Below are positions 1-64,000 of a stretch of 64,000 nucleotides of DNA, in pieces. Source of the stretch: Pseudoalteromonas piscicida (GTDB lineage Bacteria; Pseudomonadota; Gammaproteobacteria; Enterobacterales; Alteromonadaceae); assembly GCF_000238315.3 (NCBI RefSeq), contig NZ_CP011924.1, forward strand, positions 3,059,001 through 3,123,000. Reading direction: 5' to 3'. The position numbers and the translations under genes are program-made. The notes under the pieces are model-generated. The model did no database searches. It worked only from the letters and a program-made list of their open reading frames with translations, and was not told the DNA's origin. Numbering within the stretch: position 1 is the stretch's first letter; every line of letters starts with the position of its first letter.

Positions 1-893
1 ATAAACTCGTGCTGTGGCTTAAATAGATTCAACCAACCGTTGCGTGCACGCACCGCTTCCCACTCTTTGCTTTGCACCAGCTTTTGTAATCTCACGGTAT
101 ATTCGTCGAGTTTTGCTTGGGGGAGATCCGGAGCCGCAAAAAAACCACGCCAGTTAACAAATTCCATGTTATAGCCTAGAGACTTCAGGGTTGGGATCTC
201 TGGATAGTCCGCGATAGGCTCTGGCGCAGTAACAGCAAGAATGCGCGCCTGACCACTTTTTGCCATGTCGAGCGCTTCACTTAATCCGGTCGAGAGCATC
301 TTCACCTCGCCAGACAATAAACCGGCCTTGGCTTTGCCACCGGCATCGTAAGGAATGTAACGCAGCTTGCGACCGTCAACACCTGCCGCTTTTACTGCTT
401 GTGCTGCAATGAGATGATCCATACTGCCGCGAGCAGAACCACCCGCGACTGTCACTGAACCTGGATTTACTTCTAGACGAGCAATCACCTCCTTCCAGCT
501 CTTAAAAGGCGAATCATCACGCACCACGAATGCACCATAATCGGCAATTACGCTGGCAATGGGCGTTAAATCACGATAACTGTAGGGGATCTTACCCGAC
601 AATGCGCGCAGCACGATTGGCGTTGAATTAACCATCAACATATCGCCTTTTTTATTGCCCGATTCAATTAAGTAAGCAATAGCACGGCCGCCACCGCCGC
701 CTGACATATTCTGAAACGACGCATTGGACTCAAGCCCTGATTTCACCAACGCCTCGCCCACAGCTCGAGCCGTAGTATCCCAACCACCACCTGGACCGCC
801 GGGAATTAAAAAGTGGGTATCCGCTAATACCTGAGTAGACATCATTGCCACGCCAGCCATTGCTAACTTGAGGTGCTTTAATGCAAACTTCAT
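1..893 (-). CDS. tctC: Tripartite tricarboxylate transporter substrate-binding protein, TctC/Bug family (partial)
   Basis: The reading frame runs from ATG at 893 leftwards off the window edge (about 297 codons seen, C-terminus missing). The N-terminus (MKFALKHLKLAMAGVAMM, then ...STQVLA) is a signal peptide. The mature part starts with a glycine-rich stretch (FLIPGGPGGGWDTTAR) and carries a MSGGGGGRAI loop and the motif GSARGSMDHL, all typical of TctC/Bug periplasmic binding proteins. These capture carboxylates such as citrate and pass them to the TctAB membrane proteins, which would lie beyond the left edge. It starts 12 bp after the stop of the porin gene, with a GGAG ribosome-binding site, so the two are one operon (porin-tctC, as in OpdH/TctC clusters). 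The ligand cannot be read from sequence. Family assignment is firm. Confidence 0.85.
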   Translation of the reverse strand, partial: MKFALKHLKLAMAGVAMMSTQVLADTHFLIPGGPGGGWDTTARAVGEALVKSGLESNASFQNMSGGGGGRAIAYLIESGNKKGDMLMVNSTPIVLRALSGKIPYSYRDLTPIASVIADYGAFVVRDDSPFKSWKEVIARLEVNPGSVTVAGGSARGSMDHLIAAQAVKAAGVDGRKLRYIPYDAGGKAKAGLLSGEVKMLSTGLSEALDMAKSGQARILAVTAPEPIADYPEIPTLKSLGYNMEFVNWRGFFAAPDLPQAKLDEYTVRLQKLVQSKEWEAVRARNGWLNLFKPQHEF

Positions 894-905
894 AACCTGC
901 TCCCG

Positions 906-2150
906 TTAAAATAGATACTGCAAGCGTGCAGCAAAACCAAACCCTGAATCTTCGTCACCAACCAACGCGGGACTTCCAGCTCCTGAAACATTCGCATAGA
1001 CAAGGTTAGCCATGAACTTTAAGCTGCTGGAATGGTAATAGGTGCCGCCCAGTGTGTAGGCATCGACTTGCGTGCCTTGGTTGGCGTTTTCAGCATCCAT
1101 ACTGGAAATACGTGCAACCAACTCCCACGCATTTTTTACCCCTTTAGGTTGCTTAAATACCGCAGAGCCTGCAGAATATTGTTTGTGTTCACCGGTCAGG
1201 AAATAGCTCAAGGACAAGTGATAACCCGAAATATCTCCCCCATCTAAAGCAGAAGTAGGGTCGAGGGTATCTAAGTTTCGTGTAGCATATTCGGCCTCAA
1301 GCATAAAGGCGTTATGTTGATAAGCGAGCTCTAACCCGGCTTGTGACATGCTATCAAGAGCAACTACATCACCGCCTGCAGCATAATCCACGAGGCGCAC
1401 TTTGGCTTCGCGTACTTCACCGCGAGCAAGGCGATTACCCAGCGTAGCGCCGCCCATATCACGGTACGAACCCCAACCACCTAAATGCAGGGTTTTACCG
1501 GGAGTGTGTTGCGACCAAGTCAAACGCCCCGAATAGGCAAGTGCCAGACGGTCATCTTGGTCACGCCCAGATGCACCAAAGGCGTCGTTTTTATATACCC
1601 CTAACGCATAGCGAAAACCGGAATCTTTAAAATATTGATAAGCTGATGCGCCCCATCGAAAGTAAGGAGAAAACGTATCAGCGATGGAACTGCGCTCTAT
1701 GGTATTGATGTGTTTGCTGCTGGTGAGCGCATTCAGGGTGATATCTTCTCTTAATTTACCAAACTGAAAGCGCGGGCCGTTGTTCCAGCCGGTATAACGC
1801 ACTCTTACAGTGACTATCTCGGCATCGCCTTCAGCAAAATCGAGTAGCAACTTGTGCTCCCAGTCGCCCTGCTCACTCTCGACATAGGTGCGGATCCGGC
1901 GCGGAAAGAAATCGCTCGCGGCATCACCCTTATTATCGGCGCTGTATGCACCACTAAAATGGTTAAAATCGAGTTGTACACGCCCACCAAACTCAAGGTT
2001 CAGTGATTTATTGGACTGTAATTCCTTTAATTGCGCTTCTAGCTTTGCAACCTTGCTGGCTAGTGCTTCATCTTGTTGTGCCAAAACGGGGCAAGCAGTT
2101 ACCGCAATTAATGACATTGCTGCAACTGGCTTCATTATTGTTGTTCTCAT
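906..2150 (-). CDS. Outer-membrane porin, phosphate-selective porin O/P-like
   Basis: 414 residues. A signal peptide (MKPVAAMSLIAVTACPVLAQ) is followed by a short coiled-coil (about residues 27-50, EALASKVAKLEAQLKELQ) and a beta-barrel rich in alternating aromatic and polar strands, ending in LQYLF with the C-terminal Phe needed for BAM recognition. The layout fits the OprP/OprO 'phosphate-selective porin' family, whose members often carry other anions. As it sits directly before a TctC-type binding protein, it probably lets a carboxylate cross the outer membrane; that is inference from context. The first codons (MRTTIMKPVA) contain a second ATG six codons in, which may be the true start. An 11-bp inverted repeat upstream (2281-2316) may be its operator. 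Confidence 0.8.
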   Translation of the reverse strand: MRTTIMKPVAAMSLIAVTACPVLAQQDEALASKVAKLEAQLKELQSNKSLNLEFGGRVQLDFNHFSGAYSADNKGDAASDFFPRRIRTYVESEQGDWEHKLLLDFAEGDAEIVTVRVRYTGWNNGPRFQFGKLREDITLNALTSSKHINTIERSSIADTFSPYFRWGASAYQYFKDSGFRYALGVYKNDAFGASGRDQDDRLALAYSGRLTWSQHTPGKTLHLGGWGSYRDMGGATLGNRLARGEVREAKVRLVDYAAGGDVVALDSMSQAGLELAYQHNAFMLEAEYATRNLDTLDPTSALDGGDISGYHLSLSYFLTGEHKQYSAGSAVFKQPKGVKNAWELVARISSMDAENANQGTQVDAYTLGGTYYHSSSLKFMANLVYANVSGAGSPALVGDEDSGFGFAARLQYLF

Positions 2151-2280
2151 TGCTCTGTACTCATTTGTCTTAAACGTATTGTGACTAGCGACTACAACCT
2201 GCTATCAAGTACGAGCTTATTGTTAACCCTCAATTAACCATAGATTGCGGAAATAAGTTGATTAAGTTGAGTAAAACGCG

Positions 2281-2316
2281 TTTTGTGCATAAAAATCATG
2301 AGCAATATGCACAAAA
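2281..2316. promoter_or_regulatory. Perfect 11-bp inverted repeat upstream of the porin-tctC operon
   Basis: TTTTGTGCATA (2281-2291) and its exact reverse complement TATGCACAAAA (2306-2316) are separated by 14 bp. The repeat lies about 130-165 bp upstream of the porin start codon in otherwise plain AT-rich DNA. The arm length and spacing suit a dimeric activator or a response regulator. TctD-type regulators control comparable operons in other bacteria, but no such regulator gene is visible here, so the binding protein is unknown. Confidence 0.45.
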
Positions 2317-2578
2317 TACAAAGTAGTGTGGAAATAAATAACGAGTAAAGCGAAAGTATGACTGCTGCGTTAATCAAAATATCTAAGATGTGGATGGTGA
2401 ATTAACCTAGCTTTTCTCTGAAGCTCTAGAAGCGGTGAACCTACAAAGCTCAATATAGAATAATACTTTGCCCCCTAGAATAAGCAGAAATAAGACATAC
2501 TACACACCAAAAACCATCTCATTAATAAAACAATACACTCAATAAATTTAAATTTGGCGTAATTCCAACCACTTAGAT

Positions 2579-2643
2579 CTAAATAAGAATTATTTTCAAA
2601 AAGAGCGTTGACAGCTCTTCAAATCTAATTGATAATCACTATC
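2579..2643 (+). promoter_or_regulatory. Fur-controlled sigma-70 promoter of sRNA copy 1
   Basis: The -35 hexamer TTGACA (2608-2613) and the extended -10 GATAAT (2631-2636) are 17 bp apart. One Fur-like 19-mer ends at 2597 (AATAAGAATTATTTTC core) just before the -35, and a second, CTAATTGATAATCACTATC (2625-2643), covers the -10. By eye each matches roughly 14 of 19 positions of GATAATGATAATCATTATC. Two boxes bracketing the promoter imply tight repression when iron is plentiful. Confidence 0.75.
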
Positions 2644-2847
2644 AACAAGACGAGAGTGACGGCTCAACTTGTTATCACAATAGTTTCTTGACCCGAAACA
2701 AGGCTGGTATCCACAACTACCAAGGACGTTAGTAGGCACTTGCATTGCTCCTCGTATTTAGACGCTAACTCCAGTTTTTACTTGCTACATTGCTCATATC
2801 GGTGACGGTAGATATGAAATCAAAAAGCCCTGCTCAGGGCTTTTTTT
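2643..2847 (+). ncRNA. RyhB-like iron-responsive small RNA, tandem copy 1
   Basis: The predicted transcript is about 205 nt, from just after the -10 box to an intrinsic terminator (stem AGCCCTG/CAGGGCT at 2826-2841 followed by seven T). Its 3' half holds the block shared by all three copies (2776-2817), including CTTGCTACATTGCTCATATC. This resembles the enterobacterial RyhB core, where ACATTGCTCA also occurs inside the target-pairing segment. Copy 1 also has a second CATTGCTC-like segment at about 2741-2749. RyhB represses iron-using proteins under iron limitation with Hfq. The Fur promoter plus seed plus terminator make the call; the exact 5' end is inferred from promoter spacing. Confidence 0.72.
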
Positions 2848-2901
2848 ATGTCCAAAATTTATTTTTACTTCGGTATTTCCTAGAAAAACAGCCACACTAA
2901 T

Positions 2902-2965
2902 ATTAATGAGAATTATTTTCAAAAAAGTATTGACTCATTGTTAGATCTAACTGATAATCACTATC
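2902..2965 (+). promoter_or_regulatory. Fur-controlled sigma-70 promoter of sRNA copy 2
   Basis: TTGACT (2930-2935), a 17-bp spacer and GATAAT (2953-2958) form the promoter. The upstream Fur-like box is at 2902-2920 (TTAATGAGAATTATTTTC core) and the second, CTAACTGATAATCACTATC, at 2947-2965. The architecture is the same as in copies 1 and 3. Confidence 0.73.
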
Positions 2966-3241
2966 AACAAGACGGCAACGTGTTGTTTAGCCAATTCAGT
3001 TAGTAAGGTTGATAGTTGTAAAGCCCTGTCTACCTGATGTACTCGCTACATTGAGATTGGCATTAGTACTCTAGTTTGTTTCTCGACCCTGAAACACGGC
3101 TGGCCAACGTTAATGGCTTGAATGAGCTTAATTCAGTCGCCCCTAAACCTGACTAAGTTTATTCTCACAATTTACTTGCTACATTGCTCATATCGGTGAC
3201 GGTAGATATGAACGTAAAAAGCCCTGCTCAGGGCTTTTTTT
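2965..3241 (+). ncRNA. RyhB-like iron-responsive small RNA, tandem copy 2 (longest)
   Basis: The predicted transcript is about 277 nt. The conserved 3' block (3171-3212) has the same ACATTGCTCATATC seed and is followed by the same AGCCCTG-CT-CAGGGCT hairpin and T-run ending at 3241. The 5' part is longer than in the other copies and contains a degenerate second seed, GCTACATTG at 3045-3053, which may be a relic of a fourth unit. A stretch reading CGACCCTGAAACACGGCTGG (about 3085-3104) has a counterpart in copy 1 (TTGACCCGAAACAAGGCTGG). Same role as copy 1, perhaps with an extra pairing site. Confidence 0.7.
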
Positions 3242-3295
3242 ATGCCTAAAATTTATATCTATTTTCAACGCTTACCGAAAAACAGCTGCATAAAT

Positions 3296-3359
3296 ATTAA
3301 TGAGAATTATTTTCAAAAAGGTATTGACCTGACGGTAAATCTAATTGATAATCAATATC
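3296..3359 (+). promoter_or_regulatory. Fur-controlled sigma-70 promoter of sRNA copy 3
   Basis: TTGACC (3324-3329), a 17-bp spacer and GATAAT (3347-3352). Fur-like boxes lie at 3296-3314 and 3341-3359 (CTAATTGATAATCAATATC). It is the third repeat of the same promoter design within 1 kb. Confidence 0.73.
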
Positions 3360-3522
3360 AACAAGAGGACATACTCTTGCTGATTCGGCCCTGAATCGTG
3401 TTGTCGGTGATGTGCTACAACGCCCCTTGATGTGTATCACTGGCAACCACTTTTTACTTGCTACATTGCTCATATCGGTGACGGTAGATATGAATCAAAA
3501 AGCCCTGCTCAGGGCTTTTTTT
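3359..3522 (+). ncRNA. RyhB-like iron-responsive small RNA, tandem copy 3 (shortest)
   Basis: The predicted transcript is about 164 nt, ending at the shared terminator (stem at about 3500-3515, T-run to 3522). The conserved block at 3451-3494 again contains CTTGCTACATTGCTCATATC and the GGTGACGGTAGATATGAA tail. The unique 5' region differs from copies 1 and 2, so the three RNAs may share core targets but differ in accessory pairing. A long open frame reading through this RNA into the next gene is not coding: it crosses the terminator. Confidence 0.72.
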
Positions 3523-3624
3523 ATGCCTACATTTTCTATCAGCGTTTGTTCAGCTGTAATGTCGTGTAATCGTTTTCTTTTACTAGAATCCGTATCATTC
3601 TATTTTTCCAAAAATAACAATAAT

Positions 3625-5034
3625 ATGAACGCTCGACGCTACCGTTATAACATGTTGTTAAGCCTGCTGCTGCTGGTAGGGTTTATTTTCACCAGCTGGA
3701 TAAGTATCGAGCATGCTAAACAATCGTTGTATAAAGGGGTGAGCGATGATGCTCTGCCACTCACCAGCCATCTGATTGATTTAGATATACAAAAACGGCT
3801 CCAAGCTCCAATCATTGTTTCTCAGCAAATGGCAAATAACGTCTTTATTAAACGTTGGCTAACGTCTTCACAGCAAGACCCTGCGCTTATTTTCACCTAC
3901 TTAGAAGATACTCGAGTATTACATCACGCAAAAACGAGCTTTTTAGTGGACGACAAGAGCCTCACTTATTACCACTCTGATGGTAGCACCCAACAGTTAG
4001 ACATCCGTGCCAAACAAAACGATTGGTACCGAGAAAGCCTGCATAGCGATGCTGACTATGCGCTCAATGTTGATATAGACCCAAGAGATAACAACGAAGC
4101 CATTGTTTACGTCAATCATAAAATAAGGCAAAACAACGATGTAATTGGCGTTGTTGGGGTTGGTATCTTATTGGCTGATTTACACAATTTAATCGAACAA
4201 TACGAAGCCAGCTACGCACGCAAACTGTACTTTATTGACCACAAAGGCAGGCTATTATTTTTTAACGATCAGACCCTATCTGGCACCAGTATTCATGATC
4301 GTTTTCCAACCCAAGCAACGGCGCTGCTCAATCAATCCGAATATCAATTTCAGTTGGAAACCGACGACCATGCCGAGTTTGTTCATTCGCGCTATTTGGA
4401 CTCTATAGGCTGGTATCTAATTGTTGAGCAAACAATAGATAAATCAAGTGGAATAAGCGACATCCTCACAACCAATTTATGGGTAGGGAGCCTCGTCACC
4501 TTATTAATATTGGCCGTAGCGCAGCTGACGTTTAATCATTATCAAAAACGCTTAGAAAAAATGGCGAAGTACGACAAACTCACCGATACCTTTAATCGTC
4601 AAGCCTTCGAGCCACAGCTTCAGCATCATTTAGCTAAAGCGCGTACCCAATCAACCCCTGTAGTAATGTTGATGATGGACATTGACCACTTTAAACAAGT
4701 GAACGATCAACATGGCCATGTGGTAGGCGACAGAGTGCTGCAATGCTTCTCCAACGTATGTAAACGCCAGATAGAAAACAACGGTTTGCTGTGCCGCTGG
4801 GGAGGCGAAGAGTTTATGGTATTGCTACCCAAAGCGACGTTAGAGCAAGGAATTGCGATTGCTGAGAAGATCCATGTTGCTCTAGAGCAGGCGGAATGTG
4901 AGGTCAAAGTGACAGTCAGTATTGGCGTTGCACAATACCATATTGATGAATCGGAAGATGGATTTATAAAGCGCGCCGATGCCGCGCTCTATCGTGCCAA
5001 ACAAGGTCGGAATCAAACCAAATTCGCCGCTTAG
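3625..5034 (+). CDS. Membrane diguanylate cyclase with periplasmic sensor domain (GGEEF)
   Basis: 469 residues from the ATG at 3625. The frame is open further upstream but runs through the sRNA terminator, so the later ATG is chosen although its ribosome-binding site is weak. TM1 (about residues 10-30, LLSLLLLVGFIFTSWI) is followed by a periplasmic Cache-like sensor (about 35-285), TM2 (about 295-315, WVGSLVTLLILAVAQL) and a GGDEF domain (about 325-469). The domain shows DxxHFKQVND and an intact RWGGEEF active site, so it should make c-di-GMP. No RxxD inhibitory site is seen five residues before GGEEF, so product inhibition may be absent. Its ligand is unknown. It lies just downstream of three iron-responsive sRNAs and overlaps the convergent GTPase gene by 4 bp. 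Confidence 0.85.
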   Translation: MNARRYRYNMLLSLLLLVGFIFTSWISIEHAKQSLYKGVSDDALPLTSHLIDLDIQKRLQAPIIVSQQMANNVFIKRWLTSSQQDPALIFTYLEDTRVLHHAKTSFLVDDKSLTYYHSDGSTQQLDIRAKQNDWYRESLHSDADYALNVDIDPRDNNEAIVYVNHKIRQNNDVIGVVGVGILLADLHNLIEQYEASYARKLYFIDHKGRLLFFNDQTLSGTSIHDRFPTQATALLNQSEYQFQLETDDHAEFVHSRYLDSIGWYLIVEQTIDKSSGISDILTTNLWVGSLVTLLILAVAQLTFNHYQKRLEKMAKYDKLTDTFNRQAFEPQLQHHLAKARTQSTPVVMLMMDIDHFKQVNDQHGHVVGDRVLQCFSNVCKRQIENNGLLCRWGGEEFMVLLPKATLEQGIAIAEKIHVALEQAECEVKVTVSIGVAQYHIDESEDGFIKRADAALYRAKQGRNQTKFAA

Positions 5035-5040
5035 CGGCGA
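5024..5040. terminator. Hairpin at the convergent gene ends (possible bidirectional terminator)
   Basis: TCGCCGC-TTA-GCGGCGA is a 7-bp GC-rich stem whose loop contains both stop codons of the converging cyclase and GTPase genes. There is no T-run, so termination efficiency is uncertain. Confidence 0.4.
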
Positions 5041-5975
5041 TTCTTACGCGCTCTTGCGCGGCGCTGACGTTTTTCGTCTTCACGCGCGGCCTTTTTAGCC
5101 TCAGCTTGTGCTCGTAACTCAGCAACCATTTCTTCTTCCGACTCTCGCATTTCCGGCGTTTCCATCGTGATCAGCCCGATAACAGCATCGCGCAGTTCGT
5201 TGATTAAAATCTCAGACATCTTATGCGTATCGACCTGATTGCCACCCTTTACACAGCCGCGCTTGCGGCCAGCCATTTCGATAAATGTCCAGTCACAATC
5301 CGGTAATTCGTCGAGCTTGTAACGTGCTTTTAAAAGCTCTGGATATGCACCTAGCAGATATTCAGCGGTGTAGCTCGCCACTTCTTCATAATTGATAGCA
5401 GTATCGCGAATAGCACCCGTTGCCGCCAAACGATAGCCCGAGTTTTCGTTCTCAACCTTTGGCCACAACATACCCGGCGTATCGTAAAGCATAATGCCGT
5501 CTTCAAGCTTAATACGCTGTTGCGCTTTAGTTACCGCTGGTTCATTACCTGTCTTTGCAACGATTCTGCCAGCAAGTGTATTGATAAGTGTCGATTTACC
5601 CACATTTGGAATACCCATGATCATAGCTTTTAGCTGCTTATCTTGACCCACTTTATGAGGTGCAAGCTTTTTGCAAAGCGCATTAATACGCTGTACTTCA
5701 TTCGCCTTATCATGACCAAACGCCAGTGCTTTTACGCCGCTCTCACGTTCAAAATACTCCATCCACTGCTTGGTCAGTTCAGGATCGGCAAGGTCCGCTT
5801 TGTTCATGATTTTGATAACAGGCTTGTCTCCGCGTAACTGCCCTACCATCGGGTTTTCGCTACTATATGGAATACGAGCATCCAGCACTTCAATAATGAC
5901 ATCCATCTGCGGCATGATCTCTTTGATCTCATTGCGCGCTTTATTCATATGCCCTGGGAACCACTGTATTGCCAT
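5031..5975 (-). CDS. ylqF: Ribosome biogenesis GTPase YlqF/RbgA
   Basis: 314 residues with the circularly permuted GTPase order of the family: G4 (IMNKADLAD) at about residue 60, then G1 P-loop (GIPNVGKSTLIN) at about 120, then G3 (LYDTPGML) at about 170. The N-terminus MAIQWFPGHMNKA is the classic YlqF signature. The protein assists late assembly of the 50S subunit and acts in the cytoplasm. The C-terminus is a basic, Lys/Arg-rich tail. The ATG at 5975 is chosen over a GTG three codons earlier because AGGTGG lies at the right distance before it. Monocistronic, facing the cyclase gene. Confidence 0.92.
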   Translation of the reverse strand: MAIQWFPGHMNKARNEIKEIMPQMDVIIEVLDARIPYSSENPMVGQLRGDKPVIKIMNKADLADPELTKQWMEYFERESGVKALAFGHDKANEVQRINALCKKLAPHKVGQDKQLKAMIMGIPNVGKSTLINTLAGRIVAKTGNEPAVTKAQQRIKLEDGIMLYDTPGMLWPKVENENSGYRLAATGAIRDTAINYEEVASYTAEYLLGAYPELLKARYKLDELPDCDWTFIEMAGRKRGCVKGGNQVDTHKMSEILINELRDAVIGLITMETPEMRESEEEMVAELRAQAEAKKAAREDEKRQRRARARKNRR

Positions 5976-6725
5976 TATAACCACCTGTATTAATTAACTT
6001 TAAAAGCTCATATGTTGAACACCTTACCAAACTCACACCTACCATAACGTCGTTCGTACGGAGCAAGAGATAAGTGTAGGATACAACATAGGGTACTAAA
6101 CGCTTTTAATACAGCAGCAGTACCTCATCACTAAGTTGGCTATTCTACTATAAATTAGCAGGATTGGGTTAATGGCTATGAATTCTGTTTAATTCACATA
6201 TCACGCTCAAAATACTTGTCCATATATCGCAGCTATGAGTAAAGCCAACCTGTCCTCCTGACAGGTTTCTACGCCCAGCAATCACACCCAGAAAGCACAA
6301 TTTCTCGGCGGGTGTACCTCCTCCCACGAAACTATTTGCACTGCGAATTAAGAGGTTATGCTGATAGTTTTTGTAACCCTTGCAAACAGCTTAATTAATA
6401 AAAATCGTAGAAGATCTCACAAGCAGCTTATCCCCCTCCTCCATCACACCTTTCATGGGTAGCAACTGCCTGCTCGAGAATATTGAAAAAATGGACTTCA
6501 TCACACATCTACACTTAATTGCAGATATGGGAGGTATGGAAATCACTGATATGGCCTGCTTGGTTTCTAGCGTAATAAAATAACAATTAAAGTGAACTCG
6601 GAACATGGAGTTAGTTTACTAACAGATTCATGAGGCATTTCGTTACGCGTTAGCAGCGCAGTGGAAAATATTCTTGCCTTGAATTATCCACTCAAAAGTT
6701 GAGTGGATAATTCAAACTCAAAAAC
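5976..6725. other. 750-bp intergenic region with hairpins, no gene called
   Basis: No convincing gene. A perfect 8-bp hairpin AACCTGTC-CTCCT-GACAGGTT lies at 6247-6267. About 15 bp on, a second fold pairs ACACCC with GGGTGT and AGAAA with TTTCT (about 6283-6312). A 61-codon plus-strand frame ending near 6584 reads somewhat protein-like but has no usable start codon near its beginning and may be a gene remnant. Confidence 0.5.
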
Positions 6726-8609
6726 TCACAACGTAAACTTAGACAGCAGCGCTTCTTGTTCATGGGCGTTTTTCGCGAGTTCTTCGCTGGCGCTGTATTG
6801 TTTGTCTGAAAAACTGCCGACTTCGACGCTAATATCGTTGATATGTATTGTATTTTTATTGATTTCTTCAATCACCACACTTTGCTCTTCGATGGCGGTT
6901 GCGATTTGAATATTGCGATCCATAAGCTCTTTTACTGCTTCTGAGATTTCTTCTAGCATATGTGTCGCTTGCTCGGTTTGCGACACACATTGCTGGGTTT
7001 TATCGCGGCTGCTTCCCATAGATTGCTGAACTTGAATGGACGAGGCTTGGATCTGGTCGATCATGGATTTAATTTCGGTGGTGGATTCCTGCGTTTTTGA
7101 TGCTAAAGATCGCACTTCATCGGCCACAACCGCAAAACCACGACCTTGCTCTCCGGCACGTGCGGCTTCAATTGCAGCATTAAGTGCCAGTAGATTGGTT
7201 TGTTCTGCAATGCCATTAATGACCGAAAGAATATTCTCAATATTTTGGCTATATTCTGCAAGTTGCGTACTCAGCTCATACGATGCAGTAATATCGTCAG
7301 CCAAGGCATTAATTTGGCTTCGCGCTTTAAAGAATATCTCTTGCCCTTCGGAGGTCTTTTCATTTACCGAGGTAATAGAGCTTGCGGCTTGCTGCGCGTT
7401 ACCCGCGATTTCAGTCGAGGTAGTACTCATTTCATTCATCGCGGTAGCGAGGTTTTCAATGAGGCTAACTTGTTGATCAAGTTTCTGTGAAGAATGCGTC
7501 GATAGCTCTTTGGCGGCATCACTGCTTATCACCACGTCGTCTGCACGTTCTTTTACATTGCTTACTAGCCCATGCAAAAAACCCAAGAACAAATTAAATT
7601 GTCGCGCTACCGTGCCGCACTCGTCTTCGTTAACGATTTTTAAGCGCTGAGTTAAGTCACCGCCCCCACTTGCCATGCCGGTGATTGCAGATTCCAAATC
7701 CCGTAATGGTTGAAGTAAGTGAATTGCCAAAGTCCGTACGCAGAACACTCCAATAGCCACTGCTAAAATGGCAATGATCAGAGAGTTTATAGTAATTTCA
7801 GTTAGTGTTTTGTAGGCTTTTGATTTATCGATTAATACCGCCAAATACCAGTCCGTACCAAAGGTGTTATCAAGCGAATGTAAGTAAAACAGCCTTTTGC
7901 CTTCTTTGGTATCCACTTCTTGCAACTTATCTACGCTATCTAAGCGTAAAGCTGGATATACCTGTTGCAGTTTTTTGCCGTTAAATTCGGCATGTTGATG
8001 AGAAATGACATTACCAGACTTATCGACCAAAAAGGCATAACCCGTGTTATCGAAGTTGACCTGATTGACACTATTGGCGATGGTTTTTAGGCTTAAATCT
8101 CCCCCAATTACCCCTTTAAAATTACCGTTCACTATGATGGGAGACACCACCGACAGCAATAATTCACCTGTCGCTGCGTCAGTATATGGACTGGTATAAA
8201 CGGTTTTATTTTGGTTTTTACCAAGCTTATACCAAGCTCGTTCTCTAAAATCGACACCTGGAGGATTTTTGCGAGCGGGGTTGTTCGACCTGAGCCCTTC
8301 TTCATTAGCCAAAGTACCAAAAGCCAGCAAAAATTCGTTTTTAAACACTGGTGTATTCAACGCTTGTTGAAAGTTATCATCGCTAAAGTTTTGCTCTAAC
8401 TGACTTTTTATCACATTAATTTGCGTTGCTTTACCGGCCAGCCAATTCTCTATGCTCACAGCCAGCAATTGCGTGCTATCCGTTACATAGGCATGAGTTT
8501 TGGTTTTCACCGAATCACTAACAAACCAGTAAGTAGAAAGCGTCGTCGTGGTGATGATCAATAAGATCACTATGGCAGAAGTCACAGAGAACTTAGTGCG
8601 GATCTTCAT
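6726..8609 (-). CDS. Methyl-accepting chemotaxis protein, dCache-HAMP-MA
   Basis: 627 residues from the ATG at 8609 ([14 protein letters not shown]). An in-frame ATG 12 codons earlier is possible, but it puts a non-membrane leader before TM1. TM1 about 8-30; periplasmic double-Cache domain about 35-270 with the typical ERAWYK...Y.D..TG.LL..V motif; TM2 about 275-297; HAMP about 300-355; cytoplasmic signalling domain with the conserved hairpin tip [20 protein letters not shown] and [12 protein letters not shown]. It senses an extracellular ligand, often an amino or organic acid for this class, and signals to CheA. No CheR/CheB pentapeptide tether is present at the C-terminus. Transcribed alone. 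Confidence 0.92.
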
Positions 8610-8693
8610 ATTCAACAGCCTGAATAAAAAGTGCTCGAATATCAAAAGTGTTGTCTATAATTCGATTATTGGCAACTGAGCGATGTAAAAACC

Positions 8694-9854
8694 ATGAATT
8701 TTACTTTGAGCAACTCAACCGCACTGATTGGCCTAGCCTGTTTACTAATTTCTTCAGCAGTTTTGGCAGCCGAGCGACCTGTCACCATGGCCGACATTGA
8801 AAATCTTGAGCGGCAATTGGCTGAGCTTAAAGCTCGGTTTATGACCCAAAATAGCGAACCAAAGGCCGCAGCTCCAGTGGCAAAATCAACACCACAAAGT
8901 GACCCGGTAAAACCACCTACTGAGCACTCAACCACGCTCAAAACCTATGCCACAATACGCCCGACATTTGGCGTAATCAATCAAGATGATACAAGTAACT
9001 GGGATGTTCGTGATGCCTTATCCCACGCAGGGATTAAAGTGACACATGAATTTATGCCGGGCTGGCAGGCCGAACTTCATGGTGAATGGGGCATCGATCT
9101 CGCCAATGAAGGAAATTTTGGCAAATCACGTCGTGCTTATACAGCGCTAGGTACACCGTATGGTCGGTTTGGCATTGGCAAACAAAGGCCTGCACAGTAT
9201 CTGTTTATTGCCGAATACGTTGATATTTTTAATCACGCCAGCAGCCCATTTGCTTACGATCCAGAGAGTATTTTTTTCGTTGATAATTTAGTTACTTACC
9301 GCTATGAATTGGGACCAATGACGGTTATCGCTGCTGGCCAATTTAATGGGGATAAGGGCGATAATCAAACGGATTTATTCAACACTGGGTTAAGTTACGA
9401 TAACGCGGGTTTACATGCGGCGATTACTTATCAACAAAACAATGTATACGATAACGAGCAGCATATTGGTGAAAACCAACTTTGGTCTGGTGCACTTGCT
9501 TATCAATTTACCTCCCGCTTTTACGCTGCCATGGCGTATCAGGACAAAGACTATCAACGCGTGGGCGTACTTGATTCTCGACAAGGCCACACCTTTGATC
9601 TTTCGTTGGCCTATCAACTCGCAAAACACTATAAACTCAAAACCGGATATTTTGATTTTGATGACGGTTACGGCAGTCATGATCCGCTTAATCAAAGCTT
9701 CGATAGCTACAATGTTACACTTGAGTGGCTACCAACACCGCCCCTCAGAGTGCACTTGGAGTACTTAAACAAGTCCTTCGACAACCAAATCGATATGGAC
9801 TCCATCTCTATTGGCTTTAGGTACGATTACAAGCAAGAGTGGCAATTTGATTAG
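8694..9854 (+). CDS. Outer-membrane porin (intact copy at the duplication)
   Basis: 386 residues. A signal peptide (ALIGLACLLISSAVLAAE) is followed by a short coiled-coil (about 30-50, IENLERQLAELKARFM) and a beta-barrel with many aromatic girdle residues. The protein resembles Gram-negative general porins with an N-terminal coiled-coil; the solute is unknown. The last residues are QEWQFD rather than a terminal Phe. From base 8914 (codon 74) to beyond its stop, the gene lies in a 1109-bp direct tandem duplication. Its TAG stop consists of the TA target site plus the first G of a partial MITE at 9854. Confidence 0.8.
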   Translation: MNFTLSNSTALIGLACLLISSAVLAAERPVTMADIENLERQLAELKARFMTQNSEPKAAAPVAKSTPQSDPVKPPTEHSTTLKTYATIRPTFGVINQDDTSNWDVRDALSHAGIKVTHEFMPGWQAELHGEWGIDLANEGNFGKSRRAYTALGTPYGRFGIGKQRPAQYLFIAEYVDIFNHASSPFAYDPESIFFVDNLVTYRYELGPMTVIAAGQFNGDKGDNQTDLFNTGLSYDNAGLHAAITYQQNNVYDNEQHIGENQLWSGALAYQFTSRFYAAMAYQDKDYQRVGVLDSRQGHTFDLSLAYQLAKHYKLKTGYFDFDDGYGSHDPLNQSFDSYNVTLEWLPTPPLRVHLEYLNKSFDNQIDMDSISIGFRYDYKQEWQFD

Positions 9855-10022
9855 GGCCTGTTGATCTTTCAAGTTTGTTTTTGCAGCAGTTTGATTGCCA
9901 TTTATACAAGGCAAAGCCTGTGTAGCATAGTTATTCTATGTGAGTCAGGCGATAACGCAGTAGAAATGCCAATCAAGCGCTGCCCTTTGGGTTCCCCTGA
10001 GTGCGCTTTGTTCATTGTTGCT
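9854..10022. mobile_element. Left part of the MITE (truncated copy at the duplication junction)
   Basis: 169 bp identical to the first 169 bp of the complete MITE at 10963, starting with the inverted-repeat end GGGCCTGTTGATCTTT. It lacks the other end because the duplication junction cuts it at 10022, so it cannot move by itself. Confidence 0.8.
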
Positions 10023-10963
10023 CACCTACTGAGCACTCAACCACGCTCAAAACCTATGCCACAATACGCCCGACATTTGGCGTAATCAATCAAGATGATA
10101 CAAGTAACTGGGATGTTCGTGATGCCTTATCCCACGCAGGGATTAAAGTGACACATGAATTTATGCCGGGCTGGCAGGCCGAACTTCATGGTGAATGGGG
10201 CATCGATCTCGCCAATGAAGGAAATTTTGGCAAATCACGTCGTGCTTATACAGCGCTAGGTACACCGTATGGTCGGTTTGGCATTGGCAAACAAAGGCCT
10301 GCACAGTATCTGTTTATTGCCGAATACGTTGATATTTTTAATCACGCCAGCAGCCCATTTGCTTACGATCCAGAGAGTATTTTTTTCGTTGATAATTTAG
10401 TTACTTACCGCTATGAATTGGGACCAATGACGGTTATCGCTGCTGGCCAATTTAATGGGGATAAGGGCGATAATCAAACGGATTTATTCAACACTGGGTT
10501 AAGTTACGATAACGCGGGTTTACATGCGGCGATTACTTATCAACAAAACAATGTATACGATAACGAGCAGCATATTGGTGAAAACCAACTTTGGTCTGGT
10601 GCACTTGCTTATCAATTTACCTCCCGCTTTTACGCTGCCATGGCGTATCAGGACAAAGACTATCAACGCGTGGGCGTACTTGATTCTCGACAAGGCCACA
10701 CCTTTGATCTTTCGTTGGCCTATCAACTCGCAAAACACTATAAACTCAAAACCGGATATTTTGATTTTGATGACGGTTACGGCAGTCATGATCCGCTTAA
10801 TCAAAGCTTCGATAGCTACAATGTTACACTTGAGTGGCTACCAACACCGCCCCTCAGAGTGCACTTGGAGTACTTAAACAAGTCCTTCGACAACCAAATC
10901 GATATGGACTCCATCTCTATTGGCTTTAGGTACGATTACAAGCAAGAGTGGCAATTTGATTAG
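10023..10963 (+). pseudogene. 5'-truncated duplicate of the porin gene
   Basis: This is a copy of porin codons 74 to the stop, identical in protein sequence to the intact gene. It has lost the signal peptide, coiled-coil and promoter. The open frame now begins inside the MITE fragment (ATG at 10001 giving MRFVHCCSPT, which is not a signal peptide), so any product could not be exported. It is best treated as a pseudogene created by the tandem duplication. Confidence 0.85.
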
Positions 10964-11225
10964 GGCCTGTTGATCTTTCAAGTTTGTTTTTGCAGCAGTT
11001 TGATTGCCATTTATACAAGGCAAAGCCTGTGTAGCATAGTTATTCTATGTGAGTCAGGCGATAACGCAGTAGAAATGCCAATCAAGCGCTGCCCTTTGGG
11101 TTCCCCTGAGTGCGCTTTGTTCATTGTTGCTCAACTTTTGCTTAGATTACTAGGCGGCAAGTCGAGCGCCGCGACCAAAACCCACTCAGGGGAACAAAAA
11201 TCAAACAGCAAAGGTCAACAGGCCC
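10963..11225. mobile_element. Complete 263-bp MITE with IS5-family ends
   Basis: The ends are GGGCCTGTTGATCTTT and its inverse AAAGGTCAACAGGCCC (one mismatch), flanked on both sides by TA (10961-10962 and 11226-11227). It has no transposase. The ends match those of the IS5-family element at 58749-59624 (GAACGTGTTGATCTTT / GAGCCTGTTGATCTTT), also flanked by TA, so that family can probably mobilise it. It inserted exactly in the porin stop codon: removing the MITE and one TA still gives TAG, so the protein end is unchanged. Confidence 0.8.
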
Positions 11226-11348
11226 TAGCCAAGATCACAGGATCTTGGATAATAATTTTTCAATTTGGTTTGATTTATACATCAAGTATTCAAGTGGGGA
11301 TGGTACACTCGCGCAAGGCTTTGAAGTATTCAAGTTTAAAGAGGCGGC

Positions 11349-11990
11349 ATGAACCACTCTCCTATTCCACTCAATATTACCGCGAGCGCCAAAATCGAAA
11401 GTATTGTGGTGCTACATGGCTTGTACATGTCTGGTTTTGTGATGCGCCCGCTTAGCGCTCGATTAGGTAAATCGGGCTACCGTATTCTCAATTTAAGCTA
11501 TAACACGTTAACACCAAATATTGATGAGATCTGCGCCGCTATTGATACTTTCGTTGGCGACCGCCCCGCCGCACTCGTTTGCCACTCCATGGGAGGCTTA
11601 GTTGCAAGAGCGTATTTAGAGCGAGGTTCTGCCGCGAGCACGCAAGTAAAAAAAGTGGTGACCTTGGGGACACCACATAAAGGCAGTGCCATTGCCAAGC
11701 ATATGCACGACAAAGGACTGGAGCTACTGTTAAAAAACAGTGTGGAGTTTTTATTATCTAACAATCAAGATTGGCCTTTCGACGCCAAGCTTTACAGTAT
11801 TGCCGGCGACTTACCCATCGGACTAATGCCACTGCTACAAAAAGGTAGCCAGTCGGATGGCACTGTGTTGTTAGAAGAAACCAAGCTCAGTGGCATGGCC
11901 GAGCACAAAGTATTTCATCTCAGCCATACCAGCTTAATATATTCCCGTGCGGTAATGGACTATATTTGCGAGCTGCTAGAGAGGCCTTAG
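11349..11990 (+). CDS. Alpha/beta hydrolase (PGAP1/lipase-like)
   Basis: 213 residues, no signal peptide. The start follows a GAGG ribosome-binding site. Strand and loop VVLHGLYMSGFVM carries the HG oxyanion-hole motif (about residues 21-33). The nucleophile elbow CHSMGG is at about residues 77-82, followed by TLGTPHKGSAIA, typical of lipase-like and PGAP1-like hydrolases. An Asp (SDGTV, about 173) and a His (FHLSHTSL, about 195) are in place to complete the triad. It probably cleaves an ester in the cytoplasm; the substrate is unknown. It ends 4 bp into the convergent small membrane-protein gene. Confidence 0.8.
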   Translation: MNHSPIPLNITASAKIESIVVLHGLYMSGFVMRPLSARLGKSGYRILNLSYNTLTPNIDEICAAIDTFVGDRPAALVCHSMGGLVARAYLERGSAASTQVKKVVTLGTPHKGSAIAKHMHDKGLELLLKNSVEFLLSNNQDWPFDAKLYSIAGDLPIGLMPLLQKGSQSDGTVLLEETKLSGMAEHKVFHLSHTSLIYSRAVMDYICELLERP

Positions 11991-12196
11991 TGCTCTGCAC
12001 TTGCAGCTACTTTGTAAGCAATCACTGCGATCAAGCCAACTAACAACGGTACTGGCGCAGCAATATAGCCAAAGGTATCTGAGTTTGCGATGCTTGCGCC
12101 AGCTAAGTGACCTACTAGCCCAACAACAAAAGCCACTAAAGCGATAACAACGACGACGAGCTCCATTTTATGTTCTGATTTTGTTTTGCCTTTCAT
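11987..12196 (-). CDS. Small two-TM membrane protein of unknown function
   Basis: 69 residues. A charged N-terminus (MKGKTKSEHK) is followed by two hydrophobic helices (about 11-31 VVVVIALVAFVVGLVGHLAG and 42-62 VPLLVGLIAVIAYKVAA). An ATG two codons earlier exists, but the GAGG ribosome-binding site lies only 2 nt from it and 8 nt from the ATG at 12196, so the latter is chosen. I do not recognise the family. It has its own upstream region and faces the hydrolase gene. Confidence 0.65.
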   Translation of the reverse strand: MKGKTKSEHKMELVVVVIALVAFVVGLVGHLAGASIANSDTFGYIAAPVPLLVGLIAVIAYKVAASAEH

Positions 12197-12599
12197 ACTC
12201 ATTTCCTCAAGTAGTAGACACCGCGTTTTTTGTGTCTTGATGAAATGATTATGCGCTTATGATGCGGTGATATTTTGACCTAAATCAAGTTTAAAACCGC
12301 CAAAATACGAACGAGATTAAACACTTGTCTTAGATCAAAAATTACGCGCTCTGGTAAGGCTTTGGGAAAAGTTGGCAAGCTTTATTCCCAACGAGTACTC
12401 ATGTCACCTTGTTATTGTTGAGTGCTTTTTAGGGTTCCATCTTGTTTTTTACCACGCTCATCCCAACGTCATATTGTATTAATATTTAATATGTTTTTAT
12501 TTTATTAATTGATTTTTCCGATTAAACGCTTTGATTTTAATCATTGGGCAATCACCTAAGGTTGCGCCATACTGACTGTGAATCAACAAGGAGCATCGC
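12197..12599. other. Divergent intergenic region between the small membrane protein and dps
   Basis: About 400 bp, AT-rich toward dps (runs of TTTTATT and ATTAAT at 12475-12515). It must hold promoters for both genes. I could not identify a convincing OxyR, Fur or sigma-S element by eye. Confidence 0.4.
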
Positions 12600-13073
12600 A
12601 TGACAAACATTAATTCTATCGGTTTAGACAAAGCAAAGAGCCAAGCACTGGTAACGTCACTTAATACGCTACTAAGTAGCTACCAAATTCAATATATGAA
12701 TGCCCGTGGTTTTCACTGGAACATCAAAGGTCGTGAGTTTTTTGAACTACACCTAAAATTTGAAGAGATTTATACGCTATTACTTGAGAAGGTAGACGAA
12801 ATCGCAGAGCGTATTTTGACGATTGAAGGCAACCCATTGCATGCGTTTTCTGATTATTTGGAAACCAGTAAAATTCAAGAAGCAAAAGGGATCAGCAATG
12901 GTACACAAGCACTAGAAACCTTGCTTGATGGCTACACAACACTTATTTCTATGCAGCGTGAAATTTTAGCACAGGCGGGTGAAGCCGAAGATGAAGGGAC
13001 AGCAGCGCTAATGAGCGACTACATCAAAGAGCAAGAAAAGCTGGTATGGATGCTTAAAGCGTATTTAAACTAA
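12600..13073 (+). CDS. dps: Dps-family DNA-protecting mini-ferritin
   Basis: 157 residues, the usual Dps length, starting after a good AAGGAG site. The ferroxidase signature is present: FHWNIKGREFFELH (about residues 39-52), followed by FEEIYTLLLEKVDEIAERI with the Asp and Glu iron ligands. Dps forms a dodecamer that oxidises Fe(II) with peroxide, stores the iron and shields DNA in stationary phase. The N-terminus is short and lacks a Lys-rich tail, so DNA binding may be weak. Transcribed alone; the REP-like repeats that follow may mark its 3' end. Confidence 0.92.
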   Translation: MTNINSIGLDKAKSQALVTSLNTLLSSYQIQYMNARGFHWNIKGREFFELHLKFEEIYTLLLEKVDEIAERILTIEGNPLHAFSDYLETSKIQEAKGISNGTQALETLLDGYTTLISMQREILAQAGEAEDEGTAALMSDYIKEQEKLVWMLKAYLN

Positions 13074-13076
13074 GAT

Positions 13077-13258
13077 AGACGTATAGTTCGAGCTAAGACT
13101 AGGGTGTACGAGTCGAGCTAAAGCGACGACCTATAAACCGAGCCAGCTCCTACTCAGATTCTTCTCTGGTAGGAGCGAGTTTACCTCGCGATCTTTTATC
13201 TCGCTGTTGTCGGGCTAAGCCTAAGGTATACAAGTCGAGTTAAAGCTACGACCTACCA
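13077..13258. repeat. REP-like palindromic repeat cluster
   Basis: Two imperfect direct copies, GTACGAGTCGAGCTAAAGCG (about 13106-13125) and GTATACAAGTCGAGTTAAAG (about 13225-13244), are each followed by CGACCTA or TACGACCTA. Between them is a hairpin CTCCTAC...GTAGGAG (about 13147-13175) continuing into GCGAGTTTACCTCGCGATC, itself an inverted repeat. Such GTAGGTCG and GTAGGAGCGAG modules are typical intergenic REP/BIME elements. The right-hand copy runs into the 3' end of the oligopeptidase B gene. Confidence 0.7.
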
Positions 13259-15309
13259 TCCAATAAGCTGATAAAGAATGCCATTTCTAGTGCTCTTTCA
13301 TGTAGGCTTTTAAATCGGCCTGACGCACCACCGTGACCCGCTTCCAAGTCGGTTTTAAAGACCAGTACATTATCATCCGTTTTATATTCTCTAAGCTTAG
13401 CAACCCACTTCATGGGCTCCCAATACTGCACTTGCGAGTCGTGTAGGCCTGTGGTGACAAGAATATTTGGGTAGGCTTTGGCTTCAATATTGTCATACGG
13501 CGAATATGCTAAAATATTCTGGTAGTCCGCTTCATTATTCGGATTACCCCATTCATCATACTCGTTGGTGGTCAATGGGATTGACTCATCCAACATGGTT
13601 GTTAACACATCCAAGAAAGGCACATGGCAGCCTAACCCTAAATACAGCTCTGGAGCTTGGTTTGCAATTGCGCCCATTAACAGGCCACCTGCACTTCCAC
13701 CTGATGCAAACACTTTGTCTTTATGGCCGTAGCTCTGCTCAACCAAGGCCTTGGTAACATCAATAAAGTCGTTGAAGGTATTTTGCTTATGCGCCTTTTT
13801 GCCTTGCTCATACCATTCACGACCAAGCATCTCAGAACCTCGAATATGCGCAATCGCGTATACAAACCCTCTATCTAACAGGCTTAGAGTTTGACTAGAG
13901 AAGTTTGGGTCGATAGTAATACCATAAGAACCATAACCATACTGCAATAGTGGATTGCTACCGTCTTGATTAAACTTATCTTTGCGATACACCAAAGATA
14001 CAGGGACTTTAACGCCATCTCTTGCAGTAATATGCAAACGTTCAGAGTGATAATATTCTGGTTTAAAATCACCTAACACTTGCTGCTGCTTTTTCAGCGT
14101 CTTCTTACCTGTAGTTAAATCACAATCGTACACTGAGCTGGGGGTTGTCATACTCGAGTAGTGAATACGAATATTACTTGAACTTGGCTCAGGGTTATTT
14201 CCTACCGTGGCAAAATAACAAGCATCATCAAATCCAAGGTGATAGCTCTGCCCTTGATAATCGTGGACAACAAAACGGATCTGCCCTTGTTCACGCTCAG
14301 TCAGCACAAAGTGACTGTTGAACAGCTCCAAGCCTTCTAATAGTACATGGTCGCGATGGGCAACTAACTCTTCCCATTGCTCGACATCACCAACGGTTGC
14401 CGCTGTTGCACGCATTAACCTGAAGTTTTTAGCATTCTTGTTACTCAGGATGTAAAAGAACTCTCCCATTTTTTCAAGACCATATTCATGGCCAATTTCT
14501 CTTGGAATTAGGGTGCTAAACTCACCGCAAGGATCGTTTGCATCCAGTATTAACTGATCGCTCGTTTCCGTCGCAGCGAGATAGATATAAATAGCGCTTT
14601 CGTCACGACTTTTACCCAATCCCATATAAAATTGGCGATCTTGCTCTTCAAACACCAAAATATCATCGCTTTGTGGCGTTCCCAACACATGGCGATACAC
14701 TTGGAAGCCGAGCAACGTTTGCTCGTCTTTTTTGACATAAAATACGGTTTTATTGTCGTTCGCCCAAATGACCTGACCTTCCGTGTTATACAGCACGTCT
14801 TGCAGTAATGTATTGGTATTTAAATCAAGAAACTTGATGGTATAAATTCGACGCCCGTCAGTATCTTCGCTATAGGCAAGCAGTTGCTCATCTGGGCTTA
14901 CGGTAATATCACCGATGTCATAAAACTCGTTGCCAGCGGCTAACTGATTAATGTCTAACAGCAGTTTTTTATCCGACAAATCTTCTTGTGATGCGCGATA
15001 ATACTTAGCATATTCCTCATCACCACTCACTTCACTCACATACCAATAGTTGCCATCTTTTGCGGGCACTGAGCTATCGTCTTTTACGATACGACCTTTC
15101 ATTTCTTCAAACAGCTGGGTTTGTAACGCTTGGTGAGGCGCCATTTGCGCTTCACAGTAATCATTCTCTGCTTTGAGGTGTGCCAACACATCAGCATTTT
15201 TACGCTCGTCATCACGCATCCAGTAGTAGTTGTCGATACGCTCATGATTATGGTGCAGCAAGGATTTCGGCTGCTTTTTGGCTAGCGGTTGAGTTTTTTC
15301 CATCACCAA
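13246..15309 (-). CDS. ptrB: Oligopeptidase B, prolyl oligopeptidase family (S9A)
   Basis: 687 residues, typical length, no signal peptide. The N-terminal beta-propeller domain (about 70-400) is followed by the alpha/beta hydrolase domain. The nucleophile motif GGSAGGLLMG is at about residues 533-542, and the catalytic His lies in LEAGHGGASGRF near the end. The family cuts short peptides after basic residues in the cytoplasm. The start MVMEKTQPL has a second ATG two codons in (MEKTQ), which may be the real one. The last codons (GRS-stop) are encoded by the adjacent REP-like repeat, so the natural C-terminus was probably altered when the repeat arrived. Confidence 0.9.
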   Translation of the reverse strand: MVMEKTQPLAKKQPKSLLHHNHERIDNYYWMRDDERKNADVLAHLKAENDYCEAQMAPHQALQTQLFEEMKGRIVKDDSSVPAKDGNYWYVSEVSGDEEYAKYYRASQEDLSDKKLLLDINQLAAGNEFYDIGDITVSPDEQLLAYSEDTDGRRIYTIKFLDLNTNTLLQDVLYNTEGQVIWANDNKTVFYVKKDEQTLLGFQVYRHVLGTPQSDDILVFEEQDRQFYMGLGKSRDESAIYIYLAATETSDQLILDANDPCGEFSTLIPREIGHEYGLEKMGEFFYILSNKNAKNFRLMRATAATVGDVEQWEELVAHRDHVLLEGLELFNSHFVLTEREQGQIRFVVHDYQGQSYHLGFDDACYFATVGNNPEPSSSNIRIHYSSMTTPSSVYDCDLTTGKKTLKKQQQVLGDFKPEYYHSERLHITARDGVKVPVSLVYRKDKFNQDGSNPLLQYGYGSYGITIDPNFSSQTLSLLDRGFVYAIAHIRGSEMLGREWYEQGKKAHKQNTFNDFIDVTKALVEQSYGHKDKVFASGGSAGGLLMGAIANQAPELYLGLGCHVPFLDVLTTMLDESIPLTTNEYDEWGNPNNEADYQNILAYSPYDNIEAKAYPNILVTTGLHDSQVQYWEPMKWVAKLREYKTDDNVLVFKTDLEAGHGGASGRFKSLHERALEMAFFISLLDGRS

Positions 15310-15378
15310 GTTGTCATCCTAAATTCGTTATTTTTCGCCAGTGTATCATGATTCAAGAGCCATACCAGCGCACAAAGA

Positions 15379-15408
15379 AAAAGGCCGAGCATCACTGCGC
15401 GGCCTTTA
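15379..15408 (-). terminator. Intrinsic terminator of the RND efflux operon
   Basis: On the minus strand, AAAGGCCG...CGGCCTTT forms an 8-bp stem followed by TTTTTCTTT. It lies about 30 bp after the RND permease stop codon. Confidence 0.75.
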
Positions 15409-15433
15409 TATTATTGAGTGTAGACGAGAGTTT

Positions 15434-18400
15434 CTAAGCTTCTGCTTTCTCTAGTTGGTTATCGTCAGATTTAGGCTTGCGTCTGATCTTCGCTTTTAAG
15501 CGTGAACCCGCACCCTGCACATCCGTTAAGATGATGTATAAGGCTGGCACTAACACAAGCGTGATAAGCGTTGCGAATAGCACTGCAAAGCCAAGTGATA
15601 CCGCCATCGGAATAACAAACCTTGCTTGTAGACTGGTTTCAAAGATGATTGGCATGACACCGGCAAACGTCGTGATAGAGGTTAGCGTGATTGCCCTAAA
15701 GCGTGCACAACCCGCTTCAATAACTGCCTCTTTAAGCTTAACGCCCTCGGCACGTGCTTGGTTGATATAGTCCGTCATTACCAAGGAGTCGTTGATCACA
15801 ACCCCAGCAGCGGCTACCAATCCAAACATAGACATAGTACTCATATCTAAGCCAAACACTAAGTGACCCCATAGCGCGCCAACTAAGCTAAACGGGATTA
15901 CCGACATCACGATAAGCGGTTGTGCATAGCTCTTAAGCGGTACAGCCAATAGGATATAAACCATCAACATACCAGCGGCAAAGAATAAGATCTGCTCACT
16001 GGTTTGCGCTTGACGCTCTTCCACGCTACCACCTAGCTTAGTTTTTACGCCTGGGAACTGTTTTAGTAGCTCTGGTAAGATATTTTCTTCGATATTCTTA
16101 ACCACGGCATCTGGCTCAATCAGCTCTTCATCGATGCTACCGTATACATATACCGTTCTAAAGCCATCTTCACGACGAATATAATTGATACCCGGCTTCT
16201 CGGTAAACTCTACAACATCGCCTAGCATCACTTCTTTGCCTTTTGGCGTTGTGATGATAGTACGCTTAAGTGAAGCCAAAGCTTTACGATCAAGTTCAGG
16301 ATAACGCACCATCACTTTGATCTCTTCGCCATCACGAATAACACGCTGTGCTTCGCCACCGTAGAAGCTATTACCAACCTGAATCGCAACATCGGCAAGT
16401 TGCAAGCCAAGCTCATAAGCCACTGGCTTAAGCGCGATCTGCATTTCTTTACTCGCAGGGTCAATACTCGAGCTAATATCAAATAACCCGGGTTGCTGCT
16501 GCAACATTGAAATAAGCTGTCTGCCCGCTGCATTGAGAGTCTCGATATCAGAACCTAGCAAGCGATAACCAAATTCACCCTCACCACCACTTTGATCGCC
16601 AACACTGTCATACACAATAATTGACTTCACTGCAGTGATCTCTGGCATTGCCTCGCGCCAACGGCGTGCAAGTTCAAAAGCCGTAAATGGTCTTTGCTCT
16701 TCGTCCACTAACGTCGATAACACTGAGCCCTTAGTGCGGCTCTGGTTCCAAGAATATACATCCTTAATCATGCCTTGACCGAACTCTTGGGCAATCTCTT
16801 TATCGACATTGCGTACCATTAACTCAATAGACTGCATCGCTGTAATGGTCTGCTCGTCTGATACGTTGTCGTTCATGGTAATTTCGATCTTTGGATAATC
16901 TTCAGGCACCTTAGGGAACGGAATAAAGCGCACTAAGTTCGAAGTTACTAAGCTAAAGCTAAATACCAGCATCGCCACAAAAGTTAATAATACGGTCCAG
17001 CGCCAGTCAACACAGCGCTGAATAAAGCGTCTGTATGGTCCGTTTACAAATGCGAAGAACTTCTTGTTAAATGCAGCACGACGACTGTTTGGACGTAGTG
17101 GTTTAATCTTAGTGTGAGCAATGTGCGCTGGCAAAATCCATTTGGATTCAATCAAACTGAATACCAAGCACAGAATAATAACGCCCGAGATTGACTTAAA
17201 GAATGCACTTTCAGGACCAGATGAGAACAACATAGGTGCAAACACAGCAATAGTTGTTAATACACCAAAGGTTGCTGGCGTTGCAACACGCTTAGCGCCA
17301 ATCACCACATTCTTAACGCTGTGACCTTTGCGTTCAATTTCGGAGTAGGCGGACTCCCCTATGACGATGGCGTCATCCACCACGATCCCAAGCACCATAA
17401 TAAAGGCAAACAGCGATACAATATTAATGCTGATCCCAAGTGCTGGCATAAATAGGAACGCACCAAGGAAACACACCGGCAAGCCAATCATTACCCATAG
17501 CGCTAATTTGAAGCGTAGGAAAATAGTCAGCATGATGGCGACGAGTAACGCCCCTTGTAACATATTGCTCTTCATCATCTCGAGTCGAGCATTCAGGTAG
17601 TACGTCATATCAACGATTGGTTCTAATCTTAAGCCTGCAGGTAACTTAGCGTTTTTCTCTTCGATATATTTATGTACCGCTTTCGCGATTGGGATCATAT
17701 TTTGGTCTTTGGTCGCTTTAACCGACAGGAATACTGCATTTTCACCATTCAAACGGAAGTAATATTCACCTTCAGTCAGACCATCTTTAATTTCTGCGAT
17801 ATCTTGAAGATAAATTTTGGCGCCGTTATCACCGACCTTAACAGGAATGTTTCTAAACTCATTACCGCGGTACATTTGGTTTTCAACACGCACTGCAATA
17901 ATGCCAGATTCGGTTCTGATTTGACCTGCTGAAATGTTGGTCGAATAACGTCTAATTGCGCTACTTACATCACTAATCGTTAGGTTGTAACGGCGCAGAG
18001 CGTCTGGATCAACTTCAATACCAATCTCATAGTCTGGGGTTGAACGGTCAACCAGTGAAATCGTTGGAATTTCGAGTAATTCATCCTCGATTTCTTTGGC
18101 AATTGGCTTGAGTGCATTCAACGGTAGATTACCAGCCAGCGCGACGTTCACCACGTCTTGACGAAATTCTATAAGCTGAACCTGCACGGGCTCCATGGAT
18201 GCTGGGAAGGTCGCGATACTATTCACACGCGAGCGAATTTTATCTTCTACTTCCGTTAAGTCTTCATCTTTATAGATCTCAAGTTGCGCACTACCGCTGC
18301 CTCTAGCAGCACGGTAAACCCCTTTTTTGATTTCTGTAACGTCTTTTAATGCTTCTTCAATTTTGATCAAGATCCCCTCTTCAATTTCTTGAGGAGACGC

Positions 18401-18586
18401 GCCAGGATACACGGCTGACACCGTTACATAATTGATCTCAAAGTTTGGAAACATTTGCCTTTGGATAGTCATATAACTGATAAAACCCATTATCAGTATG
18501 AAGACCATCAACAAGTTTGCCGCTACCGTATTATTCGCAAAATAAGCGATAATACCGCGCTGCGATGCTTTTTCTATATCACTCAT
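15434..18586 (-). CDS. RND-family efflux permease (AcrB/MdtC-like)
   Basis: 1050 residues, the standard RND length. TM1 is near the N-terminus (NLLMVFILIMGFISYMTI), then a large periplasmic domain, the TM2-7 block, a second periplasmic domain, and the TM8-12 block ending at about residue 1020. The proton-relay pair is visible in TM4 (IVVDDAIVIGES). The N-terminal sequence FPNFEINYVTVSAVYPGASP is the usual pore-domain entry. It forms the inner-membrane pump of a tripartite system and drives export by proton antiport; substrates are unknown. It is the second gene of an operon, 15 bp after the adaptor gene, with no outer-membrane TolC-type gene nearby. Confidence 0.92.
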   Translation of the reverse strand: MSDIEKASQRGIIAYFANNTVAANLLMVFILIMGFISYMTIQRQMFPNFEINYVTVSAVYPGASPQEIEEGILIKIEEALKDVTEIKKGVYRAARGSGSAQLEIYKDEDLTEVEDKIRSRVNSIATFPASMEPVQVQLIEFRQDVVNVALAGNLPLNALKPIAKEIEDELLEIPTISLVDRSTPDYEIGIEVDPDALRRYNLTISDVSSAIRRYSTNISAGQIRTESGIIAVRVENQMYRGNEFRNIPVKVGDNGAKIYLQDIAEIKDGLTEGEYYFRLNGENAVFLSVKATKDQNMIPIAKAVHKYIEEKNAKLPAGLRLEPIVDMTYYLNARLEMMKSNMLQGALLVAIMLTIFLRFKLALWVMIGLPVCFLGAFLFMPALGISINIVSLFAFIMVLGIVVDDAIVIGESAYSEIERKGHSVKNVVIGAKRVATPATFGVLTTIAVFAPMLFSSGPESAFFKSISGVIILCLVFSLIESKWILPAHIAHTKIKPLRPNSRRAAFNKKFFAFVNGPYRRFIQRCVDWRWTVLLTFVAMLVFSFSLVTSNLVRFIPFPKVPEDYPKIEITMNDNVSDEQTITAMQSIELMVRNVDKEIAQEFGQGMIKDVYSWNQSRTKGSVLSTLVDEEQRPFTAFELARRWREAMPEITAVKSIIVYDSVGDQSGGEGEFGYRLLGSDIETLNAAGRQLISMLQQQPGLFDISSSIDPASKEMQIALKPVAYELGLQLADVAIQVGNSFYGGEAQRVIRDGEEIKVMVRYPELDRKALASLKRTIITTPKGKEVMLGDVVEFTEKPGINYIRREDGFRTVYVYGSIDEELIEPDAVVKNIEENILPELLKQFPGVKTKLGGSVEERQAQTSEQILFFAAGMLMVYILLAVPLKSYAQPLIVMSVIPFSLVGALWGHLVFGLDMSTMSMFGLVAAAGVVINDSLVMTDYINQARAEGVKLKEAVIEAGCARFRAITLTSITTFAGVMPIIFETSLQARFVIPMAVSLGFAVLFATLITLVLVPALYIILTDVQGAGSRLKAKIRRKPKSDDNQLEKAEA

Positions 18587-18601
18587 GGTCGCTCCTTGCT
18601 G

Positions 18602-19768
18602 TTACAGCTTTTCCGGCTGACTACTTGGCTTTGATGAGGAGTCCGTGCCAGCAACTTTAACTTCCATGCCTTTTTGTGGATATTCAGGTGGTGTCATGAC
18701 CACTTTATCGCGACTTGTGATGCCATCGCCGATTAAGAAGAACTCACCCTCTTCGCGGATAACTTGCACTTTACGTGGCTCAAGCTGGTTATCTTGATTA
18801 AGTAACCAAACCGACTGATTATTCACGATATCTTGAGGTAGACGGTAGATTTGTTTTAACGTTTTACCCGCAAAGCTAACTTGTACATACGTACCGTATT
18901 TTATCGCTGGCTGGCGCGTTGTGAGACCGTACGGGTCGTTAATACGCACCACCAAGTTGTTCATACGCGTTTGTTGGTCAACAGTACCTAAATCTCTATC
19001 AATTACCGCTTCTCGAGTGAAGGCATTCACACCACGCTGATAAACCGTAGCGGCAAGACCTGACACTCGCTCAGGTAAAAACACAGAATCAAAACCCGCG
19101 ATAGGAATAATCACTTCGGCAGTTTCGATGTTGTTGACCGTACCAACTGAGCTACCCATAGACACGAACTGGCCAAGACCAACGTCTTTTTTCACCACTA
19201 GTGCGTTATAAGGCGCGATAACTTCGCAGTTTTCTAAGTCTCGCTTTGCACGCTGCAGTGCAGCTTTTGCCGATTTTATTGAGGCTTTGGCGCTCATGAC
19301 CTGCGGTTTACGTAAAAATAGGTCGGTATGCTTTTTATTTGGAAATCTTCTTGCTTCATCAGCGGCAACATCAGCTTGTGCTTGCTCTTCGATAAGCTGC
19401 GCCTCGGCTCTGGCAAGTTCTGCTTCTGCTTGTAGCAACGCGGCTTCGTAGTTATCTTGCTCAATACGCAGTAACACCTCGCCTTTTTGTACCACACCGC
19501 CTTCAACAAAGTTAGGGTGCCAGTATTCAACTTCGCCCGATACTTGAATAGAAAGTTGTGTACTTTCTAGCGGTTTTACTTCGCCATAGCTTTGGATCAC
19601 AACTTGGTGATCTTGCGCAGCGAGAGTTTCAACTTCAACAACAGGACGAGAATCGACTTCTTGCTTCTCAGGTTCACTCTTAGCAACGGCATTGACGAAC
19701 ATAAATCCGACAACACCGACTATAAGCACGGTAAAGGGTAGAATCCATTTTAAAGTTTTAGCTTGCAT
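18602..19768 (-). CDS. RND efflux periplasmic adaptor (membrane fusion protein)
   Basis: 388 residues. The N-terminal membrane anchor (about 9-28, WILPFTVLIVGVVGFMFVNA) precedes a biotinyl-lipoyl half (SGEVEYWHPNFVEGGVVQKG), a long alpha-hairpin rich in Glu/Ala/Arg (about 110-180), the second lipoyl half (CEVIAPYNALVVKKDVGLGQ) and beta-barrel domains. It links the RND permease encoded directly downstream to an outer-membrane channel. No regulator gene sits next to the pair. Confidence 0.9.
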   Translation of the reverse strand: MQAKTLKWILPFTVLIVGVVGFMFVNAVAKSEPEKQEVDSRPVVEVETLAAQDHQVVIQSYGEVKPLESTQLSIQVSGEVEYWHPNFVEGGVVQKGEVLLRIEQDNYEAALLQAEAELARAEAQLIEEQAQADVAADEARRFPNKKHTDLFLRKPQVMSAKASIKSAKAALQRAKRDLENCEVIAPYNALVVKKDVGLGQFVSMGSSVGTVNNIETAEVIIPIAGFDSVFLPERVSGLAATVYQRGVNAFTREAVIDRDLGTVDQQTRMNNLVVRINDPYGLTTRQPAIKYGTYVQVSFAGKTLKQIYRLPQDIVNNQSVWLLNQDNQLEPRKVQVIREEGEFFLIGDGITSRDKVVMTPPEYPQKGMEVKVAGTDSSSKPSSQPEKL

Positions 19769-20011
19769 GACAGTACCTATTGATAATTTCCTGACCGTAT
19801 AGTACCAAGTTTAGCGCGTTCTCGGATGTGACATTTGTAAGAATCTGTTACACCTTTAGAACAACTTTTTATAACTATCGAAAAACAGCGGAAATTATAA
19901 AGTAATTTCAAACAATTAAGCACCAAAACCTTTGATTTATAAAGGTCTTTCTAAGTGCGACTTTTGTGAGTTATATAACAATTTTTTCGGCTTTTTGTCA
20001 CATTTATCTCC

Positions 20012-20353
20012 CTAGATCTGCTTAGTGACATGGTGAAGCTCAAGCGCTAGAACGATACAGCCTACCAATACGATAGCGAACAACAGATAGATCCCAAGCA
20101 GCGGACTCAAGATGCCAAACATACTCGCCACAACTAAAGACAAGAAAACAGCAATAAACACCGCGACTAACACGAGAGAAGCCCGGCTCCAACACTGCTC
20201 GATAAGAACATCGCGTACCTTAGCACCGACTAAACGCTTAATATTAAAGACTGGCGCATTCAATATGGCGGCGAAAGCGCCGCTCAATAACACAACTAGC
20301 ATTAGATTTAGTCTATACCTCAATCGCCCCAATAGCTGATGCCATAATGTCAT
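20012..20353 (-). CDS. Small membrane protein at the end of the ABC efflux operon (possible permease remnant)
   Basis: 113 residues. It starts 2 bp after the stop of the large ABC permease. TM helices at about 16-33 (LMLVVLLSGAFAAILN), 60-78 and 83-103. The segment FNIKRLVGAKVRDVLIEQ resembles the 'GAK..DVL' loop seen in FtsX-fold permeases, including the neighbouring permease (AVVGAKIRDIALMQ). Comparable operons often carry a second full-length permease here, so this may be a shrunken remnant of one, or a genuine small accessory subunit. Codon use and the tight spacing argue that it is expressed. Confidence 0.6.
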   Translation of the reverse strand: MTLWHQLLGRLRYRLNLMLVVLLSGAFAAILNAPVFNIKRLVGAKVRDVLIEQCWSRASLVLVAVFIAVFLSLVVASMFGILSPLLGIYLLFAIVLVGCIVLALELHHVTKQI

Positions 20354-20355
20354 GC

Positions 20356-22740
20356 TTATCCCTTCCCTAATTCAGATGGGTTGATTAATGCATTGAGTGG
20401 CCTGCGCAGTATTTGTTGTAGTGAAAAGTACAAACACGAACTCGACACCAACACTATCCCCACTGCCGCAATCGAAAAATCTGCCACATTAAATGTTTGT
20501 TGAAAGTATGGCGACAATAATAAACACCCTGTCAGGGAGATCATTAACGCAATACCTATGTGTTTAAAGTGGGTAGTAAAATCCTCTCGAGTTAGATCGC
20601 TGTGTTTGGCCCCCAGCACCATTTTCGTGCCGTAATAAGAAACCTTAAGTGATTGGCTATAACGAAAGACACCAAACAGGCCAATAATCACGAGCAGCAA
20701 CGCCAACGCAAAGATAAACAGTGCTCCATAGGTAACCAAGGTATCAGTCAACAGGTATTGCTCACGCTGCGCTGTAAGTGATTTAAAACTAAAGATTTTC
20801 AATGCTGGATGAACTTGCGTAAGTAGCGCTGCAAAATGGGATTTAGTAACTGGCTGCTGAGTCTTAATTAACGCCGTATTACTTCCTTGTACAGCTCGAT
20901 ACACATGGGGCAGTGCGGGTTCGCCTGGCACGGCTAAATCAGCAACGACACCAATAATTTCAAACGCCGCATCTTCGTCTGTAATGTTAAAACTCAAGCG
21001 CTTGCCTAGCGCCTTTTCCTCTCCACCTAGCTGCTCAGCAAAGGTTTTATTGATAATTAACTGCTGCTCACCGCGGCGCACCGCTTCACTATCGAAAAAC
21101 TGACCTTGAAGTAACGGTAAAGAAAAAAACTCAAGATAACCACTATCCACAACTCGGCCAACCGGATGCACGCGTTCAAGCGTCTCGACTTCTTGCAATG
21201 ACCAAGTGCCAACACCTTGCCCGATGGGTGAACGACTTCGACTCACCGCGATTACTTCTGCGGTATTCCCTAGGGCTTCACTGGCTTGACGCATTACCTC
21301 TGTGTATTCGTCTCTCGGCATTGTGTCAGGAGCATAAAACGTGACTTCGTATTTATTCTTGAGATCTACCGCATAAGCATTTTTGAGATGAGAGATGGCA
21401 GCAACACCGACATTAAAGCAGAAGAAGGTCAAGATAATAGAAATACTTAACTGACTCACCGCCATGATCCGTTGTACTCGCTCACTCACAACAACGGCAT
21501 TCCCCTTACCGCTTTGTTTTAGCATGTGCGTTAAGTGACGAAAGCGTATTGCTGACATTCCAGCTAACAACAATAACCAGCTCGTCAATAAAGCGACCAA
21601 TACCAGTGCAAGCACACTTTGCCAAGTTAACGAAATCAGCTGCGCTTGCGGCAACAATCCCACTAGCTCTTTCTGTAGCCACTGGCAGATAACATAAGAC
21701 GCTCCAATTGCAACCACGAGTGATACGAAGCAAAGTACTAGCAGCGGTAACCATTGCATCAGCGCAATATCTCTTATTTTTGCTCCCACCACCGCCTGAA
21801 TTGCCAGCCGGCGCTGGATTTGACTGAGTCTCGCAAGGTATAAATTACTGATATTTAATAGCGCTATACCAAGTAAACCAAGCGATACCACAAACATTCC
21901 AAATAACAATAAGGGAGACTTACCGAGCATAATTGATTTCAACGACACTGCGCGAATGCCAATATACCACTTCGCAAAATACTCACTGTCGCTCACTTTG
22001 CTGCGCCAAAGTGTGTTCATTTCATTGGAAAGCGAGAGGCTGACTTGTTCATGCTCCATCCCTGTAGCCAGTTTACCCACCATCAAGTTAAGCGCATAAC
22101 GGTTCCACCAGTAAGGTTTAGCTTCCTCTGAGGTTAGGTTGTATTGCCAAGGTAGCCATACCGCAGTGTTGTGCATCAGCTTTTTTAAGTTAGGTTCATA
22201 AAACCGCTCTGCCGCCACCCCGACAATCGTGAACTCTCGCTCATCCAGACGCAGCGTTTTATTTAAGATATCAGGGTCGCCATTGAAGTGACTTTGCCAA
22301 GCTTGAAAGCTCAGCACTGCAACAGGGTTGCTCTCATTGACAGATTCAGTAATAACCCGCCCCATCGCAAGCGGCATATCAAAAATACTAAACCACTGTG
22401 GCGAGACATAAGCTGATTCAACTTGAGGCGTATCAGCATCTGAGGTAAGTAACTGCTCGGCATAATGCACCATCGCCAGTTGCTCCATTGCGACTGGTTT
22501 ATGCTCGTATAAATGCATCAATGATGGGTAGTTAAAGGCTTCGCTGCTCTCGTTACCATTTTCATCAAACATCGGGTATTCAAGTTTAACAATACGTTCT
22601 GCATCCGGGTATGGTAGAGGTGAGAAATACAGGCTATGTAACATCCCCATCGCGACCAGCATCACAACGAATACGCAGCTCAGCGTAGTCACCACACTAA
22701 CATGGTAAATATTTGCACGGCCTAAGTTGAACACTTGCAT
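20356..22740 (-). CDS. ABC transporter permease, MacB/FtsX type
   Basis: 794 residues with two MacB_PCD-FtsX repeats. TM1 (about 15-38) leads into a first periplasmic core domain (about 45-265) and three TMs (about 280-415, including ARLSQIQRRLAIQAVVGAKI). After TM5 (about 430-455) comes a second periplasmic domain (about 460-655), then the final TMs (about 670-780). The long two-domain form is typical of MacB-like mechanotransmission exporters whose ATPase is a separate protein. It works with the ATPase and HlyD-type adaptor upstream, probably exporting a peptide, lipid-linked or antibiotic compound; the substrate is unknown. It starts 10 bp after the ATPase gene. Confidence 0.88.
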   Translation of the reverse strand: MQVFNLGRANIYHVSVVTTLSCVFVVMLVAMGMLHSLYFSPLPYPDAERIVKLEYPMFDENGNESSEAFNYPSLMHLYEHKPVAMEQLAMVHYAEQLLTSDADTPQVESAYVSPQWFSIFDMPLAMGRVITESVNESNPVAVLSFQAWQSHFNGDPDILNKTLRLDEREFTIVGVAAERFYEPNLKKLMHNTAVWLPWQYNLTSEEAKPYWWNRYALNLMVGKLATGMEHEQVSLSLSNEMNTLWRSKVSDSEYFAKWYIGIRAVSLKSIMLGKSPLLLFGMFVVSLGLLGIALLNISNLYLARLSQIQRRLAIQAVVGAKIRDIALMQWLPLLVLCFVSLVVAIGASYVICQWLQKELVGLLPQAQLISLTWQSVLALVLVALLTSWLLLLAGMSAIRFRHLTHMLKQSGKGNAVVVSERVQRIMAVSQLSISIILTFFCFNVGVAAISHLKNAYAVDLKNKYEVTFYAPDTMPRDEYTEVMRQASEALGNTAEVIAVSRSRSPIGQGVGTWSLQEVETLERVHPVGRVVDSGYLEFFSLPLLQGQFFDSEAVRRGEQQLIINKTFAEQLGGEEKALGKRLSFNITDEDAAFEIIGVVADLAVPGEPALPHVYRAVQGSNTALIKTQQPVTKSHFAALLTQVHPALKIFSFKSLTAQREQYLLTDTLVTYGALFIFALALLLVIIGLFGVFRYSQSLKVSYYGTKMVLGAKHSDLTREDFTTHFKHIGIALMISLTGCLLLSPYFQQTFNVADFSIAAVGIVLVSSSCLYFSLQQILRRPLNALINPSELGKG

Positions 22741-22750
22741 GGTGCCCTCT

Positions 22751-23455
22751 CTATGCTCGTTGACTAACAGATTGAGCAGAAGCGACGGTACCTAACAGCT
22801 CACCATCAAACAATTTCACCTGCCTTGGAGCCATATCGGCATAACGTGGATCGTGCGTCACCATACAAACTGTGGTGCCTTGCTGATGCAATTCAGCGAT
22901 TAATTGCATCACCTGATCGCCACTTTTCGAATCTAAGTTACCTGTCGGTTCGTCCACCAGTAGAATGCTTGGCTCGGTCACCAAAGCACGAGCAATCGCG
23001 ACACGCTGCTGCTGCCCGCCTGATAGCTGATTTGGCTTATGTTGAACGCGATGCGACAGTCCAACCTTTTGTAAACAAGACTCGACTCGCTGCTTTACTT
23101 CAACCTTACTCAGCTTTTCAGAGCGATACTTTAGCGGTAAAGCAACGTTATCGAATACCGAAATTTCATCAATGAGATTAAAAGCCTGAAAGACAAACCC
23201 AATATGCTCATTGCGAAGCTCAGCGGCTTGATCAAGCGTCAGCGATGTCACATCATGAGCACCAATCGTATAACTACCACTTGTCGCTTGGTCAATTAAA
23301 CCAATGATGGATAACAAAGTAGATTTGCCACAACCAGATGGGCCAGAGATCGAAATAAAATCGCCTTTTGCTATTTCCAGTGAAATATTTCTCAGTGCGT
23401 GTGTTTGCAGCTCTTCGGTTTCGAACACTTTATTAATATTTTTAAGCACTATCAT
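22751..23455 (-). CDS. ABC transporter ATP-binding protein, LolD/MacB type
   Basis: 234 residues. Walker [11 protein letters not shown] (about 38-47), Q-loop [10 protein letters not shown], signature [15 protein letters not shown] (about 143-157), Walker [15 protein letters not shown] (about 163-176) and the H-loop MVTHD are all intact. The LolD/MacB subgroup is shown by the sequence and by pairing with an FtsX-fold permease. It powers the exporter encoded immediately downstream. Second gene of the operon, 10 bp after the adaptor. Confidence 0.93.
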
Positions 23456-23465
23456 TTTGATATTC

Positions 23466-24707
23466 CTACTCTAATAAGATTGTCTCATCTAGACTGGCAA
23501 GATAGGCTAGATCAGAAATGATTAATCGTCTCCCGGCTTCAACGCCAGAATCTATAACAATATATTTCCCAGTTGAAGCACCAAAAGTGATTTCTATCGG
23601 CTTTGCGGTGTCATCACTAGTCAGTGCAAATAAGGTCTGCGTTTGATTATCTTTGGCATTGGCGGGACGTTGTACATAAGTGGCATTGGCAAGATGCTTA
23701 ATGGCGATGCTGGCAGAAATGCTCAGCTGCGCTCGCGCCTGCTTCGGTAAAGCATTTGGTAAACTCACTTCTACTTCCACGCTATTGTTTGTCACCACCG
23801 GGTCAACTCGGATCACTTCGCCTTTTACTTTATTGGCTTGCATGTTCACCATCACATATTGCCCAGTTTCAACCCAGCGCACTTGGGATTGTGGCACAGA
23901 CAATACCGCCACCAACGACTGGTTAGAGCCAATTAATGCTAACTCGTCACCAACATTGACTCGTTGCCCAAGCGCCAGAGGCATTCGCTCAATAACCCCT
24001 GAGGTACTAGCTCTAATCTCTAGTTGTTGTTGTTTTTCTAGTAAGTTATTGAGTTCTTGCTCGCGAATGTTAATTTCTTCGTTGGCAAGGGTAAGCGCCG
24101 AACCATGCAGTGCTTGCAGCTGTTTAGCTTGCTCTTCTAGCATGGTAATTTCATGTTGTAAGGTACTCAAACTAGTTTCAGTTTGGGCAAAATTAAGCGC
24201 GGAAATAATGCCTTGTTGTGCAAGGTTTTGCTCAGCACGATGACGCAACACTAAGGTTTTTAACTCCCCCCGCTTTTGCATCAGCTGTTTTTGTTCGTTT
24301 AACTGCTCCCTTTGCTGAGAGAGTAGCAGCTGCTCTTTTATTGCCCACGACTGACGCAAAGCTTGTTTGGCTTGCTGAACTTGCAACACCAGATCAGGAC
24401 TCATGAGCTCAGCAATCACATCACCTTTACGAATAATTGCGCCCGCTTTGTGATGGATCACCTTAACAATGGCCGCACTTTGCGCGTTTAACAAAAACTG
24501 CTCAGCACTACGTAACTCTCCAAAGCTGTCTACTGACAACGTAAGCGGACCTTGTTTCACCTCCGCGACCAGTATTTCAGCGCGCATCACACTGGAATGA
24601 GATGCCCATTGTTGCCACAGCAAATAGACAACTATCACCGCCATTAAACAGACAACAACGATGTAATGTGTGGTTTTTTTTTGCTTTGCCGGTTTGACTA
24701 GATCCAT
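23466..24707 (-). CDS. HlyD/MacA-type periplasmic adaptor of the ABC efflux operon
   Basis: 413 residues from the ATG at 24707, chosen because AGGAGGGGAA lies directly before it; an in-frame ATG eight codons upstream lacks such a site. One N-terminal TM (about 15-34, YIVVVCLMAVIVVYLLW) is followed by a lipoyl half, a long coiled-coil hairpin (about 95-205, many Gln/Leu/Glu), the second lipoyl half (IRASTSGVIERMPLALGQRV) and barrel domains. It joins the ABC permease to an outer-membrane channel. First gene of the operon; a sigma-54-type promoter and two activator sites lie upstream. Confidence 0.88.
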   Translation of the reverse strand: MDLVKPAKQKKTTHYIVVVCLMAVIVVYLLWQQWASHSSVMRAEILVAEVKQGPLTLSVDSFGELRSAEQFLLNAQSAAIVKVIHHKAGAIIRKGDVIAELMSPDLVLQVQQAKQALRQSWAIKEQLLLSQQREQLNEQKQLMQKRGELKTLVLRHRAEQNLAQQGIISALNFAQTETSLSTLQHEITMLEEQAKQLQALHGSALTLANEEINIREQELNNLLEKQQQLEIRASTSGVIERMPLALGQRVNVGDELALIGSNQSLVAVLSVPQSQVRWVETGQYVMVNMQANKVKGEVIRVDPVVTNNSVEVEVSLPNALPKQARAQLSISASIAIKHLANATYVQRPANAKDNQTQTLFALTSDDTAKPIEITFGASTGKYIVIDSGVEAGRRLIISDLAYLASLDETILLE

Positions 24708-24735
24708 TTCCCCTCCTAACTGACTACGCACTAAG

Positions 24736-24751
24736 AGCGAGAACTATGCCA
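24736..24751 (-). promoter_or_regulatory. Putative sigma-54 promoter of the ABC efflux operon
   Basis: The minus strand reads TGGCATAGTTCTCGCT. It has GG and GC exactly 10 bp apart and matches TGGCAC-N5-TTGCW at most positions (TGGCA kept; TCGCT for TTGCW). Transcription would start near 24726, leaving a 19-nt leader that contains the strong ribosome-binding site. Two activator-like sites lie at the expected distance upstream. Confidence 0.6.
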
Positions 24752-24815
24752 AATTAAAAATATTTTTAAATTTCAATACATTAAGAAAGAATAAAATACC
24801 CAACATTGCTACTTT

Positions 24816-24847
24816 TTCGAAATCGGACATAGCTTTTCGGAATCGAA
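24816..24847 (-). promoter_or_regulatory. Tandem upstream activator sites for an NtrC-type regulator
   Basis: On the plus strand TTTCGAAATCGGACA and TTTCGGAATCGAACA are direct repeats with two mismatches, 20 bp apart (about two helical turns). Each contains TTCG-N4-CGAA or a near version (24816-24827 and 24836-24847). They lie about 90-120 bp upstream of the predicted sigma-54 start, the usual place for binding of an NtrC-family activator such as the one encoded at 36167-37516. Confidence 0.55.
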
Positions 24848-24970
24848 CAGACGTTTTAACTTAGTTGCAAGTCTGTCGTTTATCTTTTGTTACATTCATT
24901 TTACCTTGAGTTTCTGACAGGCTCTGATGTTTTGGGTACACTCGAGTTTTTACTATTTCGAGTCAACATT

Positions 24971-27475
24971 ATGAAGAAAACGGCATTAAGCATTGCCCTC
25001 GCGCTCACCTTTGCAAGCGCCCCAAGCTTTGCTAAAAAAGACAAAAAAGAAGAAGAAAAAACCATCGCTTCAATTATCGAAAATAAAACCAGTATTGATG
25101 GCCTTTTCCCACTTTATCAGGACAAAGAAAGTGGCGAGTATTTAATGCAGCTCAATGAGTCGCAACTCAACACTCCTTTCTTGTACTTCGCACATACTGT
25201 TGACGGCGTTACCGATGCTGGTCATTTTCGAGGTAATTACCGCGAAACTAAACTGATTGAATTTAGAAAGCACTTTGACCGCATTGATATTATCAGCAAA
25301 ACACCGCGTTTTATTTTTGATGAAAACTCAGCCATCGCCAACGCGAGCGATGCCAACATCAGTGAAGCCGTACTCGCCAGTATCGAAATTGAAAAAGCCG
25401 AAGATGGTAAAATTTTATTCAAAGCGGATAAGCTATTTTTAAGTGAGTCACTACACAAAGTATCTCCTTGGAAACGTGTGGATGACAAAAACGCAAGCAA
25501 ACGTTTTGCCCTTGGCAAATTAGACGATAAGAAATCTCGAATCGTTAAGCACCGTCCATACAGCAACAACTTAGATATCGTTGTTGATTATGTCTTTAGT
25601 AACCCAGACCCAAAAGTTGCAGGCTCAAATGCAGTGACAGACTCACGTTTTGTCTCGCTAAAAGTACAACATAGCTTTGTCGCTCTGCCAGACAATAGCT
25701 ACCAGCCTCGCTACGATGACGCACGTATCGGTTATTTCACCAATCAGTTTGACGTGCAAACATCACCAGATTGGGCGCCGTATAAAGACGTTATTAAGCG
25801 TTGGAACTTAGTGAAAAAAGACCCGAGCGCAGCGCTTTCTGAACCTGTTGAACCAATCGTATGGTGGATTGAAAACACCACGCCAGTCGAATGGCGTGAC
25901 ACGGTTCGCGATGGTGTACTAGGATGGAATAGCGCGTTTGAGAAAATCGGCTTTAAAAATGCCATTGTGGTTAAAGTACAGCCTGACGACGCTACTTGGG
26001 ATGCAGGCGATATCAACTACAATGTCCTACGCTGGACTTCATCACCTCGCCCACCGTTTGGCGGCTATGGTCCGGCAACTGCCAACCCGCTTACTGGCCA
26101 AATTCTTGGTTCCGATATCATGCTAGAGTATGTATTTATGCGTAACCGCTGGATGTATGACTCACTCTACTCTCAAGGTCAAATGAGCCATGGAGCTGAG
26201 GCATCAAGCGATACATTACACTGTTCGCTTGGACATGAAATGCAAGGTCAATTGATGACGGCAAGCCTAGCAACAGGTGCTGACATCGAACGCAAAGAAA
26301 TGCTACGACAGGGCTTAGTACAGTTGGTTCTTCACGAAGTAGGACACACCTTAGGCCTAAACCATAACATGAAGTCTTCAATTTTGTGGGGCCCTAAAGA
26401 AGTACACGACAAGTCAAAAACACAAGGTATCGTAACAGGCTCTGTGATGGACTACGCGCCAGCTAACATCGCCCCACCAGGCGTTGAGCAAGGTGATATC
26501 TTCCAAACCAAACCGGGTCCATATGATGACTGGGCGATAGAATTTGGCTATAGCACGGCACTTAACGATGACACCCAAGAGCAACAGCGCCTTGAAAAAA
26601 TCTTATCTCGCTCAGGCGAGCATGGCTTAGCTTTTGGTAACGATGCCGACGATATGCGTGCGCCGGGCCGTCATATTGATCCTCGCGTGATGATTGGTGA
26701 CTTATCGTCCGATCCAGTAACATACGGCGTTGACCGCATGACCCTGATCAACCATCTATTCACCGAACTAAAAGACAAAGCACGTGTTGATGGTCAGTCT
26801 AACCAACAGTTATTAACCTCTGCAAATATGCTGTTTGGTCAATACCGTGGTCAAGCAACTGTGATTTCACGCCAAATTGGCGGTGTATACGTTGAGCGCA
26901 GCGTAGTGGGTACAGAAGGTGAAACGAAACCATTTACACCAGTACCACTTGCGCGCCAAAAAGCAGCAATGACCGCGCTAAAGGAAATGGTTTTCGCACC
27001 GACCGTGCTTGAAAATATGCAGCCTCTTTATAACTACATGCAAGCACAGCGCCGTGGCTTTAACCACTATGGTAAGAACGAAGATCCTAAAGTCCATAAG
27101 ATGGTACTTGGCATGCAAAAGTCGGTACTAGACCAGGTACTACACGCGAATGTATTACAACGTATCAGCGACTCTGCGTACTATGGTAACGAATACAGCC
27201 TAAACGAGGTTATGAACGAGCTGACCGCCGCTATTTTCGTTGCCGATAAGAATGCAACTACCTTAAGCCAGAACCTACAAATTGAGTACGTTTCTCGCTT
27301 AATTAATGTTGCAGGGTTGAGCAAAGCGAGCAAATACGACAATTTGGCAAAAGCCGCTGCACTATTCCAACTGCAGAGTATTTTGGATAAGAGCACAGCT
27401 TGGGGTGCCGATCAGGCAACTAAGGCACATAAAGCGTATATTGACCGTATGATCACAAAAGCGCTAGAAGCGTAA
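24971..27475 (+). CDS. Secreted zinc metalloprotease, DUF5117/DUF4953 type
   Basis: 834 residues from the ATG at 24971, which starts a clear signal peptide (MKKTALSIALALTFASAPSF-A). The frame is open for 28 more codons upstream, but these would bury the signal. The mature N-terminus is Lys/Glu-rich (KKDKKEEEK). A DUF5117-like domain fills about 30-330. The zinc site HEVGHTLGLNHN is at residue 455, with a Met-turn-like SVMDYAP about 40 residues later, so it is a metzincin-like enzyme of the DUF4953 family. It probably acts in the periplasm or outside the cell; the substrate is unknown. A bidirectional terminator follows. Confidence 0.85.
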   Translation: MKKTALSIALALTFASAPSFAKKDKKEEEKTIASIIENKTSIDGLFPLYQDKESGEYLMQLNESQLNTPFLYFAHTVDGVTDAGHFRGNYRETKLIEFRKHFDRIDIISKTPRFIFDENSAIANASDANISEAVLASIEIEKAEDGKILFKADKLFLSESLHKVSPWKRVDDKNASKRFALGKLDDKKSRIVKHRPYSNNLDIVVDYVFSNPDPKVAGSNAVTDSRFVSLKVQHSFVALPDNSYQPRYDDARIGYFTNQFDVQTSPDWAPYKDVIKRWNLVKKDPSAALSEPVEPIVWWIENTTPVEWRDTVRDGVLGWNSAFEKIGFKNAIVVKVQPDDATWDAGDINYNVLRWTSSPRPPFGGYGPATANPLTGQILGSDIMLEYVFMRNRWMYDSLYSQGQMSHGAEASSDTLHCSLGHEMQGQLMTASLATGADIERKEMLRQGLVQLVLHEVGHTLGLNHNMKSSILWGPKEVHDKSKTQGIVTGSVMDYAPANIAPPGVEQGDIFQTKPGPYDDWAIEFGYSTALNDDTQEQQRLEKILSRSGEHGLAFGNDADDMRAPGRHIDPRVMIGDLSSDPVTYGVDRMTLINHLFTELKDKARVDGQSNQQLLTSANMLFGQYRGQATVISRQIGGVYVERSVVGTEGETKPFTPVPLARQKAAMTALKEMVFAPTVLENMQPLYNYMQAQRRGFNHYGKNEDPKVHKMVLGMQKSVLDQVLHANVLQRISDSAYYGNEYSLNEVMNELTAAIFVADKNATTLSQNLQIEYVSRLINVAGLSKASKYDNLAKAAALFQLQSILDKSTAWGADQATKAHKAYIDRMITKALEA

Positions 27476-27519
27476 CTCGAAAATTTTTGTATTACGCGAG
27501 TGAAATGAGCGAAAACGTT

Positions 27520-27549
27520 AAGGGCTAGCAATTTGCTAGCCCTTGTTTT
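27520..27549. terminator. Bidirectional intrinsic terminator
   Basis: AAGGGCTAGCA-ATT-TGCTAGCCCTT is an 11-bp perfect stem between converging genes, followed by TTGTTTTG on the plus strand. Confidence 0.75.
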
Positions 27550-27563
27550 GTCTGGTTATATCA

Positions 27564-28190
27564 CTAAGCTAAAGCAGGTTTCGAGCGATAGTGCTGAATA
27601 CAACCTAATTGCGCCGCATTAGTCAGTAAAATCATCACAAACATCAACACGTGAGCGACGCTAACATGACCTAAGCTCAGTTCAGCAGCCAACCCAATTC
27701 CTCCCGCTAAAAACTGCAGTGAGAAATACCTAGCGCTTAAGTTAGAGACATCACCGCTTTTAATCGTTTTATAGGTTTGTGGCATGACTCGAATTGAACT
27801 CATCACTAGCCCTAAGTAAGTTAACGCATTTAATAACGCAGCAGCTTCGACGTTCTTTGCCAATAAAAGCCCAAATGGCAACGTCGACAAACCAAGCAAA
27901 AGTGCTAATTGATTACGCTGTTTCGAGCTTGCGTTGTACCGAATAAAATAATATAAAATAAGTGCACTTAAAGAGCCTGTAATAACAAAAGGTAGCACCA
28001 TAAAAAAACGTTCAAAGAAAACGTTGTAGGCAATAAAGTAAGAGCTTTGTGCAACACCAAAACTCATCATTAACAGTGATACACCTGACACACTGCGATT
28101 TTTACGGATCTTCCTAATCAAAGGAACAAAGCTTAAAACCAAAACGAAAGAAGAAACGATCGGTAAATATTCGCTCAATGCCAACTCCAA
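27564..28190 (-). CDS. PQ-loop/SWEET-like membrane protein
   Basis: 208 residues with about seven hydrophobic segments. Two related modules are visible: SFVPLIRKIRKNRSVSGVSL (about 20-39) and IRVMPQTYKTIKSGDVSNLS (about 133-152). Each contains the proline-turn of PQ-loop and SWEET transporters, the second with a true PQ pair. This family moves small solutes such as sugars or amino acids, or is of unknown role. No signal peptide. Transcribed alone, converging on the metalloprotease gene. Confidence 0.7.
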   Translation of the reverse strand: MELALSEYLPIVSSFVLVLSFVPLIRKIRKNRSVSGVSLLMMSFGVAQSSYFIAYNVFFERFFMVLPFVITGSLSALILYYFIRYNASSKQRNQLALLLGLSTLPFGLLLAKNVEAAALLNALTYLGLVMSSIRVMPQTYKTIKSGDVSNLSARYFSLQFLAGGIGLAAELSLGHVSVAHVLMFVMILLTNAAQLGCIQHYRSKPALA

Positions 28191-28389
28191 ATGTCTAAAT
28201 TGTTGCTAAGTTAAAGTGCTGTAAAACCTTTAAAAACACATTGTAAATTTATGATTTTTAAGGTTTTATTTTTGAAGGCGCGCATTTTAAGAGCTAACTT
28301 TTAAAATACAACTGGACGCCTAACATCCAACCTTGAATAGATGGCAAGGCTGGAATACAGGTGTATATAAATAAATACAAGGAATTACT

Positions 28390-29565
28390 ATGAAGTGGCT
28401 ATTCATTATACTTACTAGCATTGGCTTGAGCGGATGCAATTCCACTCACACCACTACAGCAGACATGAGACAGAAGGTAGATGTAACTTCTCTATTCAAC
28501 CACTCTCTTTTTGCGCTGAAATCAGTTCCTTCAGAACAACAAATCTTCACTTTACCTAAGCAAGAAGCAGAAGCTTTATTAACCTATGTTGAGCGGTTCA
28601 GAGGTAAAAATGTAACCAAAGACGAAATTCTTGGTAATTTCCTTCAGGCAAAAATTGGCCACTTTTCTTACGACGGTGAAACATTCATAGCCAGTGAATT
28701 GCTAAATCAGCAGTCCGGAAATTGCATTTCTCTAGCTATATTATCTCAGGCTTATGCCAATATTCTCGGTATTGAAACTAGTTACGCCAAAGTCGATAGC
28801 TTTCCAATCTATCAAAAAAATCAAAATTTCGTACTCACCTCAAGTCATTTTAAGACAAAACTAATTACACCAAAGGAAGAATTAGCAACTCTAAATAACA
28901 GACTTTCCTTTAGCGGAACTGTTGTTGATTATTTCCCTGAGCAGGATAGTGTATTCTCAGGGAATGCACAGTATGAAGATTTAGTCGCAAAGTTTTATAC
29001 CAATTTGGCCGTTTCCGCTTTGTTGGAAGCTGACTATGATATGAGTTATTCTTTATTGTCTGCTGCGCTCAAATACGCCCCAAGAGACGCTGAAGCTATC
29101 AATATTGCCGCACTGTTACATAAGCATGTTGGTGATAGAAATAGTGCGAAGCAAATCTATGATTATGCCTTCAACAATCACCTCACCAGCACCAATTTGT
29201 TATTGAATTACCTTAACTATATTCCCAAAGACCAAACTAATCTCAAGAATATGATCCTAGCGGAGCTTGAACAAAGCCCTACTTCCCCTTTCGATACCCT
29301 CTCGTTAGCTTCGAGCTACATAAAGCAACAGCGCTATAAAAAAGCCAAGGAGCTTATTGAACCTTTATTGTTGAATTATCATTACTTGCCGGAAGTTTAT
29401 GTCGAGCTCGGGAAAATTGCTTATTTAGAGCAAAGATACCAAACCGCATCTGAATACTTCGAGCAAGCAGTCAATAAGTCCAGAGAGCAGTATAAAAAGG
29501 ACCTATACACCGCCAAGCAAAAAATGTTGAACCATTTATTGGTTCGTAATGAGGATATAAAATAA
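28390..29565 (+). CDS. TPR-repeat lipoprotein with a transglutaminase-like domain
   Basis: 391 residues. The lipoprotein signal ends in a lipobox LSGC (Cys16), so it is anchored in the outer or inner membrane. Residues about 60-150 look like a transglutaminase-like fold with a possible catalytic Cys in SGNCISLAIL, but I see no clear His-Asp partner, so activity is uncertain. The C-terminal half (about 210-380) is a series of TPR helices (for example LPEVYVELGKIAYLEQRYQT). It may act as an assembly or scaffold lipoprotein. Preceded by an AAGGAA site; it ends about 200 bp before the secreted protease, with which it might be co-expressed. Confidence 0.7.
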   Translation: MKWLFIILTSIGLSGCNSTHTTTADMRQKVDVTSLFNHSLFALKSVPSEQQIFTLPKQEAEALLTYVERFRGKNVTKDEILGNFLQAKIGHFSYDGETFIASELLNQQSGNCISLAILSQAYANILGIETSYAKVDSFPIYQKNQNFVLTSSHFKTKLITPKEELATLNNRLSFSGTVVDYFPEQDSVFSGNAQYEDLVAKFYTNLAVSALLEADYDMSYSLLSAALKYAPRDAEAINIAALLHKHVGDRNSAKQIYDYAFNNHLTSTNLLLNYLNYIPKDQTNLKNMILAELEQSPTSPFDTLSLASSYIKQQRYKKAKELIEPLLLNYHYLPEVYVELGKIAYLEQRYQTASEYFEQAVNKSREQYKKDLYTAKQKMLNHLLVRNEDIK

Positions 29566-29776
29566 GGAATGACATAAGTTAAGTAAAACTTATGTTAAAA
29601 TAATATATATAAAACTTTACAAAATACATTATTGTTTCTATTTTGGTGTGTGGATGTTCAAAAAACATACCACCAACTAGTCGTGCTCAACAGTGCACCC
29701 AAGGCTTGGTTCGGTATTGAACGACGCCCAACTTTTTATCTCAAGTTGGATAACCACACACTCAAAAGGAATAACA

Positions 29777-31579
29777 ATGAAACGACACATTCTTGTCACA
29801 GCATTAGGTTTAGCATCTGGTATCGCGATGGCACAAGCGCCATTAACGGAAGCTCAGATGATGGAATATACCAGCAAAGCTAGCAAAGCAATGATTGGTA
29901 AAAAGTACGATCTCAACCTTCCACTTATTACTCAAAACAGTGCTAAAAATACTTCAACGTCTACACAGACCATTGTGCAAACGGTTTCACACCCAGATGC
30001 AAGCTACATCAAACTACACTTTAAGAACCTCAATCTTGCAAGCGGCGGTAAACTCGTTGTTCGCTCGGAGGATAGTGGCGAGCGCTATGAATATACCCAA
30101 GCAAACCTCCGCGCTGCAACAGTTGATCCAAACCTCGGCGATGACGGCGTTAAACAGTTTTCTGCTATGTCAGTCTCTGCTGATAAAGTCATCATTGAAT
30201 ATACCCCAGGCCAAGGCAATGCTGGCAAAACACCCGAAATCGATTTTTACTATCATGGTACTGAAGGACAAGCAACTGTTGAGGGCTTGACCGATGTGAC
30301 GCCCATGTCAACTTGTGGCGCAATGGAACGTAAAGACGTGCAGTGCTGGGCGCAATCGCACCCGGTGGAATTCGAGCGTTCACGTCCAGTCGCCAGACTG
30401 CTCATGAACGGCAGTGGTTTATGTACGGGTTGGCGCGTTGGTGCCGATAACCGCATGTTTACCAATAATCACTGTGTGGGATCAGCATCAGAGCTGGCGA
30501 ATACTGAGGTATGGTTTAACTATCAAAGCACGAGCTGTAACGGCAGCCAGCGCGAAACTGTGGTAAAGGTCACAGGCAAAGACTTCCTTAAAACAGATTA
30601 CACGCTAGATTATACGCTGTTTACCATCAATGATTTCGCTAAGGCCCAGCCGTTTGGTTACTTTGGCTTAGATGTGCGTAATCCATCGCAGGGCGAGCGT
30701 ATTTACATACCTCAGCATGGTTCAGGTAACCCTAAAGAGCTGTCGATTGAGTCTGATCAAGACACCAATGGACTATGCTCTGTGAACCAAGCAACGGCGA
30801 ATGGTCGAGGTACTGGTACAGATATAGGCTATTACTGCGACACTATTGGTGGCTCATCAGGTTCACCAGTACTTGCAGCCTCAACCAATAATGTTGTTGC
30901 GCTACACCACTTAGGTGGATGTACCAATAAAGGCGCTAAAATTAGCTTAATTTGGCCTCAGGTTTCGACTCACTTTGGTGGCCAAATTCCTGTTGGTGAT
31001 AACGGCACGACCGATCCATTGCCTGTTGCGTTATTTACTTACAGCTGTAATGACCTAAGCTGCAGCTTCGATGGTTCAGGATCTAGTTCACCAAATGGTT
31101 CTATTACACAGCATAGTTGGCAGTTTGGTGACGGCGCATCCGCTTCAGGTGCGCAAACTTCACATAGCTTCACAAACTCTGGCAGCTATACCGTAGAACT
31201 CACCGTGACAGATAGTAATGGCGACACCGCGTCAACAACACAACAAGTTGCCGTGACGCTACCAGGTGAAGAGCAAAAGCTTATCAAAGGAGTTGCAAAA
31301 ACGGGGCTTTCTGGAGCGAGAAACAGTGAGATATTCTTCTATTATGATGCACCTGCAGGCGCGAATACAGTGACATTTTACACAAGCGGTGGCACTGGTG
31401 ATGCTGATATGTACGTGCTCAAAGGCACAGAACCCACAACCAGTAATTGGACTTGTCGCCCTTATCGCTCTGGCAATACTGAATCTTGCAGCCTCAATGA
31501 AGGGGCTGGGCGTTATTGGGTGATGATCCGCGGATATAATGCATACTCAGGTTTGCAAATCGTAGCAGATCACAACTAG
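29777..31579 (+). CDS. Secreted trypsin-like serine protease with PKD and pre-peptidase C-terminal domains
   Basis: 600 residues from the ATG at 29777 (AAAAGGA site; signal peptide MKRHILVTALGLASGIAMAQ). The catalytic triad is visible as TNNHCVG (His), DYTLFTIND (Asp) and GGSSGSPV (Ser), within a trypsin-like domain at about 140-400. Cysteines around it suggest disulfides. A PKD domain (about 415-495, ends VTDSNGDTAS) and a PPC domain (about 500-600, GDADMYVLKG...RYWVMIRGY) follow; both are typical of exported marine proteases and are often removed or used for substrate binding. Very likely secreted by the type II system. A strong terminator follows. Confidence 0.9.
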   Translation: MKRHILVTALGLASGIAMAQAPLTEAQMMEYTSKASKAMIGKKYDLNLPLITQNSAKNTSTSTQTIVQTVSHPDASYIKLHFKNLNLASGGKLVVRSEDSGERYEYTQANLRAATVDPNLGDDGVKQFSAMSVSADKVIIEYTPGQGNAGKTPEIDFYYHGTEGQATVEGLTDVTPMSTCGAMERKDVQCWAQSHPVEFERSRPVARLLMNGSGLCTGWRVGADNRMFTNNHCVGSASELANTEVWFNYQSTSCNGSQRETVVKVTGKDFLKTDYTLDYTLFTINDFAKAQPFGYFGLDVRNPSQGERIYIPQHGSGNPKELSIESDQDTNGLCSVNQATANGRGTGTDIGYYCDTIGGSSGSPVLAASTNNVVALHHLGGCTNKGAKISLIWPQVSTHFGGQIPVGDNGTTDPLPVALFTYSCNDLSCSFDGSGSSSPNGSITQHSWQFGDGASASGAQTSHSFTNSGSYTVELTVTDSNGDTASTTQQVAVTLPGEEQKLIKGVAKTGLSGARNSEIFFYYDAPAGANTVTFYTSGGTGDADMYVLKGTEPTTSNWTCRPYRSGNTESCSLNEGAGRYWVMIRGYNAYSGLQIVADHN

Positions 31580-31610
31580 CCAAACTTCGAATAAACAAAC
31601 TGAATGATTT

Positions 31611-31634
31611 GCGGGGGCTCGCCCCCGCTTTTTT
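31611..31634 (+). terminator. Intrinsic terminator after the secreted protease
   Basis: GCGGGGGC-TC-GCCCCCGC followed by TTTTTT: an 8-bp GC-rich stem with a T-run, ideal for plus-strand termination. Confidence 0.9.
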
Positions 31635-31656
31635 GATAGCAATCTTCAGCGATTAC

Positions 31657-34470
31657 CTACAACTCATACCAAACACTAAACCAAACACGGTTTTCATTGG
31701 TCATGTTACGCCCCTCTATACGACCCACTCCAGCACTAAACTGCAGATCGGTTAATCCTGCGGGAGCAAAATCAGCGGCCTTGTCTAATATCACTCGAGA
31801 CAAAGGTAAGCGCATCTTAATACCGTAATTTTGCCCAATTACTTCTCCTTCTAACTGATGCTGCTTATAAAATAACTTAGGTTTACCCTGCTGCCATGAA
31901 GTTGCAAATTCATAGCCTAAATAGCGGCTTCCCGTAGCAAATAGATGCGGTAACATAGGTTCGCTGACAGCATGTAAACTGTTACTAATGCTAGTGCTGG
32001 TAAGCGCTCCACCACCCACAGATAGAGGCAATTCGCTGCTGTAGCGGCTATCGACCGATGCGTAGAATGGAATTTGCCATGCTTTAGCGAACAGATTCAC
32101 CTGATAATCAAAACCATCTAATTCACCTAGCCACTGAGCTGCAGAGACTTGCAATGCTACACCATGCTGCTGAGTATCCCACATTGCACGACCGTTAAAG
32201 CCATAACGCCCGCCGTTCCATGTCTTTTCACCATGTTGCACACGAATAACACCCAATTCGGGAGCGAGGTAGTTCAACGCTTCACCAAAACGATAGCTAG
32301 ATGACAAGGCAAATTGCTTAAAGCTGCTCTCATTCGAGGTATTAGCTTGTGGCGAGCGAGACTGCTTATCCGCTTCTAGCTCTTGATATCCAGCATCAAA
32401 CGTCGTTTTCCAGTTTTCATGACGATATTCAAGTTGGGCAAATGCGCCCATCAACGCGCCATTATTCATACTTTTCTCGGCTCCAAGCTGCCAAGCAAGT
32501 TGGCGCAGCACATCCTGCCCTTTTAGTGACACGCCCAAACTATCAAAGGAGGCGCTATTTAATGCGCCAGATAAGGCGATAGAATAAGACTGTTCGAACA
32601 CAGAATAATCAGAACTGGGCAGCACAGTTTGGTCTATCTTAGCCGCAGGTAATTGATGGGGATGCAGCTCTTTTTGTTCCGCCTCATCCACTTGCTCCAA
32701 CACGCTCACAGTGCGCCAAGCCGGAGAAACTATTTTGTTAACCTTAACACCTTCAGGGGTCGCATAGCTCACCAGTAACTGCTGTGAATGGGTAATAATT
32801 TGCTCAAGCGGTTTAGCACTTGCAGGTAAGGTCTCAAGTACTTTACTTTCCACATCATAACGCATCACCGCTAAGTGGCCTGCGACTCCGGAAATAAAGT
32901 ACAGCTTGTCATCATCATGAGACCAAGTTAACCCCGAAAGGTATTGATGTGACTTGGGTAAGTAGACGATTTCGGTTGTATCGTGGCTAAGATCTTTAAC
33001 AACAAGCTGCCAGCGTTTATTAGGAGTAACATGCACATAAGCTAATGTCGTCTTTTTATTAGAAAGCACGGGAAAGTCATGGACATCACCAAGCTTACTT
33101 GTGGTGATTGGCGCTTGCTTGCCTGAGTCCAACTCCATGATCACTAGCTGTGAGTAACCCAAACGGGACACCTCCGCAATAACGGTATTAGCATCAACAA
33201 TACTAAAGCGGCGAATACCCGCGCCTTCGGTTAGTTGTTTAGGCTTTCCAGTACCAACTTTCCAGACAAATAAATCATTAATAAAGCTATCGTCTGCATC
33301 CGGCGTTTTTGCAACGAAGTAAATATGGCTGTCATTCAGCCATTGGGGGTAATAGATACCAGCAAAATTATGAGCATTAAGCTGCGCGAGTCGCTTCTTT
33401 GGAAAGACTTCAGGTGCGATATCCACAATATCTTTAGGATCGGCATTTAATATCGCTTCATTGCGCTTATTAAATTGCTCAATGGCTTCTACATTTTCTT
33501 TGCTTTCGTAGATATTGAGTATGACTTGGCGTTTACGATTTTGCTCTACCACCAAAAACTGACTGCCATCTGGAGAGAACGCGATATCTCGAGCAGCATA
33601 CGCAAACTGCTGCCAAAGTTCACTCTGTGTCGGGATCAAGGCTTTCTCTTGCTGCATGGCCTGATAGCTATATTCAACAATAAAGCGACGATATAACTGG
33701 CTGGCTGGCGCTCCAAAAGCCCCACTAAATGCGGTTTCAAAACTGCGAGATTCCACCGCCTGCACTCTTGTCCACACGGCATCTAACGTCTGTGCGCCAT
33801 AATTATCCTCAAGCCATGCTAGAAAACGTACGCCGACTAAGTACGCCATGGAATTGGAAAGATAAGACTTGTCGCCATCATCTAAAGCGCTATAGGTCGG
33901 TAATGCGCCTTGCTGCGCGTAATAACGCACAATGCTCTCACTATAGTTATCGTACAAACGTCCTCGCCCCGTTAATCTAGACTCCAGCAAGGTCGCATAG
34001 CCTTCGCTGACCCAACGCGGTAATACCGCATCGAGCAAGTCGGTAATATCGTGCCAATCTCTGAGATGTTGTCGCCATTGGTTACGGCTAGGCTGTGATA
34101 GATGAACGAGATGAATATATTCGTGCAAAATGAGCAACTGCTGCCAACTGGTGTTATTTGCGATGACGGAATCAGCTTGAGGCGGCGTTGCTTGCAGTGC
34201 CATCATTGGTTTATCTGTGCTGGGTAATGCAAAGCCATTGGCCGCATTTTCTGGATCGTAAATAATCACATCAGCACGTTCACTCAAGGCTCTACCTTGT
34301 TGTGCCAGCACTTTATCTCGCACTACCTCCAGCTCATTTGCTGCAGAATACGCCCATTGCTGAAGCGACTGAGGATAATGCACATTGAAGTTTTCAGTTT
34401 TGATGGTTTGCCACTTAGCCTGTAAACCAAAGCTAGTAAAAGCAACAAAAATTATCAGTAGCGCTCGCAT
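31657..34470 (-). CDS. Envelope gluzincin metallopeptidase with beta-propeller and outer-membrane-like C-terminus
   Basis: 937 residues with a signal peptide (MRALLIIFVAFTSFGLQA). The zinc site HEYIH (His116, Glu117, His120) is followed 36 residues on by SEGYA (Glu156) as third ligand, the gluzincin pattern. Residues about 280-620 carry repeats typical of a TolB/DPP-like beta-propeller (SPDGSQFLVVEQ, WLNDSHIYFVAK, WSHDDDKLYFIS). The last 300 residues read as amphipathic beta strands and end in WFSVWYEL, suggesting an outer-membrane barrel or surface domain. Peptidase with tethered propeller; substrate unknown. Transcribed alone. Confidence 0.8.
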   Translation of the reverse strand: MRALLIIFVAFTSFGLQAKWQTIKTENFNVHYPQSLQQWAYSAANELEVVRDKVLAQQGRALSERADVIIYDPENAANGFALPSTDKPMMALQATPPQADSVIANNTSWQQLLILHEYIHLVHLSQPSRNQWRQHLRDWHDITDLLDAVLPRWVSEGYATLLESRLTGRGRLYDNYSESIVRYYAQQGALPTYSALDDGDKSYLSNSMAYLVGVRFLAWLEDNYGAQTLDAVWTRVQAVESRSFETAFSGAFGAPASQLYRRFIVEYSYQAMQQEKALIPTQSELWQQFAYAARDIAFSPDGSQFLVVEQNRKRQVILNIYESKENVEAIEQFNKRNEAILNADPKDIVDIAPEVFPKKRLAQLNAHNFAGIYYPQWLNDSHIYFVAKTPDADDSFINDLFVWKVGTGKPKQLTEGAGIRRFSIVDANTVIAEVSRLGYSQLVIMELDSGKQAPITTSKLGDVHDFPVLSNKKTTLAYVHVTPNKRWQLVVKDLSHDTTEIVYLPKSHQYLSGLTWSHDDDKLYFISGVAGHLAVMRYDVESKVLETLPASAKPLEQIITHSQQLLVSYATPEGVKVNKIVSPAWRTVSVLEQVDEAEQKELHPHQLPAAKIDQTVLPSSDYSVFEQSYSIALSGALNSASFDSLGVSLKGQDVLRQLAWQLGAEKSMNNGALMGAFAQLEYRHENWKTTFDAGYQELEADKQSRSPQANTSNESSFKQFALSSSYRFGEALNYLAPELGVIRVQHGEKTWNGGRYGFNGRAMWDTQQHGVALQVSAAQWLGELDGFDYQVNLFAKAWQIPFYASVDSRYSSELPLSVGGGALTSTSISNSLHAVSEPMLPHLFATGSRYLGYEFATSWQQGKPKLFYKQHQLEGEVIGQNYGIKMRLPLSRVILDKAADFAPAGLTDLQFSAGVGRIEGRNMTNENRVWFSVWYEL

Positions 34471-34622
34471 TACCTTTCCTAAATAAATTCAGTTGCGCTA
34501 GCTTAACAAGAGATGTAAAGAAAAAGTGTGCTTTTTAGTAACAATTTCTTGCGCACGTTACACCTTAAAACGTCTATTTTGAGGCAAGCAAGATATGAGT
34601 TGCTCTAAGTGCACGTAATTTT

Positions 34623-34859
34623 TCAGTGCTTTTGTGGCTGTGCGAGGGTGATAAACAGGCTAAGTACCCCTAGTGACACAGCAAACACAAAAAATACCAC
34701 GGTTGAACTCAACCCAGCCTGCCATTTTGCCGCAGCGATTAAACCCGCGCTCAATAACACCGCCAACTTTGCCTTGGTATGTGCATGTGGGTTGAATGAT
34801 TTGGAGTAGCTATACGCCATAAAGATAAAGCCGCTGGCCAACAGATAAGTGACTAACAT
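34623..34859 (-). CDS. Small membrane protein under a Fur box
   Basis: 78 residues with a strong AAGGAG site six bases before the ATG. Three hydrophobic segments (about 2-17, 31-46, 52-73), with a His/Lys-containing loop (SFNPHAHTKAK) between the first two. The length and the W-G pattern recall DUF3325-like iron-associated membrane proteins, but the match is weak. A Fur box 40 bp upstream implies induction under iron starvation, so a role in iron uptake is likely. No TonB receptor gene is beside it. Confidence 0.65.
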   Translation of the reverse strand: MLVTYLLASGFIFMAYSYSKSFNPHAHTKAKLAVLLSAGLIAAAKWQAGLSSTVVFFVFAVSLGVLSLFITLAQPQKH

Positions 34860-34900
34860 GGTAGCTCCTTGCCAAGGTTTTGAAGGAACTTTAATTATAT

Positions 34901-34919
34901 GCTAATGATAATTATTATC
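34901..34919 (-). promoter_or_regulatory. Fur box upstream of the small membrane protein gene
   Basis: GCTAATGATAATTATTATC matches 16 of 19 positions of GATAATGATAATCATTATC. It lies between the end of the histidine kinase gene and the start of the small gene, so it can only control the latter. Confidence 0.75.
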
Positions 34920-36189
34920 AACAAGGTAAAGTGATTTTTATTAATCCACCTGGGTCGGTGTTGTGACAACTCAGTTGTCCATCGTGTAACTCCACAATGG
35001 TGCGACTAAAGGTTAACCCTATTCCCTGCCCACCTTCTTTGGTGGAATAGAAAGGTGTAAGCATGTTATCTAGGTTGGCAAAGCCTGGGCCATTGTCTTG
35101 CACATCAATCACCGCTTGTTGCTGCTGATAATAAGCATGTAGGGTCAACTTGGCATTTTCACCACAGGCCTCAATGGCATTTTTAATTAAGTTAATCAGC
35201 ACTTGCTCAATTAAAGCTTTATCAAGATTGAGCGTATTCACGGTGCAATTTACTTGGATGTCGGTATCCTCAAATAGCGCAGCAACAGAAGACAGTAACA
35301 GCATGATAGAGACAGACTCACGATCTAACCTTGGGGTTTGCGTAACCTTAGCGTATTGGCTCACAAATTGTTGTAAATGCTGGCAACGCTGACCAATAAC
35401 ACTTAGCGCATGCTGCTCTTTTTCGTCCTTTGCTCTTGCCAATAAGGTTTGCGCTAAGGAGCTTACGGGTGTCAAACTGTTGTGGATCTCATGGCTTATT
35501 ACTCGGATTAAATGTTGCCAAGCTGCCAGCTCCTTTTTACGTAATGCCTTAGTGATATCGAGTGCGACAAGTAAGGAAAACCGCTTACCTTCTTGAAAGA
35601 ATTCACTGCTTTGCAGCTGCCACCGAGATTGCTGCGCTGTGTCTGCAAAATGCCAGTGATTATCTTGTTGCACAAGCCCAAACTGAGCCGCGCTTATTCC
35701 CTTACACTCTAACCAAGGGCGATGGTAAAGCAACTCAAATGCCCCATTGGCGTAGGCAAGTTTGAGTTTTTCGTCAAACATCATAATAGGCGTATTAAGG
35801 CTGTCTATTAGCTGATAAATGATAAATTGCTGACTATGATAGCGGCGCTTTTGACTGTGCAGCTGTGCACTTAAGGCCAGCAAGCGCTGTTCAAACTCAG
35901 CTACCACGCCCGCTGTATAATGTGGCTTAATGGTTTGAGTAAAATCACTTTGTGCAATCGCTTCTAGCTGCCAATTAGCACGCATAGCAATACGTTTAAG
36001 ATGAGACAACAGTATTTGTTGTAGCCTGCCCAATAACCCCAGCACACTCACCGATACGGCAGCCACCCACGTTACCTCAAGCTGTAATTGCAGAAGCAGC
36101 AAAGTCAGTAAAACCGTACAGCTAATGGTCAACAGCGTACAGTAGGCCCCAAGTCGCCACTCGGCGCTAGCCAGATGTTTTAAGACCAT
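34918..36189 (-). CDS. Sensor histidine kinase, NtrY-like
   Basis: 423 residues from the ATG at 36189. The longer upstream frame overlaps the regulator gene too far to be used. Two TMs at about 12-50, a PAS-like middle domain (about 105-200, containing NTPIMMFDEKLKLAYANGAF), then the phospho-acceptor helix with H-box ISHEIHNSLTPV (about 222-233), N-box NLIKNAIEAC and G-boxes DNGPGF and GGQGIGLTFS. This architecture matches NtrY-type kinases that pair with sigma-54 activators. It overlaps the regulator gene by about 23 bp, so the two are translationally coupled. The signal is unknown. Confidence 0.88.
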   Translation of the reverse strand: MVLKHLASAEWRLGAYCTLLTISCTVLLTLLLLQLQLEVTWVAAVSVSVLGLLGRLQQILLSHLKRIAMRANWQLEAIAQSDFTQTIKPHYTAGVVAEFEQRLLALSAQLHSQKRRYHSQQFIIYQLIDSLNTPIMMFDEKLKLAYANGAFELLYHRPWLECKGISAAQFGLVQQDNHWHFADTAQQSRWQLQSSEFFQEGKRFSLLVALDITKALRKKELAAWQHLIRVISHEIHNSLTPVSSLAQTLLARAKDEKEQHALSVIGQRCQHLQQFVSQYAKVTQTPRLDRESVSIMLLLSSVAALFEDTDIQVNCTVNTLNLDKALIEQVLINLIKNAIEACGENAKLTLHAYYQQQQAVIDVQDNGPGFANLDNMLTPFYSTKEGGQGIGLTFSRTIVELHDGQLSCHNTDPGGLIKITLPC

Positions 36190-37516
36190 ATTTTTCCAAA
36201 CGCCGATAAAGAGAAGAAGCCGTGAGCCCAAGTCTTTTAGCAGCTTCTGCGACATTGCCTTGAGCACGTTGCATCGCTTGCTCCACCATTTCTTGCTCCA
36301 CTTGTTGCAAGGTCTTACTTGGCGTATCACTGGTCACTTTAGGTGCAGCGGTAAAGCGTAGTTGGCAATCACTGAGCTCAATCTGCAAGCCCTCCGCCAT
36401 TAACACGGCACGCTCCATGACGTGACTTAACTCACGCACATTGCCGGGCCAAGCGTGTTCAATCAACGCAGCTTTAGCCGCTGGGCTAAGTTCACGAATT
36501 GGCTCACCATGCTGCGCACAAAACTTAGCGACAAAATACTCAGCCAACGGCACGATATCGCCAAAACGCTCGGCGAGCCTCGGCACTTCAATCACAATCG
36601 TGTTGATGCGATATAACAAGTCTTCTCGGAACTCACCAGCTTTCACTAAAGCGTCTAGATTGGTATTGGTTGCGCAAATAAGGCGGCAATCCGCTTGTTG
36701 CGTCTGACTGCCACCCACAACTTCATAACTGCCATTTTCCAGCACCCGCAGTAATTTTGCTTGTAGAGGCAATGGAATAGTCGCAACTTCATCCAAAAAT
36801 AATGTGCCCTGCTTTGCCATCGCAAAACGACCAACACGATGCTGCTTTGCATCTGTAAACGCCCCTTTGCTGTGACCAAACATCTCACTTTCGAATAATG
36901 ACTCTGGCACTGCGCCCATATTCACCTCAACCCAAGGTCCTGCTGAACGATTAGACTGTTGGTGTAACCACTGAGCGAAATGACTTTTGCCCGCGCCACT
37001 TGGCCCAGTAAGCAGCACCCGAGCATCGGTTTTTGCTACTTTAGCAAGCTGCTTATATAAAGATTGCATCGCCTGAGAGCGCCATTGAAACGCGCCGCGC
37101 TCACTGTGTTTTGCTACGATACTCGCTTGCTTTAATGATATTTTGAGTTGTTGCTGCACGGCTTGCAGCAGCTGCTGATTGTCCCACGGCTTTTCGATAA
37201 AGTCGCTCGCACCAAGCTGCATTGCGGACACCGCTAACGCGACATTTCCCCAACCGGTAATACAGATCACAGGCACATTAAGGTTGGAGTCACGTAGCCA
37301 GCGCAAAAAGTCCAATCCTTCATTGCCTGAAGTGGTATCGCGGGAGAAGTTCATATCGAGCAAGGCTAATGACACTTGCTTAGCGCTGAGCAGTGGTTTG
37401 GCAAGCTCTAAGGTTGCCGCCTCAATTACATTGAAACCTTGGTCTTCTAAAAAGAATACAGCGCTGAGGCGTACTTCGGCGTTATCGTCAATAACCAGTA
37501 TTGTGGACTTTTCCAT
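36167..37516 (-). CDS. Sigma-54-dependent response regulator, NtrC family
   Basis: 449 residues. Receiver domain (about 5-120) with phospho-acceptor Asp in LALLDMNFS and Lys in IEKPW. The AAA+ domain (about 145-370) has Walker A TGPSGAGKSH, the sigma-54 contact loop GAFTDA and Walker B TLFLDEVA. The C-terminal Fis-type helix-turn-helix (about 405-449) ends NVAEAAKRLGLTASSLYRRL. It activates sigma-54 promoters when phosphorylated by the kinase encoded just after it. The sigma-54 promoter and tandem sites before the ABC efflux operon at 24.7 kb are good candidate targets; that link is inference. Confidence 0.92.
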   Translation of the reverse strand: MEKSTILVIDDNAEVRLSAVFFLEDQGFNVIEAATLELAKPLLSAKQVSLALLDMNFSRDTTSGNEGLDFLRWLRDSNLNVPVICITGWGNVALAVSAMQLGASDFIEKPWDNQQLLQAVQQQLKISLKQASIVAKHSERGAFQWRSQAMQSLYKQLAKVAKTDARVLLTGPSGAGKSHFAQWLHQQSNRSAGPWVEVNMGAVPESLFESEMFGHSKGAFTDAKQHRVGRFAMAKQGTLFLDEVATIPLPLQAKLLRVLENGSYEVVGGSQTQQADCRLICATNTNLDALVKAGEFREDLLYRINTIVIEVPRLAERFGDIVPLAEYFVAKFCAQHGEPIRELSPAAKAALIEHAWPGNVRELSHVMERAVLMAEGLQIELSDCQLRFTAAPKVTSDTPSKTLQQVEQEMVEQAMQRAQGNVAEAAKRLGLTASSLYRRLEKYGLKTSG

Positions 37517-37545
37517 AGGGAGAATTTTTATTCTTATGGGTTTCA

Positions 37546-37566
37546 GCGGAGCAAGGTGTGCTCCGC
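37546..37566. terminator. Hairpin between the mutarotase and regulator genes
   Basis: GCGGAGCA-AGGTG-TGCTCCGC is an 8-bp stem just after the mutarotase stop. There is no T-run, so it may be an attenuator or an RNA end-protecting hairpin rather than a full terminator. Confidence 0.4.
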
Positions 37567-37576
37567 GAATATGAAA

Positions 37577-38428
37577 TTATAACCAACGGATGATAGTACT
37601 TAGGGTATGGCTTTCACCCGGTGCAAGTTGCACGGCATCGTCCATTACGTTACAAGCTTCTAAGCACAACATCTTGTGGTATTCATCATCATTAAAGTTG
37701 CTTAAACGCTGTGATTTTTCAATCCATGGATTCCAAAGCACACAAGAAGTTGAGTTTTCACGTTTTACTTCAATAATGCCCGCAGGCGTGTTGATGGTTT
37801 GTACTGGGCTTGCTTGGGTGTATACCATATCGGTTTCGCGGGCAAAGCCAACCACTTCGGTTTGCTCAAATGGACCTTCATCAAACTCGATATATTTCGC
37901 GCCTTGTAACCCGTCTACCGTGGTATTACTTACTTCTGGCGTTGGGAAATACGTATGTAGGGCTTGCGTTAACGTAAATGGCGCATCACCAGTATTGGTA
38001 TTCGTCAGTCGCACTTCAAGCTTGTCTGATAACACAAACTCGACCTCTAATTGTGACGTGTGTGGCCAGTATTGCGCTTCAACTAAAGTCATCGGTAGTG
38101 TGAGCTTAACGGTAATTTCATCGCTTTTTTCTTCAACGCTGTGCGCGCGCCAAAGTAGCTTGCGAGCAACCCCATGAATTGGCCAATCCGCTTTGCTATG
38201 AACGCCAAACCAAGGCCAACAGATTGGAATACCACCACGTACCGGTTTGCCTTCAAGGTAATCTTCCGCCTCAGAAACCCAAATTAAATTGCCTTTTCCT
38301 GCTGGTGTAAACTCGGTAAGTTGCGCACCCTGTAAAAAGATCTTTGCTTGGCAAAATGCACTGTCGACCCAAATATACTCAAGTCCGGACTCAGTGCGCT
38401 CGATTGAAACTGAAGGTGATAATTCCAT
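37577..38428 (-). CDS. yeaD: D-hexose-6-phosphate mutarotase (aldose-1-epimerase family, YeaD-like)
   Basis: 283 residues, usual length. Family hallmarks: RGGIPICWPWFG (about 64-75), the catalytic-His segment QALHTYF (about 160-166), the FDEGPFEQTEVVGF region, and VLWNPWIEKS near the C-terminus. It interconverts the alpha and beta anomers of glucose-6-phosphate or similar hexose phosphates in the cytoplasm. Its gene precedes the NtrC/NtrY-like pair by 60 bp but is probably a separate unit. Confidence 0.88.
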   Translation of the reverse strand: MELSPSVSIERTESGLEYIWVDSAFCQAKIFLQGAQLTEFTPAGKGNLIWVSEAEDYLEGKPVRGGIPICWPWFGVHSKADWPIHGVARKLLWRAHSVEEKSDEITVKLTLPMTLVEAQYWPHTSQLEVEFVLSDKLEVRLTNTNTGDAPFTLTQALHTYFPTPEVSNTTVDGLQGAKYIEFDEGPFEQTEVVGFARETDMVYTQASPVQTINTPAGIIEVKRENSTSCVLWNPWIEKSQRLSNFNDDEYHKMLCLEACNVMDDAVQLAPGESHTLSTIIRWL

Positions 38429-38537
38429 GGTGATTCCTACGTCAACTCAATGATATGCCTACCTTACCACTTAAATACTACGAGTAAACTGTTATCCATC
38501 CAATTTGAAAGTTATTCAATTATACCAATGCGGTAGC

Positions 38538-38562
38538 ACCGTGAGAGTGTTGCTCTCACGGT
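38538..38562. terminator. Strong hairpin between the chemoreceptor and mutarotase genes
   Basis: ACCGTGAGAG-TGTTG-CTCTCACGGT is a perfect 10-bp stem 30 bp after the chemoreceptor stop codon. No T-run on either side, so Rho-independent activity is uncertain. Confidence 0.45.
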
Positions 38563-38589
38563 TTATGGAACGTGAGGGTTGGGCTAAAG

Positions 38590-40548
38590 CTATACTTTAA
38601 ATTTGCCCACCAGCTCTGTGAGTGTGCTCGATAATGAATGTAATCTCACGCCATTTTGATTGGTATTCACAGCGATATCACTCACGCTATCCGCGGCATT
38701 TTTAATTTCCACCACGTTACGATTAATGTCTTCAGCAACATGTTGCTGCTCTTCAGCTGCGGTGGCGATTTGCGTGTTAAGGTCGCTAATATTGACAATC
38801 GCTTGGGTAATTTCACTAAATTGTTGTTGCGCTGAGTTTGTCAGTTCAACCGTTTTCTCCGTACGCGTTAGGCTGCGCTTCATTTCTCCCGACACCATTT
38901 CTGTCATTTTTCTAAGCTTATCAAGCTGAGAAGCGATTTCTTCCGTCGATTCAGAGGTACGCTGCGACAACGCTCGCACTTCATCGGCCACGACAGCAAA
39001 ACCGCGGCCATGCTCACCTGCCCGTGCCGCCTCAATTGCCGCATTTAATGCCAAAAGATTGGTTTGCTCAGCTATGCCTCGGATCACGCTGAGTATCGAC
39101 ATAATATTTTCGCTTTCGGTGTCGAGCTGCATGATATCTGCGGTTGCCTTGTTGATCACTTCAGATAATGTTGTGACGCTCTCGACAGACTCTGTGATCA
39201 CCCTTTGGCCCAGCTCAGATGCTTGCTGAGTTTGTCCTGCCAGCTCAGCCGCATTGGCGCAGCTTGCCGCCACTTCGTTTGCGGTTGCCGCCATCTCATT
39301 AATTGCGGTGGCAGCCATTTCAAGCGCTTGCTGTTGTTGACTGGTAGCGCCCGTGAGCTGATCAGACTGCGAAGCGGTTTGTCGTGAGGTTTCATTAACT
39401 TGCTGTGCACACTCATTAATTTGCGTCACCAACTCAGCAATGAGATTTAAAAACAAATTAAAGCTCGTCGCCAGTTTGCCCGTTTCATCCTGAGCTTTAA
39501 TGTCTAAACGCTGAGTTAAATCACCACCGCCTTGCGAAATTTCAGTTAAGCCATCACTCACTTCTACAATGGGCGCTGAAATCAACTTAGAAATATAACT
39601 TGCTAGCAACAAAAATACGGTGATCAGGACGGCACTCAGAATCAAAATCGTCAGTGTCATCGCATTGGCTGCAGCCATTACCTCACTTTTTTCAACTAAA
39701 CCAATAAACTTCCAGCCTAATTTGGGTGCTGTATAGATGTTGGCAAAATAGTCTTGCCCGTTAATTTCGAGCTCAAATAACCCATCCTTATTTTGAGCCA
39801 ATTCACGATAGCGGCCATTAGCAATGTCTGCCAACTTTTTAAATCTATGTTCGGAGAACTTGGCATCGACCAACACATTTCCGGTGTCTTCCACTAGCAT
39901 CAAATAGCCAGTCTCGCCCAACTTGATATTGCGGATGATTTTGGTCAACCCTTGTAGTGACACATCCATACCTTGGACACCCACGGTTTGACCATTGGCA
40001 GTTATCGCTTTTACCGTCGATACAATCACCATATCATCCGGCGCCCAATAATAAGCGCTGGTGCGGATCGTCTCGCCATTTCCTGATTGTCCTGTTTGAT
40101 ACCAAGGACGCTGTCTAGGGTCATAGTTTGCATTCACTTCACCTAGAGGCCATTGAATATAACCACCTTGCTGATTTCCCATATAGATATAGGCAATGCC
40201 GGGATGCGTGTTACCAAAGTGCTCAAATAACGAATATGCTGCTTGCTCTGTTTTGCTTCCAGCTTTGGAATTAAGTCGAGTGGTGCTGGTTGAATCCATA
40301 TAAGTTTTTACGTCTTGCTGCGCACTCAAGACCTGCGCATGGGTTGCTAAATAGTCTACGTTTTTTGCAATTTCATCAAAAAACATCTGTATACCATTCT
40401 CAACCTGTAGCGCCTCTCGATCACTGAGCTCCGAGAAGGTCTCTATCCCCTGCTGCCGAGTTTGACTGATAATAAGCCCCGCAATGATTAACAAAGGAAG
40501 TGCAATTGCCGTTGCGAAAGACAGCTTTAATTTTTGCGATATATTCAT
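38590..40548 (-). CDS. Methyl-accepting chemotaxis protein, dCache-HAMP-MA (second)
   Basis: 652 residues from the ATG at 40548; the 19 codons upstream look like leader and are dropped, though the ribosome-binding site is poor in both cases. TM1 about 8-30; dCache ligand domain about 35-280 ([29 protein letters not shown]); TM2 about 290-312; HAMP about 315-370; signalling domain with [20 protein letters not shown] at its tip. It differs from the 6.7-kb chemoreceptor in its sensor half, so it should recognise another ligand. Transcribed alone. Confidence 0.92.
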
Positions 40549-40816
40549 GAATAAACACCATTTCACAGATAGTAAAAATATAGTGAGGGATAGGCTATTG
40601 GGCAAGAATTACATACAAATGTGATCACTTGTTCGTCTTATATTCATCTTAGGTATGGTTAAATGTTGGGTAACTTTGAGGTCAGATAGACCACAGTGTT
40701 ACTATGGATCATTCAATCAAGGACCATAAAATTTATTTGCTTTCTGCAATGATAGCTTTGGTGGTCTACAATTTGTAAGAGGTTTTTGCGCTCAACCATT
40801 TAACAACGGGACAACT

Positions 40817-42112
40817 ATGTTAAAACTTTCAACCATCTCACTCGGATTAGGTCTAGCACTTTGCTCTAATTCAGTGCTTGCCGAAAACTCAGAAATTGAC
40901 GCGTTAAAGCGCCAATTGGCTGAACTTCAGAAGAAACTCACGCAGCTAGAACAAAAAGAGCAGGCGCGAGCACAACAGGAAAAAATCGCTAAGGCTGAAA
41001 AAGCCGAAGCAAAAGCTGAAACTAAAACTCAAGTTGCAGCAGCTGAAACAAAACCGACCATCAAAGTCGGTGGCGCGATCAGAACAAACTACAGCCATAC
41101 GTCTTATGACGATGACAACAAGAACCGTGGCGGCGATTTTGACTTCGATATTTTCAGATTAAACTTTTCTGGCAATGTCGGTGGCTTTGGCTTAAATGCC
41201 GAAATCCGCTTTTTCGACTATATGACTGCGGTAAAATACGCTTACCTAGACTATGACTTTGCCGACCATTGGCAAGCTCAGGTTGGTATGACTAAAGTGC
41301 CTTTTGGTAACTCACCTTACAACTCGCACAACTGGTTCTTTAACACCACCTATTACATTGGTCTTGAAGACGACCACGACATGGGCGTGGTATTTAAACG
41401 TAAAGTAGCGGACAATTGGCAGCTTGACCTTGGTTTTTTCAAAAACGATGAGCTAGGTGGTGTCGATGGTTACGTGGATGACCGCAGTGATCGCTACTCT
41501 TATGACGTGGTGGGTTTCCGTAAAGCGGGCGATGGCGTTTATGACGACCCAACGCAACCAATCGGGGAATACAACACCTTTGTTGGTCGCTACGCGTATC
41601 ATATTGAACACAACGGTGGCACAACTGAAATTGGCGTCTCTGGCCTTGCCGGTGGCCTTCACGATGGTAACGACCGAGCAGGTGATTACAATGCATGGGC
41701 ACTGCATTTAAATAGCAACATTGGCCCTTGGAACTTACAGCTACAACACGGTGAGTACCAGTACGATATTGACGATGTAAACCGTATGGCGGTAGGTGCT
41801 TATGCGTTTTATGATTCCATCGCAGCAGAAGCCACTATGTCGAACTTTAACGTAGCGTACAACCTGCCAGTTGAGTTCGGTCCAATTACTGATCTGCAGT
41901 TTTATAACGACTTCGGTATTATTTACGACAAATCTGATAATTCCGAAGACACTTGGATGAATGTCACAGGTGTGTCACTCGCTGCGGGTGCATTCTTCAC
42001 CTATGTTGATCTAGTTCATGCGAAAAACCAGCCGTTTATTGGTGGTTCAATCGCAGGCGATAGCGACGAAAGCGAGCGTCGCTTCAATATTAACTTCGGT
42101 TATTACTTTTAA
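40817..42112 (+). CDS. Outer-membrane porin, phosphate-selective porin-like
   Basis: 431 residues. A signal peptide (MLKLSTISLGLGLALCSNSVLA) is followed by a long coiled-coil segment (about 24-75) rich in Glu, Lys and Ala (AKAEKAEAKAETKTQVAAAE) that would extend into the periplasm, then a beta-barrel ending in NFGYYF with the C-terminal Phe. Acidic loops (YDDDNKNRGGDFDFD) suggest cation or metal affinity. The substrate is unknown. It is followed by a terminator and has an isolated promoter region. Confidence 0.8.
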   Translation: MLKLSTISLGLGLALCSNSVLAENSEIDALKRQLAELQKKLTQLEQKEQARAQQEKIAKAEKAEAKAETKTQVAAAETKPTIKVGGAIRTNYSHTSYDDDNKNRGGDFDFDIFRLNFSGNVGGFGLNAEIRFFDYMTAVKYAYLDYDFADHWQAQVGMTKVPFGNSPYNSHNWFFNTTYYIGLEDDHDMGVVFKRKVADNWQLDLGFFKNDELGGVDGYVDDRSDRYSYDVVGFRKAGDGVYDDPTQPIGEYNTFVGRYAYHIEHNGGTTEIGVSGLAGGLHDGNDRAGDYNAWALHLNSNIGPWNLQLQHGEYQYDIDDVNRMAVGAYAFYDSIAAEATMSNFNVAYNLPVEFGPITDLQFYNDFGIIYDKSDNSEDTWMNVTGVSLAAGAFFTYVDLVHAKNQPFIGGSIAGDSDESERRFNINFGYYF

Positions 42113-42141
42113 TCTAAGGGATTAATCTTAGGTATTAAATC

Positions 42142-42177
42142 AAAAAGGCGATGCGCTAGTTGGTGCATCGCCTTTTT
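42142..42177. terminator. Bidirectional intrinsic terminator after the third porin
   Basis: AAAAAGGCGATGC...GCATCGCCTTTTT: a 13-bp stem with A- and T-runs, between the porin and the convergent amidotransferase operon. Confidence 0.88.
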
Positions 42178-42214
42178 ATTTCCTTGTTTTGTGTAATACC
42201 AATAAGATCAGCCT

Positions 42215-44230
42215 TTACTCTGTGGCAGCCCTCCAACCAAGGCGTTCCGCTTCAGCGGCGGCAAATTGAGGTAAATCTGCGGCGATAAATTGTTTGTGGA
42301 GTATTTGCACACCAAGCAAATGATTGATCACGGCATCTAGTTGCACTTTGAGTGAATCATCGGCGTCTGGTGAATCATGTAACTCAAATAGCGCATTTAC
42401 CGCTTCAAAGTCTAATAAACCTGCGGCTTCTACAGCTTGTCTAGACAAGTACTTATCAGCCAACACGCGCATTGCAGCCCACTTTTTCTCATCTGAGTGC
42501 GCCGGTGGTGCCATAAAAGCAAACTTTTCTCGTTCATACAGTACTTCTGGCAGCAGCCCTTTCATCGCTTCGCGTAACACGTATTTTTCTTTACGATCTT
42601 TAATACGATATTGCGGGGGGATGGTAAAGGCAAACTCTGCGAGGTGATGATCCAAAAAGGCAGGCCTTGCCTCCATCGAATTGGCCATGTCGACCCTATC
42701 TCCACCCCAAGTTAATATTTGCCCTTCAAGCATGGTTTTAATCCATACATACTGGGCTTTGTCGAGTGGATGACGGGACTCTAACATGGCATCATCTAAA
42801 GTCTCAGCGATTGCTTTGCCTGCGTCATAACCCGTGAGTAGTTCTCTGTGTTCGGCGGCAACGAGTTGATGGGCAAAGTGACTGCATGACAGCCAAGGCT
42901 GTAAACAGCTCGGCGTAAAGCCTACAACTTCGTCTAATGCTGCACTATCGTATTGCTCACGGGAGAGCATGGCACCCTTAAATAATTTATTGCTGTCTTC
43001 CAGCATGGTTTGCCACTGGGCTTTTTCGGTGTCGTCAAGTTCATCTAAACCATATAAAAACAGGTCTTTTCTAAATGCGGGATAACCCGCAAAAAGTTCA
43101 TCGGAGCCCTCCCCGGTCATCACAACTTTATAATCAGACTCGTTAACTTGCTTACTCATCAAATACTTAGCAACACCAAGCGTGTTATAAATGGTTCGTT
43201 CGGTATGCCATAAAGTTCGCTCAAAATGGCCATATAGCTCGTCGCCACTTAACGACATAATATGATGATCGGCCTTGGTGGCTTGTGCCATCTGTTTTGC
43301 AATTGGCGTTTCATCGTACTCTGCACTATCAAAGCCAATGGTAAAGGCCTTAATTGGTGCTTGTGCCGCAGCTGAAGACAAACCCAAAATGGCGCATGAG
43401 TCTATGCCACCACTTAAGTAACAACCTACCGGAACGTCTGCGGTGAGTCTCAACTGCACCGCTTCTAGCAGCTGTTTGCGCACGCCATCAATGTAGTATG
43501 CTTCATCTTTGCTATTTAAATACGATTGCGCCGTTGGAAAGTTAACATCCCAATAAGGTCTATCTTCAATGCTAAAACCTTGTTCGCTTCTGGTGATACT
43601 AACAACATGTCCAGGTTTGATTTGATGTACATTCGCAAACGCCGTGCTGCCGGGCACCATGACTTGGATCAGTTGATGAAATAGACCTTCACTTGAGAAT
43701 CGGCGCTTAACTTTAGGGTTGGCAAACAGCACCTTCAGTTCTGAGCCAAACACAATTTCGTCTTCTGTTTGGGTGTAGTACAAAGGCTTAATACCAAAGC
43801 GGTCTCTCACTAAGTGCAACGTATCGGTTTGTTGGTCATACAACGCAAACGCAAACTCACCGCGCAAATGCGTCAGCATCTCATCGAGACCAAGCTGCTG
43901 ATATAAGTGCATAGCAATTTCTGAGTCGCTCTTACTTTGGAACCTTGCCCCTTTTGCTACTAGTTCAGCTCGGATCCGCGCGTAATCGTAAAACTCACCA
44001 TTGTGCGCCAACATTAGACGCTTATCAGAACTAATAAAGGGCTGTCGACCTCGTTGCTCGTCGAGGTCGATTATCGATAGTCTGGCGTGACTAAATCCCA
44101 CGCCAGCCATTTGTTTATAGCCAAAACCATCGGGACCACGATGATGTTGAATGGCTGCCATGTTTACCAATAATTGATTATCTATTTGTGTTTGCGCTTG
44201 CGTTGAAAAAATACCAGCAATTCCGCACAT
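42215..44230 (-). CDS. asnB: Asparagine-synthetase-like glutamine amidotransferase (long form)
   Basis: 671 residues, against about 555 for E. coli AsnB. The class-II glutaminase starts MCGIAGIFS with nucleophile Cys2, and RLSIID and NGEFYDY are present (about 50-82). The synthetase domain has the ATP-binding loop LSGGIDS (residues 272-278) and GEGSDELFAGYPAF later. It adenylates a carboxylate and turns it into an amide with NH3 from glutamine. Whether the substrate is aspartate is open: it is the last gene of an operon with a modified carbamoyltransferase, a urea-type symporter and a carbamoylase-like hydrolase, and long forms often act on other acids. It starts 9 bp after the carbamoyltransferase gene. 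Confidence 0.85.
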   Translation of the reverse strand: MCGIAGIFSTQAQTQIDNQLLVNMAAIQHHRGPDGFGYKQMAGVGFSHARLSIIDLDEQRGRQPFISSDKRLMLAHNGEFYDYARIRAELVAKGARFQSKSDSEIAMHLYQQLGLDEMLTHLRGEFAFALYDQQTDTLHLVRDRFGIKPLYYTQTEDEIVFGSELKVLFANPKVKRRFSSEGLFHQLIQVMVPGSTAFANVHQIKPGHVVSITRSEQGFSIEDRPYWDVNFPTAQSYLNSKDEAYYIDGVRKQLLEAVQLRLTADVPVGCYLSGGIDSCAILGLSSAAAQAPIKAFTIGFDSAEYDETPIAKQMAQATKADHHIMSLSGDELYGHFERTLWHTERTIYNTLGVAKYLMSKQVNESDYKVVMTGEGSDELFAGYPAFRKDLFLYGLDELDDTEKAQWQTMLEDSNKLFKGAMLSREQYDSAALDEVVGFTPSCLQPWLSCSHFAHQLVAAEHRELLTGYDAGKAIAETLDDAMLESRHPLDKAQYVWIKTMLEGQILTWGGDRVDMANSMEARPAFLDHHLAEFAFTIPPQYRIKDRKEKYVLREAMKGLLPEVLYEREKFAFMAPPAHSDEKKWAAMRVLADKYLSRQAVEAAGLLDFEAVNALFELHDSPDADDSLKVQLDAVINHLLGVQILHKQFIAADLPQFAAAEAERLGWRAATE

Positions 44231-44239
44231 AATATCTCC

Positions 44240-45310
44240 CTAAATCACATCCATCACAGTACTGGCGCGCTGCACCATACAGGTCAATAAGGCTTGGCGT
44301 AAAAAGACGGCACCACGTGCCTGACTAAAATACCAATTGTGTGGCGTGGCATCTAAACTGGTGCACAACTCTTCACCTCGAGCCAGAGGATGAAGCACTA
44401 TCGCATCGGGCTTAAAGGGGGAATCTGCACTTAATTTAAATGACTTTCCATAGGTTTCGAAGCTTTCACCAACCCATGCAATGGAATTGATATACACCAC
44501 ATCAAGCTCAGGTAAAACGGCGTTCAAGTCATGGCCGATAGACACTTTGACCCCCGCCTCCTCTAGCTGGGCTAATTGCTCGCTCGACACCGCTTCCTCG
44601 ACACTCTCGTCGTAGAGCAGGAATATTTCGTCCACAATGCGCGGAAAATGCGTAAACATTTTCAACAGGCTACGCACCGTACGCATTTGGCTCGGCACAC
44701 CAATCACGCCAATTTTTATAGGACTAAAAGCTTCACTGTCAGGGAGTAATAACGACGGCCGCCATTTGAAGATAGTGTAGAGATCAGACATCGCTTGTGT
44801 TGGGTGCTCATCAATGCCATTACCAGCGTTGATAATTGGAATGCGTAGGCTGTGGATCATCTCTTCAATAGACTCCACTGAGGTGTCGCGTAAGACGACA
44901 CAATCGCCATAATTATTGAACATCTCAGCGACATCTTGCAGCGACTCCCCTTTCGCGATGCCCGTTGAGGAGCGATCAGTGATCGACATAATGTCGCCCC
45001 CTAAGCGGTGCCATGCACTTTCAAACGACAGACGGGTGCGGGTGCTGGGTTCATAAAACGCACTGATCAAAATTTTGCCACTAAGCGGCGAGCTGAACCT
45101 TGCAGGGTTACTTTCATATTTCGCGGCGAGGCGAAACAACTGGATCAGCACGTCTCGGTCAAGGTGGTCGACACTGATAATGTGCTTATTCTCCAAACAA
45201 TGCAGCCTGTCACCGTCTTCTTGTATCGCTCTGAGTAATGCTTTGGGATGTGCATCCCCGTAAACATCCGGCTGCGCTCGATTAAACTCTACTTGCTGCG
45301 CACTTACCAT
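44240..45310 (-). CDS. Aspartate-carbamoyltransferase-like enzyme with altered acceptor site
   Basis: 356 residues, with about 40 extra at the N-terminus compared with E. coli PyrB. The carbamoyl-phosphate site is complete: STRTR (89-93), Lys120 in KGES, Arg141, HPTQ (169-172) and Arg210 (QMRTVRS). The loop that binds aspartate in PyrB (TRVQKER, with Arg229 and Gln231) is replaced by YINSIAWVGES (273-283), and HPLPR is HPLAR (307-311). So it should carbamoylate something other than aspartate, or run in reverse on an imported ureido compound. The gene overlaps the upstream microprotein ORF by 7 bp and lies in the symporter-amidotransferase operon. That it is not the pyrimidine enzyme is inferred from an alignment made by eye. 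Confidence 0.8.
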   Translation of the reverse strand: MVSAQQVEFNRAQPDVYGDAHPKALLRAIQEDGDRLHCLENKHIISVDHLDRDVLIQLFRLAAKYESNPARFSSPLSGKILISAFYEPSTRTRLSFESAWHRLGGDIMSITDRSSTGIAKGESLQDVAEMFNNYGDCVVLRDTSVESIEEMIHSLRIPIINAGNGIDEHPTQAMSDLYTIFKWRPSLLLPDSEAFSPIKIGVIGVPSQMRTVRSLLKMFTHFPRIVDEIFLLYDESVEEAVSSEQLAQLEEAGVKVSIGHDLNAVLPELDVVYINSIAWVGESFETYGKSFKLSADSPFKPDAIVLHPLARGEELCTSLDATPHNWYFSQARGAVFLRQALLTCMVQRASTVMDVI

Positions 45311-45423
45311 AACTGCCTCTTTTTAAAATCAATAAGGAACATAACGACAAGGACAACAGGACATAAACAACTGAGCACTATGGCCAGCCAAATTAAACTA
45401 GAAAATGCGCCCAACGAGATCAT
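45304..45423 (-). CDS. 39-residue single-TM microprotein between symporter and carbamoyltransferase
   Basis: ATG at 45423, TAA at 45304-45306. The start overlaps the symporter stop as ATGA, and the end overlaps the carbamoyltransferase start by 7 bp, so all three are coupled. The product is a hydrophobic helix (SLIWLAIVLSCLCPVVLVVM, about residues 9-28) followed by a basic tail (DFKKRQLW), orienting the C-terminus to the cytoplasm. Small helper subunits exist for some SSS-family transporters, and this is a good candidate for one. I know of no named family. The double overlap is strong evidence that it is real. Confidence 0.7.
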   Translation of the reverse strand: MISLGAFSSLIWLAIVLSCLCPVVLVVMFLIDFKKRQLW

Positions 45424-46841
45424 ACATCCTCCACTTTGCTTTGCGCGCCCAACGCTTGCCAATGGAATGATTGCTGACTAAAACGCCAAGCAATCACACA
45501 AATTAATAACGACACCGCACAAGAAACTAATGCGGCGACATAAAAACCAATATAAAAATACCCAATCAAACCTGATAGCGTGCCAAGCAACATAGCCCAG
45601 CCAGCGCTATTTCCCGTCATTCGCGCAAAGTACAAACCAAATACGATAGGCCAAATAGTGCTGGCGACGAAGGCGCCAGCGAAGTTCAACAAGGCACCCA
45701 ACGTGGCGATTTTTGGTAAACACAAGAGCCAAGTCACGACGCCGAGGATGACAATAATCCACTTAGCACTTTTTAAGCGCTCGCTATCGCTCGCCTTTGG
45801 TTTGATGTATTGCAGGTAAATATCTTGATTGATGAGATCTGACGTTGCGGCGAGCAAGGAGTCCAAACTCGATGCCAGCGCTGAGAACACCACAATGAAC
45901 AGAATGATCGAGCCGGTATAGCCGAGCACTTGACTTGCAACCAAGGGACCCACCATATCGGCGCTAGCGGGATACAAACCTAAACTCGGCGCTGCCAGCG
46001 CAATAAATCCAGTCACGATTGGGATCGGTAGCCACAGCAGACCTGCGATAAAATACGCCTTTTTGCCCACCCCACCTTTAAATGCAAACGCCCTTGACCA
46101 CCATACGTTGCTGTGAAAAATCTCTCCTAAACCAAAAAAGATATTGTTGAACAAAAACATCACAGCAGCAGGGAAAAGCAGGTCGAGTAGTTTAGGGTGG
46201 TCGCTACTGAGTTTTTGATGAATTGGTTCAAGCCCAACATTCATCGCTACAACAATGGCAATTCCGACGACACCTACCAAAATAATAATGGCCTGTAGAA
46301 AGTCCGTGGCGATAACTGCTTTTAGACCGCCAAAGAGCGTGTAGACCACACACATCAGCAGAATAATCGACATACCAAGGTGATAATCTAAGCCACTTAG
46401 GGTGTGTAGCAAAATGCCACCGGCCATGCCTAAGCTAACGAGCCAACTCATGGCATACACGAAAGAAATCAGCAAAAAGACCCACCAAGAGAAACGCCCA
46501 AACCGCAACCGCATAAAGTCGCCACTGGTGTAGCCGTAGGGCAGTAAAGTTTTGATGCGTTGGCTAAGCGGCGCAAATAGCAGCAATCCGAATGCGGCAC
46601 AGGCGTAGCCAATCATGCCCCAAATACCAAACTGATAAGTGAGCTGTGGCGCAACTAAAGTGGTGTTACTGGTGACCCAAGTTGCCATCGCAGTGGCGCA
46701 AGCAAAGGCCAACCCAACATTTCTACCGGCCAGCGCAAATTCATTATGTGACTGTACGCGCCTGCCAATCCACCAGCCAAAAAATACCCATAGCAAAGCA
46801 AACGCCAGGGCGAGACCGAGCGCCAATGAAGCATTTATCAT
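45420..46841 (-). CDS. Sodium:solute symporter (SSS family), DUR3/urea-transporter-like
   Basis: 473 residues with about 13 hydrophobic helices. The N-terminal block FALAGRNVGLAFACATAMAT, then WVTSNTTL and GIWGMIGYACAAFGLL, follows the SSS pattern and is closest in style to DUR3-type urea permeases. ALASSLDSLLAATSDLINQD (about 325-344) is the conserved Na-site region. It probably imports urea, a ureide or a small carbonyl compound by sodium coupling; specificity is inferred from its operon partners. It is coupled by ATGA overlaps to the gene before (46838) and the microprotein after (45423). Confidence 0.82.
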   Translation of the reverse strand: MINASLALGLALAFALLWVFFGWWIGRRVQSHNEFALAGRNVGLAFACATAMATWVTSNTTLVAPQLTYQFGIWGMIGYACAAFGLLLFAPLSQRIKTLLPYGYTSGDFMRLRFGRFSWWVFLLISFVYAMSWLVSLGMAGGILLHTLSGLDYHLGMSIILLMCVVYTLFGGLKAVIATDFLQAIIILVGVVGIAIVVAMNVGLEPIHQKLSSDHPKLLDLLFPAAVMFLFNNIFFGLGEIFHSNVWWSRAFAFKGGVGKKAYFIAGLLWLPIPIVTGFIALAAPSLGLYPASADMVGPLVASQVLGYTGSIILFIVVFSALASSLDSLLAATSDLINQDIYLQYIKPKASDSERLKSAKWIIVILGVVTWLLCLPKIATLGALLNFAGAFVASTIWPIVFGLYFARMTGNSAGWAMLLGTLSGLIGYFYIGFYVAALVSCAVSLLICVIAWRFSQQSFHWQALGAQSKVEDV

Positions 46842-47275
46842 ACGCTTTCCTTATCGTGCGTTTGCTTATTACCCACCACAATCATCCCTACAAGCAGCAC
46901 AAATAAGCACAAGCCCAATACAAACAGTGCAAGCGCCAGCGTTAACTGATGATGTTTGACTGTAAATGAGACCGACGTTTGTGCCGAGTTAGCTGAGGGC
47001 TCACCTAAGGTTGCGAGATAATCACCATCAGCCAAGCCACTAATGGTTACCGCTTGTTGAGTCGGCTGAAGCGAAAGGGAGAGGGAGTAAGGTTCTGAAA
47101 GATGTTGAATAGATAGCTGTGTTGATTGCTGTAGAGGCGGACCTGTGCGCTCAATGTGTAGCGTAATAAACCCAGCAGTCACGACCTCATCGCTCACCCT
47201 CAGCGAGGCGGCAAGCCCATTAAAGCTTGCAGCAAGTAAGACTAAGGTTACTACTCGGGCGATCCACATCCTCAT
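46838..47275 (-). CDS. Exported single-TM protein in the symporter operon
   Basis: 145 residues. A signal peptide (VVTLVLLAASFNGLAAS) is followed by a small beta-rich periplasmic domain (about 25-105) and one C-terminal TM (about 112-133, LALALFVLGLCLFVLLVGMIVV) with a short polar tail. The topology is a membrane-anchored periplasmic domain. Its stop overlaps the symporter start (ATGA), so it is probably an accessory or sensor subunit of the transporter. I do not recognise the domain. Confidence 0.65.
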   Translation of the reverse strand: MRMWIARVVTLVLLAASFNGLAASLRVSDEVVTAGFITLHIERTGPPLQQSTQLSIQHLSEPYSLSLSLQPTQQAVTISGLADGDYLATLGEPSANSAQTSVSFTVKHHQLTLALALFVLGLCLFVLLVGMIVVGNKQTHDKESV

Positions 47276-47411
47276 AATCCCTAACTGCGGTTATCCGAGT
47301 CCGAATTCGCCGCAAGTTTTGCTATCCACATTATTCTAGTAGTAACAAAGACTAGCCCAAGGATCAAATTTGTCTAGTAAACCTTCACCCAATTTCACCC
47401 CAGCCTTACAT

Positions 47412-48659
47412 TTATTCTTTTGTTTCTATTGCTCTTTTTTGAACACATTGCAGCAGCAAATTACTCCCTGCTTCAACATCATGCCAATGACTCCATTCGT
47501 CTGGCGCATGGCTAACGCCATTGAGTGATGGAATAAATATCAGCCCCGTGGGACACACTTCTGAAAAAAATTGGCTATCGTGACCAGCACCACTTGGCAT
47601 GATTTGATAATTCAGCGACAAGGCCTCTGCCTGTTGACTAATAAATTCAACCATCTCAGGTGTGCACTTCATTGGAGACAACCAACTCACCTGCTCGTAT
47701 TCAAACATTAAATGGTGTTTCCGAGCGATAGCTGAAAGCACTTTTCGACAGGCAATTTCAAGGTTCTCCATCACCGTTTCGTCCATATCACGCGCAACGA
47801 TGGTGAAATCCACCTCTCCAGCAATCGTATGTGCAAAACCCGGCTTTAATTCCGCCTTACCGACGGTGATCCTCGTGGTATCCGTACCGTCTTCTGCAAT
47901 AATGCGATCTAACTGGTAAGCAAAATCAGCCAGCCCCATAAAGGCGTCGCTGCGCATCTCCATGGGGGCTGTACCTGCGTGGTCGGCCTTCCCAATTAAT
48001 TTCACCATCCATTTAAATACCCCTGAAATTCCTTCCACCACACCAATTTGAATACCTTTTTGATCAAGTACGGGCCCTTGCTCTATATGTAATTCAAAAA
48101 AACTATTTATTTGCTCAGGTTCTAGCCTCGCATTCAGTGCATCCATAGGGTCTAACCCTTGCGCACGCATGGCATCGCTAAGCATACAGCCATCCGCATC
48201 ATGACTTGTGAGCAATTGGTGAGGCGTTAATTTTCCAGTGAGCGCTTGCGCCCCGATCATGCCACCAAAGCGCCCTTCTTCTTCGCTGGTACCGATGACC
48301 CAAATCGGCCTATCTAATTGCACATTGTGCTCTTTTAAAATACGAATACACTCAAACCCCGCAATGACGCCCAAGGTTCCATCAAACATGCCACCTGCTG
48401 GTACGCTATCGAGATGAGAGCCGATGATCACAGCGGGTTTTGCTGCAATATCCGGGCTGGTCATTTCAATAATCACATTGCCAGCGCCATCCATACGACT
48501 CACAAATCCTTCGCTTTGTGCGCATTCCATCAGCCATTTACGCGCTGCAAAATCCTCATTGCTAAAACCTTGGCGATAAATTCCCTTATCTTCATGGTTA
48601 TAGCCGAACTCCGCGAGCGCAAATAAGGTAGACTTAAGACGTTCTAAATTTACTTGCAT
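47412..48659 (-). CDS. M20-family amidohydrolase: N-carbamoyl-L-amino-acid hydrolase / allantoate amidohydrolase type
   Basis: 415 residues, usual length. The zinc ligands are visible: GSHLDSVP (His), MFDGTLG (Asp), SEEEGRF (Glu pair), FELHIEQGP (His) and NGVSHAPDEW near the end. The ELHIEQGP motif separates this hydantoinase/carbamoylase branch from other M20 peptidases. It cleaves N-carbamoyl amino acids or ureides to ammonia, CO2 and the free amine. It lies 136 bp upstream of the symporter operon on the same strand. Together they suggest handling of a carbamoylated compound. The exact substrate is unknown. Confidence 0.85.
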   Translation of the reverse strand: MQVNLERLKSTLFALAEFGYNHEDKGIYRQGFSNEDFAARKWLMECAQSEGFVSRMDGAGNVIIEMTSPDIAAKPAVIIGSHLDSVPAGGMFDGTLGVIAGFECIRILKEHNVQLDRPIWVIGTSEEEGRFGGMIGAQALTGKLTPHQLLTSHDADGCMLSDAMRAQGLDPMDALNARLEPEQINSFFELHIEQGPVLDQKGIQIGVVEGISGVFKWMVKLIGKADHAGTAPMEMRSDAFMGLADFAYQLDRIIAEDGTDTTRITVGKAELKPGFAHTIAGEVDFTIVARDMDETVMENLEIACRKVLSAIARKHHLMFEYEQVSWLSPMKCTPEMVEFISQQAEALSLNYQIMPSGAGHDSQFFSEVCPTGLIFIPSLNGVSHAPDEWSHWHDVEAGSNLLLQCVQKRAIETKE

Positions 48660-48892
48660 ACTTTACCCCTCAACGTTTCAGTCGCACTACTTCCTTGTAT
48701 TTAACCTGAGATCAGATTCGCTATTTTAAACACTGACGTCCGACTGATAATCTCTTTGCTTTAGCTTAGTTGAAAATTCGCGAATTTCAGCCGCTGTGAT
48801 ATGCTTTTAATAGTTGGCTTCTGGTTAACAATGTTGGCTCAGGTCATCGTGATGCGCTGTCAGTTCAGCACTCCCGAAATATGAGGATGCCT

Positions 48893-49303
48893 ATGCGTAA
48901 AAAAATCCCCTTATTCAATCGTTGTTTTTGGCTTCATGTTGCTGGCATCGTCTTTGTTGGTCTTGGCTTTATCGGCATGGCACTGCCTGTTATGCCTACC
49001 ACCATCTTTTTTATTCTCGCTCTTGCTTGCTTTACCCGTTCATCTCCCAAGCTAGAAAATTGGCTGCTCACCCACCCCAAATTTAGCCCGAGTCTGGTTG
49101 CATGGCGGCAACATCAGGTGATCCCCATAAAAGGCAAGATTGGCGCTGCGGTTGGTATGAGTGTTGGTTTACTGGCTTTGAGTTTCAGTAGCGCGCCTGT
49201 TTGGGTAGTGTGGTCCGTTGCGATAACTGAGGCTGCCGTACTCAGCTATATTTTTACACGTCCTTCGGTCATCCCCGTGGATGTAAAACAGCCACATTTA
49301 TAA
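48893..49303 (+). CDS. ybaN: DUF454 (YbaN-like) inner-membrane protein
   Basis: 136 residues from the third ATG at 48893: the ATGAGG just upstream serves as ribosome-binding site with 6-nt spacing, so earlier ATGs at 48881 and 48887 are less likely. The family signature GLGFIGMALPVMPTTIFFILALACF (given here for its position, about 20-44) and the FTRSSPKLENWLLTHPKF motif are present. Three to four TMs. Function unknown; YbaN-type proteins are linked to priming or haem contexts in other genomes, but nothing here supports either. Divergent from the M20 hydrolase gene. Confidence 0.8.
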   Translation: MRKKIPLFNRCFWLHVAGIVFVGLGFIGMALPVMPTTIFFILALACFTRSSPKLENWLLTHPKFSPSLVAWRQHQVIPIKGKIGAAVGMSVGLLALSFSSAPVWVVWSVAITEAAVLSYIFTRPSVIPVDVKQPHL

Positions 49304-49402
49304 CAAAATATTAGTGGGAATGAGTACTCAGATAGGCTTACAGCTTGGCGGTTTGGAAAGCGAGTAAATACCTAGTAGAGAGGCTAAATGCCTCTCTACT
49401 GA

Positions 49403-49942
49403 TCAGCTAAACGCTTTAAAAGCATCATCCAGCGGAGTATGCGCGATATGATTCACGTAGTTACTCATCACTTTTTGACTTAACGCTAAGATAATTTCCA
49501 GCAGATTTTGTTTAGTATAACCTGCGGCAAAAAACGCTTTCGTTTGTGCATCGCTCAACTTGCCACGCTCGCGCAGCATTTCAAGTGTAGTGGCACGCAG
49601 CACTTCTAGTTTCTCATCGCCAAGTGGTGCTTGCTCACGCAGCGCTTTGACCAATTCATCACTTACTTTCATTGATTTTGCGATGGCAGAGTGAGCCGGC
49701 ACACAGTAGTGACATTCATGTTCTACATTAATCGCTTGCCACACCACGGTTTTTTCATCGTTATTAAACGAGCTATTTAAAAAAGCCTCATGTAACACTT
49801 GATAGCCATGCAGATGCTCTGGTGATTCCGCCATCACACCATGAAGATTCGGAATACGTCCAAACGCTTGCTGGGATTTCTCAAGTAATGGTTTACCTTT
49901 TTGTGGTGCAGTTTCTACAGTATGGATTGTAAAGTCAGTCAT
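49403..49942 (-). CDS. Carboxymuconolactone decarboxylase / AhpD-like alkylhydroperoxidase
   Basis: 179 residues from the ATG at 49942, chosen for its AGAGGAG site; seven more codons are open upstream. The catalytic motif EHECHYCVPAHSAIAK (about 81-96) supplies the CxxC pair, the His and an upstream Glu, as in AhpD proteins that reduce peroxides via a thiol relay. A large all-helical single domain. It probably detoxifies organic peroxides or quinones. A perfect 16-bp palindrome (50035-50050) upstream looks like a TetR-type operator, so it is probably induced by a small molecule; the repressor gene is not adjacent. Confidence 0.85.
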   Translation of the reverse strand: MTDFTIHTVETAPQKGKPLLEKSQQAFGRIPNLHGVMAESPEHLHGYQVLHEAFLNSSFNNDEKTVVWQAINVEHECHYCVPAHSAIAKSMKVSDELVKALREQAPLGDEKLEVLRATTLEMLRERGKLSDAQTKAFFAAGYTKQNLLEIILALSQKVMSNYVNHIAHTPLDDAFKAFS

Positions 49943-50034
49943 CAGTTGCTCCTCTTGGTGCATTTTGTATTGGTATAACCCGAGATCTAACTAATCTCAG
50001 GGTAACTACTCATTGGCTGCAAGACTAACCTTAC

Positions 50035-50050
50035 TTGAATGATCATTCAA
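50035..50050 (-). promoter_or_regulatory. Perfect 16-bp palindrome, likely TetR-type operator
   Basis: TTGAATGATCATTCAA is fully self-complementary. It lies about 95 bp upstream of the AhpD-like gene and about 95 bp downstream of the end of the aspartyl-protease gene, so it should serve the AhpD-like gene. The TGAATG-N2-CATTCA form is typical of TetR/AcrR dimers. Confidence 0.6.
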
Positions 50051-50144
50051 ATAACTATTCGCTATAGTAAACACAATAACTGTCTAAATTAATATGAAAT
50101 TTAATTAGCTACTGACTGGTCGGATCAAGCCAGCAGCGTTGGGA

Positions 50145-51020
50145 TCAAAAGTAAATTTTGTTCTCAGCGTAATCGATAATTAGCTTATCGTCGTTGAAAT
50201 TACTTAAACCCAGCAGGATAAACGGCTCATCTTTATATCCAAGCACCTCAAACACTGGCATATCCGATAAGTGACTTTCGGTATTGATGATTCCCTTGCC
50301 TCCCAAGCTAAAGCGCAGTGATTCTATGGCCACCTTTTTAGTCGCTTGGTCGTTTAACCCGCGGCTGATGTCTTCTTCGCCCAGCGTTAATGCCAGTTTA
50401 TTGGCCAAGTGTGAATTGATGTAGTTGGTTGGAGCGCCGGTATCAAGCACGGCGTCTACCTCTTCGCCATTAAAACTTGCAGTTAGCTTGATGAAATTAT
50501 TATCTATTTTAAAACTTTCACTCTCTAAGCCTTGTGTCACACTATTTGGGCAAGCCCCTTGATACAAACTCAGTTCATTATTTTTAAAATCAAACACATT
50601 ACAATATTGCGACATGTATCCATACCCCAAAATTCCAGGCAAGACGCCTTCCACATCTAAGCGGGTCATATCTTTAAATACATAAGGAAGCGACTCAATT
50701 GCAAAGTGACCGACGCTGGTGTGGTCTATCGTTGCCAATACTAGCTCTGAGCTGCCACTTGCGCCTTGCACGTCCATTTTGCTTAGCTTGTCTTCAGGCA
50801 AGGCTAGTGCTGCTTTCAGATTAACCGGTAAAATACCAACATTCGCAGCACTATCTAGAATCATAGGATGGGTAACCGTATGGTTAAGCGTTGCCATCAC
50901 ATAGGCATGACCTTTCTCGGTATATTTCATTGGTAAGGTTAGCGATTGTGGCACGGTAGACGCGGTGTTCCCACAGCCAACGGTGGTAAATGCCAATGCT
51001 GATAAAATAATTGCTCTCAT
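50145..51020 (-). CDS. Retropepsin-like aspartyl protease lipoprotein
   Basis: 291 residues. The lipoprotein signal ends at VGC (Cys16). Two lobes are visible: DSAANVGILP (about 56-65) and VLDTGAPTNYI (about 190-200). The second has the canonical DTGA active site; the first has DSAA, as seen in some bacterial retropepsin-like proteins. Each lobe is followed by a hydrophobic-hydrophobic-Gly strand (GVLPGILGYG; FILLGLSNF). It is probably attached to the periplasmic face and cleaves envelope proteins; activity is not certain because the first lobe is atypical. Transcribed alone. Confidence 0.75.
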   Translation of the reverse strand: MRAIILSALAFTTVGCGNTASTVPQSLTLPMKYTEKGHAYVMATLNHTVTHPMILDSAANVGILPVNLKAALALPEDKLSKMDVQGASGSSELVLATIDHTSVGHFAIESLPYVFKDMTRLDVEGVLPGILGYGYMSQYCNVFDFKNNELSLYQGACPNSVTQGLESESFKIDNNFIKLTASFNGEEVDAVLDTGAPTNYINSHLANKLALTLGEEDISRGLNDQATKKVAIESLRFSLGGKGIINTESHLSDMPVFEVLGYKDEPFILLGLSNFNDDKLIIDYAENKIYF

Positions 51021-51086
51021 AATCTTGCTCTCAAACTGTTGATGTCGTTGTTGAGCTAACTATGCCGAGCAATTGTCAAGCAATTA

Positions 51087-52466
51087 TCAAGTTAGTCGAG
51101 AAAACCGAAGTGAAAAGCTAGCGCCTTGATTTTCAGCACTGGTCGCGGTCAATGTCGCGCCCATTAACTCGGCAAGTTGACGGCAAATTGGTAAGCCGAG
51201 CCCCAAACTGGATGTATCATGGCGTGATGCCTGCACTCGGTAAAAACGTTCAAATACTTGTGTTAATTGAGTAGGAGACATACCCTGCCCGCGGTCAGTG
51301 ACCGTGATAACCAGTTCATTGTCCTGATAATGTAGATGTAGCATCACAATGCCGCCATCAGCGCCGTATTTAAACGCATTATCGAGTAGATTCACCACTA
51401 TCTGTCTGACTCTTCCAGCATCGAGTGTCACCGTTACGCCCGCTTGAATATCCGCTGTCAACGCCACACCTTGCTCCTCTGCTTGCGCTTGATAACGCAC
51501 CAAAAGCGAAGTCATCAACTCAGAGACATTCACCTGTGCAGGTGACAAAGTCAGCTGCTTTGACTCGGTTAATGATAATAAACACAAGTCGTCGATAATA
51601 CGGTTAACGTTGTGAAGGTCTTGGGTTATCACCGCTAACTGAGCCTTATCCATCGGGACTATACCGTCTTCCATCGCCTCCAAGCGCGAACGAATGCCGT
51701 TAAGTGGTGTTCTAAGCTCATGAGATAAGTCGGAATTCATTTGTTTATACTGCTGATGCAAACCTTGTAGCCAAGCAGCAAGATTATTGAAGCTACTAAT
51801 GATTTCACCCACTTCATCATGGCGTTTTAGCGCTAAGCGGGTGTCTAACTCGCCCGATTCTATCGCCTTAAAGCTACGTTTGAGCTGTTTAAGTGGCGAC
51901 AAAAAGTACCATGAACCCAACCAAGCCAGTAATGCTGCAATAATCGATAAGATGACCAAAGTAAGCATAAAATCGTCCAGCATAGCTTGCTGCAGCGCTT
52001 CCTTTTCAAACGACCTATCTAGCAATACCTCAGGTAACCAAAACAACTCACCATGTGGTGATAACGCATATTGCGCCTCATTAAATTGCACCACAAACGC
52101 CGCGACACCGGGATGATGGATAGCAAATTGATGACCGGATTTGACATGTTCGTAGTCTATGGTGAGCTCGGGGCTGAGGATTTTTACATCCGCTGTTGAG
52201 TTAGCATCTCGCCAAATAAATAACTGCTCAGGAAAGGTTGATGCTAAAAACGTTAACGTCGCTTCTGGGCTCGCAAAGGTTTTGCCAGTCAATGCTTCTT
52301 CCACTAAGTCATCATCAAGCAATGAATCACCAAACGTCACCGCACTTTGCTTATTAAATGCTAAAAAAGTGCGCTCGGCTGAGTTTTTAGATAGCTGATA
52401 GAAGCTCCCGAGTAGCGCAAAGGTACAAAGCGCCACGAGTAAGGTAAATTTGGTTTTTAGCTTCAT
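51087..52466 (-). CDS. Sensor histidine kinase, OmpR-partner type
   Basis: 459 residues. TM1 about 8-26, periplasmic sensor about 30-165, TM2 about 170-190 (LTLVILSIIAALLAWLGSWY), HAMP about 190-240, H-box LSHELRTPLNGIRSR (about 248-262), N-box NLLDNAFKYG, G-boxes DRGQGM and SLGLGLPI. A classic transmembrane kinase. Its start overlaps the stop of the response-regulator gene (ATGA at 52463-52466), so they are co-translated. The signal is unknown. Confidence 0.92.
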   Translation of the reverse strand: MKLKTKFTLLVALCTFALLGSFYQLSKNSAERTFLAFNKQSAVTFGDSLLDDDLVEEALTGKTFASPEATLTFLASTFPEQLFIWRDANSTADVKILSPELTIDYEHVKSGHQFAIHHPGVAAFVVQFNEAQYALSPHGELFWLPEVLLDRSFEKEALQQAMLDDFMLTLVILSIIAALLAWLGSWYFLSPLKQLKRSFKAIESGELDTRLALKRHDEVGEIISSFNNLAAWLQGLHQQYKQMNSDLSHELRTPLNGIRSRLEAMEDGIVPMDKAQLAVITQDLHNVNRIIDDLCLLSLTESKQLTLSPAQVNVSELMTSLLVRYQAQAEEQGVALTADIQAGVTVTLDAGRVRQIVVNLLDNAFKYGADGGIVMLHLHYQDNELVITVTDRGQGMSPTQLTQVFERFYRVQASRHDTSSLGLGLPICRQLAELMGATLTATSAENQGASFSLRFSRLT

Positions 52467-53158
52467 GAAGACACCTTACGCGCGATAAATTGATAGCCTT
52501 GCCCGTAACGAGTGGCGATAAACTTGGGCTCAGCCTTACTGTCACCTAGTTTTTTACGCAAGTTAGCCAAGTGAGTATCGACTGCCCGATCCGTAATAGG
52601 CGCATCACTTCCCCATACTTGTTCGATTAATTGCGCGCGGCTAAATACTTGTTGCGGTTGCTTGGCCATGGTCAGTAATAACTCGAACTCCACAGCCGTT
52701 AACGCTGGTGTTTGCTGTGTTACCGTTACGGATTTGCTCTCAAGGTTGATACTTAAGCCATCAAACAACAAAGCAGCACTCTGCTGACCGCGATAGCTAC
52801 GCTTACATAGTGCCTTTGCTCGTGAGATCACTTCTCGTGGGCTGTAAGGCTTACATACATAATCGTCCGCACCAAGCTCAAACCCCTCAAGACGATCGGT
52901 TTCAGACACTTTGGCGGTCACCATAATGGTAGGAATGTTGCGCGCAACGGCTTCTTTTAGTAGCTCACGGCCATCACCGCCGGGTAGCATGACATCTAAA
53001 ATAGCGAGTTGAAATGTTAGATTTTGCAGTGCCCTATGGGCATCTGGGGCGTTATCGAAATGGACAACCTGCATATCCGCTTGTGCCAGATATAAACGTA
53101 AGATCTCGGCACTGCTCGGGTCATCTTCTACATATAAAACTGTATATCGGTCAGACAT
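52463..53158 (-). CDS. OmpR/PhoB-family response regulator
   Basis: 231 residues. Receiver domain (about 5-118) with acidic pair EDD, phospho-acceptor Asp in LAILDVMLPGG, Thr in IMVTAK and Lys in VCKPY. Winged-helix DNA-binding domain (about 130-228) with VEFELLLTMAKQPQQVFSRA and RAVDTHLANLRKKLG. First gene of the pair; its partner kinase follows with an ATGA overlap. Targets are unknown. Confidence 0.93.
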   Translation of the reverse strand: MSDRYTVLYVEDDPSSAEILRLYLAQADMQVVHFDNAPDAHRALQNLTFQLAILDVMLPGGDGRELLKEAVARNIPTIMVTAKVSETDRLEGFELGADDYVCKPYSPREVISRAKALCKRSYRGQQSAALLFDGLSINLESKSVTVTQQTPALTAVEFELLLTMAKQPQQVFSRAQLIEQVWGSDAPITDRAVDTHLANLRKKLGDSKAEPKFIATRYGQGYQFIARKVSS

Positions 53159-53211
53159 AGGGAGGCGCTTTTTGTACTGATTGTAATTATTAGATGTACA
53201 ATTGTGAAGTA

Positions 53212-53243
53212 CAAAAGTCGCGATGGCTGGAACCTATCGCGAC
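53212..53243 (-). terminator. Intrinsic terminator after the nadV gene
   Basis: On the minus strand GTCGCGAT...ATCGCGAC (8-bp stem, 11-nt loop) is followed by TTTTGT, 30 bp after the phosphoribosyltransferase stop codon. Confidence 0.7.
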
Positions 53244-53272
53244 CAAAAAATAATTGAGAACAACAATGGAAT

Positions 53273-54868
53273 CTAACTAATTTGCGCGCCGATCAAAGCT
53301 CTGATCTCACTCAAAGTAGTTTCCTTTAGTAATTTTCCATCTTCAAACACCACTTCTAACAAGCCTTGCTTTTCTTCTTCCTCGGTCACATTGTCCTTGC
53401 AGATCAACTCACCGTTTACGCGTTCTACTTTCAGCAGTCCCTTTGCTGAGCGCTTTTTGCTGTCGGTTTTTGGCTCTTTAAAAATTGCCACACGTTGGTT
53501 ATTTTTAACCACACTAGTTGCTTTTACCGCAGAGCCATGGGTATCGCGAGTGACATATTGGTAGCTATATGAGCCAATGCCGAGCACCACTTTGGACGCA
53601 AATCCTTTGTCCATCAGCCGCTGTAGAATTTGACGCTGACGCTCAAGGGTAATTGCATCGCCATATATTGCACCAATATGCTCATCTAGCAATTTAAAGC
53701 CTTTATCAGTCACAGTGCCACCAAAGGTATCCCAGAGACATTCAATCAGTCCTTTTACTTCACACTCCTGCAGCTGCGTTGAGTGTGGTTCAACTGAATA
53801 GTAATTTCCCTGCCAACGATACGCTTCAAAGCCATCTGTCATTGCCATTTCTTGCGCTTGCTGCTGAGAGTCAACCAATTCGCTATATTCTGATACTGGT
53901 GAGACACAATACCCAGTCAGGATTTTCACCGGATCTCCGGAGTCTGGACGGATCACCACAGTGCCATCACGCGCCATGATCTCTGCTTTTAATTCTGGCA
54001 AATACTCAGTGACTAGCTTCCAAAAATCCCAAGTATCAGAGACCACACTGAGGATCCCAGTCGGTGACTGCTCACGCATCAAATATTGGAAAAACTCGAT
54101 TTCACCTTCTTGGATCCAAGAACAGGTTACAGAGTGCTCGGTTGCATCTACTGAGCAGCCAACCAGCTCTTCGTCGACATCCGCGCCATAGTACTTTTCA
54201 GCAAATAGTACTGCTGGGATGGTATCCGTCCCTACAAGACCAGACGCAAGGTGACCGAAACCACTCATAGCCGCAGCGTGCTTACCAAACATGCCGCGAA
54301 AGCTAAAATCATGACCCTGAAACGGCACGATTTCCTGAGGTAAACCGGTTTTTTGAGCAAATTCTCGGAACACTTTTAAATATGCAACTGAGGTGGTAGC
54401 GCTCGTTTGGATTGGCCAGTTTTCGCAGCTTAATACCGTCTCAATCATATTGGTTAGCCATTCAAATCCAGGCTTAGTATTGACCACAGTGATAGGCGGT
54501 ACCTGATACGGTACTAAAGTCCCTTCTGGCAGCGCTTTAATCCTCAGCGGTAAATAGCCTAAGTCGTGTAGCGCTTCGAGATAACCCACGTCTACAGGAT
54601 AGCCCAACATTGCTGTCATGATCCGTCTATGATTTGCCACAGCGGTGTGCTTGTCTGCTGCGAAAAAGTCTTGCCACTCTTCTTGTAAGTAACTTTTGAT
54701 AAAATACTGCAGCCCCACAAAAGCCACTTTATCGTTATTTTCAACATTGCTTAACTTGCCGCTACGCGAGGTAAAGTTTGCATAAACCTCTGTTACTTCA
54801 GGGTGATAAGCGCGGCTGTGAAATTCTTTGTATACGTCTTTTTGCATACTTGCTGCGGTAATTGTCAT
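53273..54868 (-). CDS. nadV: Nicotinamide phosphoribosyltransferase NadV
   Basis: 531 residues, similar to animal NAMPT and bacterial NadV. Landmarks: FTSRSGKLSNVEN near the N-terminus, GHDFSFRGMFGKHAA (about 195-209), VGTDTIPAVLFAEKYY, and the phosphoribosyl-binding RPDSGDPVKILTG (about 302-314) and GGTVTDKGFKLLDE. It joins nicotinamide to PRPP to give NMN in the cytoplasm. It lies 11 bp after a PRPP-synthetase-like gene that would supply its co-substrate. Divergent from the regulator nrtR, with three shared operators between. Confidence 0.92.
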   Translation of the reverse strand: MTITAASMQKDVYKEFHSRAYHPEVTEVYANFTSRSGKLSNVENNDKVAFVGLQYFIKSYLQEEWQDFFAADKHTAVANHRRIMTAMLGYPVDVGYLEALHDLGYLPLRIKALPEGTLVPYQVPPITVVNTKPGFEWLTNMIETVLSCENWPIQTSATTSVAYLKVFREFAQKTGLPQEIVPFQGHDFSFRGMFGKHAAAMSGFGHLASGLVGTDTIPAVLFAEKYYGADVDEELVGCSVDATEHSVTCSWIQEGEIEFFQYLMREQSPTGILSVVSDTWDFWKLVTEYLPELKAEIMARDGTVVIRPDSGDPVKILTGYCVSPVSEYSELVDSQQQAQEMAMTDGFEAYRWQGNYYSVEPHSTQLQECEVKGLIECLWDTFGGTVTDKGFKLLDEHIGAIYGDAITLERQRQILQRLMDKGFASKVVLGIGSYSYQYVTRDTHGSAVKATSVVKNNQRVAIFKEPKTDSKKRSAKGLLKVERVNGELICKDNVTEEEEKQGLLEVVFEDGKLLKETTLSEIRALIGAQIS

Positions 54869-54879
54869 GGCAATGTTCC

Positions 54880-55734
54880 TTATAATTCAATCATGTTGAG
54901 TTGCACATCGTGGTGCTCGGCTAAGTCGCCTTTATCACGGCACGAATTAGTCGTGTAAACGGTATCGATCAGTCCACTAAAAACGCCTAATCCTTGAGAG
55001 AAAATACCGTGTGTTACGTATAGCGCAATTGAGTTAGCGCCTTGTGCTTTTAGTACCTTAGCAAGTTCAGTGAAGGTTCTGCCACCATCGCAAATATCAT
55101 CAACGATCAGTAAATCTTTACCCTTTACCTCACCGAGTACCTGCGATTGTACAATTTCACCCGTTTTAAGATTACGTACTTTTTGTGCTTGGATAACCTC
55201 AACCTCACCACCAAAATGCTGCGCAATTTTCAGTGTTTTTTTACTCGCTCCAGCGTCTGGTGAAACTAAACTGAGTGCACCGCACTGCAACTGTTGCTGT
55301 AAAGCCGGACACTGAGATATCAATGTCGTTTGTTCAACATTCTCTACTCGCTCAAGGAGTGCAGGTACGACGTCGCTATGTGCATCCCACACGGTGACTT
55401 TGTCTAGTGCCAGTTGATTGATAAGTGACGCCATCACTTTTGCACCTAGCGCCTCACCCGATACGCATACTCTGTCTTGGCGCGCGTAGGGGAAATAGGG
55501 TAACACTAGTTCTATTGGCGTCCGCGCCAAACAAAGTCGCTTCAATGCATCCACCGCCATCAGTAAACACATGATATGAGAAGAATTGGTCACTCTGGCT
55601 GTGATTTGAACTTTTTCGCAATCACGGAAATCAAATGCCTTGAAACGAATATGCTCTTCCCCACCAGAGAAGGTAAACGCTTCATATTTAACATCTTTTT
55701 TGTTTCCAGAGAATTCATAACTCGTGACTTTCAT
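54880..55734 (-). CDS. prs: Ribose-phosphate pyrophosphokinase (PRPP synthetase) paralogue
   Basis: 284 residues, slightly shorter than housekeeping Prs (about 315). The PRPP loop LLIVDDICDGGRTFTELAKVL (about 210-230; key residues D-D and G-G-R-T) is intact, as is LPYFPYARQDRV (about 80-91), the ATP-binding flexible loop. It makes PRPP from ribose-5-phosphate and ATP. Placed ahead of nadV, it probably provides PRPP for NAD salvage rather than general metabolism. First gene of the NrtR-controlled operon. Confidence 0.9.
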   Translation of the reverse strand: MKVTSYEFSGNKKDVKYEAFTFSGGEEHIRFKAFDFRDCEKVQITARVTNSSHIMCLLMAVDALKRLCLARTPIELVLPYFPYARQDRVCVSGEALGAKVMASLINQLALDKVTVWDAHSDVVPALLERVENVEQTTLISQCPALQQQLQCGALSLVSPDAGASKKTLKIAQHFGGEVEVIQAQKVRNLKTGEIVQSQVLGEVKGKDLLIVDDICDGGRTFTELAKVLKAQGANSIALYVTHGIFSQGLGVFSGLIDTVYTTNSCRDKGDLAEHHDVQLNMIEL

Positions 55735-55748
55735 AACCTTTCCTTAAT

Positions 55749-55767
55749 AATGTCCCTAAGACACAAA
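55749..55767. promoter_or_regulatory. Imperfect NrtR-type operator (proximal to prs)
   Basis: AATGTCCCTAAGACACAA resembles the two better sites nearby (TGTCT-N3-AGACA) with a damaged left half. It lies 15-33 bp before the prs start, in the likely leader. Confidence 0.4.
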
Positions 55768-55804
55768 TAAGGTATCAAACATTTTTTGATCAATCAACAC
55801 CTTT

Positions 55805-55819
55805 ATGTCTAAAAGACAT
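55805..55819. promoter_or_regulatory. NrtR-type operator (middle)
   Basis: ATGTCT-AAA-AGACAT is a perfect palindrome in the divergent prs/nrtR region, with the same core as the site at 55882. Confidence 0.65.
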
Positions 55820-55881
55820 TTAATGTTTATTTTTAACATAGGGATATTCAGTATATTTGCCATACTGGCTACAATTGTTTA

Positions 55882-55900
55882 TTGTGTCTAAAAGACACAA
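55882..55900. promoter_or_regulatory. NrtR-type operator (proximal to nrtR)
   Basis: TTGTGTCT-AAA-AGACACAA is a perfect 19-bp palindrome ending 12 bp before the nrtR start, so it probably mediates autoregulation as well as repression of the divergent operon. Confidence 0.7.
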
Positions 55901-55912
55901 ACTAAAAATATC

Positions 55913-56614
55913 ATGAGCCCTGATTACGATTTAACCCAATACCAAAACCCACTGTTCACGGTAGACAGCGTGCTATTTACAATTTTGCAGGACAGCTTAA
56001 AAGTGCTGCTGGTGAAACGCGCTAACGCTCCCTTTAAAGGCCGCTGGGGATTACCTGGAGGGTTTGTTGATGTTGAACTGGATGACAACACGGATATGAG
56101 CGCGCTACGTAAGATCAAAGAGAAAACCAGTGTCGCCCCACAATACCTAGAGCAACTTCAGGCCTTTTCTGGGATCAACCGTGATCCGCGAGGCTTTAGT
56201 GTCACCTTGGTTTATTACGCCTTGATTTCACCTCAGCAAGTGGCAACGCAAATTGACTCGGTAGATGATGTGAGATGGGTAGATCTTAGCGAGATCCCAG
56301 ATCTCGCCGTGGCTTTTGATCATAAACACATTATTGAAAAGGCCAAGGCAAGGCTGCAGCAAAAGGCGTTATATTCCATGATCCCGGTTTATTGTTTGCC
56401 TGATCAATTTACCATTGGACAACTCAAAACCGCCATCGAAGCCATTATAGCCAAACCCATTCAGCGCAAGAGCTTGGTAAGACGCATCGAAGCCTCAAAT
56501 ATGTTTGAAGCACTGGACGAAAAGGTCAAGTCAGGCGGACGGTTAGCACAGCTCTATAAACTAAAGCCTGATGTCGATATTGTGCATTTTGAGCGAAATC
56601 TGAGCTTAGGATAA
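55913..56614 (+). CDS. nrtR: NrtR-type Nudix-related transcriptional regulator of NAD metabolism
   Basis: 233 residues. N-terminal Nudix-like domain (about 15-140) with GLPGGFVDVE followed by ALRKIKEKTSVA. The REUxEE catalytic core is degenerate (RKIKEK), as in NrtR regulators that bind ADP-ribose without hydrolysing it. The C-terminal winged helix (about 150-230, QFTIGQLKTAIEAIIAKPIQ) binds DNA. The usual role is to repress NAD salvage genes until ADP-ribose-type products accumulate. Its position beside nadV/prs and the palindromes between them support this. The start lacks a clear ribosome-binding site. Confidence 0.88.
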   Translation: MSPDYDLTQYQNPLFTVDSVLFTILQDSLKVLLVKRANAPFKGRWGLPGGFVDVELDDNTDMSALRKIKEKTSVAPQYLEQLQAFSGINRDPRGFSVTLVYYALISPQQVATQIDSVDDVRWVDLSEIPDLAVAFDHKHIIEKAKARLQQKALYSMIPVYCLPDQFTIGQLKTAIEAIIAKPIQRKSLVRRIEASNMFEALDEKVKSGGRLAQLYKLKPDVDIVHFERNLSLG

Positions 56615-56634
56615 AAATGCGGTTGTGGCAGTGT

Positions 56635-57495
56635 TCAGTTCAAAGATAAAACTGCCCCTTGCAGATAATCAAGCTCCTGACACCGCATTTGCAGTAACTC
56701 AATAAAATCTCTGGTATGAGTCGGTGGAGTCCGTTGATTTGGCCAAAGTGCGTAGATACTGCGAATAAATTGGCAGTCACCGATATAGCTAAATGCGGTT
56801 TGAGATTGCGCTGCCAACGCTGCAATTTCTGTCATCGGCAATACGCCCGCACCGTTAGCCGAGCTTACCAATTTACGCACTAAGGTAATATCACCCACAT
56901 AAGAGACGTGGCTAAACTGCGCCAGCAGTGCTCGCCACTCATCGGTTGCGGGTAGTTGCGATGCTTTAAAGGGCAAAAACAAGGTTTTTGTAGTCGCAAT
57001 ATTCTTGGCTACCACCGCTCTTACCGCAATTTGCCCCAGCCGCTTTTGATAGACGCTTGAATCATCCAGCTCCCCAACTCGCACGGTTAAATCAAACCGC
57101 TTTTGGCTGAGTAAGGCCACGCTATTAGCAGGCTCCACATGCAATTGGATCTCAGGATGCTGGGCCTGAAACGATTGCAGCGCATTATACAAAGGACCAA
57201 TCATTAAGTTTTGCGGGCATAACAGGTGAAAAGTAGACGCTTCTAGTGTTGATAACGCCTCACTTTGCGCTTGTAAGGCGAGCAAAGACTCCGCCATTTT
57301 ATCCACCACCGCCTGACCATGATTCGTTAATGTAAGTCCTCTGGCGCTACGCAGTAAGAGCGGATAACCGAGTTTTTCTTCCAGCGCTAACATCCGCTTA
57401 GATAAGGTCGGCGCGCCTATGCCAAGGTCTTCTGCCGCTTTCGCAAAACTTCCTCGGCGGCTTACCTCAACAAAGAGTCGTAAGTCATCTAGCAT
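56635..57495 (-). CDS. LysR-family transcriptional regulator
   Basis: 286 residues. N-terminal helix-turn-helix (about 2-60: FVEVSRRGSFAKAAEDLGIG, then APTLSKRMLALEEKLGYPLL) and a LysR substrate-binding domain (about 88-285). It is divergent from the small gene and monooxygenase that follow, so it probably controls them in response to an aromatic or quinone-like compound; that is inference. The intergenic region is about 90 bp and ends with a strong ribosome-binding site for the next gene. Confidence 0.88.
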   Translation of the reverse strand: MLDDLRLFVEVSRRGSFAKAAEDLGIGAPTLSKRMLALEEKLGYPLLLRSARGLTLTNHGQAVVDKMAESLLALQAQSEALSTLEASTFHLLCPQNLMIGPLYNALQSFQAQHPEIQLHVEPANSVALLSQKRFDLTVRVGELDDSSVYQKRLGQIAVRAVVAKNIATTKTLFLPFKASQLPATDEWRALLAQFSHVSYVGDITLVRKLVSSANGAGVLPMTEIAALAAQSQTAFSYIGDCQFIRSIYALWPNQRTPPTHTRDFIELLQMRCQELDYLQGAVLSLN

Positions 57496-57584
57496 GGTTA
57501 TCTCCGCAATCTTAGCTTTCCATTTTTGCCATTCTGATCGGCTGGCAACTCCCTACAATCATACCAACAGCCAAAGGAGGAAAC

Positions 57585-57815
57585 ATGCAAAAACTCATTT
57601 TTACATTACTGCTGTGATTGTGCCTGTCGTTTATGGTGTCTGGATGGGTCACGTACATCAATTTGGGATTAGTGGCAGACTTCACCACGCGATGGGCGCA
57701 TGCCTTTGCTAATGCTTGGCCGGCCTCGTTCATCGCCGCCTATGTTTTATCAGCCCCAGTTACCGCCGTTACTAAACGCATTATGGAGAAATACCATGGC
57801 CAACAGCCACAATAA
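57585..57815 (+). pseudogene. DUF2798 small membrane protein with in-frame TGA
   Basis: AGGAGG precedes an ATG at 57585, but codon 11 is TGA (57615-57617): MQKLIFTLLL-stop, after which the same frame continues LCLSFMVSGWVTYINLG and on to a stop at 57815. The joined sequence matches the DUF2798 pattern (about 75 residues, two TMs, GWVT.INLG and AWPASFIAAY). The strong start region and intact remainder suggest a recent nonsense mutation, or a sequencing error. Reinitiation at TTG 57618 or ATG 57633 would lose half of TM1. Confidence 0.7.
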
Positions 57816-58098
57816 CGTCAACTTTATCGCCCATATCACACCTAAAACCGCGCACTATCAAGATTGTATTAACGCCATCCAAGAGATCTTGCCAGCCACT
57901 CGAGCAGAAGCAGGATGTTTACGCTTTGAACTTTATGAAAACGAAGCTGGCACCCAACTCACCTTAGTCGAACGTTTCATCGACCAAGCCGCATTCGATT
58001 TTCATCATCAGCAAGCTTACACCAAACAGGTATTTACACAGTATCAAGGATGGTTGGCAAAAGCGGTAGATATAGTCCCTTTATCGCCTATATGGTAA
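57796..58098 (+). CDS. Antibiotic-biosynthesis-monooxygenase (ABM, YgiN-like) domain protein
   Basis: 100 residues from the ATG at 57796, with a GGAG site. The ABM fold is shown by NFIAHITPKTAHYQDCINAI, EAGCLRFELYENEAG and TLVERFIDQAAFDFHHQ, the standard spacing of this dimeric ferredoxin-like domain. Such small proteins oxidise quinols or act on reactive carbonyl compounds. It overlaps the end of the DUF2798 gene by 20 bp, and both are divergent from the LysR regulator. Confidence 0.85.
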   Translation: MANSHNNVNFIAHITPKTAHYQDCINAIQEILPATRAEAGCLRFELYENEAGTQLTLVERFIDQAAFDFHHQQAYTKQVFTQYQGWLAKAVDIVPLSPIW

Positions 58099-58352
58099 TT
58101 AAAGTGAGAATCATCAAAAAATTGAAAGGATCGAGAGGATACTTATTTATTGCCTACCTACTTGAATCAACTTTTAGTGGGGTCATTGCATAATTCAGTG
58201 GTTTGATAAGATATAGCCGTCATGACTTTGCCCAAGCTTTTATCACTGGGTAGTCAAAATTAACGGTAAATAGACACTCTGTATATGGATGTGAGAAAAA
58301 GTACCTAAAGCAATGGAAGGTGTACACACTTTCCATTGCGAAATAGCAAAGC

Positions 58353-58739
58353 TTAGAAGCTTAGCATTTTTTTAACATGACAAACTTGAGGTAATACATT
58401 TTTTTGCACCTCAAATTGTACTCTGTCGCCTTCAGAGATTGTCGCTGCGATGTTTGTTACTCTTTCAAGAATAGTCGGATCGCTGTAGCTTACAGTACCA
58501 TTCATTACGCAGCGGAACTTACGTCCATTAGAGTCTTGAGCATTTACCGTTAAATGGTTTTCGCTCACATTCATAGAGAAAGTGCCTGCTTGGCTGTGGT
58601 TTAACACAACTTCAGCAGTTTGGATGACCACGCTACCATAATCTACTTCTGTGATTTTTACTTCAGCAGCAGAAGCCGACCCTGCAGATACACCTAACGC
58701 TAAAACGGTTGCACCCAAAACTTTGTTTAATGCTTTCAT
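58353..58739 (-). CDS. Exported protein of unknown function, promoter cut off by an IS
   Basis: 128 residues. Signal peptide (LGATVLALGVSAGSASAAE) and a beta-rich domain with two cysteines (about 76 and 119, FRCVMNG and QVCHVKK) that could form a disulfide. No family recognised. The TA target duplicate and end of the IS5-family element lie 8 bp upstream of the start codon (58747), so the original ribosome-binding site and promoter are gone. Expression now depends on sequence inside the element. Confidence 0.65.
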   Translation of the reverse strand: MKALNKVLGATVLALGVSAGSASAAEVKITEVDYGSVVIQTAEVVLNHSQAGTFSMNVSENHLTVNAQDSNGRKFRCVMNGTVSYSDPTILERVTNIAATISEGDRVQFEVQKNVLPQVCHVKKMLSF

Positions 58740-58748
58740 TGTATATTA

Positions 58749-59624
58749 GAACGTGTTGATCTTTACAGTATAAAAAGCAAACAGCATTTGGGTTGGTTAT
58801 AATACTTTCGCCAAAAAACAAACAACTTCCCCCAAATGCCTAGACTAATGCTAACTGATGAAAGCTGGCTATTACTATCCAGAATTATGTATTTAACAGG
58901 ACGAATTTATAATAAGCCCGAACACAGAATGACACTTGAAGGTATTTTATATCATATGAGAACAGGTATCCCTTGGCGTGATTTGCCACGTGAGTTTGGT
59001 GATTGGAGTGTTGTTTTTAGACGTTTTAATTTATGGTCTAAGAAAGGTGTCATGACTGAAATCTTTGAGTTTCTTTCTCGTTTAAATGACCCTCAGTGGT
59101 TATTTATTGATGGAAGTATTGTGAAGACTCATCAAGATGGAGCAAGCGTTAAAGCACCTCTCGAACAGGCAATAGGTAAAAGTCGCGGTGGTAATTCGAC
59201 CAAAATACATTTGGCTGTAGATAGCGCAGGTCTTCCTGTTCACTTTGAATTATCTGGAGGCCAAGCTCACGATGTTAGTTATGGCGAGTCACTTATTTTA
59301 TCTTCGCCCAAAGCAGGGTTGTTGTAGCAGATAAAGGCTACGATAGCCAAGCATTAAGAGAATTGATTGAAAGCCGTGATGGACAGCATGTCATTCCGAG
59401 AAAAGGGAATAGCAAACAGGGTAATGATGATATTGATTGGTGTCTTTATCGTTACAGGCATTTGGTTGAAAATGCATTTCTGAAGATAAAAAAGTACCGA
59501 GGGGTTGCAACTCGTTACGATAAATTAGCTAGAAATTATCATAGCATGCTCGCTTTAGCCTTCTCATTAATGTGGCTACCTATGTGGGTTGATTGAATTA
59601 CGTACACCAAAGATCAACAGGCTC
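58749..59624 (+). mobile_element. IS5-family insertion sequence (876 bp, IS427-like)
   Basis: Ends GAACGTGTTGATCTTT and (inverse of) GAGCCTGTTGATCTTT, flanked by TA on both sides (58747-58748; 59625-59626). The size, TA target site and DDE transposase with a YRHLVENAF...YDKLARNYHS motif fit the IS427-type subgroup. The same ends bound the MITE at 10963-11225. Confidence 0.85.
58836..59593 (+). pseudogene. IS5-family transposase, split by a -1 frame change
   Basis: Frame 1 (58836-59327) gives 163 residues with the first catalytic Asp (LFIDGSIVKTH) and ends ...SSPKAGLL. Near 59310-59325 the sequence passes to the -1 frame, which continues VVVADKGYDSQALREL (second Asp) and VENAFLKIKKYRG (catalytic Glu) to the stop near 59596. 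One missing G in the run GCAGGGTTG would explain it. Some relatives use programmed frameshifting, but the local CGCCCAAAG is not a canonical slippery heptamer, so an inactive copy is more likely. Confidence 0.75.
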
Positions 59625-59626
59625 TA

Positions 59627-60333
59627 GTCCTTTATACATTTATTAAATTTAAAAGCCCTTGAAATTTAAGGCATTGCAAACTTAACACATAACAAATTTA
59701 AATAAAACAAAACAAGTTTAGATATTTTTTAACACAACACGTAACTAGTTTAAGATTCAATTTGAACAAGCCTTATTAACTAAAGGTTTAATGAGTTCAG
59801 AATCGCTTTCAATATCTGCCCTCTATCTGAAGTTACTTGAACATTATTTAGCGAACAATAAGATAAGCTAAACCATTGAAAATAAATGACTCGCTAAGCA
59901 ATAATGGCCGTGTCGTACAAATTAAAAGGAAACATTTTTGATCATTAGGAGTACAGACTCACTTTGTATAAGGTAATTTTGAGCACCTAAAATACCATCA
60001 TGCGAGTCATTGGTTTAGTTGCGATAATTTCGGTGAACACAATGGAATGATAAGACGCCGAAGGGGGTGATAATCGATCATGACATTTATTTAAACTTCA
60101 TCAGCTTACTGGATGTGCCAGCATTAGCTGAACAACCTAACGCTGGAAAACTAGGCAAAGGTTAGAGTAACCAAGGTTAAGAGTTCATATTAAAAATCCA
60201 AGGTTAGAATCTTTATTGTTCACCCACAAAATTGTCGCCCCGCAATATAGTTTCATACTGAGTGAGGCTGTAGAGCCTGTTTTTTGGTTTGGAAACTTAT
60301 GGTTGGGAAATAAAGTATCATACTCAGTATTTG
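59627..60333. other. 707-bp AT-rich region with no recognisable gene
   Basis: Long runs of A/T (59625-59760) with no promoter or repeat I can name. Around 60072-60165 a 31-codon frame (for example IIDHDIYLNFISLLDVPALA) reads protein-like but has only a GTG start and no ribosome-binding site. It is probably a decayed gene left by rearrangement beside the IS. Confidence 0.45.
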
Positions 60334-60450
60334 TTATTTAGGGGTCGGCTGCTTAGGTACCTGAACTGGCCGAGGCGGTGCGGGCGGTCTTCTATTTGGG
60401 GGCCCTCCTCTTTCTTTATTCGGTATGATTTGCTTTGGTTTTTCACTCAT
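60334..60450 (-). CDS. 38-residue proline-rich microprotein overlapping the SLATT-like gene
   Basis: ATG at 60450 lies inside the end of the SLATT-like gene (8-bp overlap, ATGAGTGA) and TAA is at 60334-60336. The product starts MSEKPKQIIPNKERGG and continues with eight or more prolines among Arg, Lys and Gln (PPNRRPPAPPRPVQVPKQP). It has no membrane segment and is strongly basic. The overlapping start suggests translational coupling to the 2TM protein. I know of no named family; it could be a partner, immunity or regulatory peptide of the effector. Confidence 0.6.
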   Translation of the reverse strand: MSEKPKQIIPNKERGGPPNRRPPAPPRPVQVPKQPTPK

Positions 60451-60964
60451 CATCTACTCCCAATCTTTTATTGAGCTTTTTCTGTGCACTTTCCTGCATA
60501 CTTTTACTAGAGAGTAGATCAGGATTATAGTTTGTCGAATATGTCTTCAATCTTGACTTTAGTTGAAGAAAAGTTTTGTTATAGTTAGTTACATCAAAAT
60601 CTGGAAAGATCGCCATCTGCTCTTGAAATGTTTCAAGCTCTATTCGGAGGTTTGTAAAGTTTGCAGCCAATTTGGTGTTATTTTCCAATTTCTGTTGAAC
60701 TTGCAGCGCAGCATGTACAATTGACAATAAGGATGCTACAGCGGCGATAGTGACCCATATTTGCTTAAATCCTTCTTCTCCCCACAATTGCCAACCAGCT
60801 ATTGCGGACCCAGATGCAGTTAAAGCAATCAATATTTTACTAACAATATCAAAAAACTCCCACCTTCCAGCCAATATAGAAATTAATATCTCATGGTAAT
60901 ACGCATCATAGTATGCATTCCATGTAGATTCCCATAATTTATCTCTATCGCCAGATTCAGTCAT
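60443..60964 (-). CDS. SLATT-like two-TM protein (possible defence effector)
   Basis: 173 residues from the ATG at 60964 (a GTG three codons earlier is also possible). A soluble N-terminal helix (WNAYYDAYYHEILISILAGR) leads to two TMs (about 41-60 FFDIVSKILIALTASGSAIA, and 70-92), then a long coiled-coil tail (about 95-165, with QQKLENNTKLAANFTNLRIE). This order (short N-terminal helix, two TMs, cytosolic coiled coil) is that of SLATT domains, which occur as pore-forming effectors in nucleotide-signalling defence systems. No cyclase or nucleotide-sensing gene is in the window, so a defence role is inference. Confidence 0.6.
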   Translation of the reverse strand: MTESGDRDKLWESTWNAYYDAYYHEILISILAGRWEFFDIVSKILIALTASGSAIAGWQLWGEEGFKQIWVTIAAVASLLSIVHAALQVQQKLENNTKLAANFTNLRIELETFQEQMAIFPDFDVTNYNKTFLQLKSRLKTYSTNYNPDLLSSKSMQESAQKKLNKRLGVDDE

Positions 60965-61287
60965 TCTGTCCACTTCCCTTCAACTAACAATTACACCACC
61001 TCAGGCTCTTGCTTTTCACCCTTCTCTGGGGACAGTCAATTATATTGGTGAGTGACATACACACCCAGAGGAGTACCCTAGATCATCGGTGCACTATGTA
61101 TCATCATGGTCGATACACTTAAAACTGGAACCATCAAGGTACCGAATACTTTGAGAGTAAAAAGAACTCCTAATGCAGGGCTTTCACTTAAATATTTCCA
61201 TTAACCAGCCTAGATAGCTCTTAATAAAGCACCTTTAGATTACACAGAGGGCGGCGCTTCATAGCTTCAGCTCTTTCGCTATACCAG
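60965..61287. other. 323-bp region between the two small operons, no gene called
   Basis: Contains a 32-codon plus-strand ORF starting near 61107 (MVDTLKTGTIKVPN) without a ribosome-binding site, judged spurious, and no terminator I can identify. It must contain the promoter for the SLATT-like gene. Confidence 0.4.
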
Positions 61288-61467
61288 CTACTTCTTGATT
61301 TTTACTTTTTTAAGCTGCTGTCTTCGTGCCATGTTGGACCTGATGTTTGAAATTGTTGAATTCATAGAGCCTTCTAACTCCTGTAAACTACTTACATAAA
61401 CCCTTTCATGTCCAACAAGCTTTTTAGCTGATTTGTTCTTTTGATGTATGCATAGCTTTAGTATCAT
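61288..61467 (-). CDS. 59-residue basic protein after the 2TM-GAF gene
   Basis: ATG at 61467, 8 bp after the stop of the 2TM-GAF gene and preceded by AAGG at good distance; TAG at 61288-61290. The product (starts MILKLCIHQKNKSAKKLVGH, ends ARRQQLKKVKIKK) is strongly basic with a central helical part (VSSLQELEGSMNSTISNIRS). No family recognised. Its spacing and codon use suggest a real second gene of the operon, perhaps a nucleic-acid-binding partner. Confidence 0.55.
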   Translation of the reverse strand: MILKLCIHQKNKSAKKLVGHERVYVSSLQELEGSMNSTISNIRSNMARRQQLKKVKIKK

Positions 61468-61475
61468 TTGAAACC

Positions 61476-62447
61476 TTATCTCGCTATAGGTTTTGTTACT
61501 TCATCAATCATAGTGTAAAGCTCTGAAATTTCCTCATTAAGTTTATCCATCTCTCTAATTTGTGCGCTGAGCAAATAAAGCTGATTAGCAAAGCAATACG
61601 CTAACTCTGGATCGATATTTTTATTAAAAACATTTCTAGACTCACTATCGATACATAGGAAACCCCAGTAATGTTTATATTCCCCATCAGCAAATTCTTT
61701 CGTGGTGATATGCCTTATAGGGCAAACTAAAGTGCTTTGGTATCCCAGTCTCCAATTCGAAACCTTAGGCCTCCTAAACACTCGCGACTTAATTAAAGGC
61801 TCTCCCACTACAGAGAAGGAGCTGTTTTTATAATTCCTATTTAGCCATCTATCTTTTAAATTATTATCCAAAAAATAACGGCCATACTCATTATTATCAC
61901 CGAATAAAAGCTCAAAATCTGTGTTATCTGATAGGAAATGCTTAACATCGATAGAATTCCTTACATCAGAATACCTAACAGAAGAGTTTGCATCCCTAGC
62001 ATGCGTTTGAAGTTCTCCATCAGGTGAAAGAGTTTTGATACAAACACTACATCTACGACCTTTAAGTAAGGTGAAGCACTTTGAAATAGCGTCAGCTAAT
62101 TGCGTGTACAGTCTATGGAACTCTTCTTTTTCCACTCGCCCGTACCTTAGTTCTTGTAAGTAGTCTTTCATTAAATGAGATGAATGCGCTAAAAACACTA
62201 TAGACTCACTATACCGGTGATGTTTTTGAGACTCTCTATAGAAAATATATCCTATTAAAAATATAACTGTTAAGCAGAGAAAAGTAGAAAACACATATTC
62301 TTGAATACTTTCTGGAGAGTAAAAAAAACTCGCAGTTCCAGTGAAAATACCTACAGTTGCGGCGAAGCGCCCAAATATAGGCCAAAATGTAATTGGTTTA
62401 TGCTTTGGTAACTGTTTTTCATATGCACTTAATATCGTGTTGTTCAA
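61476..62447 (-). CDS. Two-TM protein with a GAF-like cytoplasmic domain
   Basis: About 323 residues from a TTG start at 62447 (GGGAG eight bases before; no ATG in frame ahead of the TMs; the frame is open 16 codons further). TM1 about 21-43, TM2 about 50-72 (FSTFLCLTVIFLIGYIF), then a helix (about 80-125) and a GAF-like sensor domain (about 115-290: AISKCFTLLKGRRCSVCIK, GYQSTLVCPIRHI, YWGFLCIDSESRNVFN), ending in a helical tail. It may sense a small molecule at the membrane. No catalytic motif is visible. Unrecognised as a named system; low base composition similarity to core genes suggests transfer. Confidence 0.6.
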   Translation of the reverse strand: MNNTILSAYEKQLPKHKPITFWPIFGRFAATVGIFTGTASFFYSPESIQEYVFSTFLCLTVIFLIGYIFYRESQKHHRYSESIVFLAHSSHLMKDYLQELRYGRVEKEEFHRLYTQLADAISKCFTLLKGRRCSVCIKTLSPDGELQTHARDANSSVRYSDVRNSIDVKHFLSDNTDFELLFGDNNEYGRYFLDNNLKDRWLNRNYKNSSFSVVGEPLIKSRVFRRPKVSNWRLGYQSTLVCPIRHITTKEFADGEYKHYWGFLCIDSESRNVFNKNIDPELAYCFANQLYLLSAQIREMDKLNEEISELYTMIDEVTKPIAR

Positions 62448-62634
62448 GTTAGTAACTCCCACACTCAATAAATCGCTTCCAATATGCGAACACAAACTTA
62501 AAAATTAACAGAAAAATAACACAAATGTCAAAGTATAAAAGTATATTATTGAACGATAAAGTCACTGGTGATTTATATAAATGCAGATTAATAAAAATAA
62601 AGCTCACCACGAGGTTTGATGTGCTACAGAAGTA

Positions 62635-62892
62635 CTAACTGTACGAAGCTAATACTCCATCCAGATAACCTTGAGCAAAAGCAGCTTGCACACTCTTATG
62701 CCTCACTGTCCCAGCTTGACTATCTGGTAAGTTATTGTAATTTATATTTAAAGACTTAGCCCTCGCAAGCCCTAGTGTACGCCCCTCGTCATAGGCACAC
62801 CCAGCACACTTATGACGACCATTAAACTGGCTCTGATCTGAAGGCAAATTCTCGAAAGAGCTGTCATACCTATGTTTTTTTTGACAAGTCAT
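62635..62892 (-). CDS. 85-residue protein with internal repeat and CxxC, unknown
   Basis: Preceded by AAGGAG, 4 bp after the upstream gene's stop. Two repeats are visible: LPSDQSQFNGRHKCAGCAYD (with CxxC) and LPDSQAGTVRHKSVQAAFAQ, each followed by a G..LG or G.LDG turn. The first repeat has the Cys pair, the second does not. Together with Cys3 and a His, it might bind one zinc. No family recognised, but the small duplicated design and its partner gene suggest a DNA-related role. Translationally linked to the preceding gene. Confidence 0.6.
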   Translation of the reverse strand: MTCQKKHRYDSSFENLPSDQSQFNGRHKCAGCAYDEGRTLGLARAKSLNINYNNLPDSQAGTVRHKSVQAAFAQGYLDGVLASYS

Positions 62893-62896
62893 TTTG

Positions 62897-63463
62897 TTAC
62901 TCCTTTTTAGCTCTTGGTTGCTCCCCTCTAAAAGGAGCTAATTCCTTTACCCACGAAGACAGTGTCTTAGCGCGTCTCTTTGCTGTATCAGGGCTCAAAC
63001 TGGGACATCTATCTGACAAGAAAGCAAACGCCGATTTCGGTTCAAGATCTCTTAAAGACTTCACTCCAGCCCACTTTATCCAAGCCCAGCCACACTCACT
63101 ACTTTCGAAGCGAATTGCCGCTACTCTAAGCTTCTCTTCCTGCTCCAATTGTTCAAATTGGAAACCTGCAGAGTGAATACCACTACCTTGATTAAGGAAG
63201 CCTAGCGCCTTTGCCGCATGAATATAATATAAAACCTGTCTATCTGTAGTAACACCTATTTTTTCAGGCGTCACAACTTCTCCCGACGCTTTGATGGACA
63301 CCACTTGAAAAACTTTACTTAAATTATCTGCTTGAGGGACCTGTGAACTCGATATCCAGCTGATTGAATCTTGGCGCATCCTAGTAAGTATTTCACGGGC
63401 TTTCTCTTCACTAATACTCAATTCCGCGCAGTATTCAGATTCTTTACTAAATTGAATCTTCAC
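62897..63463 (-). CDS. Unrecognised protein with winged-helix-like part, probably 5'-truncated by an IS
   Basis: 188 residues from a GTG at 63463. The same frame stays open upstream to the IS3-family end (PLQEELLESIIEGK), reading like normal protein, so the original N-terminus was probably cut off by the insertion at about 63498. The middle part TDRQVLYYIHAAKALGFLNQ (about 73-92) looks like a winged-helix recognition segment; the tail is basic (KRRAKTLSSWVKEL, PRAKKE). No catalytic motif. It may be the remains of a restriction or regulator gene. The 85-residue gene follows 4 bp on. Confidence 0.6.
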   Translation of the reverse strand: MKIQFSKESEYCAELSISEEKAREILTRMRQDSISWISSSQVPQADNLSKVFQVVSIKASGEVVTPEKIGVTTDRQVLYYIHAAKALGFLNQGSGIHSAGFQFEQLEQEEKLRVAAIRFESSECGWAWIKWAGVKSLRDLEPKSAFAFLSDRCPSLSPDTAKRRAKTLSSWVKELAPFRGEQPRAKKE

Positions 63464-63497
63464 CTTTCCTTCAATAATACTTTCTAAAAGTTCTTCC

Positions 63498-64000
<503 letters not shown>

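Follow-up and report, generated by a model that had tools for sequence, protein, structure and literature searches.

The window analysed here, a 64,000-nt stretch of the Pseudoalteromonas piscicida genome (5.49 Mb in two contigs), carries an array of three similar units between a porin gene (906–2150, minus strand) and a GGDEF gene (3625–5034, plus strand). Each unit begins with a promoter whose elements are 17 nt apart; one Fur-like box covers the −10 element and another lies about 45 nt upstream of it. Then come a 5′ part peculiar to the unit, an invariant 36-nt core and a terminator. In a repeat search the units lie 394 and 282 nt apart, start to start, and all three contain TTTACTTGCTACATTGCTCATATCGGTGACGGTAGATATGAA and AAAAAGCCCTG/CAGGGCTTTTT. 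The 40-nt block that they share, which continues into a 7-bp hairpin, occurs at three places genome-wide with up to 3 mismatches allowed, all of them in these units, and the differing 5′ parts are also structured and conserved. Exactly three promoter-like sites are found in 2400–3650 (TTGACA, TTGACT or TTGACC, 17 nt, GATAAT, at 2608, 2930 and 3324). Because shuffled sequences average 3.9 such sites the scan is not significant by itself, and the weight of these sites rests on their register with the repeats. The promoter/terminator scan listed no plus-strand terminator in the region; stems followed by T runs are visible at the unit ends in the sequence and in the folds. Three repeated units with two Fur-like boxes, a 17-bp-spaced promoter, a shared block, a terminator and different 5′ parts had been proposed in a preliminary description of this DNA, and the sequence analysis confirms them; the transcript lengths predicted there, 205, 277 and 164 nt, are those given by the boundaries that we infer from the promoter and the terminator.

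All features of the array are on the plus strand. Unit 1 has an upstream Fur-like box (2584–2598, 3 mismatches to TGATAATNATTATCA), a putative sigma-70 promoter (2608–2636) and a box overlapping the −10 element (2630–2644, 1 mismatch). Its predicted sRNA of about 205 nt (2643–2847) scores 128.7 bits (E 3.3e-32) with R1, a covariance model for which the window units were left aside, and contains a hairpin with a first C-rich loop, TTGACCC (2683–2699, helix 2 of the alignment A2 described below), a second seed copy, CACTTGCATTGCTCC (2737–2751, where the CGCCCC loop stands in most units; present in 7/7 unit-1 orthologues examined), the invariant core, made of the seed TTGCTACATTGC and the hairpin TCATATC/GATATGA (2782–2817), and the terminator (2822–2845). 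In unit 2 the upstream box (2907–2921, 2 mismatches), the promoter (2930–2958) and the −10 box (2952–2966, 1 mismatch) precede a predicted sRNA of about 277 nt (2965–3241; R1 133.7 bits, E 1.3e-33 over 3030–3240), with a 5′ insertion that is common to its aligned orthologues in the clade. Its first loop, identified by the covariation analysis, is TCGACCCT (hairpin 3078–3095) and its second loop is CGCCCC (3138–3143, alignment A1); the core lies at 3176–3211 and the terminator at 3216–3239. Unit 3 is shortened: behind an upstream box (3301–3315, 2 mismatches), a promoter (3324–3352) and a −10 box (3346–3360, 1 mismatch), the predicted sRNA measures about 164 nt (3359–3522; R1 110.9 bits, E 2.6e-27), with a variant first loop, GGCCCT, seen in the folds (hairpin 3382–3397), the second loop CGCCCC (3421–3426, alignment A1), the core (3458–3493) and the terminator (3497–3520). 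The three cores were located by the repeats, the genome search and the alignment, and the three terminators by the repeats and the folds.

The Fur-like boxes are rare in the window and constant in the units. Only 4 of the roughly 64,000 window positions match TGATAATNATTATCA with at most 1 mismatch, the three −10 boxes and one site at 34906, and about 0.1% of positions reach 4 mismatches or fewer to the Fur-like consensus. Among 160 unique units, 154 have a −10 box (at most 3 mismatches, 60–300 nt before the core), and 150 of these 154 have a second one (at most 4 mismatches, within 65 nt upstream). Of the six units without a −10 box, three are in loci that cover just 7–146 nt upstream of the core, and in L030, L032 and L072 the box was not found despite 500 nt of upstream sequence. 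These counts support in silico the proposal that the units are Fur-controlled sRNA genes.

The units are predicted to fold into a common structure. Six helices with strong covariation are supported in alignment A2 (26 standard units chosen by hand out of 60 non-redundant ones, window units excluded): a 5′ stem formed by CAACAAG and CTTGTT, a hairpin whose loop is TCGACCCT, a short stem of CGTG with CACG, a long one that surrounds ACGCCCCTTGA, the 7-bp hairpin of the core, and the terminator. Paired cells make up 91.7% of A2 vs 84.1% in shuffles, and there are 132 double-change cells vs 54.7, a value that none of 500 shuffles attains. Structures slid along the alignment reach at most 50 double-change cells, a comparison that favours the A2 structure since it was derived from the alignment used for counting. 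Double changes occur in 24 of the 51 pairs, and in 17 of the 19 pairs of helix 4, which is the strongest part of the structure evidence. The core hairpin never varies and so gives no evidence either way, and RNAalifold run on A1, a gappier alignment of 41 units, found just the 3′ helices. In folds of 53 units the seed upstream of the core hairpin is mostly open (mean unpaired probability about 0.5–0.8 at most positions), while one GC, one G and the UCAUAUC of the core are largely paired.

The sRNA family seems, by sequence, to run through the genus Pseudoalteromonas. A 19-nt core was searched with up to 2 mismatches and is present in 58 of 59 same-genus relatives, 59/60 with the P. piscicida genome itself; the one relative without a match, G016, may reflect a true loss or an assembly gap. 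The exact 29-nt core occurs in 87 stretches of named genomes, all 80 among the matches listed being from Pseudoalteromonas, and the 19-mer has one match outside the genus, in G062. In the P. piscicida genome R1 finds exactly the three window units (E 1e-33 to 1e-27). Run on 76 genomes from the family's other genera, with strict filters that lose weak matches, R1 gave 16 places in 15 genomes at E≤1 (best 6.5e-4); all 16 were inspected and none combines core, Fur-like box and terminator. Core-like strings are present at L177 (3 mismatches) and at L168, L172 and L185 (4 mismatches), and L172 also has a string that departs from the Fur-like box at 2 positions. At E≤10, Rfam yields 37 weak matches in the array region, all of them below the family cut-offs, and those viewed in alignment rest on the terminator or on A/T-rich sequence. 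As judged from these searches, the family matches no Rfam family at cut-off and is found so far only in Pseudoalteromonas.

The largest array has one unit in 22 genomes, two in 18, three in 16 and four in 1 (57 genomes, own included; the count omits G058, for which it would be an "at least" figure, G047, and G016, which has no match, as well as places with 2 mismatches). A triple array is not unique to P. piscicida, being carried by 16 of the 57 fully counted genomes. The array lies near a GTPase gene that matches Pfam MMR_HSR1, and which we take to be rbgA-like, in 42 of 62 long loci, some of which share one genome; in the remaining long loci either the end of the stretch is too near or the locus is a second one elsewhere. 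The P. flavipulchra locus has a 99% identical copy of the porin gene that adjoins the array. The same sRNA has additional loci in other Pseudoalteromonas species (L026, L028 and L101; L039, L040 and L121; L011, L032 and L106), with the same core, a different 5′ part and, in those read, a CGACCC-type loop; no rbgA was found in the stretch where this was tested, and the CGCCCC loop was not seen in them.

This conservation bears on two explanations without a trans-acting RNA. As only about 100 nt separate the end of unit 3 from the GGDEF gene, the units might be cis-acting leaders or attenuators of this diguanylate cyclase gene (3625–5034). This is very unlikely, as every unit ends with its own terminator-like stem and the cyclase gene is not always beside the array, which counts against a leader role: the gene is present beside it in some species and absent in others, and at L044 and L103 the array directly adjoins the rbgA-like gene, with no cyclase match. 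Repeated units with paired Fur boxes, in arrays of 1 to 4, could also be a repeat family, a mobile element or a box cluster that titrates Fur without any RNA product. The conserved place near rbgA in 42/62 long loci, the compensatory changes in the helices and the invariant seed make this extremely improbable.

The units had been called RyhB-like. A RyhB-type string is indeed present in the core, and membership of the RyhB family (RF00057) is not supported: the covariance-model check gave no match in the region, either at the gathering cut-off or at E≤10, and the best match in the genome is elsewhere, at 24.1 bits for a cut-off of 55 bits. The RyhB core ACATTGCTCACATTGCTTCC is not found in the window units, which have ACATTGCTCA in common with it, continue with TATCGGTGACGG and lack its second half, CACATTGCTTCC. 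Of 197 genomes of the order, 73 have an RF00057 match at E≤0.01, which in 47 of them exceeds the cut-off; at E≤0.01 there was no match in the 13 genomes from other genera of the same family. The cores retrieved from RF00057-matching genomes are ACGACATTGCTCACATTGCTTCC or variants of it, whereas Pseudoalteromonas retains ACATTGCTCA alone.

The core is complementary to an expected target. In 16/16 Pseudoalteromonas genomes the sdhC leader is complementary to the core directly before the start codon, and it ranks within the best 1.6% of 1054 genes in all of them (median 0.1%), compared with a median of 14% for the reversed core. The background of 1054 genes comes from a simple gene caller applied to 1.26 Mb and surely includes misplaced starts and spurious genes; seven stretches in it correspond to sites already known (sdhC, two sod genes and four antisense matches), and ranks for the other genomes were computed against this own-genome background. 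In P. piscicida itself the sdhC leader ties 4th–5th of 1054; 5 of 2000 shuffled cores reach its pairing energy and 3% of 200 reach its rank (with every fourth background gene used), so that the rank in a single genome is modest by itself. In 12 of the 16 genomes the GTG start is immediately preceded by the leader motif GTG[GA]GCAA-(4–5 nt)-GGCAAGTAAC, of which GGCAAGTAAC is present in all 16; among the variants, L201 and L206 retain GAGCAA, and the upstream block differs in L194 and L208. The predicted duplex joins UUACUUGCU of the core to GGCAAGUAA of the leader and UUGCUCAU of the core to either GUGGGCAA or GUGAGCAA, and a pair is preserved whether the leader has G or A at the variable position (G-U or A-U). 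The UCAU of the second pairing block is predicted to lie inside the core hairpin, with a mean unpaired probability of 0.10–0.21 in the 53 units. Four second sdhC-like genes (L212–L215), excluded from the 16-genome ranking and ranked separately, show no pairing with the core (ranks 45–100%). One of them, L213 (G003, C112:10031), has a Fur-like GATAATCATTATCATT in its leader and is perhaps an iron-starvation copy of sdhC that escapes the sRNA.

Swapping the cores of different lineages in the pairing test suggests that seed and target diverged together. An E. coli-type core gives a worse rank than the native core for each of the 16 Pseudoalteromonas leaders, although it has a slightly better raw energy for three of them (L200, L202 and L203). 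In G060 and G068, where RF00057 scores 36 and 41 bits and so stays under the cut-off, the sdhC leaders rank at 0.09% with the E. coli-type core, at 1.0% and 0.5% with their own RyhB-like cores, and at 5–8% with the Pseudoalteromonas core. As for the four outgroups without an RF00057 match, the leaders of G064 and G067 lean to the RyhB core and those of G062 and G065 fit neither. The ranks in the 16 genomes and this co-divergence support in silico the sdh-type target that had been anticipated; if seed and sdhC site have both changed in comparison with RyhB, this would be a clear example of sRNA–target co-change. The other anticipated target, sodB, was not substantiated: the start region of the P. 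piscicida gene shows no pairing with the core and ranks at 52%, and those of Pseudoalteromonas relatives rank at 38%–92%. Long antisense matches of 18 nt to the sRNA are not commoner than in a control (4 non-self vs 6).

The units may still be strongly diverged orthologues of the enterobacterial or Vibrio RyhB at a moved locus, and would then merely be a new member of RyhB. We regard this as quite possible, if somewhat short of an even chance. The 10-mer ACATTGCTCA of the RyhB core is retained, Fur control looks alike with a Fur-boxed promoter, and the sdhC leader, the predicted target, pairs at the same place beside the start codon. On the other side are the lack of any RF00057 match in the region at E≤10, with 24.1 bits at most in the genome, its absence at E≤0.01 from the 13 other-genus genomes of the family, the missing second half of the core, the covarying hairpins with C-rich loops, and the genomic setting, the usual neighbour being the rbgA-like gene. 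Ten shared bases cannot decide the ancestry. The gene place known for ryhB from Vibrio and Shewanella is downstream of VC0106/SO4716. Tandem arrays are not new for RNAs of the RyhB kind, since a ryhB gene is reported for S. oneidensis and a tandem pair for S. amazonensis (PMC2964681), and since other families have them as well. In family f2 of the order, perhaps Shewanella, the RyhB-like genes form triples in two genomes (G229, G128) and doubles in three (G177, G060, G162), and in family f16 doubles are present in G211, G170 and G198. Fur-like boxes are visible by eye upstream of these loci (L144–L149, L152 and L155). The passages of that paper mention just the pair of S. amazonensis, vs the triples seen here. 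The f2 copies have a near-identical core region, unlike the Pseudoalteromonas siblings with their divergent 5′ parts. The novelty therefore appears to lie in the sRNA family and its architecture.

The reading that we favour, and hold with considerable confidence, is that of tandem genes for trans-acting sibling sRNAs, repressed by Fur and sparing iron through pairing with sdhC, in a family restricted so far to Pseudoalteromonas. The observations made in silico are conserved transcription units, Fur-like boxes, a covarying structure and, in 16 genomes, complementarity to sdhC; transcription, Fur binding, use of Hfq (an hfq gene is present in the genome), repression and the role of the C-rich loops are what we infer beyond them. 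In this scheme the sRNAs most likely work like RyhB. When iron is present, Fur would cover the −10 and upstream boxes and repress all three units; when it is absent, the units would be transcribed, and the seed UUACUUGCU-ACA-UUGCUCAU would pair in two blocks with the sdhC leader beside the start codon. This pairing would block sdhC translation and lead to decay of the sdhCDAB mRNA, so that iron is spared. The C-rich hairpin loops CGACCC and CGCCCC would probably cap the Shine–Dalgarno regions of further mRNAs. If this is right, a common marine genus runs its iron economy with an sRNA family that is invisible to Rfam-based annotation. In the open-licence literature we found no report of an iron-responsive or RyhB-like sRNA in Pseudoalteromonas, and the passages of PMC12096840 and PMC11277574 that mention both subjects describe none.

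A candidate for the C-rich loops is gltB. Its leaders of the type TAGCAAGGGGAGG can pair with the seed as well as with CCCCUUG, and in 13 genomes the median rank of the gltB leaders is 5% when the core is used and 2.7% when loop 2 is used, which makes gltB a moderate lead. The C-rich loops resemble the C-rich regions of IsrR of Staphylococcus, which pair with Shine–Dalgarno regions, that of gltB2 included (PMC9410917). IsrR and FsrA (Bacillus) are likewise described there as Fur-controlled iron-sparing sRNAs with C-rich regions able to cover Shine–Dalgarno sequences, and glutamate synthase is a possible common target. The Pseudoalteromonas units differ in adding a RyhB-type seed, and their C-rich pairing is predicted.

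The 5′ parts are where the siblings part ways. In the window they are 39–50% identical to each other, and 84–98% identical to those of same-position units in four related loci. The spacers are 74–94% identical in the two closest related loci; in the two more distant ones they are 16–43% identical over the full length and 68–100% over aligned bases, the low values largely reflecting length differences. Both C-rich loop motifs are present in 117 of 154 units. Unit 1 is without the CGCCCC loop, and in 7/7 orthologues examined the corresponding alignment position is taken by the second seed copy, CACTTGCATTGCTCCTCG. Unit 2 also has a string resembling the seed (GCTACATTG, about 3045), but the orthologues of this unit do not share it. 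For an array of this kind the preliminary description had offered dose or target division, and the divergent 5′ parts conserved within the clade would favour the latter. We tentatively propose that the array is made of modular siblings, in which an invariant RyhB-like seed is combined with exchangeable C-rich or second-seed loops that give each unit its own targets, the swap in unit 1 being fixed in the clade. Unit 1 would then have exchanged an anti-Shine–Dalgarno loop for a second seed, and the family would join the RyhB and IsrR/FsrA modes of pairing under Fur control and split them among duplicated genes. The three copies may also be a dosage device, with identical functions and more RNA, which we consider a possible but doubtful explanation. 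The core is identical in all three units, and the 117/154 units with both loop motifs would fit such a device. Over 19 three-unit loci, moreover, the identity of 5′ parts within an array averages 67%, and just 311 of 513 units have their best match at the same array position, so that siblings are less distinct outside the window clade. Against dosage stands the contrast in the window clade between 39–50% identity among siblings and 84–98% at the same position across species, the latter also exceeding the full-length identity of the spacers of the two more distant relatives. With array sizes of 1 to 4 and diverged siblings, dose and target division of sibling sRNAs could, if the reading is right, be directly tested in this genus.

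Tandem siblings of this kind have precedents. PrrF1 and PrrF2 of Pseudomonas aeruginosa are described in PMC4211561 as tandem, Fur-regulated, iron-sparing siblings that are 95% identical and have no homology with RyhB. The Pseudoalteromonas arrays differ from them in counting 1–4 units and, in the window, in siblings that share the core with 5′ parts only 39–50% identical. OmrA and OmrB of Escherichia coli have a regulon and a regulator different from those of the Pseudoalteromonas units. They are, like these, tandem siblings with shared and different stretches, and have shared and unique targets (PMC4211561). In the Pseudoalteromonas units, the common block is mainly on the 3′ side.

Some further observations concern other genes. 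Two candidate targets with a high pairing rank in P. piscicida were rejected: the rank is lost in 12 relatives for gltD, and in 12 relatives except G002 (2.7%) for phhA, which encodes phenylalanine hydroxylase, an iron enzyme (L258:8446–9240), and ranks high for the core in P. piscicida. The CcmI/CycH gene of cytochrome c biogenesis (L252:12210–13493) also ranks high for the core in the own genome. The own-genome gltB (L269:10220–12805; G000:C1:605220) has an open frame of 866 aa vs 1490–1508 aa in 12 same-genus relatives, and may be an interrupted gene or contain a sequencing error. In the window, the fourth close match to the Fur-like box (34906–34920) is a perfect 15-nt palindrome, TGATAATTATTATCA; some 430 nt downstream of it begins an open reading frame of 937 aa on the minus strand (31657–34470) that has no Pfam match. 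The start region of a gene for an M20-family peptidase/hydrolase, also in the window (47412–48659, minus strand), ranks 9 of 1054 for the core and 7 of 1054 for loop 2.

What the first reader, a model, noticed from the sequence alone, without database searches (positions are those of the whole stretch)
2579..3522. Three tandem RyhB-like iron-responsive sRNA genes
Three units in 950 bp each have two Fur-like boxes, a 17-bp-spaced sigma-70 promoter, the block CTTGCTACATTGCTCATATC and the same AGCCCTG/CAGGGCT terminator, while their 5' parts differ. ACATTGCTCA is shared with the RyhB pairing core (known for enterobacteria). Tandem sibling sRNAs are known (PrrF1/F2, Qrr), but a triple RyhB-type array here appears undescribed and implies dose or target division.
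Basis: partly seen in the sequence, partly recalled or inferred. Interest (0 to 1): 0.8.

Follow-up and report, generated by a model that had tools for sequence, protein, structure and literature searches.

The report
Three sibling iron-sparing RNA genes
A marine bacterium carries three neighbouring small-RNA genes that are probably switched on by iron shortage; they look like a new, multi-copy relative or look-alike of the iron-sparing RNA RyhB, and they probably shut off succinate dehydrogenase.

Summary
At 2584-3522 lie three promoter-to-terminator units. Each has two Fur-like boxes, a 17-bp-spaced sigma-70 promoter and an identical 41-nt 3' module plus terminator. The window is Pseudoalteromonas. 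The module matches in 107 of 108 genomes of the genus searched (0-5 copies each), and 21 of 109 named Pseudoalteromonas stretches hold three or four exact core copies. Rfam's RyhB model does not match.

The 5' parts are not random. GACCC is in 150 of 173 units, in a hairpin loop in 147. CGCCCC is in 129 of 142 ylqF-side units, flanked by covarying stems. In this clade unit 1 replaces CGCCCC by a second copy of the seed. Same-position 5' parts are 76-99% alike between relatives, different units 34-56%.

The 24-nt core is strongly complementary to the sdhC ribosome-binding region in 13 of 13 Pseudoalteromonas genomes (mean -22.6 kcal/mol; 0 of 432 control starts reach the window genome's own value). 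sodB, the classical RyhB target, is not predicted.

Best reading: Fur-repressed, trans-acting iron-sparing sRNA siblings, RyhB-like in action but not shown to be RyhB by descent. No expression data. New variant of a known kind.

The parts
2584..2598 (+). unit 1 upstream Fur-like box
   Evidence: 11 of 14 consensus matches
2608..2636 (+). unit 1 sigma-70 promoter TTGACA-17-GATAAT
2630..2644 (+). unit 1 second Fur-like box over the -10 and start
   Evidence: 13 of 14
2643..2847 (+). unit 1 sRNA, about 205 nt (start inferred 7 nt after the -10)
   Evidence: inferred ends
2683..2699 (+). unit 1 hairpin H1, loop with GACCC
2724..2772 (+). unit 1 hairpin H2; its loop holds a second seed CACTTGCATTGCTCC (2737-2751) instead of CGCCCC
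   Evidence: TTGCATTGCT in 6 of 6 unit-1 copies of the clade
2777..2817 (+). unit 1 conserved 41-nt module: open seed UUUACUUGCUACAUUGC, then hairpin UCAUAUC/GAUAUGA
2822..2847 (+). unit 1 intrinsic terminator
   Evidence: the scan reported it on the - strand
2907..2921 (+). unit 2 upstream Fur-like box
   Evidence: 12 of 14
2930..2958 (+). unit 2 promoter
2952..2966 (+). unit 2 second Fur-like box
   Evidence: 13 of 14
2965..3241 (+). unit 2 sRNA, about 277 nt
   Evidence: inferred ends
3041..3055 (+). unit 2 extra seed-like block ACTCGCTACATTGAG; changed or absent in relatives
3077..3096 (+). unit 2 hairpin H1 UGUUUCUCGACCCUGAAACA
3133..3152 (+). unit 2 hairpin H2, loop with CGCCCC
3171..3211 (+). 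unit 2 conserved 41-nt module
3216..3241 (+). unit 2 terminator
3301..3315 (+). unit 3 upstream Fur-like box
   Evidence: 12 of 14
3324..3352 (+). unit 3 promoter
3346..3360 (+). unit 3 second Fur-like box
   Evidence: 13 of 14
3359..3522 (+). unit 3 sRNA, about 164 nt; folding z-score -3.75 for the 170-nt stretch 3356-3525
   Evidence: inferred ends
3382..3397 (+). unit 3 hairpin H1, loop GGCCC here, GACCC in relatives
3400..3447 (+). unit 3 hairpin H2, loop CGCCCCUUGA on a long stem
3453..3493 (+). unit 3 conserved 41-nt module
3497..3522 (+). unit 3 terminator

Best explanation
Three sibling trans-acting sRNA genes form an iron-sparing switch. Iron-loaded Fur sits on two boxes over each promoter and keeps them off (inferred from the boxes). 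In iron shortage three RNAs of about 205, 277 and 164 nt are made (inferred). All carry the same 3' module, whose open seed UUUACUUGCUACAUUGC with the following UCAUAUC pairs bipartitely with the ribosome-binding region of sdhC (about -26 to -2 from the start codon), blocking translation of succinate dehydrogenase and sparing iron (the pairing is computed; the effect is inferred). The 5' hairpins are presumed further contact loops: GACCC in H1, and CGCCCC in H2 of units 2 and 3 (the acnB Shine-Dalgarno is a candidate). Unit 1 has swapped the H2 loop for a second seed. The siblings would thus share a core target and differ in accessory targets or strength. It works like RyhB; descent from RyhB is open.
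For: Conservation: 107 of 108 genus genomes match the model; 170 of 171 units have a Fur-like box. H1: GACCC in 150 of 173 units against 20 in shuffles, stem of at least 4 pairs in 147. H2: CGCCCC in 129 of 142 primary units against 3 in shuffles. In 41 distinct fixed windows not chosen by pairing, 83.8% of cells pair (slid controls 28.6-56.8%) and 115 cells change on both sides (controls 20-42); over 100 distinct units the longest helix across CGCCCC averages 10.9 pairs against 6.4 with shuffled flanks. Seed open in predicted folds (0.62-0.68 unpaired; whole RNAs 0.39-0.47). sdhC: 13 of 13 genomes, -19.4 to -25.5, mean -22.6 kcal/mol, same place; 3 of 1000 shuffled cores do as well; 3 of 432 control starts reach -19.4, none -21.8. 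Siblings: same-position 5' parts 76-99% alike, different units 34-56% (L024 unit 3 not counted). Unit-1 seed swap in 6 of 6 clade copies.
Against: No expression, Fur-binding or Hfq data. No Rfam match. With the core, sodB (mean -9.6), the other SOD starts (-9.7) and acnB (-11.5) are at background, fumA (-13.75) is reached by 75 of 432 controls, and ferritin-type starts show no conserved pairing. In a looser control of 743 starts 8 reach -19.4 and 2 reach -21.8, one of them the sRNA's own antisense. In the window's own genome a coding stretch near sdhC scores slightly better (-22.1 against -21.8); in other loci the best stretch away from the start reaches -16.3 to -21.1. The 15-mer scan of the own genome gave 207 matches; placement was examined for 27 non-array ones and gene context for 14 of these, with no obvious iron gene. 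The 13 genomes are related, so their sdhC sites are not independent. Folding of units 1 and 2 is less convincing (z -0.53 and -2.47).
Confidence: 0.75

Rival explanations
1. Plain dosage: three redundant copies of one iron-sparing sRNA; 5' differences are drift and the copies only raise RNA level.
For: The 41-nt module is identical in the three units and nearly invariant in the genus; copy number varies from 1 to 5 in the 107 matching genomes.
Against: 5' parts are conserved by position between species and keep hairpins with conserved loops and compensated stems; unit 1 has a conserved swapped loop.
Confidence: 0.3
2. True RyhB by descent, too diverged for Rfam, as was reported for Shewanella.
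For: Shared ACATTGCTCA core; GACCC also lies in the 5' part of E. coli RyhB; Shewanella ryhB was likewise missed by BLAST and Rfam (PMC2964681, passages).
Against: 10 nt shared is weak (11 of 1000 shuffles); shuffles of E. coli's 5' part hold GACCC in 187 of 2000; sodB pairing, which that paper calls persistent, is not seen; the genus model finds nothing credible outside the genus in 295 genomes of the order, two of them of the genus, though only 16 candidates per genome were scored.
Confidence: 0.45
3. Cis-acting: leader or terminator units that control a neighbouring gene (the GGDEF gene downstream).
For: The GGDEF gene follows unit 3 by about 100 bp on the same strand.
Against: Each unit ends in a terminator; in many relatives the array abuts ylqF without that gene, and single copies sit at another locus.
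Confidence: 0.05

Closest known systems
RyhB of E. coli and Vibrio; Shewanella RyhB (168 nt)
   Same: Fur box at the promoter, ACATTGCTCA block (E. coli), terminator; V. cholerae RyhB represses SdhCDAB, FumA and SodB (PMC5225090, passages); S. amazonensis has two tandem copies (PMC2964681, passages). RyhB sites in E. coli msrB hold AUGUGAGCA (PMC3650055, passages), and the sdhC site of L221 holds the same nine letters.
   Different: No Rfam match; up to 5 copies; conserved GACCC and CGCCCC hairpins; sdhC rather than sodB predicted, whereas the Shewanella authors saw no likely sdh pairing.
PrrF1/PrrF2 of Pseudomonas aeruginosa
   Same: Tandem Fur-regulated siblings (PMC4211561, passages).
   Different: Two copies; no PrrF model match; here 5' parts diverge strongly.
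IsrR of staphylococci and FsrA of Bacillus
   Same: Iron-sparing sRNAs; two of IsrR's three C-rich regions are in hairpin loops, and FsrA binds Shine-Dalgarno by a C-rich motif (PMC9410917, passages).
   Different: Single-copy Firmicutes RNAs as I recall; here C-rich loops are joined to a RyhB-like seed.
Qrr and csRNA sibling families
   Same: Several siblings (table in PMC4211561, passages: Qrr 4-5, csRNA 2-6).
   Different: Other processes (quorum sensing; competence, autolysis and others) in that table; not Fur-regulated iron-sparing RNAs (recalled).

Membership tests
RyhB (Rfam RF00057) | Match to the family covariance model | tested here: not met
   0 matches in window and genome; E. coli control rings; absent among 39 weak matches up to E = 10
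RyhB (Rfam RF00057) | Fur site at the promoter | tested here: met
   Six Fur-like boxes in the array, 170 of 171 units; sequence only, no binding data
RyhB (Rfam RF00057) | Core pairing block shared with enterobacterial RyhB | tested here: inconclusive
   ACATTGCTCA, 10 nt; 11 of 1000 shuffled units and 2 of 1000 shuffled modules share as much
RyhB (Rfam RF00057) | Complementarity to sodB mRNA start | tested here: not met
   13 genomes, mean -9.6 kcal/mol with the 24-nt core, background mean -10.6; the two C-rich loops also at background; full-length RNAs not tested
RyhB (Rfam RF00057) | Represses iron-using TCA enzymes (sdh) | tested here: inconclusive
   Strong conserved complementarity to sdhC in 13 of 13 genomes; repression itself not testable
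RyhB (Rfam RF00057) | Iron-repressed transcription, Hfq dependence | not testable with these tools
   No RNA data
PrrF | Match to an Rfam PrrF model | tested here: not met
   No gathering match and not listed up to E = 10
C-rich-loop iron-sparing sRNAs (IsrR/FsrA type) | Conserved single-stranded C-rich loops | tested here: met
   GACCC 150 of 173 units, CGCCCC 129 of 142 primary but 2 of 31 second-locus units; H2 stem covaries
C-rich-loop iron-sparing sRNAs (IsrR/FsrA type) | C-rich loop pairs with Shine-Dalgarno of iron-enzyme mRNAs | tested here: inconclusive
   CGCCCC loop vs acnB -13.5 in 8 of 10 genomes, mean -12.6; 9 of 432 control starts as strong

The most novel reading that the evidence does not exclude
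A genus-wide family of modular iron-sparing sRNAs that joins a RyhB-like seed to C-rich anti-Shine-Dalgarno loops, amplified to as many as five siblings in which the loop cassette is exchanged (C-rich loop or second seed) while the seed module is frozen, so that one Fur signal is split into several target programmes.
Probability: 0.35. Interest if true: 0.7.

Novelty: new variant of a known kind. Interest (0 to 1): 0.55.

Why it matters
Pseudoalteromonas is a marine heterotroph, and seawater is often iron-poor (general knowledge). The listings of the paper searches made showed no iron-sparing sRNA of this genus (open-licence papers only). If true, this gives the genus its missing iron-sparing regulator, not matched by any Rfam family, with a concrete target (sdhC). 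Natural arrays of 1 to 5 siblings also let one test whether multiplied sRNA genes serve dose or division of targets.

Tried and rejected
Rfam weak hits (STnc420, MicC and others) lie far below their gathering scores and appear to rest mainly on the terminator. The order-wide model search gave two hits outside the genus (E about 0.002); neither shows the core in a Fur-boxed unit on inspection. Synteny of such units with ylqF elsewhere in the order was looked for in 30 loci (29 beside the own one) and not seen, but the loci reach only 1.5 kb and fail to show even the window's own array, so this says nothing. Whether VC0106/SO4716, the gene beside ryhB in Vibrio and Shewanella, is ylqF was not settled. 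A 15-mer target scan of the own genome gave 207 matches against 74 for the reversed pattern, but that control differs in CpG content, so no enrichment is claimed. Of 49 listed ferritin-family matches 30 had loci; no conserved pairing. dps pairs well in several species but not in the window's own. An H1 contact with sdhC is at background (143 of 432 controls). E. coli RyhB's GACCC is a lead only.

Rows dropped: acnB used 10 of 15 matches (one with an unclear start, four of a second type); sdhC 13 of 26 (the others are neighbouring sdh matches or second-type copies); SOD: 13 sodB-type and 7 of 8 others. One search used nine hairpins that I had cut out by their pairing, so its 98% paired is partly by construction, and one of its measures (further pair types) does not exceed the shuffles; one search repeats the test on all 58 units (41 distinct) with AACGCCCCTTGAT in fixed windows. 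A few of those (3 to 6 of 13 outer pairs) do not fit that register. Control starts are mechanical ORFs, not verified genes. The 'second locus' set (34 stretches) was chosen because no ylqF hit was seen there, so its lack of ylqF is by construction; 28 of 34 share the same type of downstream gene, called TPR-like by eye. In one search L056 unit 1 had no anchor, L024 unit 3 and L104 unit 2 were anchored too far upstream; L104 unit 2 is counted (hence the low end, 76%), L024 unit 3 is not.

Full report
What is there. Between 2584 and 3522 lie three head-to-tail units on the + strand. Each consists of an upstream Fur-like box, a TTGAC-17-GATAAT promoter, a second Fur-like box over the -10 and start, a unit-specific 5' part, an identical 41-nt module and an identical terminator. 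No ORF of 90 codons lies wholly inside the array; the GTG-started ORF from 3412 has its likely start at 3625, a GGDEF gene.

Where it comes from. The 20-mer CTTGCTACATTGCTCATATC hits 110 stretches of the species-level genome collection: 109 Pseudoalteromonas and one Bacteroidales, whose flank does not continue the module. Of the 109, 62 hold one exact copy, 26 two, 19 three and 2 four; arrays can be cut by stretch ends. A covariance model of the module finds 107 of 108 genomes of the genus, with 1, 2, 3, 4 or 5 copies in 11, 38, 33, 22 and 3 genomes, all loci of a genome together. In 295 genomes of the order, two of them of the genus, only two weak hits outside the genus appear, and these look spurious. 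The window's own genome has only the three copies.

Context. In 60 of 109 stretches a ylqF-type GTPase gene is present, as in the window (5031-5984), with or without a GGDEF gene between. Many species have a further single copy elsewhere, usually before one type of gene that looks TPR-like by eye (28 of 34 such stretches), also with Fur-like boxes. The window strain lacks that one.

Of 173 units with a definable start, 150 hold GACCC (shuffles 20), nearly always as the loop of a short hairpin: a stem of at least 4 pairs in 127 of 127 primary and 20 of 23 second-locus units holding it. Stems differ between units (UGUUUC/GAAACA, GAUUC/GAAUC, UUACU/AGUAA, UGCUU/AAGCA), which supports the hairpin. 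CGCCCC is in 129 of 142 primary units (shuffles 3), with a stem of at least 4 pairs close to the loop in 95, but only in 2 of 31 second-locus units. For 41 distinct fixed windows around AACGCCCCTTGAT, taken without regard to pairing, 83.8% of cells pair (28.6-56.8% when slid) and 115 cells change on both sides (20-42 when slid). Over 100 distinct CGCCCC units the longest flanking helix averages 10.9 pairs (6.4 with shuffled flanks), and 92 have at least 7.

Unit 1. In the window clade unit 1 has no GCCCC; at that place its loop holds CACTTGCATTGCTCC, a shortened second copy of the seed. TTGCATTGCT is there in 6 of 6 unit-1 copies of that clade and in none of the other 136 primary units. The six are close relatives, so the exact-test value printed there is inflated. 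One unit of another species without GCCCC (L023 unit 2) has a longer block of the same kind, CTTGCTAGTACATTGCTTG; other units without GCCCC show none.

Siblings. Within the clade the 5' parts of same-position units are 76-99% identical over the alignment, those of different units 34-56% (anchoring faults are told in Tried and rejected). So these are separately kept genes rather than a fresh triplication, while the 3' module is held constant.

Target. Against -60..+40 of start codons, the 24-nt core gives for sdhC -19.4 to -25.5 kcal/mol in 13 of 13 genomes, always covering about -26 to -2 from the GTG. The duplex is bipartite in most: nine pairs with GGCAAGUAA next to the start, then a second helix with a variable block in which G and A alternate opposite U. 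Controls: 3 of 1000 shuffled cores reach the mean; the start region is the best within 3 kb in 12 of 13 loci, the exception being the window's own genome, where a coding stretch at +1218 scores -22.1 against -21.8. Of 432 control starts 3 reach -19.4 and none -21.8. In a larger, looser control of 743 starts 8 reach -19.4 and 2 reach -21.8, one of them the sRNA's own antisense. sodB, fumA, acnB and ferritin-type starts are not convincing with the core. The CGCCCC loop pairs with the acnB Shine-Dalgarno at -13.5 in 8 of 10 genomes, reached by 9 of 432 controls: a lead.

How it probably works. Shown by sequence: promoters with Fur-like boxes, terminators, conserved structure, conserved complementarity to sdhC. 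Inferred: iron-repressed transcription, pairing in the cell, translational block and mRNA decay, Hfq help, and sharing of further targets between siblings through H1/H2.

Comparison with the known. RyhB-like RNAs are described in a review as iron-regulated sRNAs of analogous function without significant homology (PMC4211561, passages). Its table gives two siblings for RyhB and PrrF, 4-5 for Qrr and 2-6 for csRNA. Shewanella RyhB was missed by BLAST and Rfam, is 168 nt, and is a tandem pair in S. amazonensis; its authors name the Fur site and sodB complementarity as the persistent features and saw no likely sdh pairing (PMC2964681, passages). V. cholerae RyhB is said to repress SodB, SdhCDAB and FumA (PMC5225090, passages). 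Here the Fur site is present, sodB complementarity is not seen, and sdhC pairing is. C-rich loops recall IsrR and FsrA (PMC9410917, passages). I therefore call these RyhB-like in action and leave descent open. Searches for Pseudoalteromonas or Alteromonas with RyhB, tandem or sibling RyhB and Pseudoalteromonas with sRNA or iron terms listed no paper whose title or abstract start points to this array. Of the Pseudoalteromonas listings I read passages of two (PMC11277574, PMC12096840). Most subscription papers are not in that library.

Scores. The existence of Fur-controlled sRNA genes is nearly certain from conservation. sdhC as a direct target is likely. Division of targets is plausible but untested. 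Interest 0.55: a good new family and natural copy-number series within a known kind of regulation.

Noticed in passing
window 8914-9213 and 10023-10322: Exact 300-nt direct repeat inside two neighbouring ORFs (8694-9854, a porin by Pfam, and 10001-10963): a recent tandem duplication with a shortened second copy.
   Followed up: partly
window 12600-13073: Dps/ferritin-like gene near the array; in several relatives its start or leader is complementary to the sRNA core (-16 to -21 kcal/mol), but in the window's own copy only -11.3.
   Followed up: partly
L002, L004, L018, L029 and 24 further stretches: A second, dispersed copy of the sRNA before one type of gene (TPR-like by eye); of 31 such dispersed units with a definable start 23 hold GACCC and 2 CGCCCC; absent in the window strain.
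   Followed up: partly
L209-L221, about 45-80 bases before the sdhC start: The sdhC leader shows a possible hairpin CCAYC/GRTGG whose two sides seem to change together between species (read by eye).
   Followed up: no
L168, L169 (G000:C1:4209777 and 4211170): A nucleosidase-like gene start (MTA/SAH type, named from recall) is found twice, 1.4 kb apart, in the own genome: another recent tandem duplication.
   Followed up: no
L263:223-317: E. coli RyhB also has GACCC in its 5' part, in the same order relative to ACATTGCTCA as here; shuffles hold it in 187 of 2000.
   Followed up: partly
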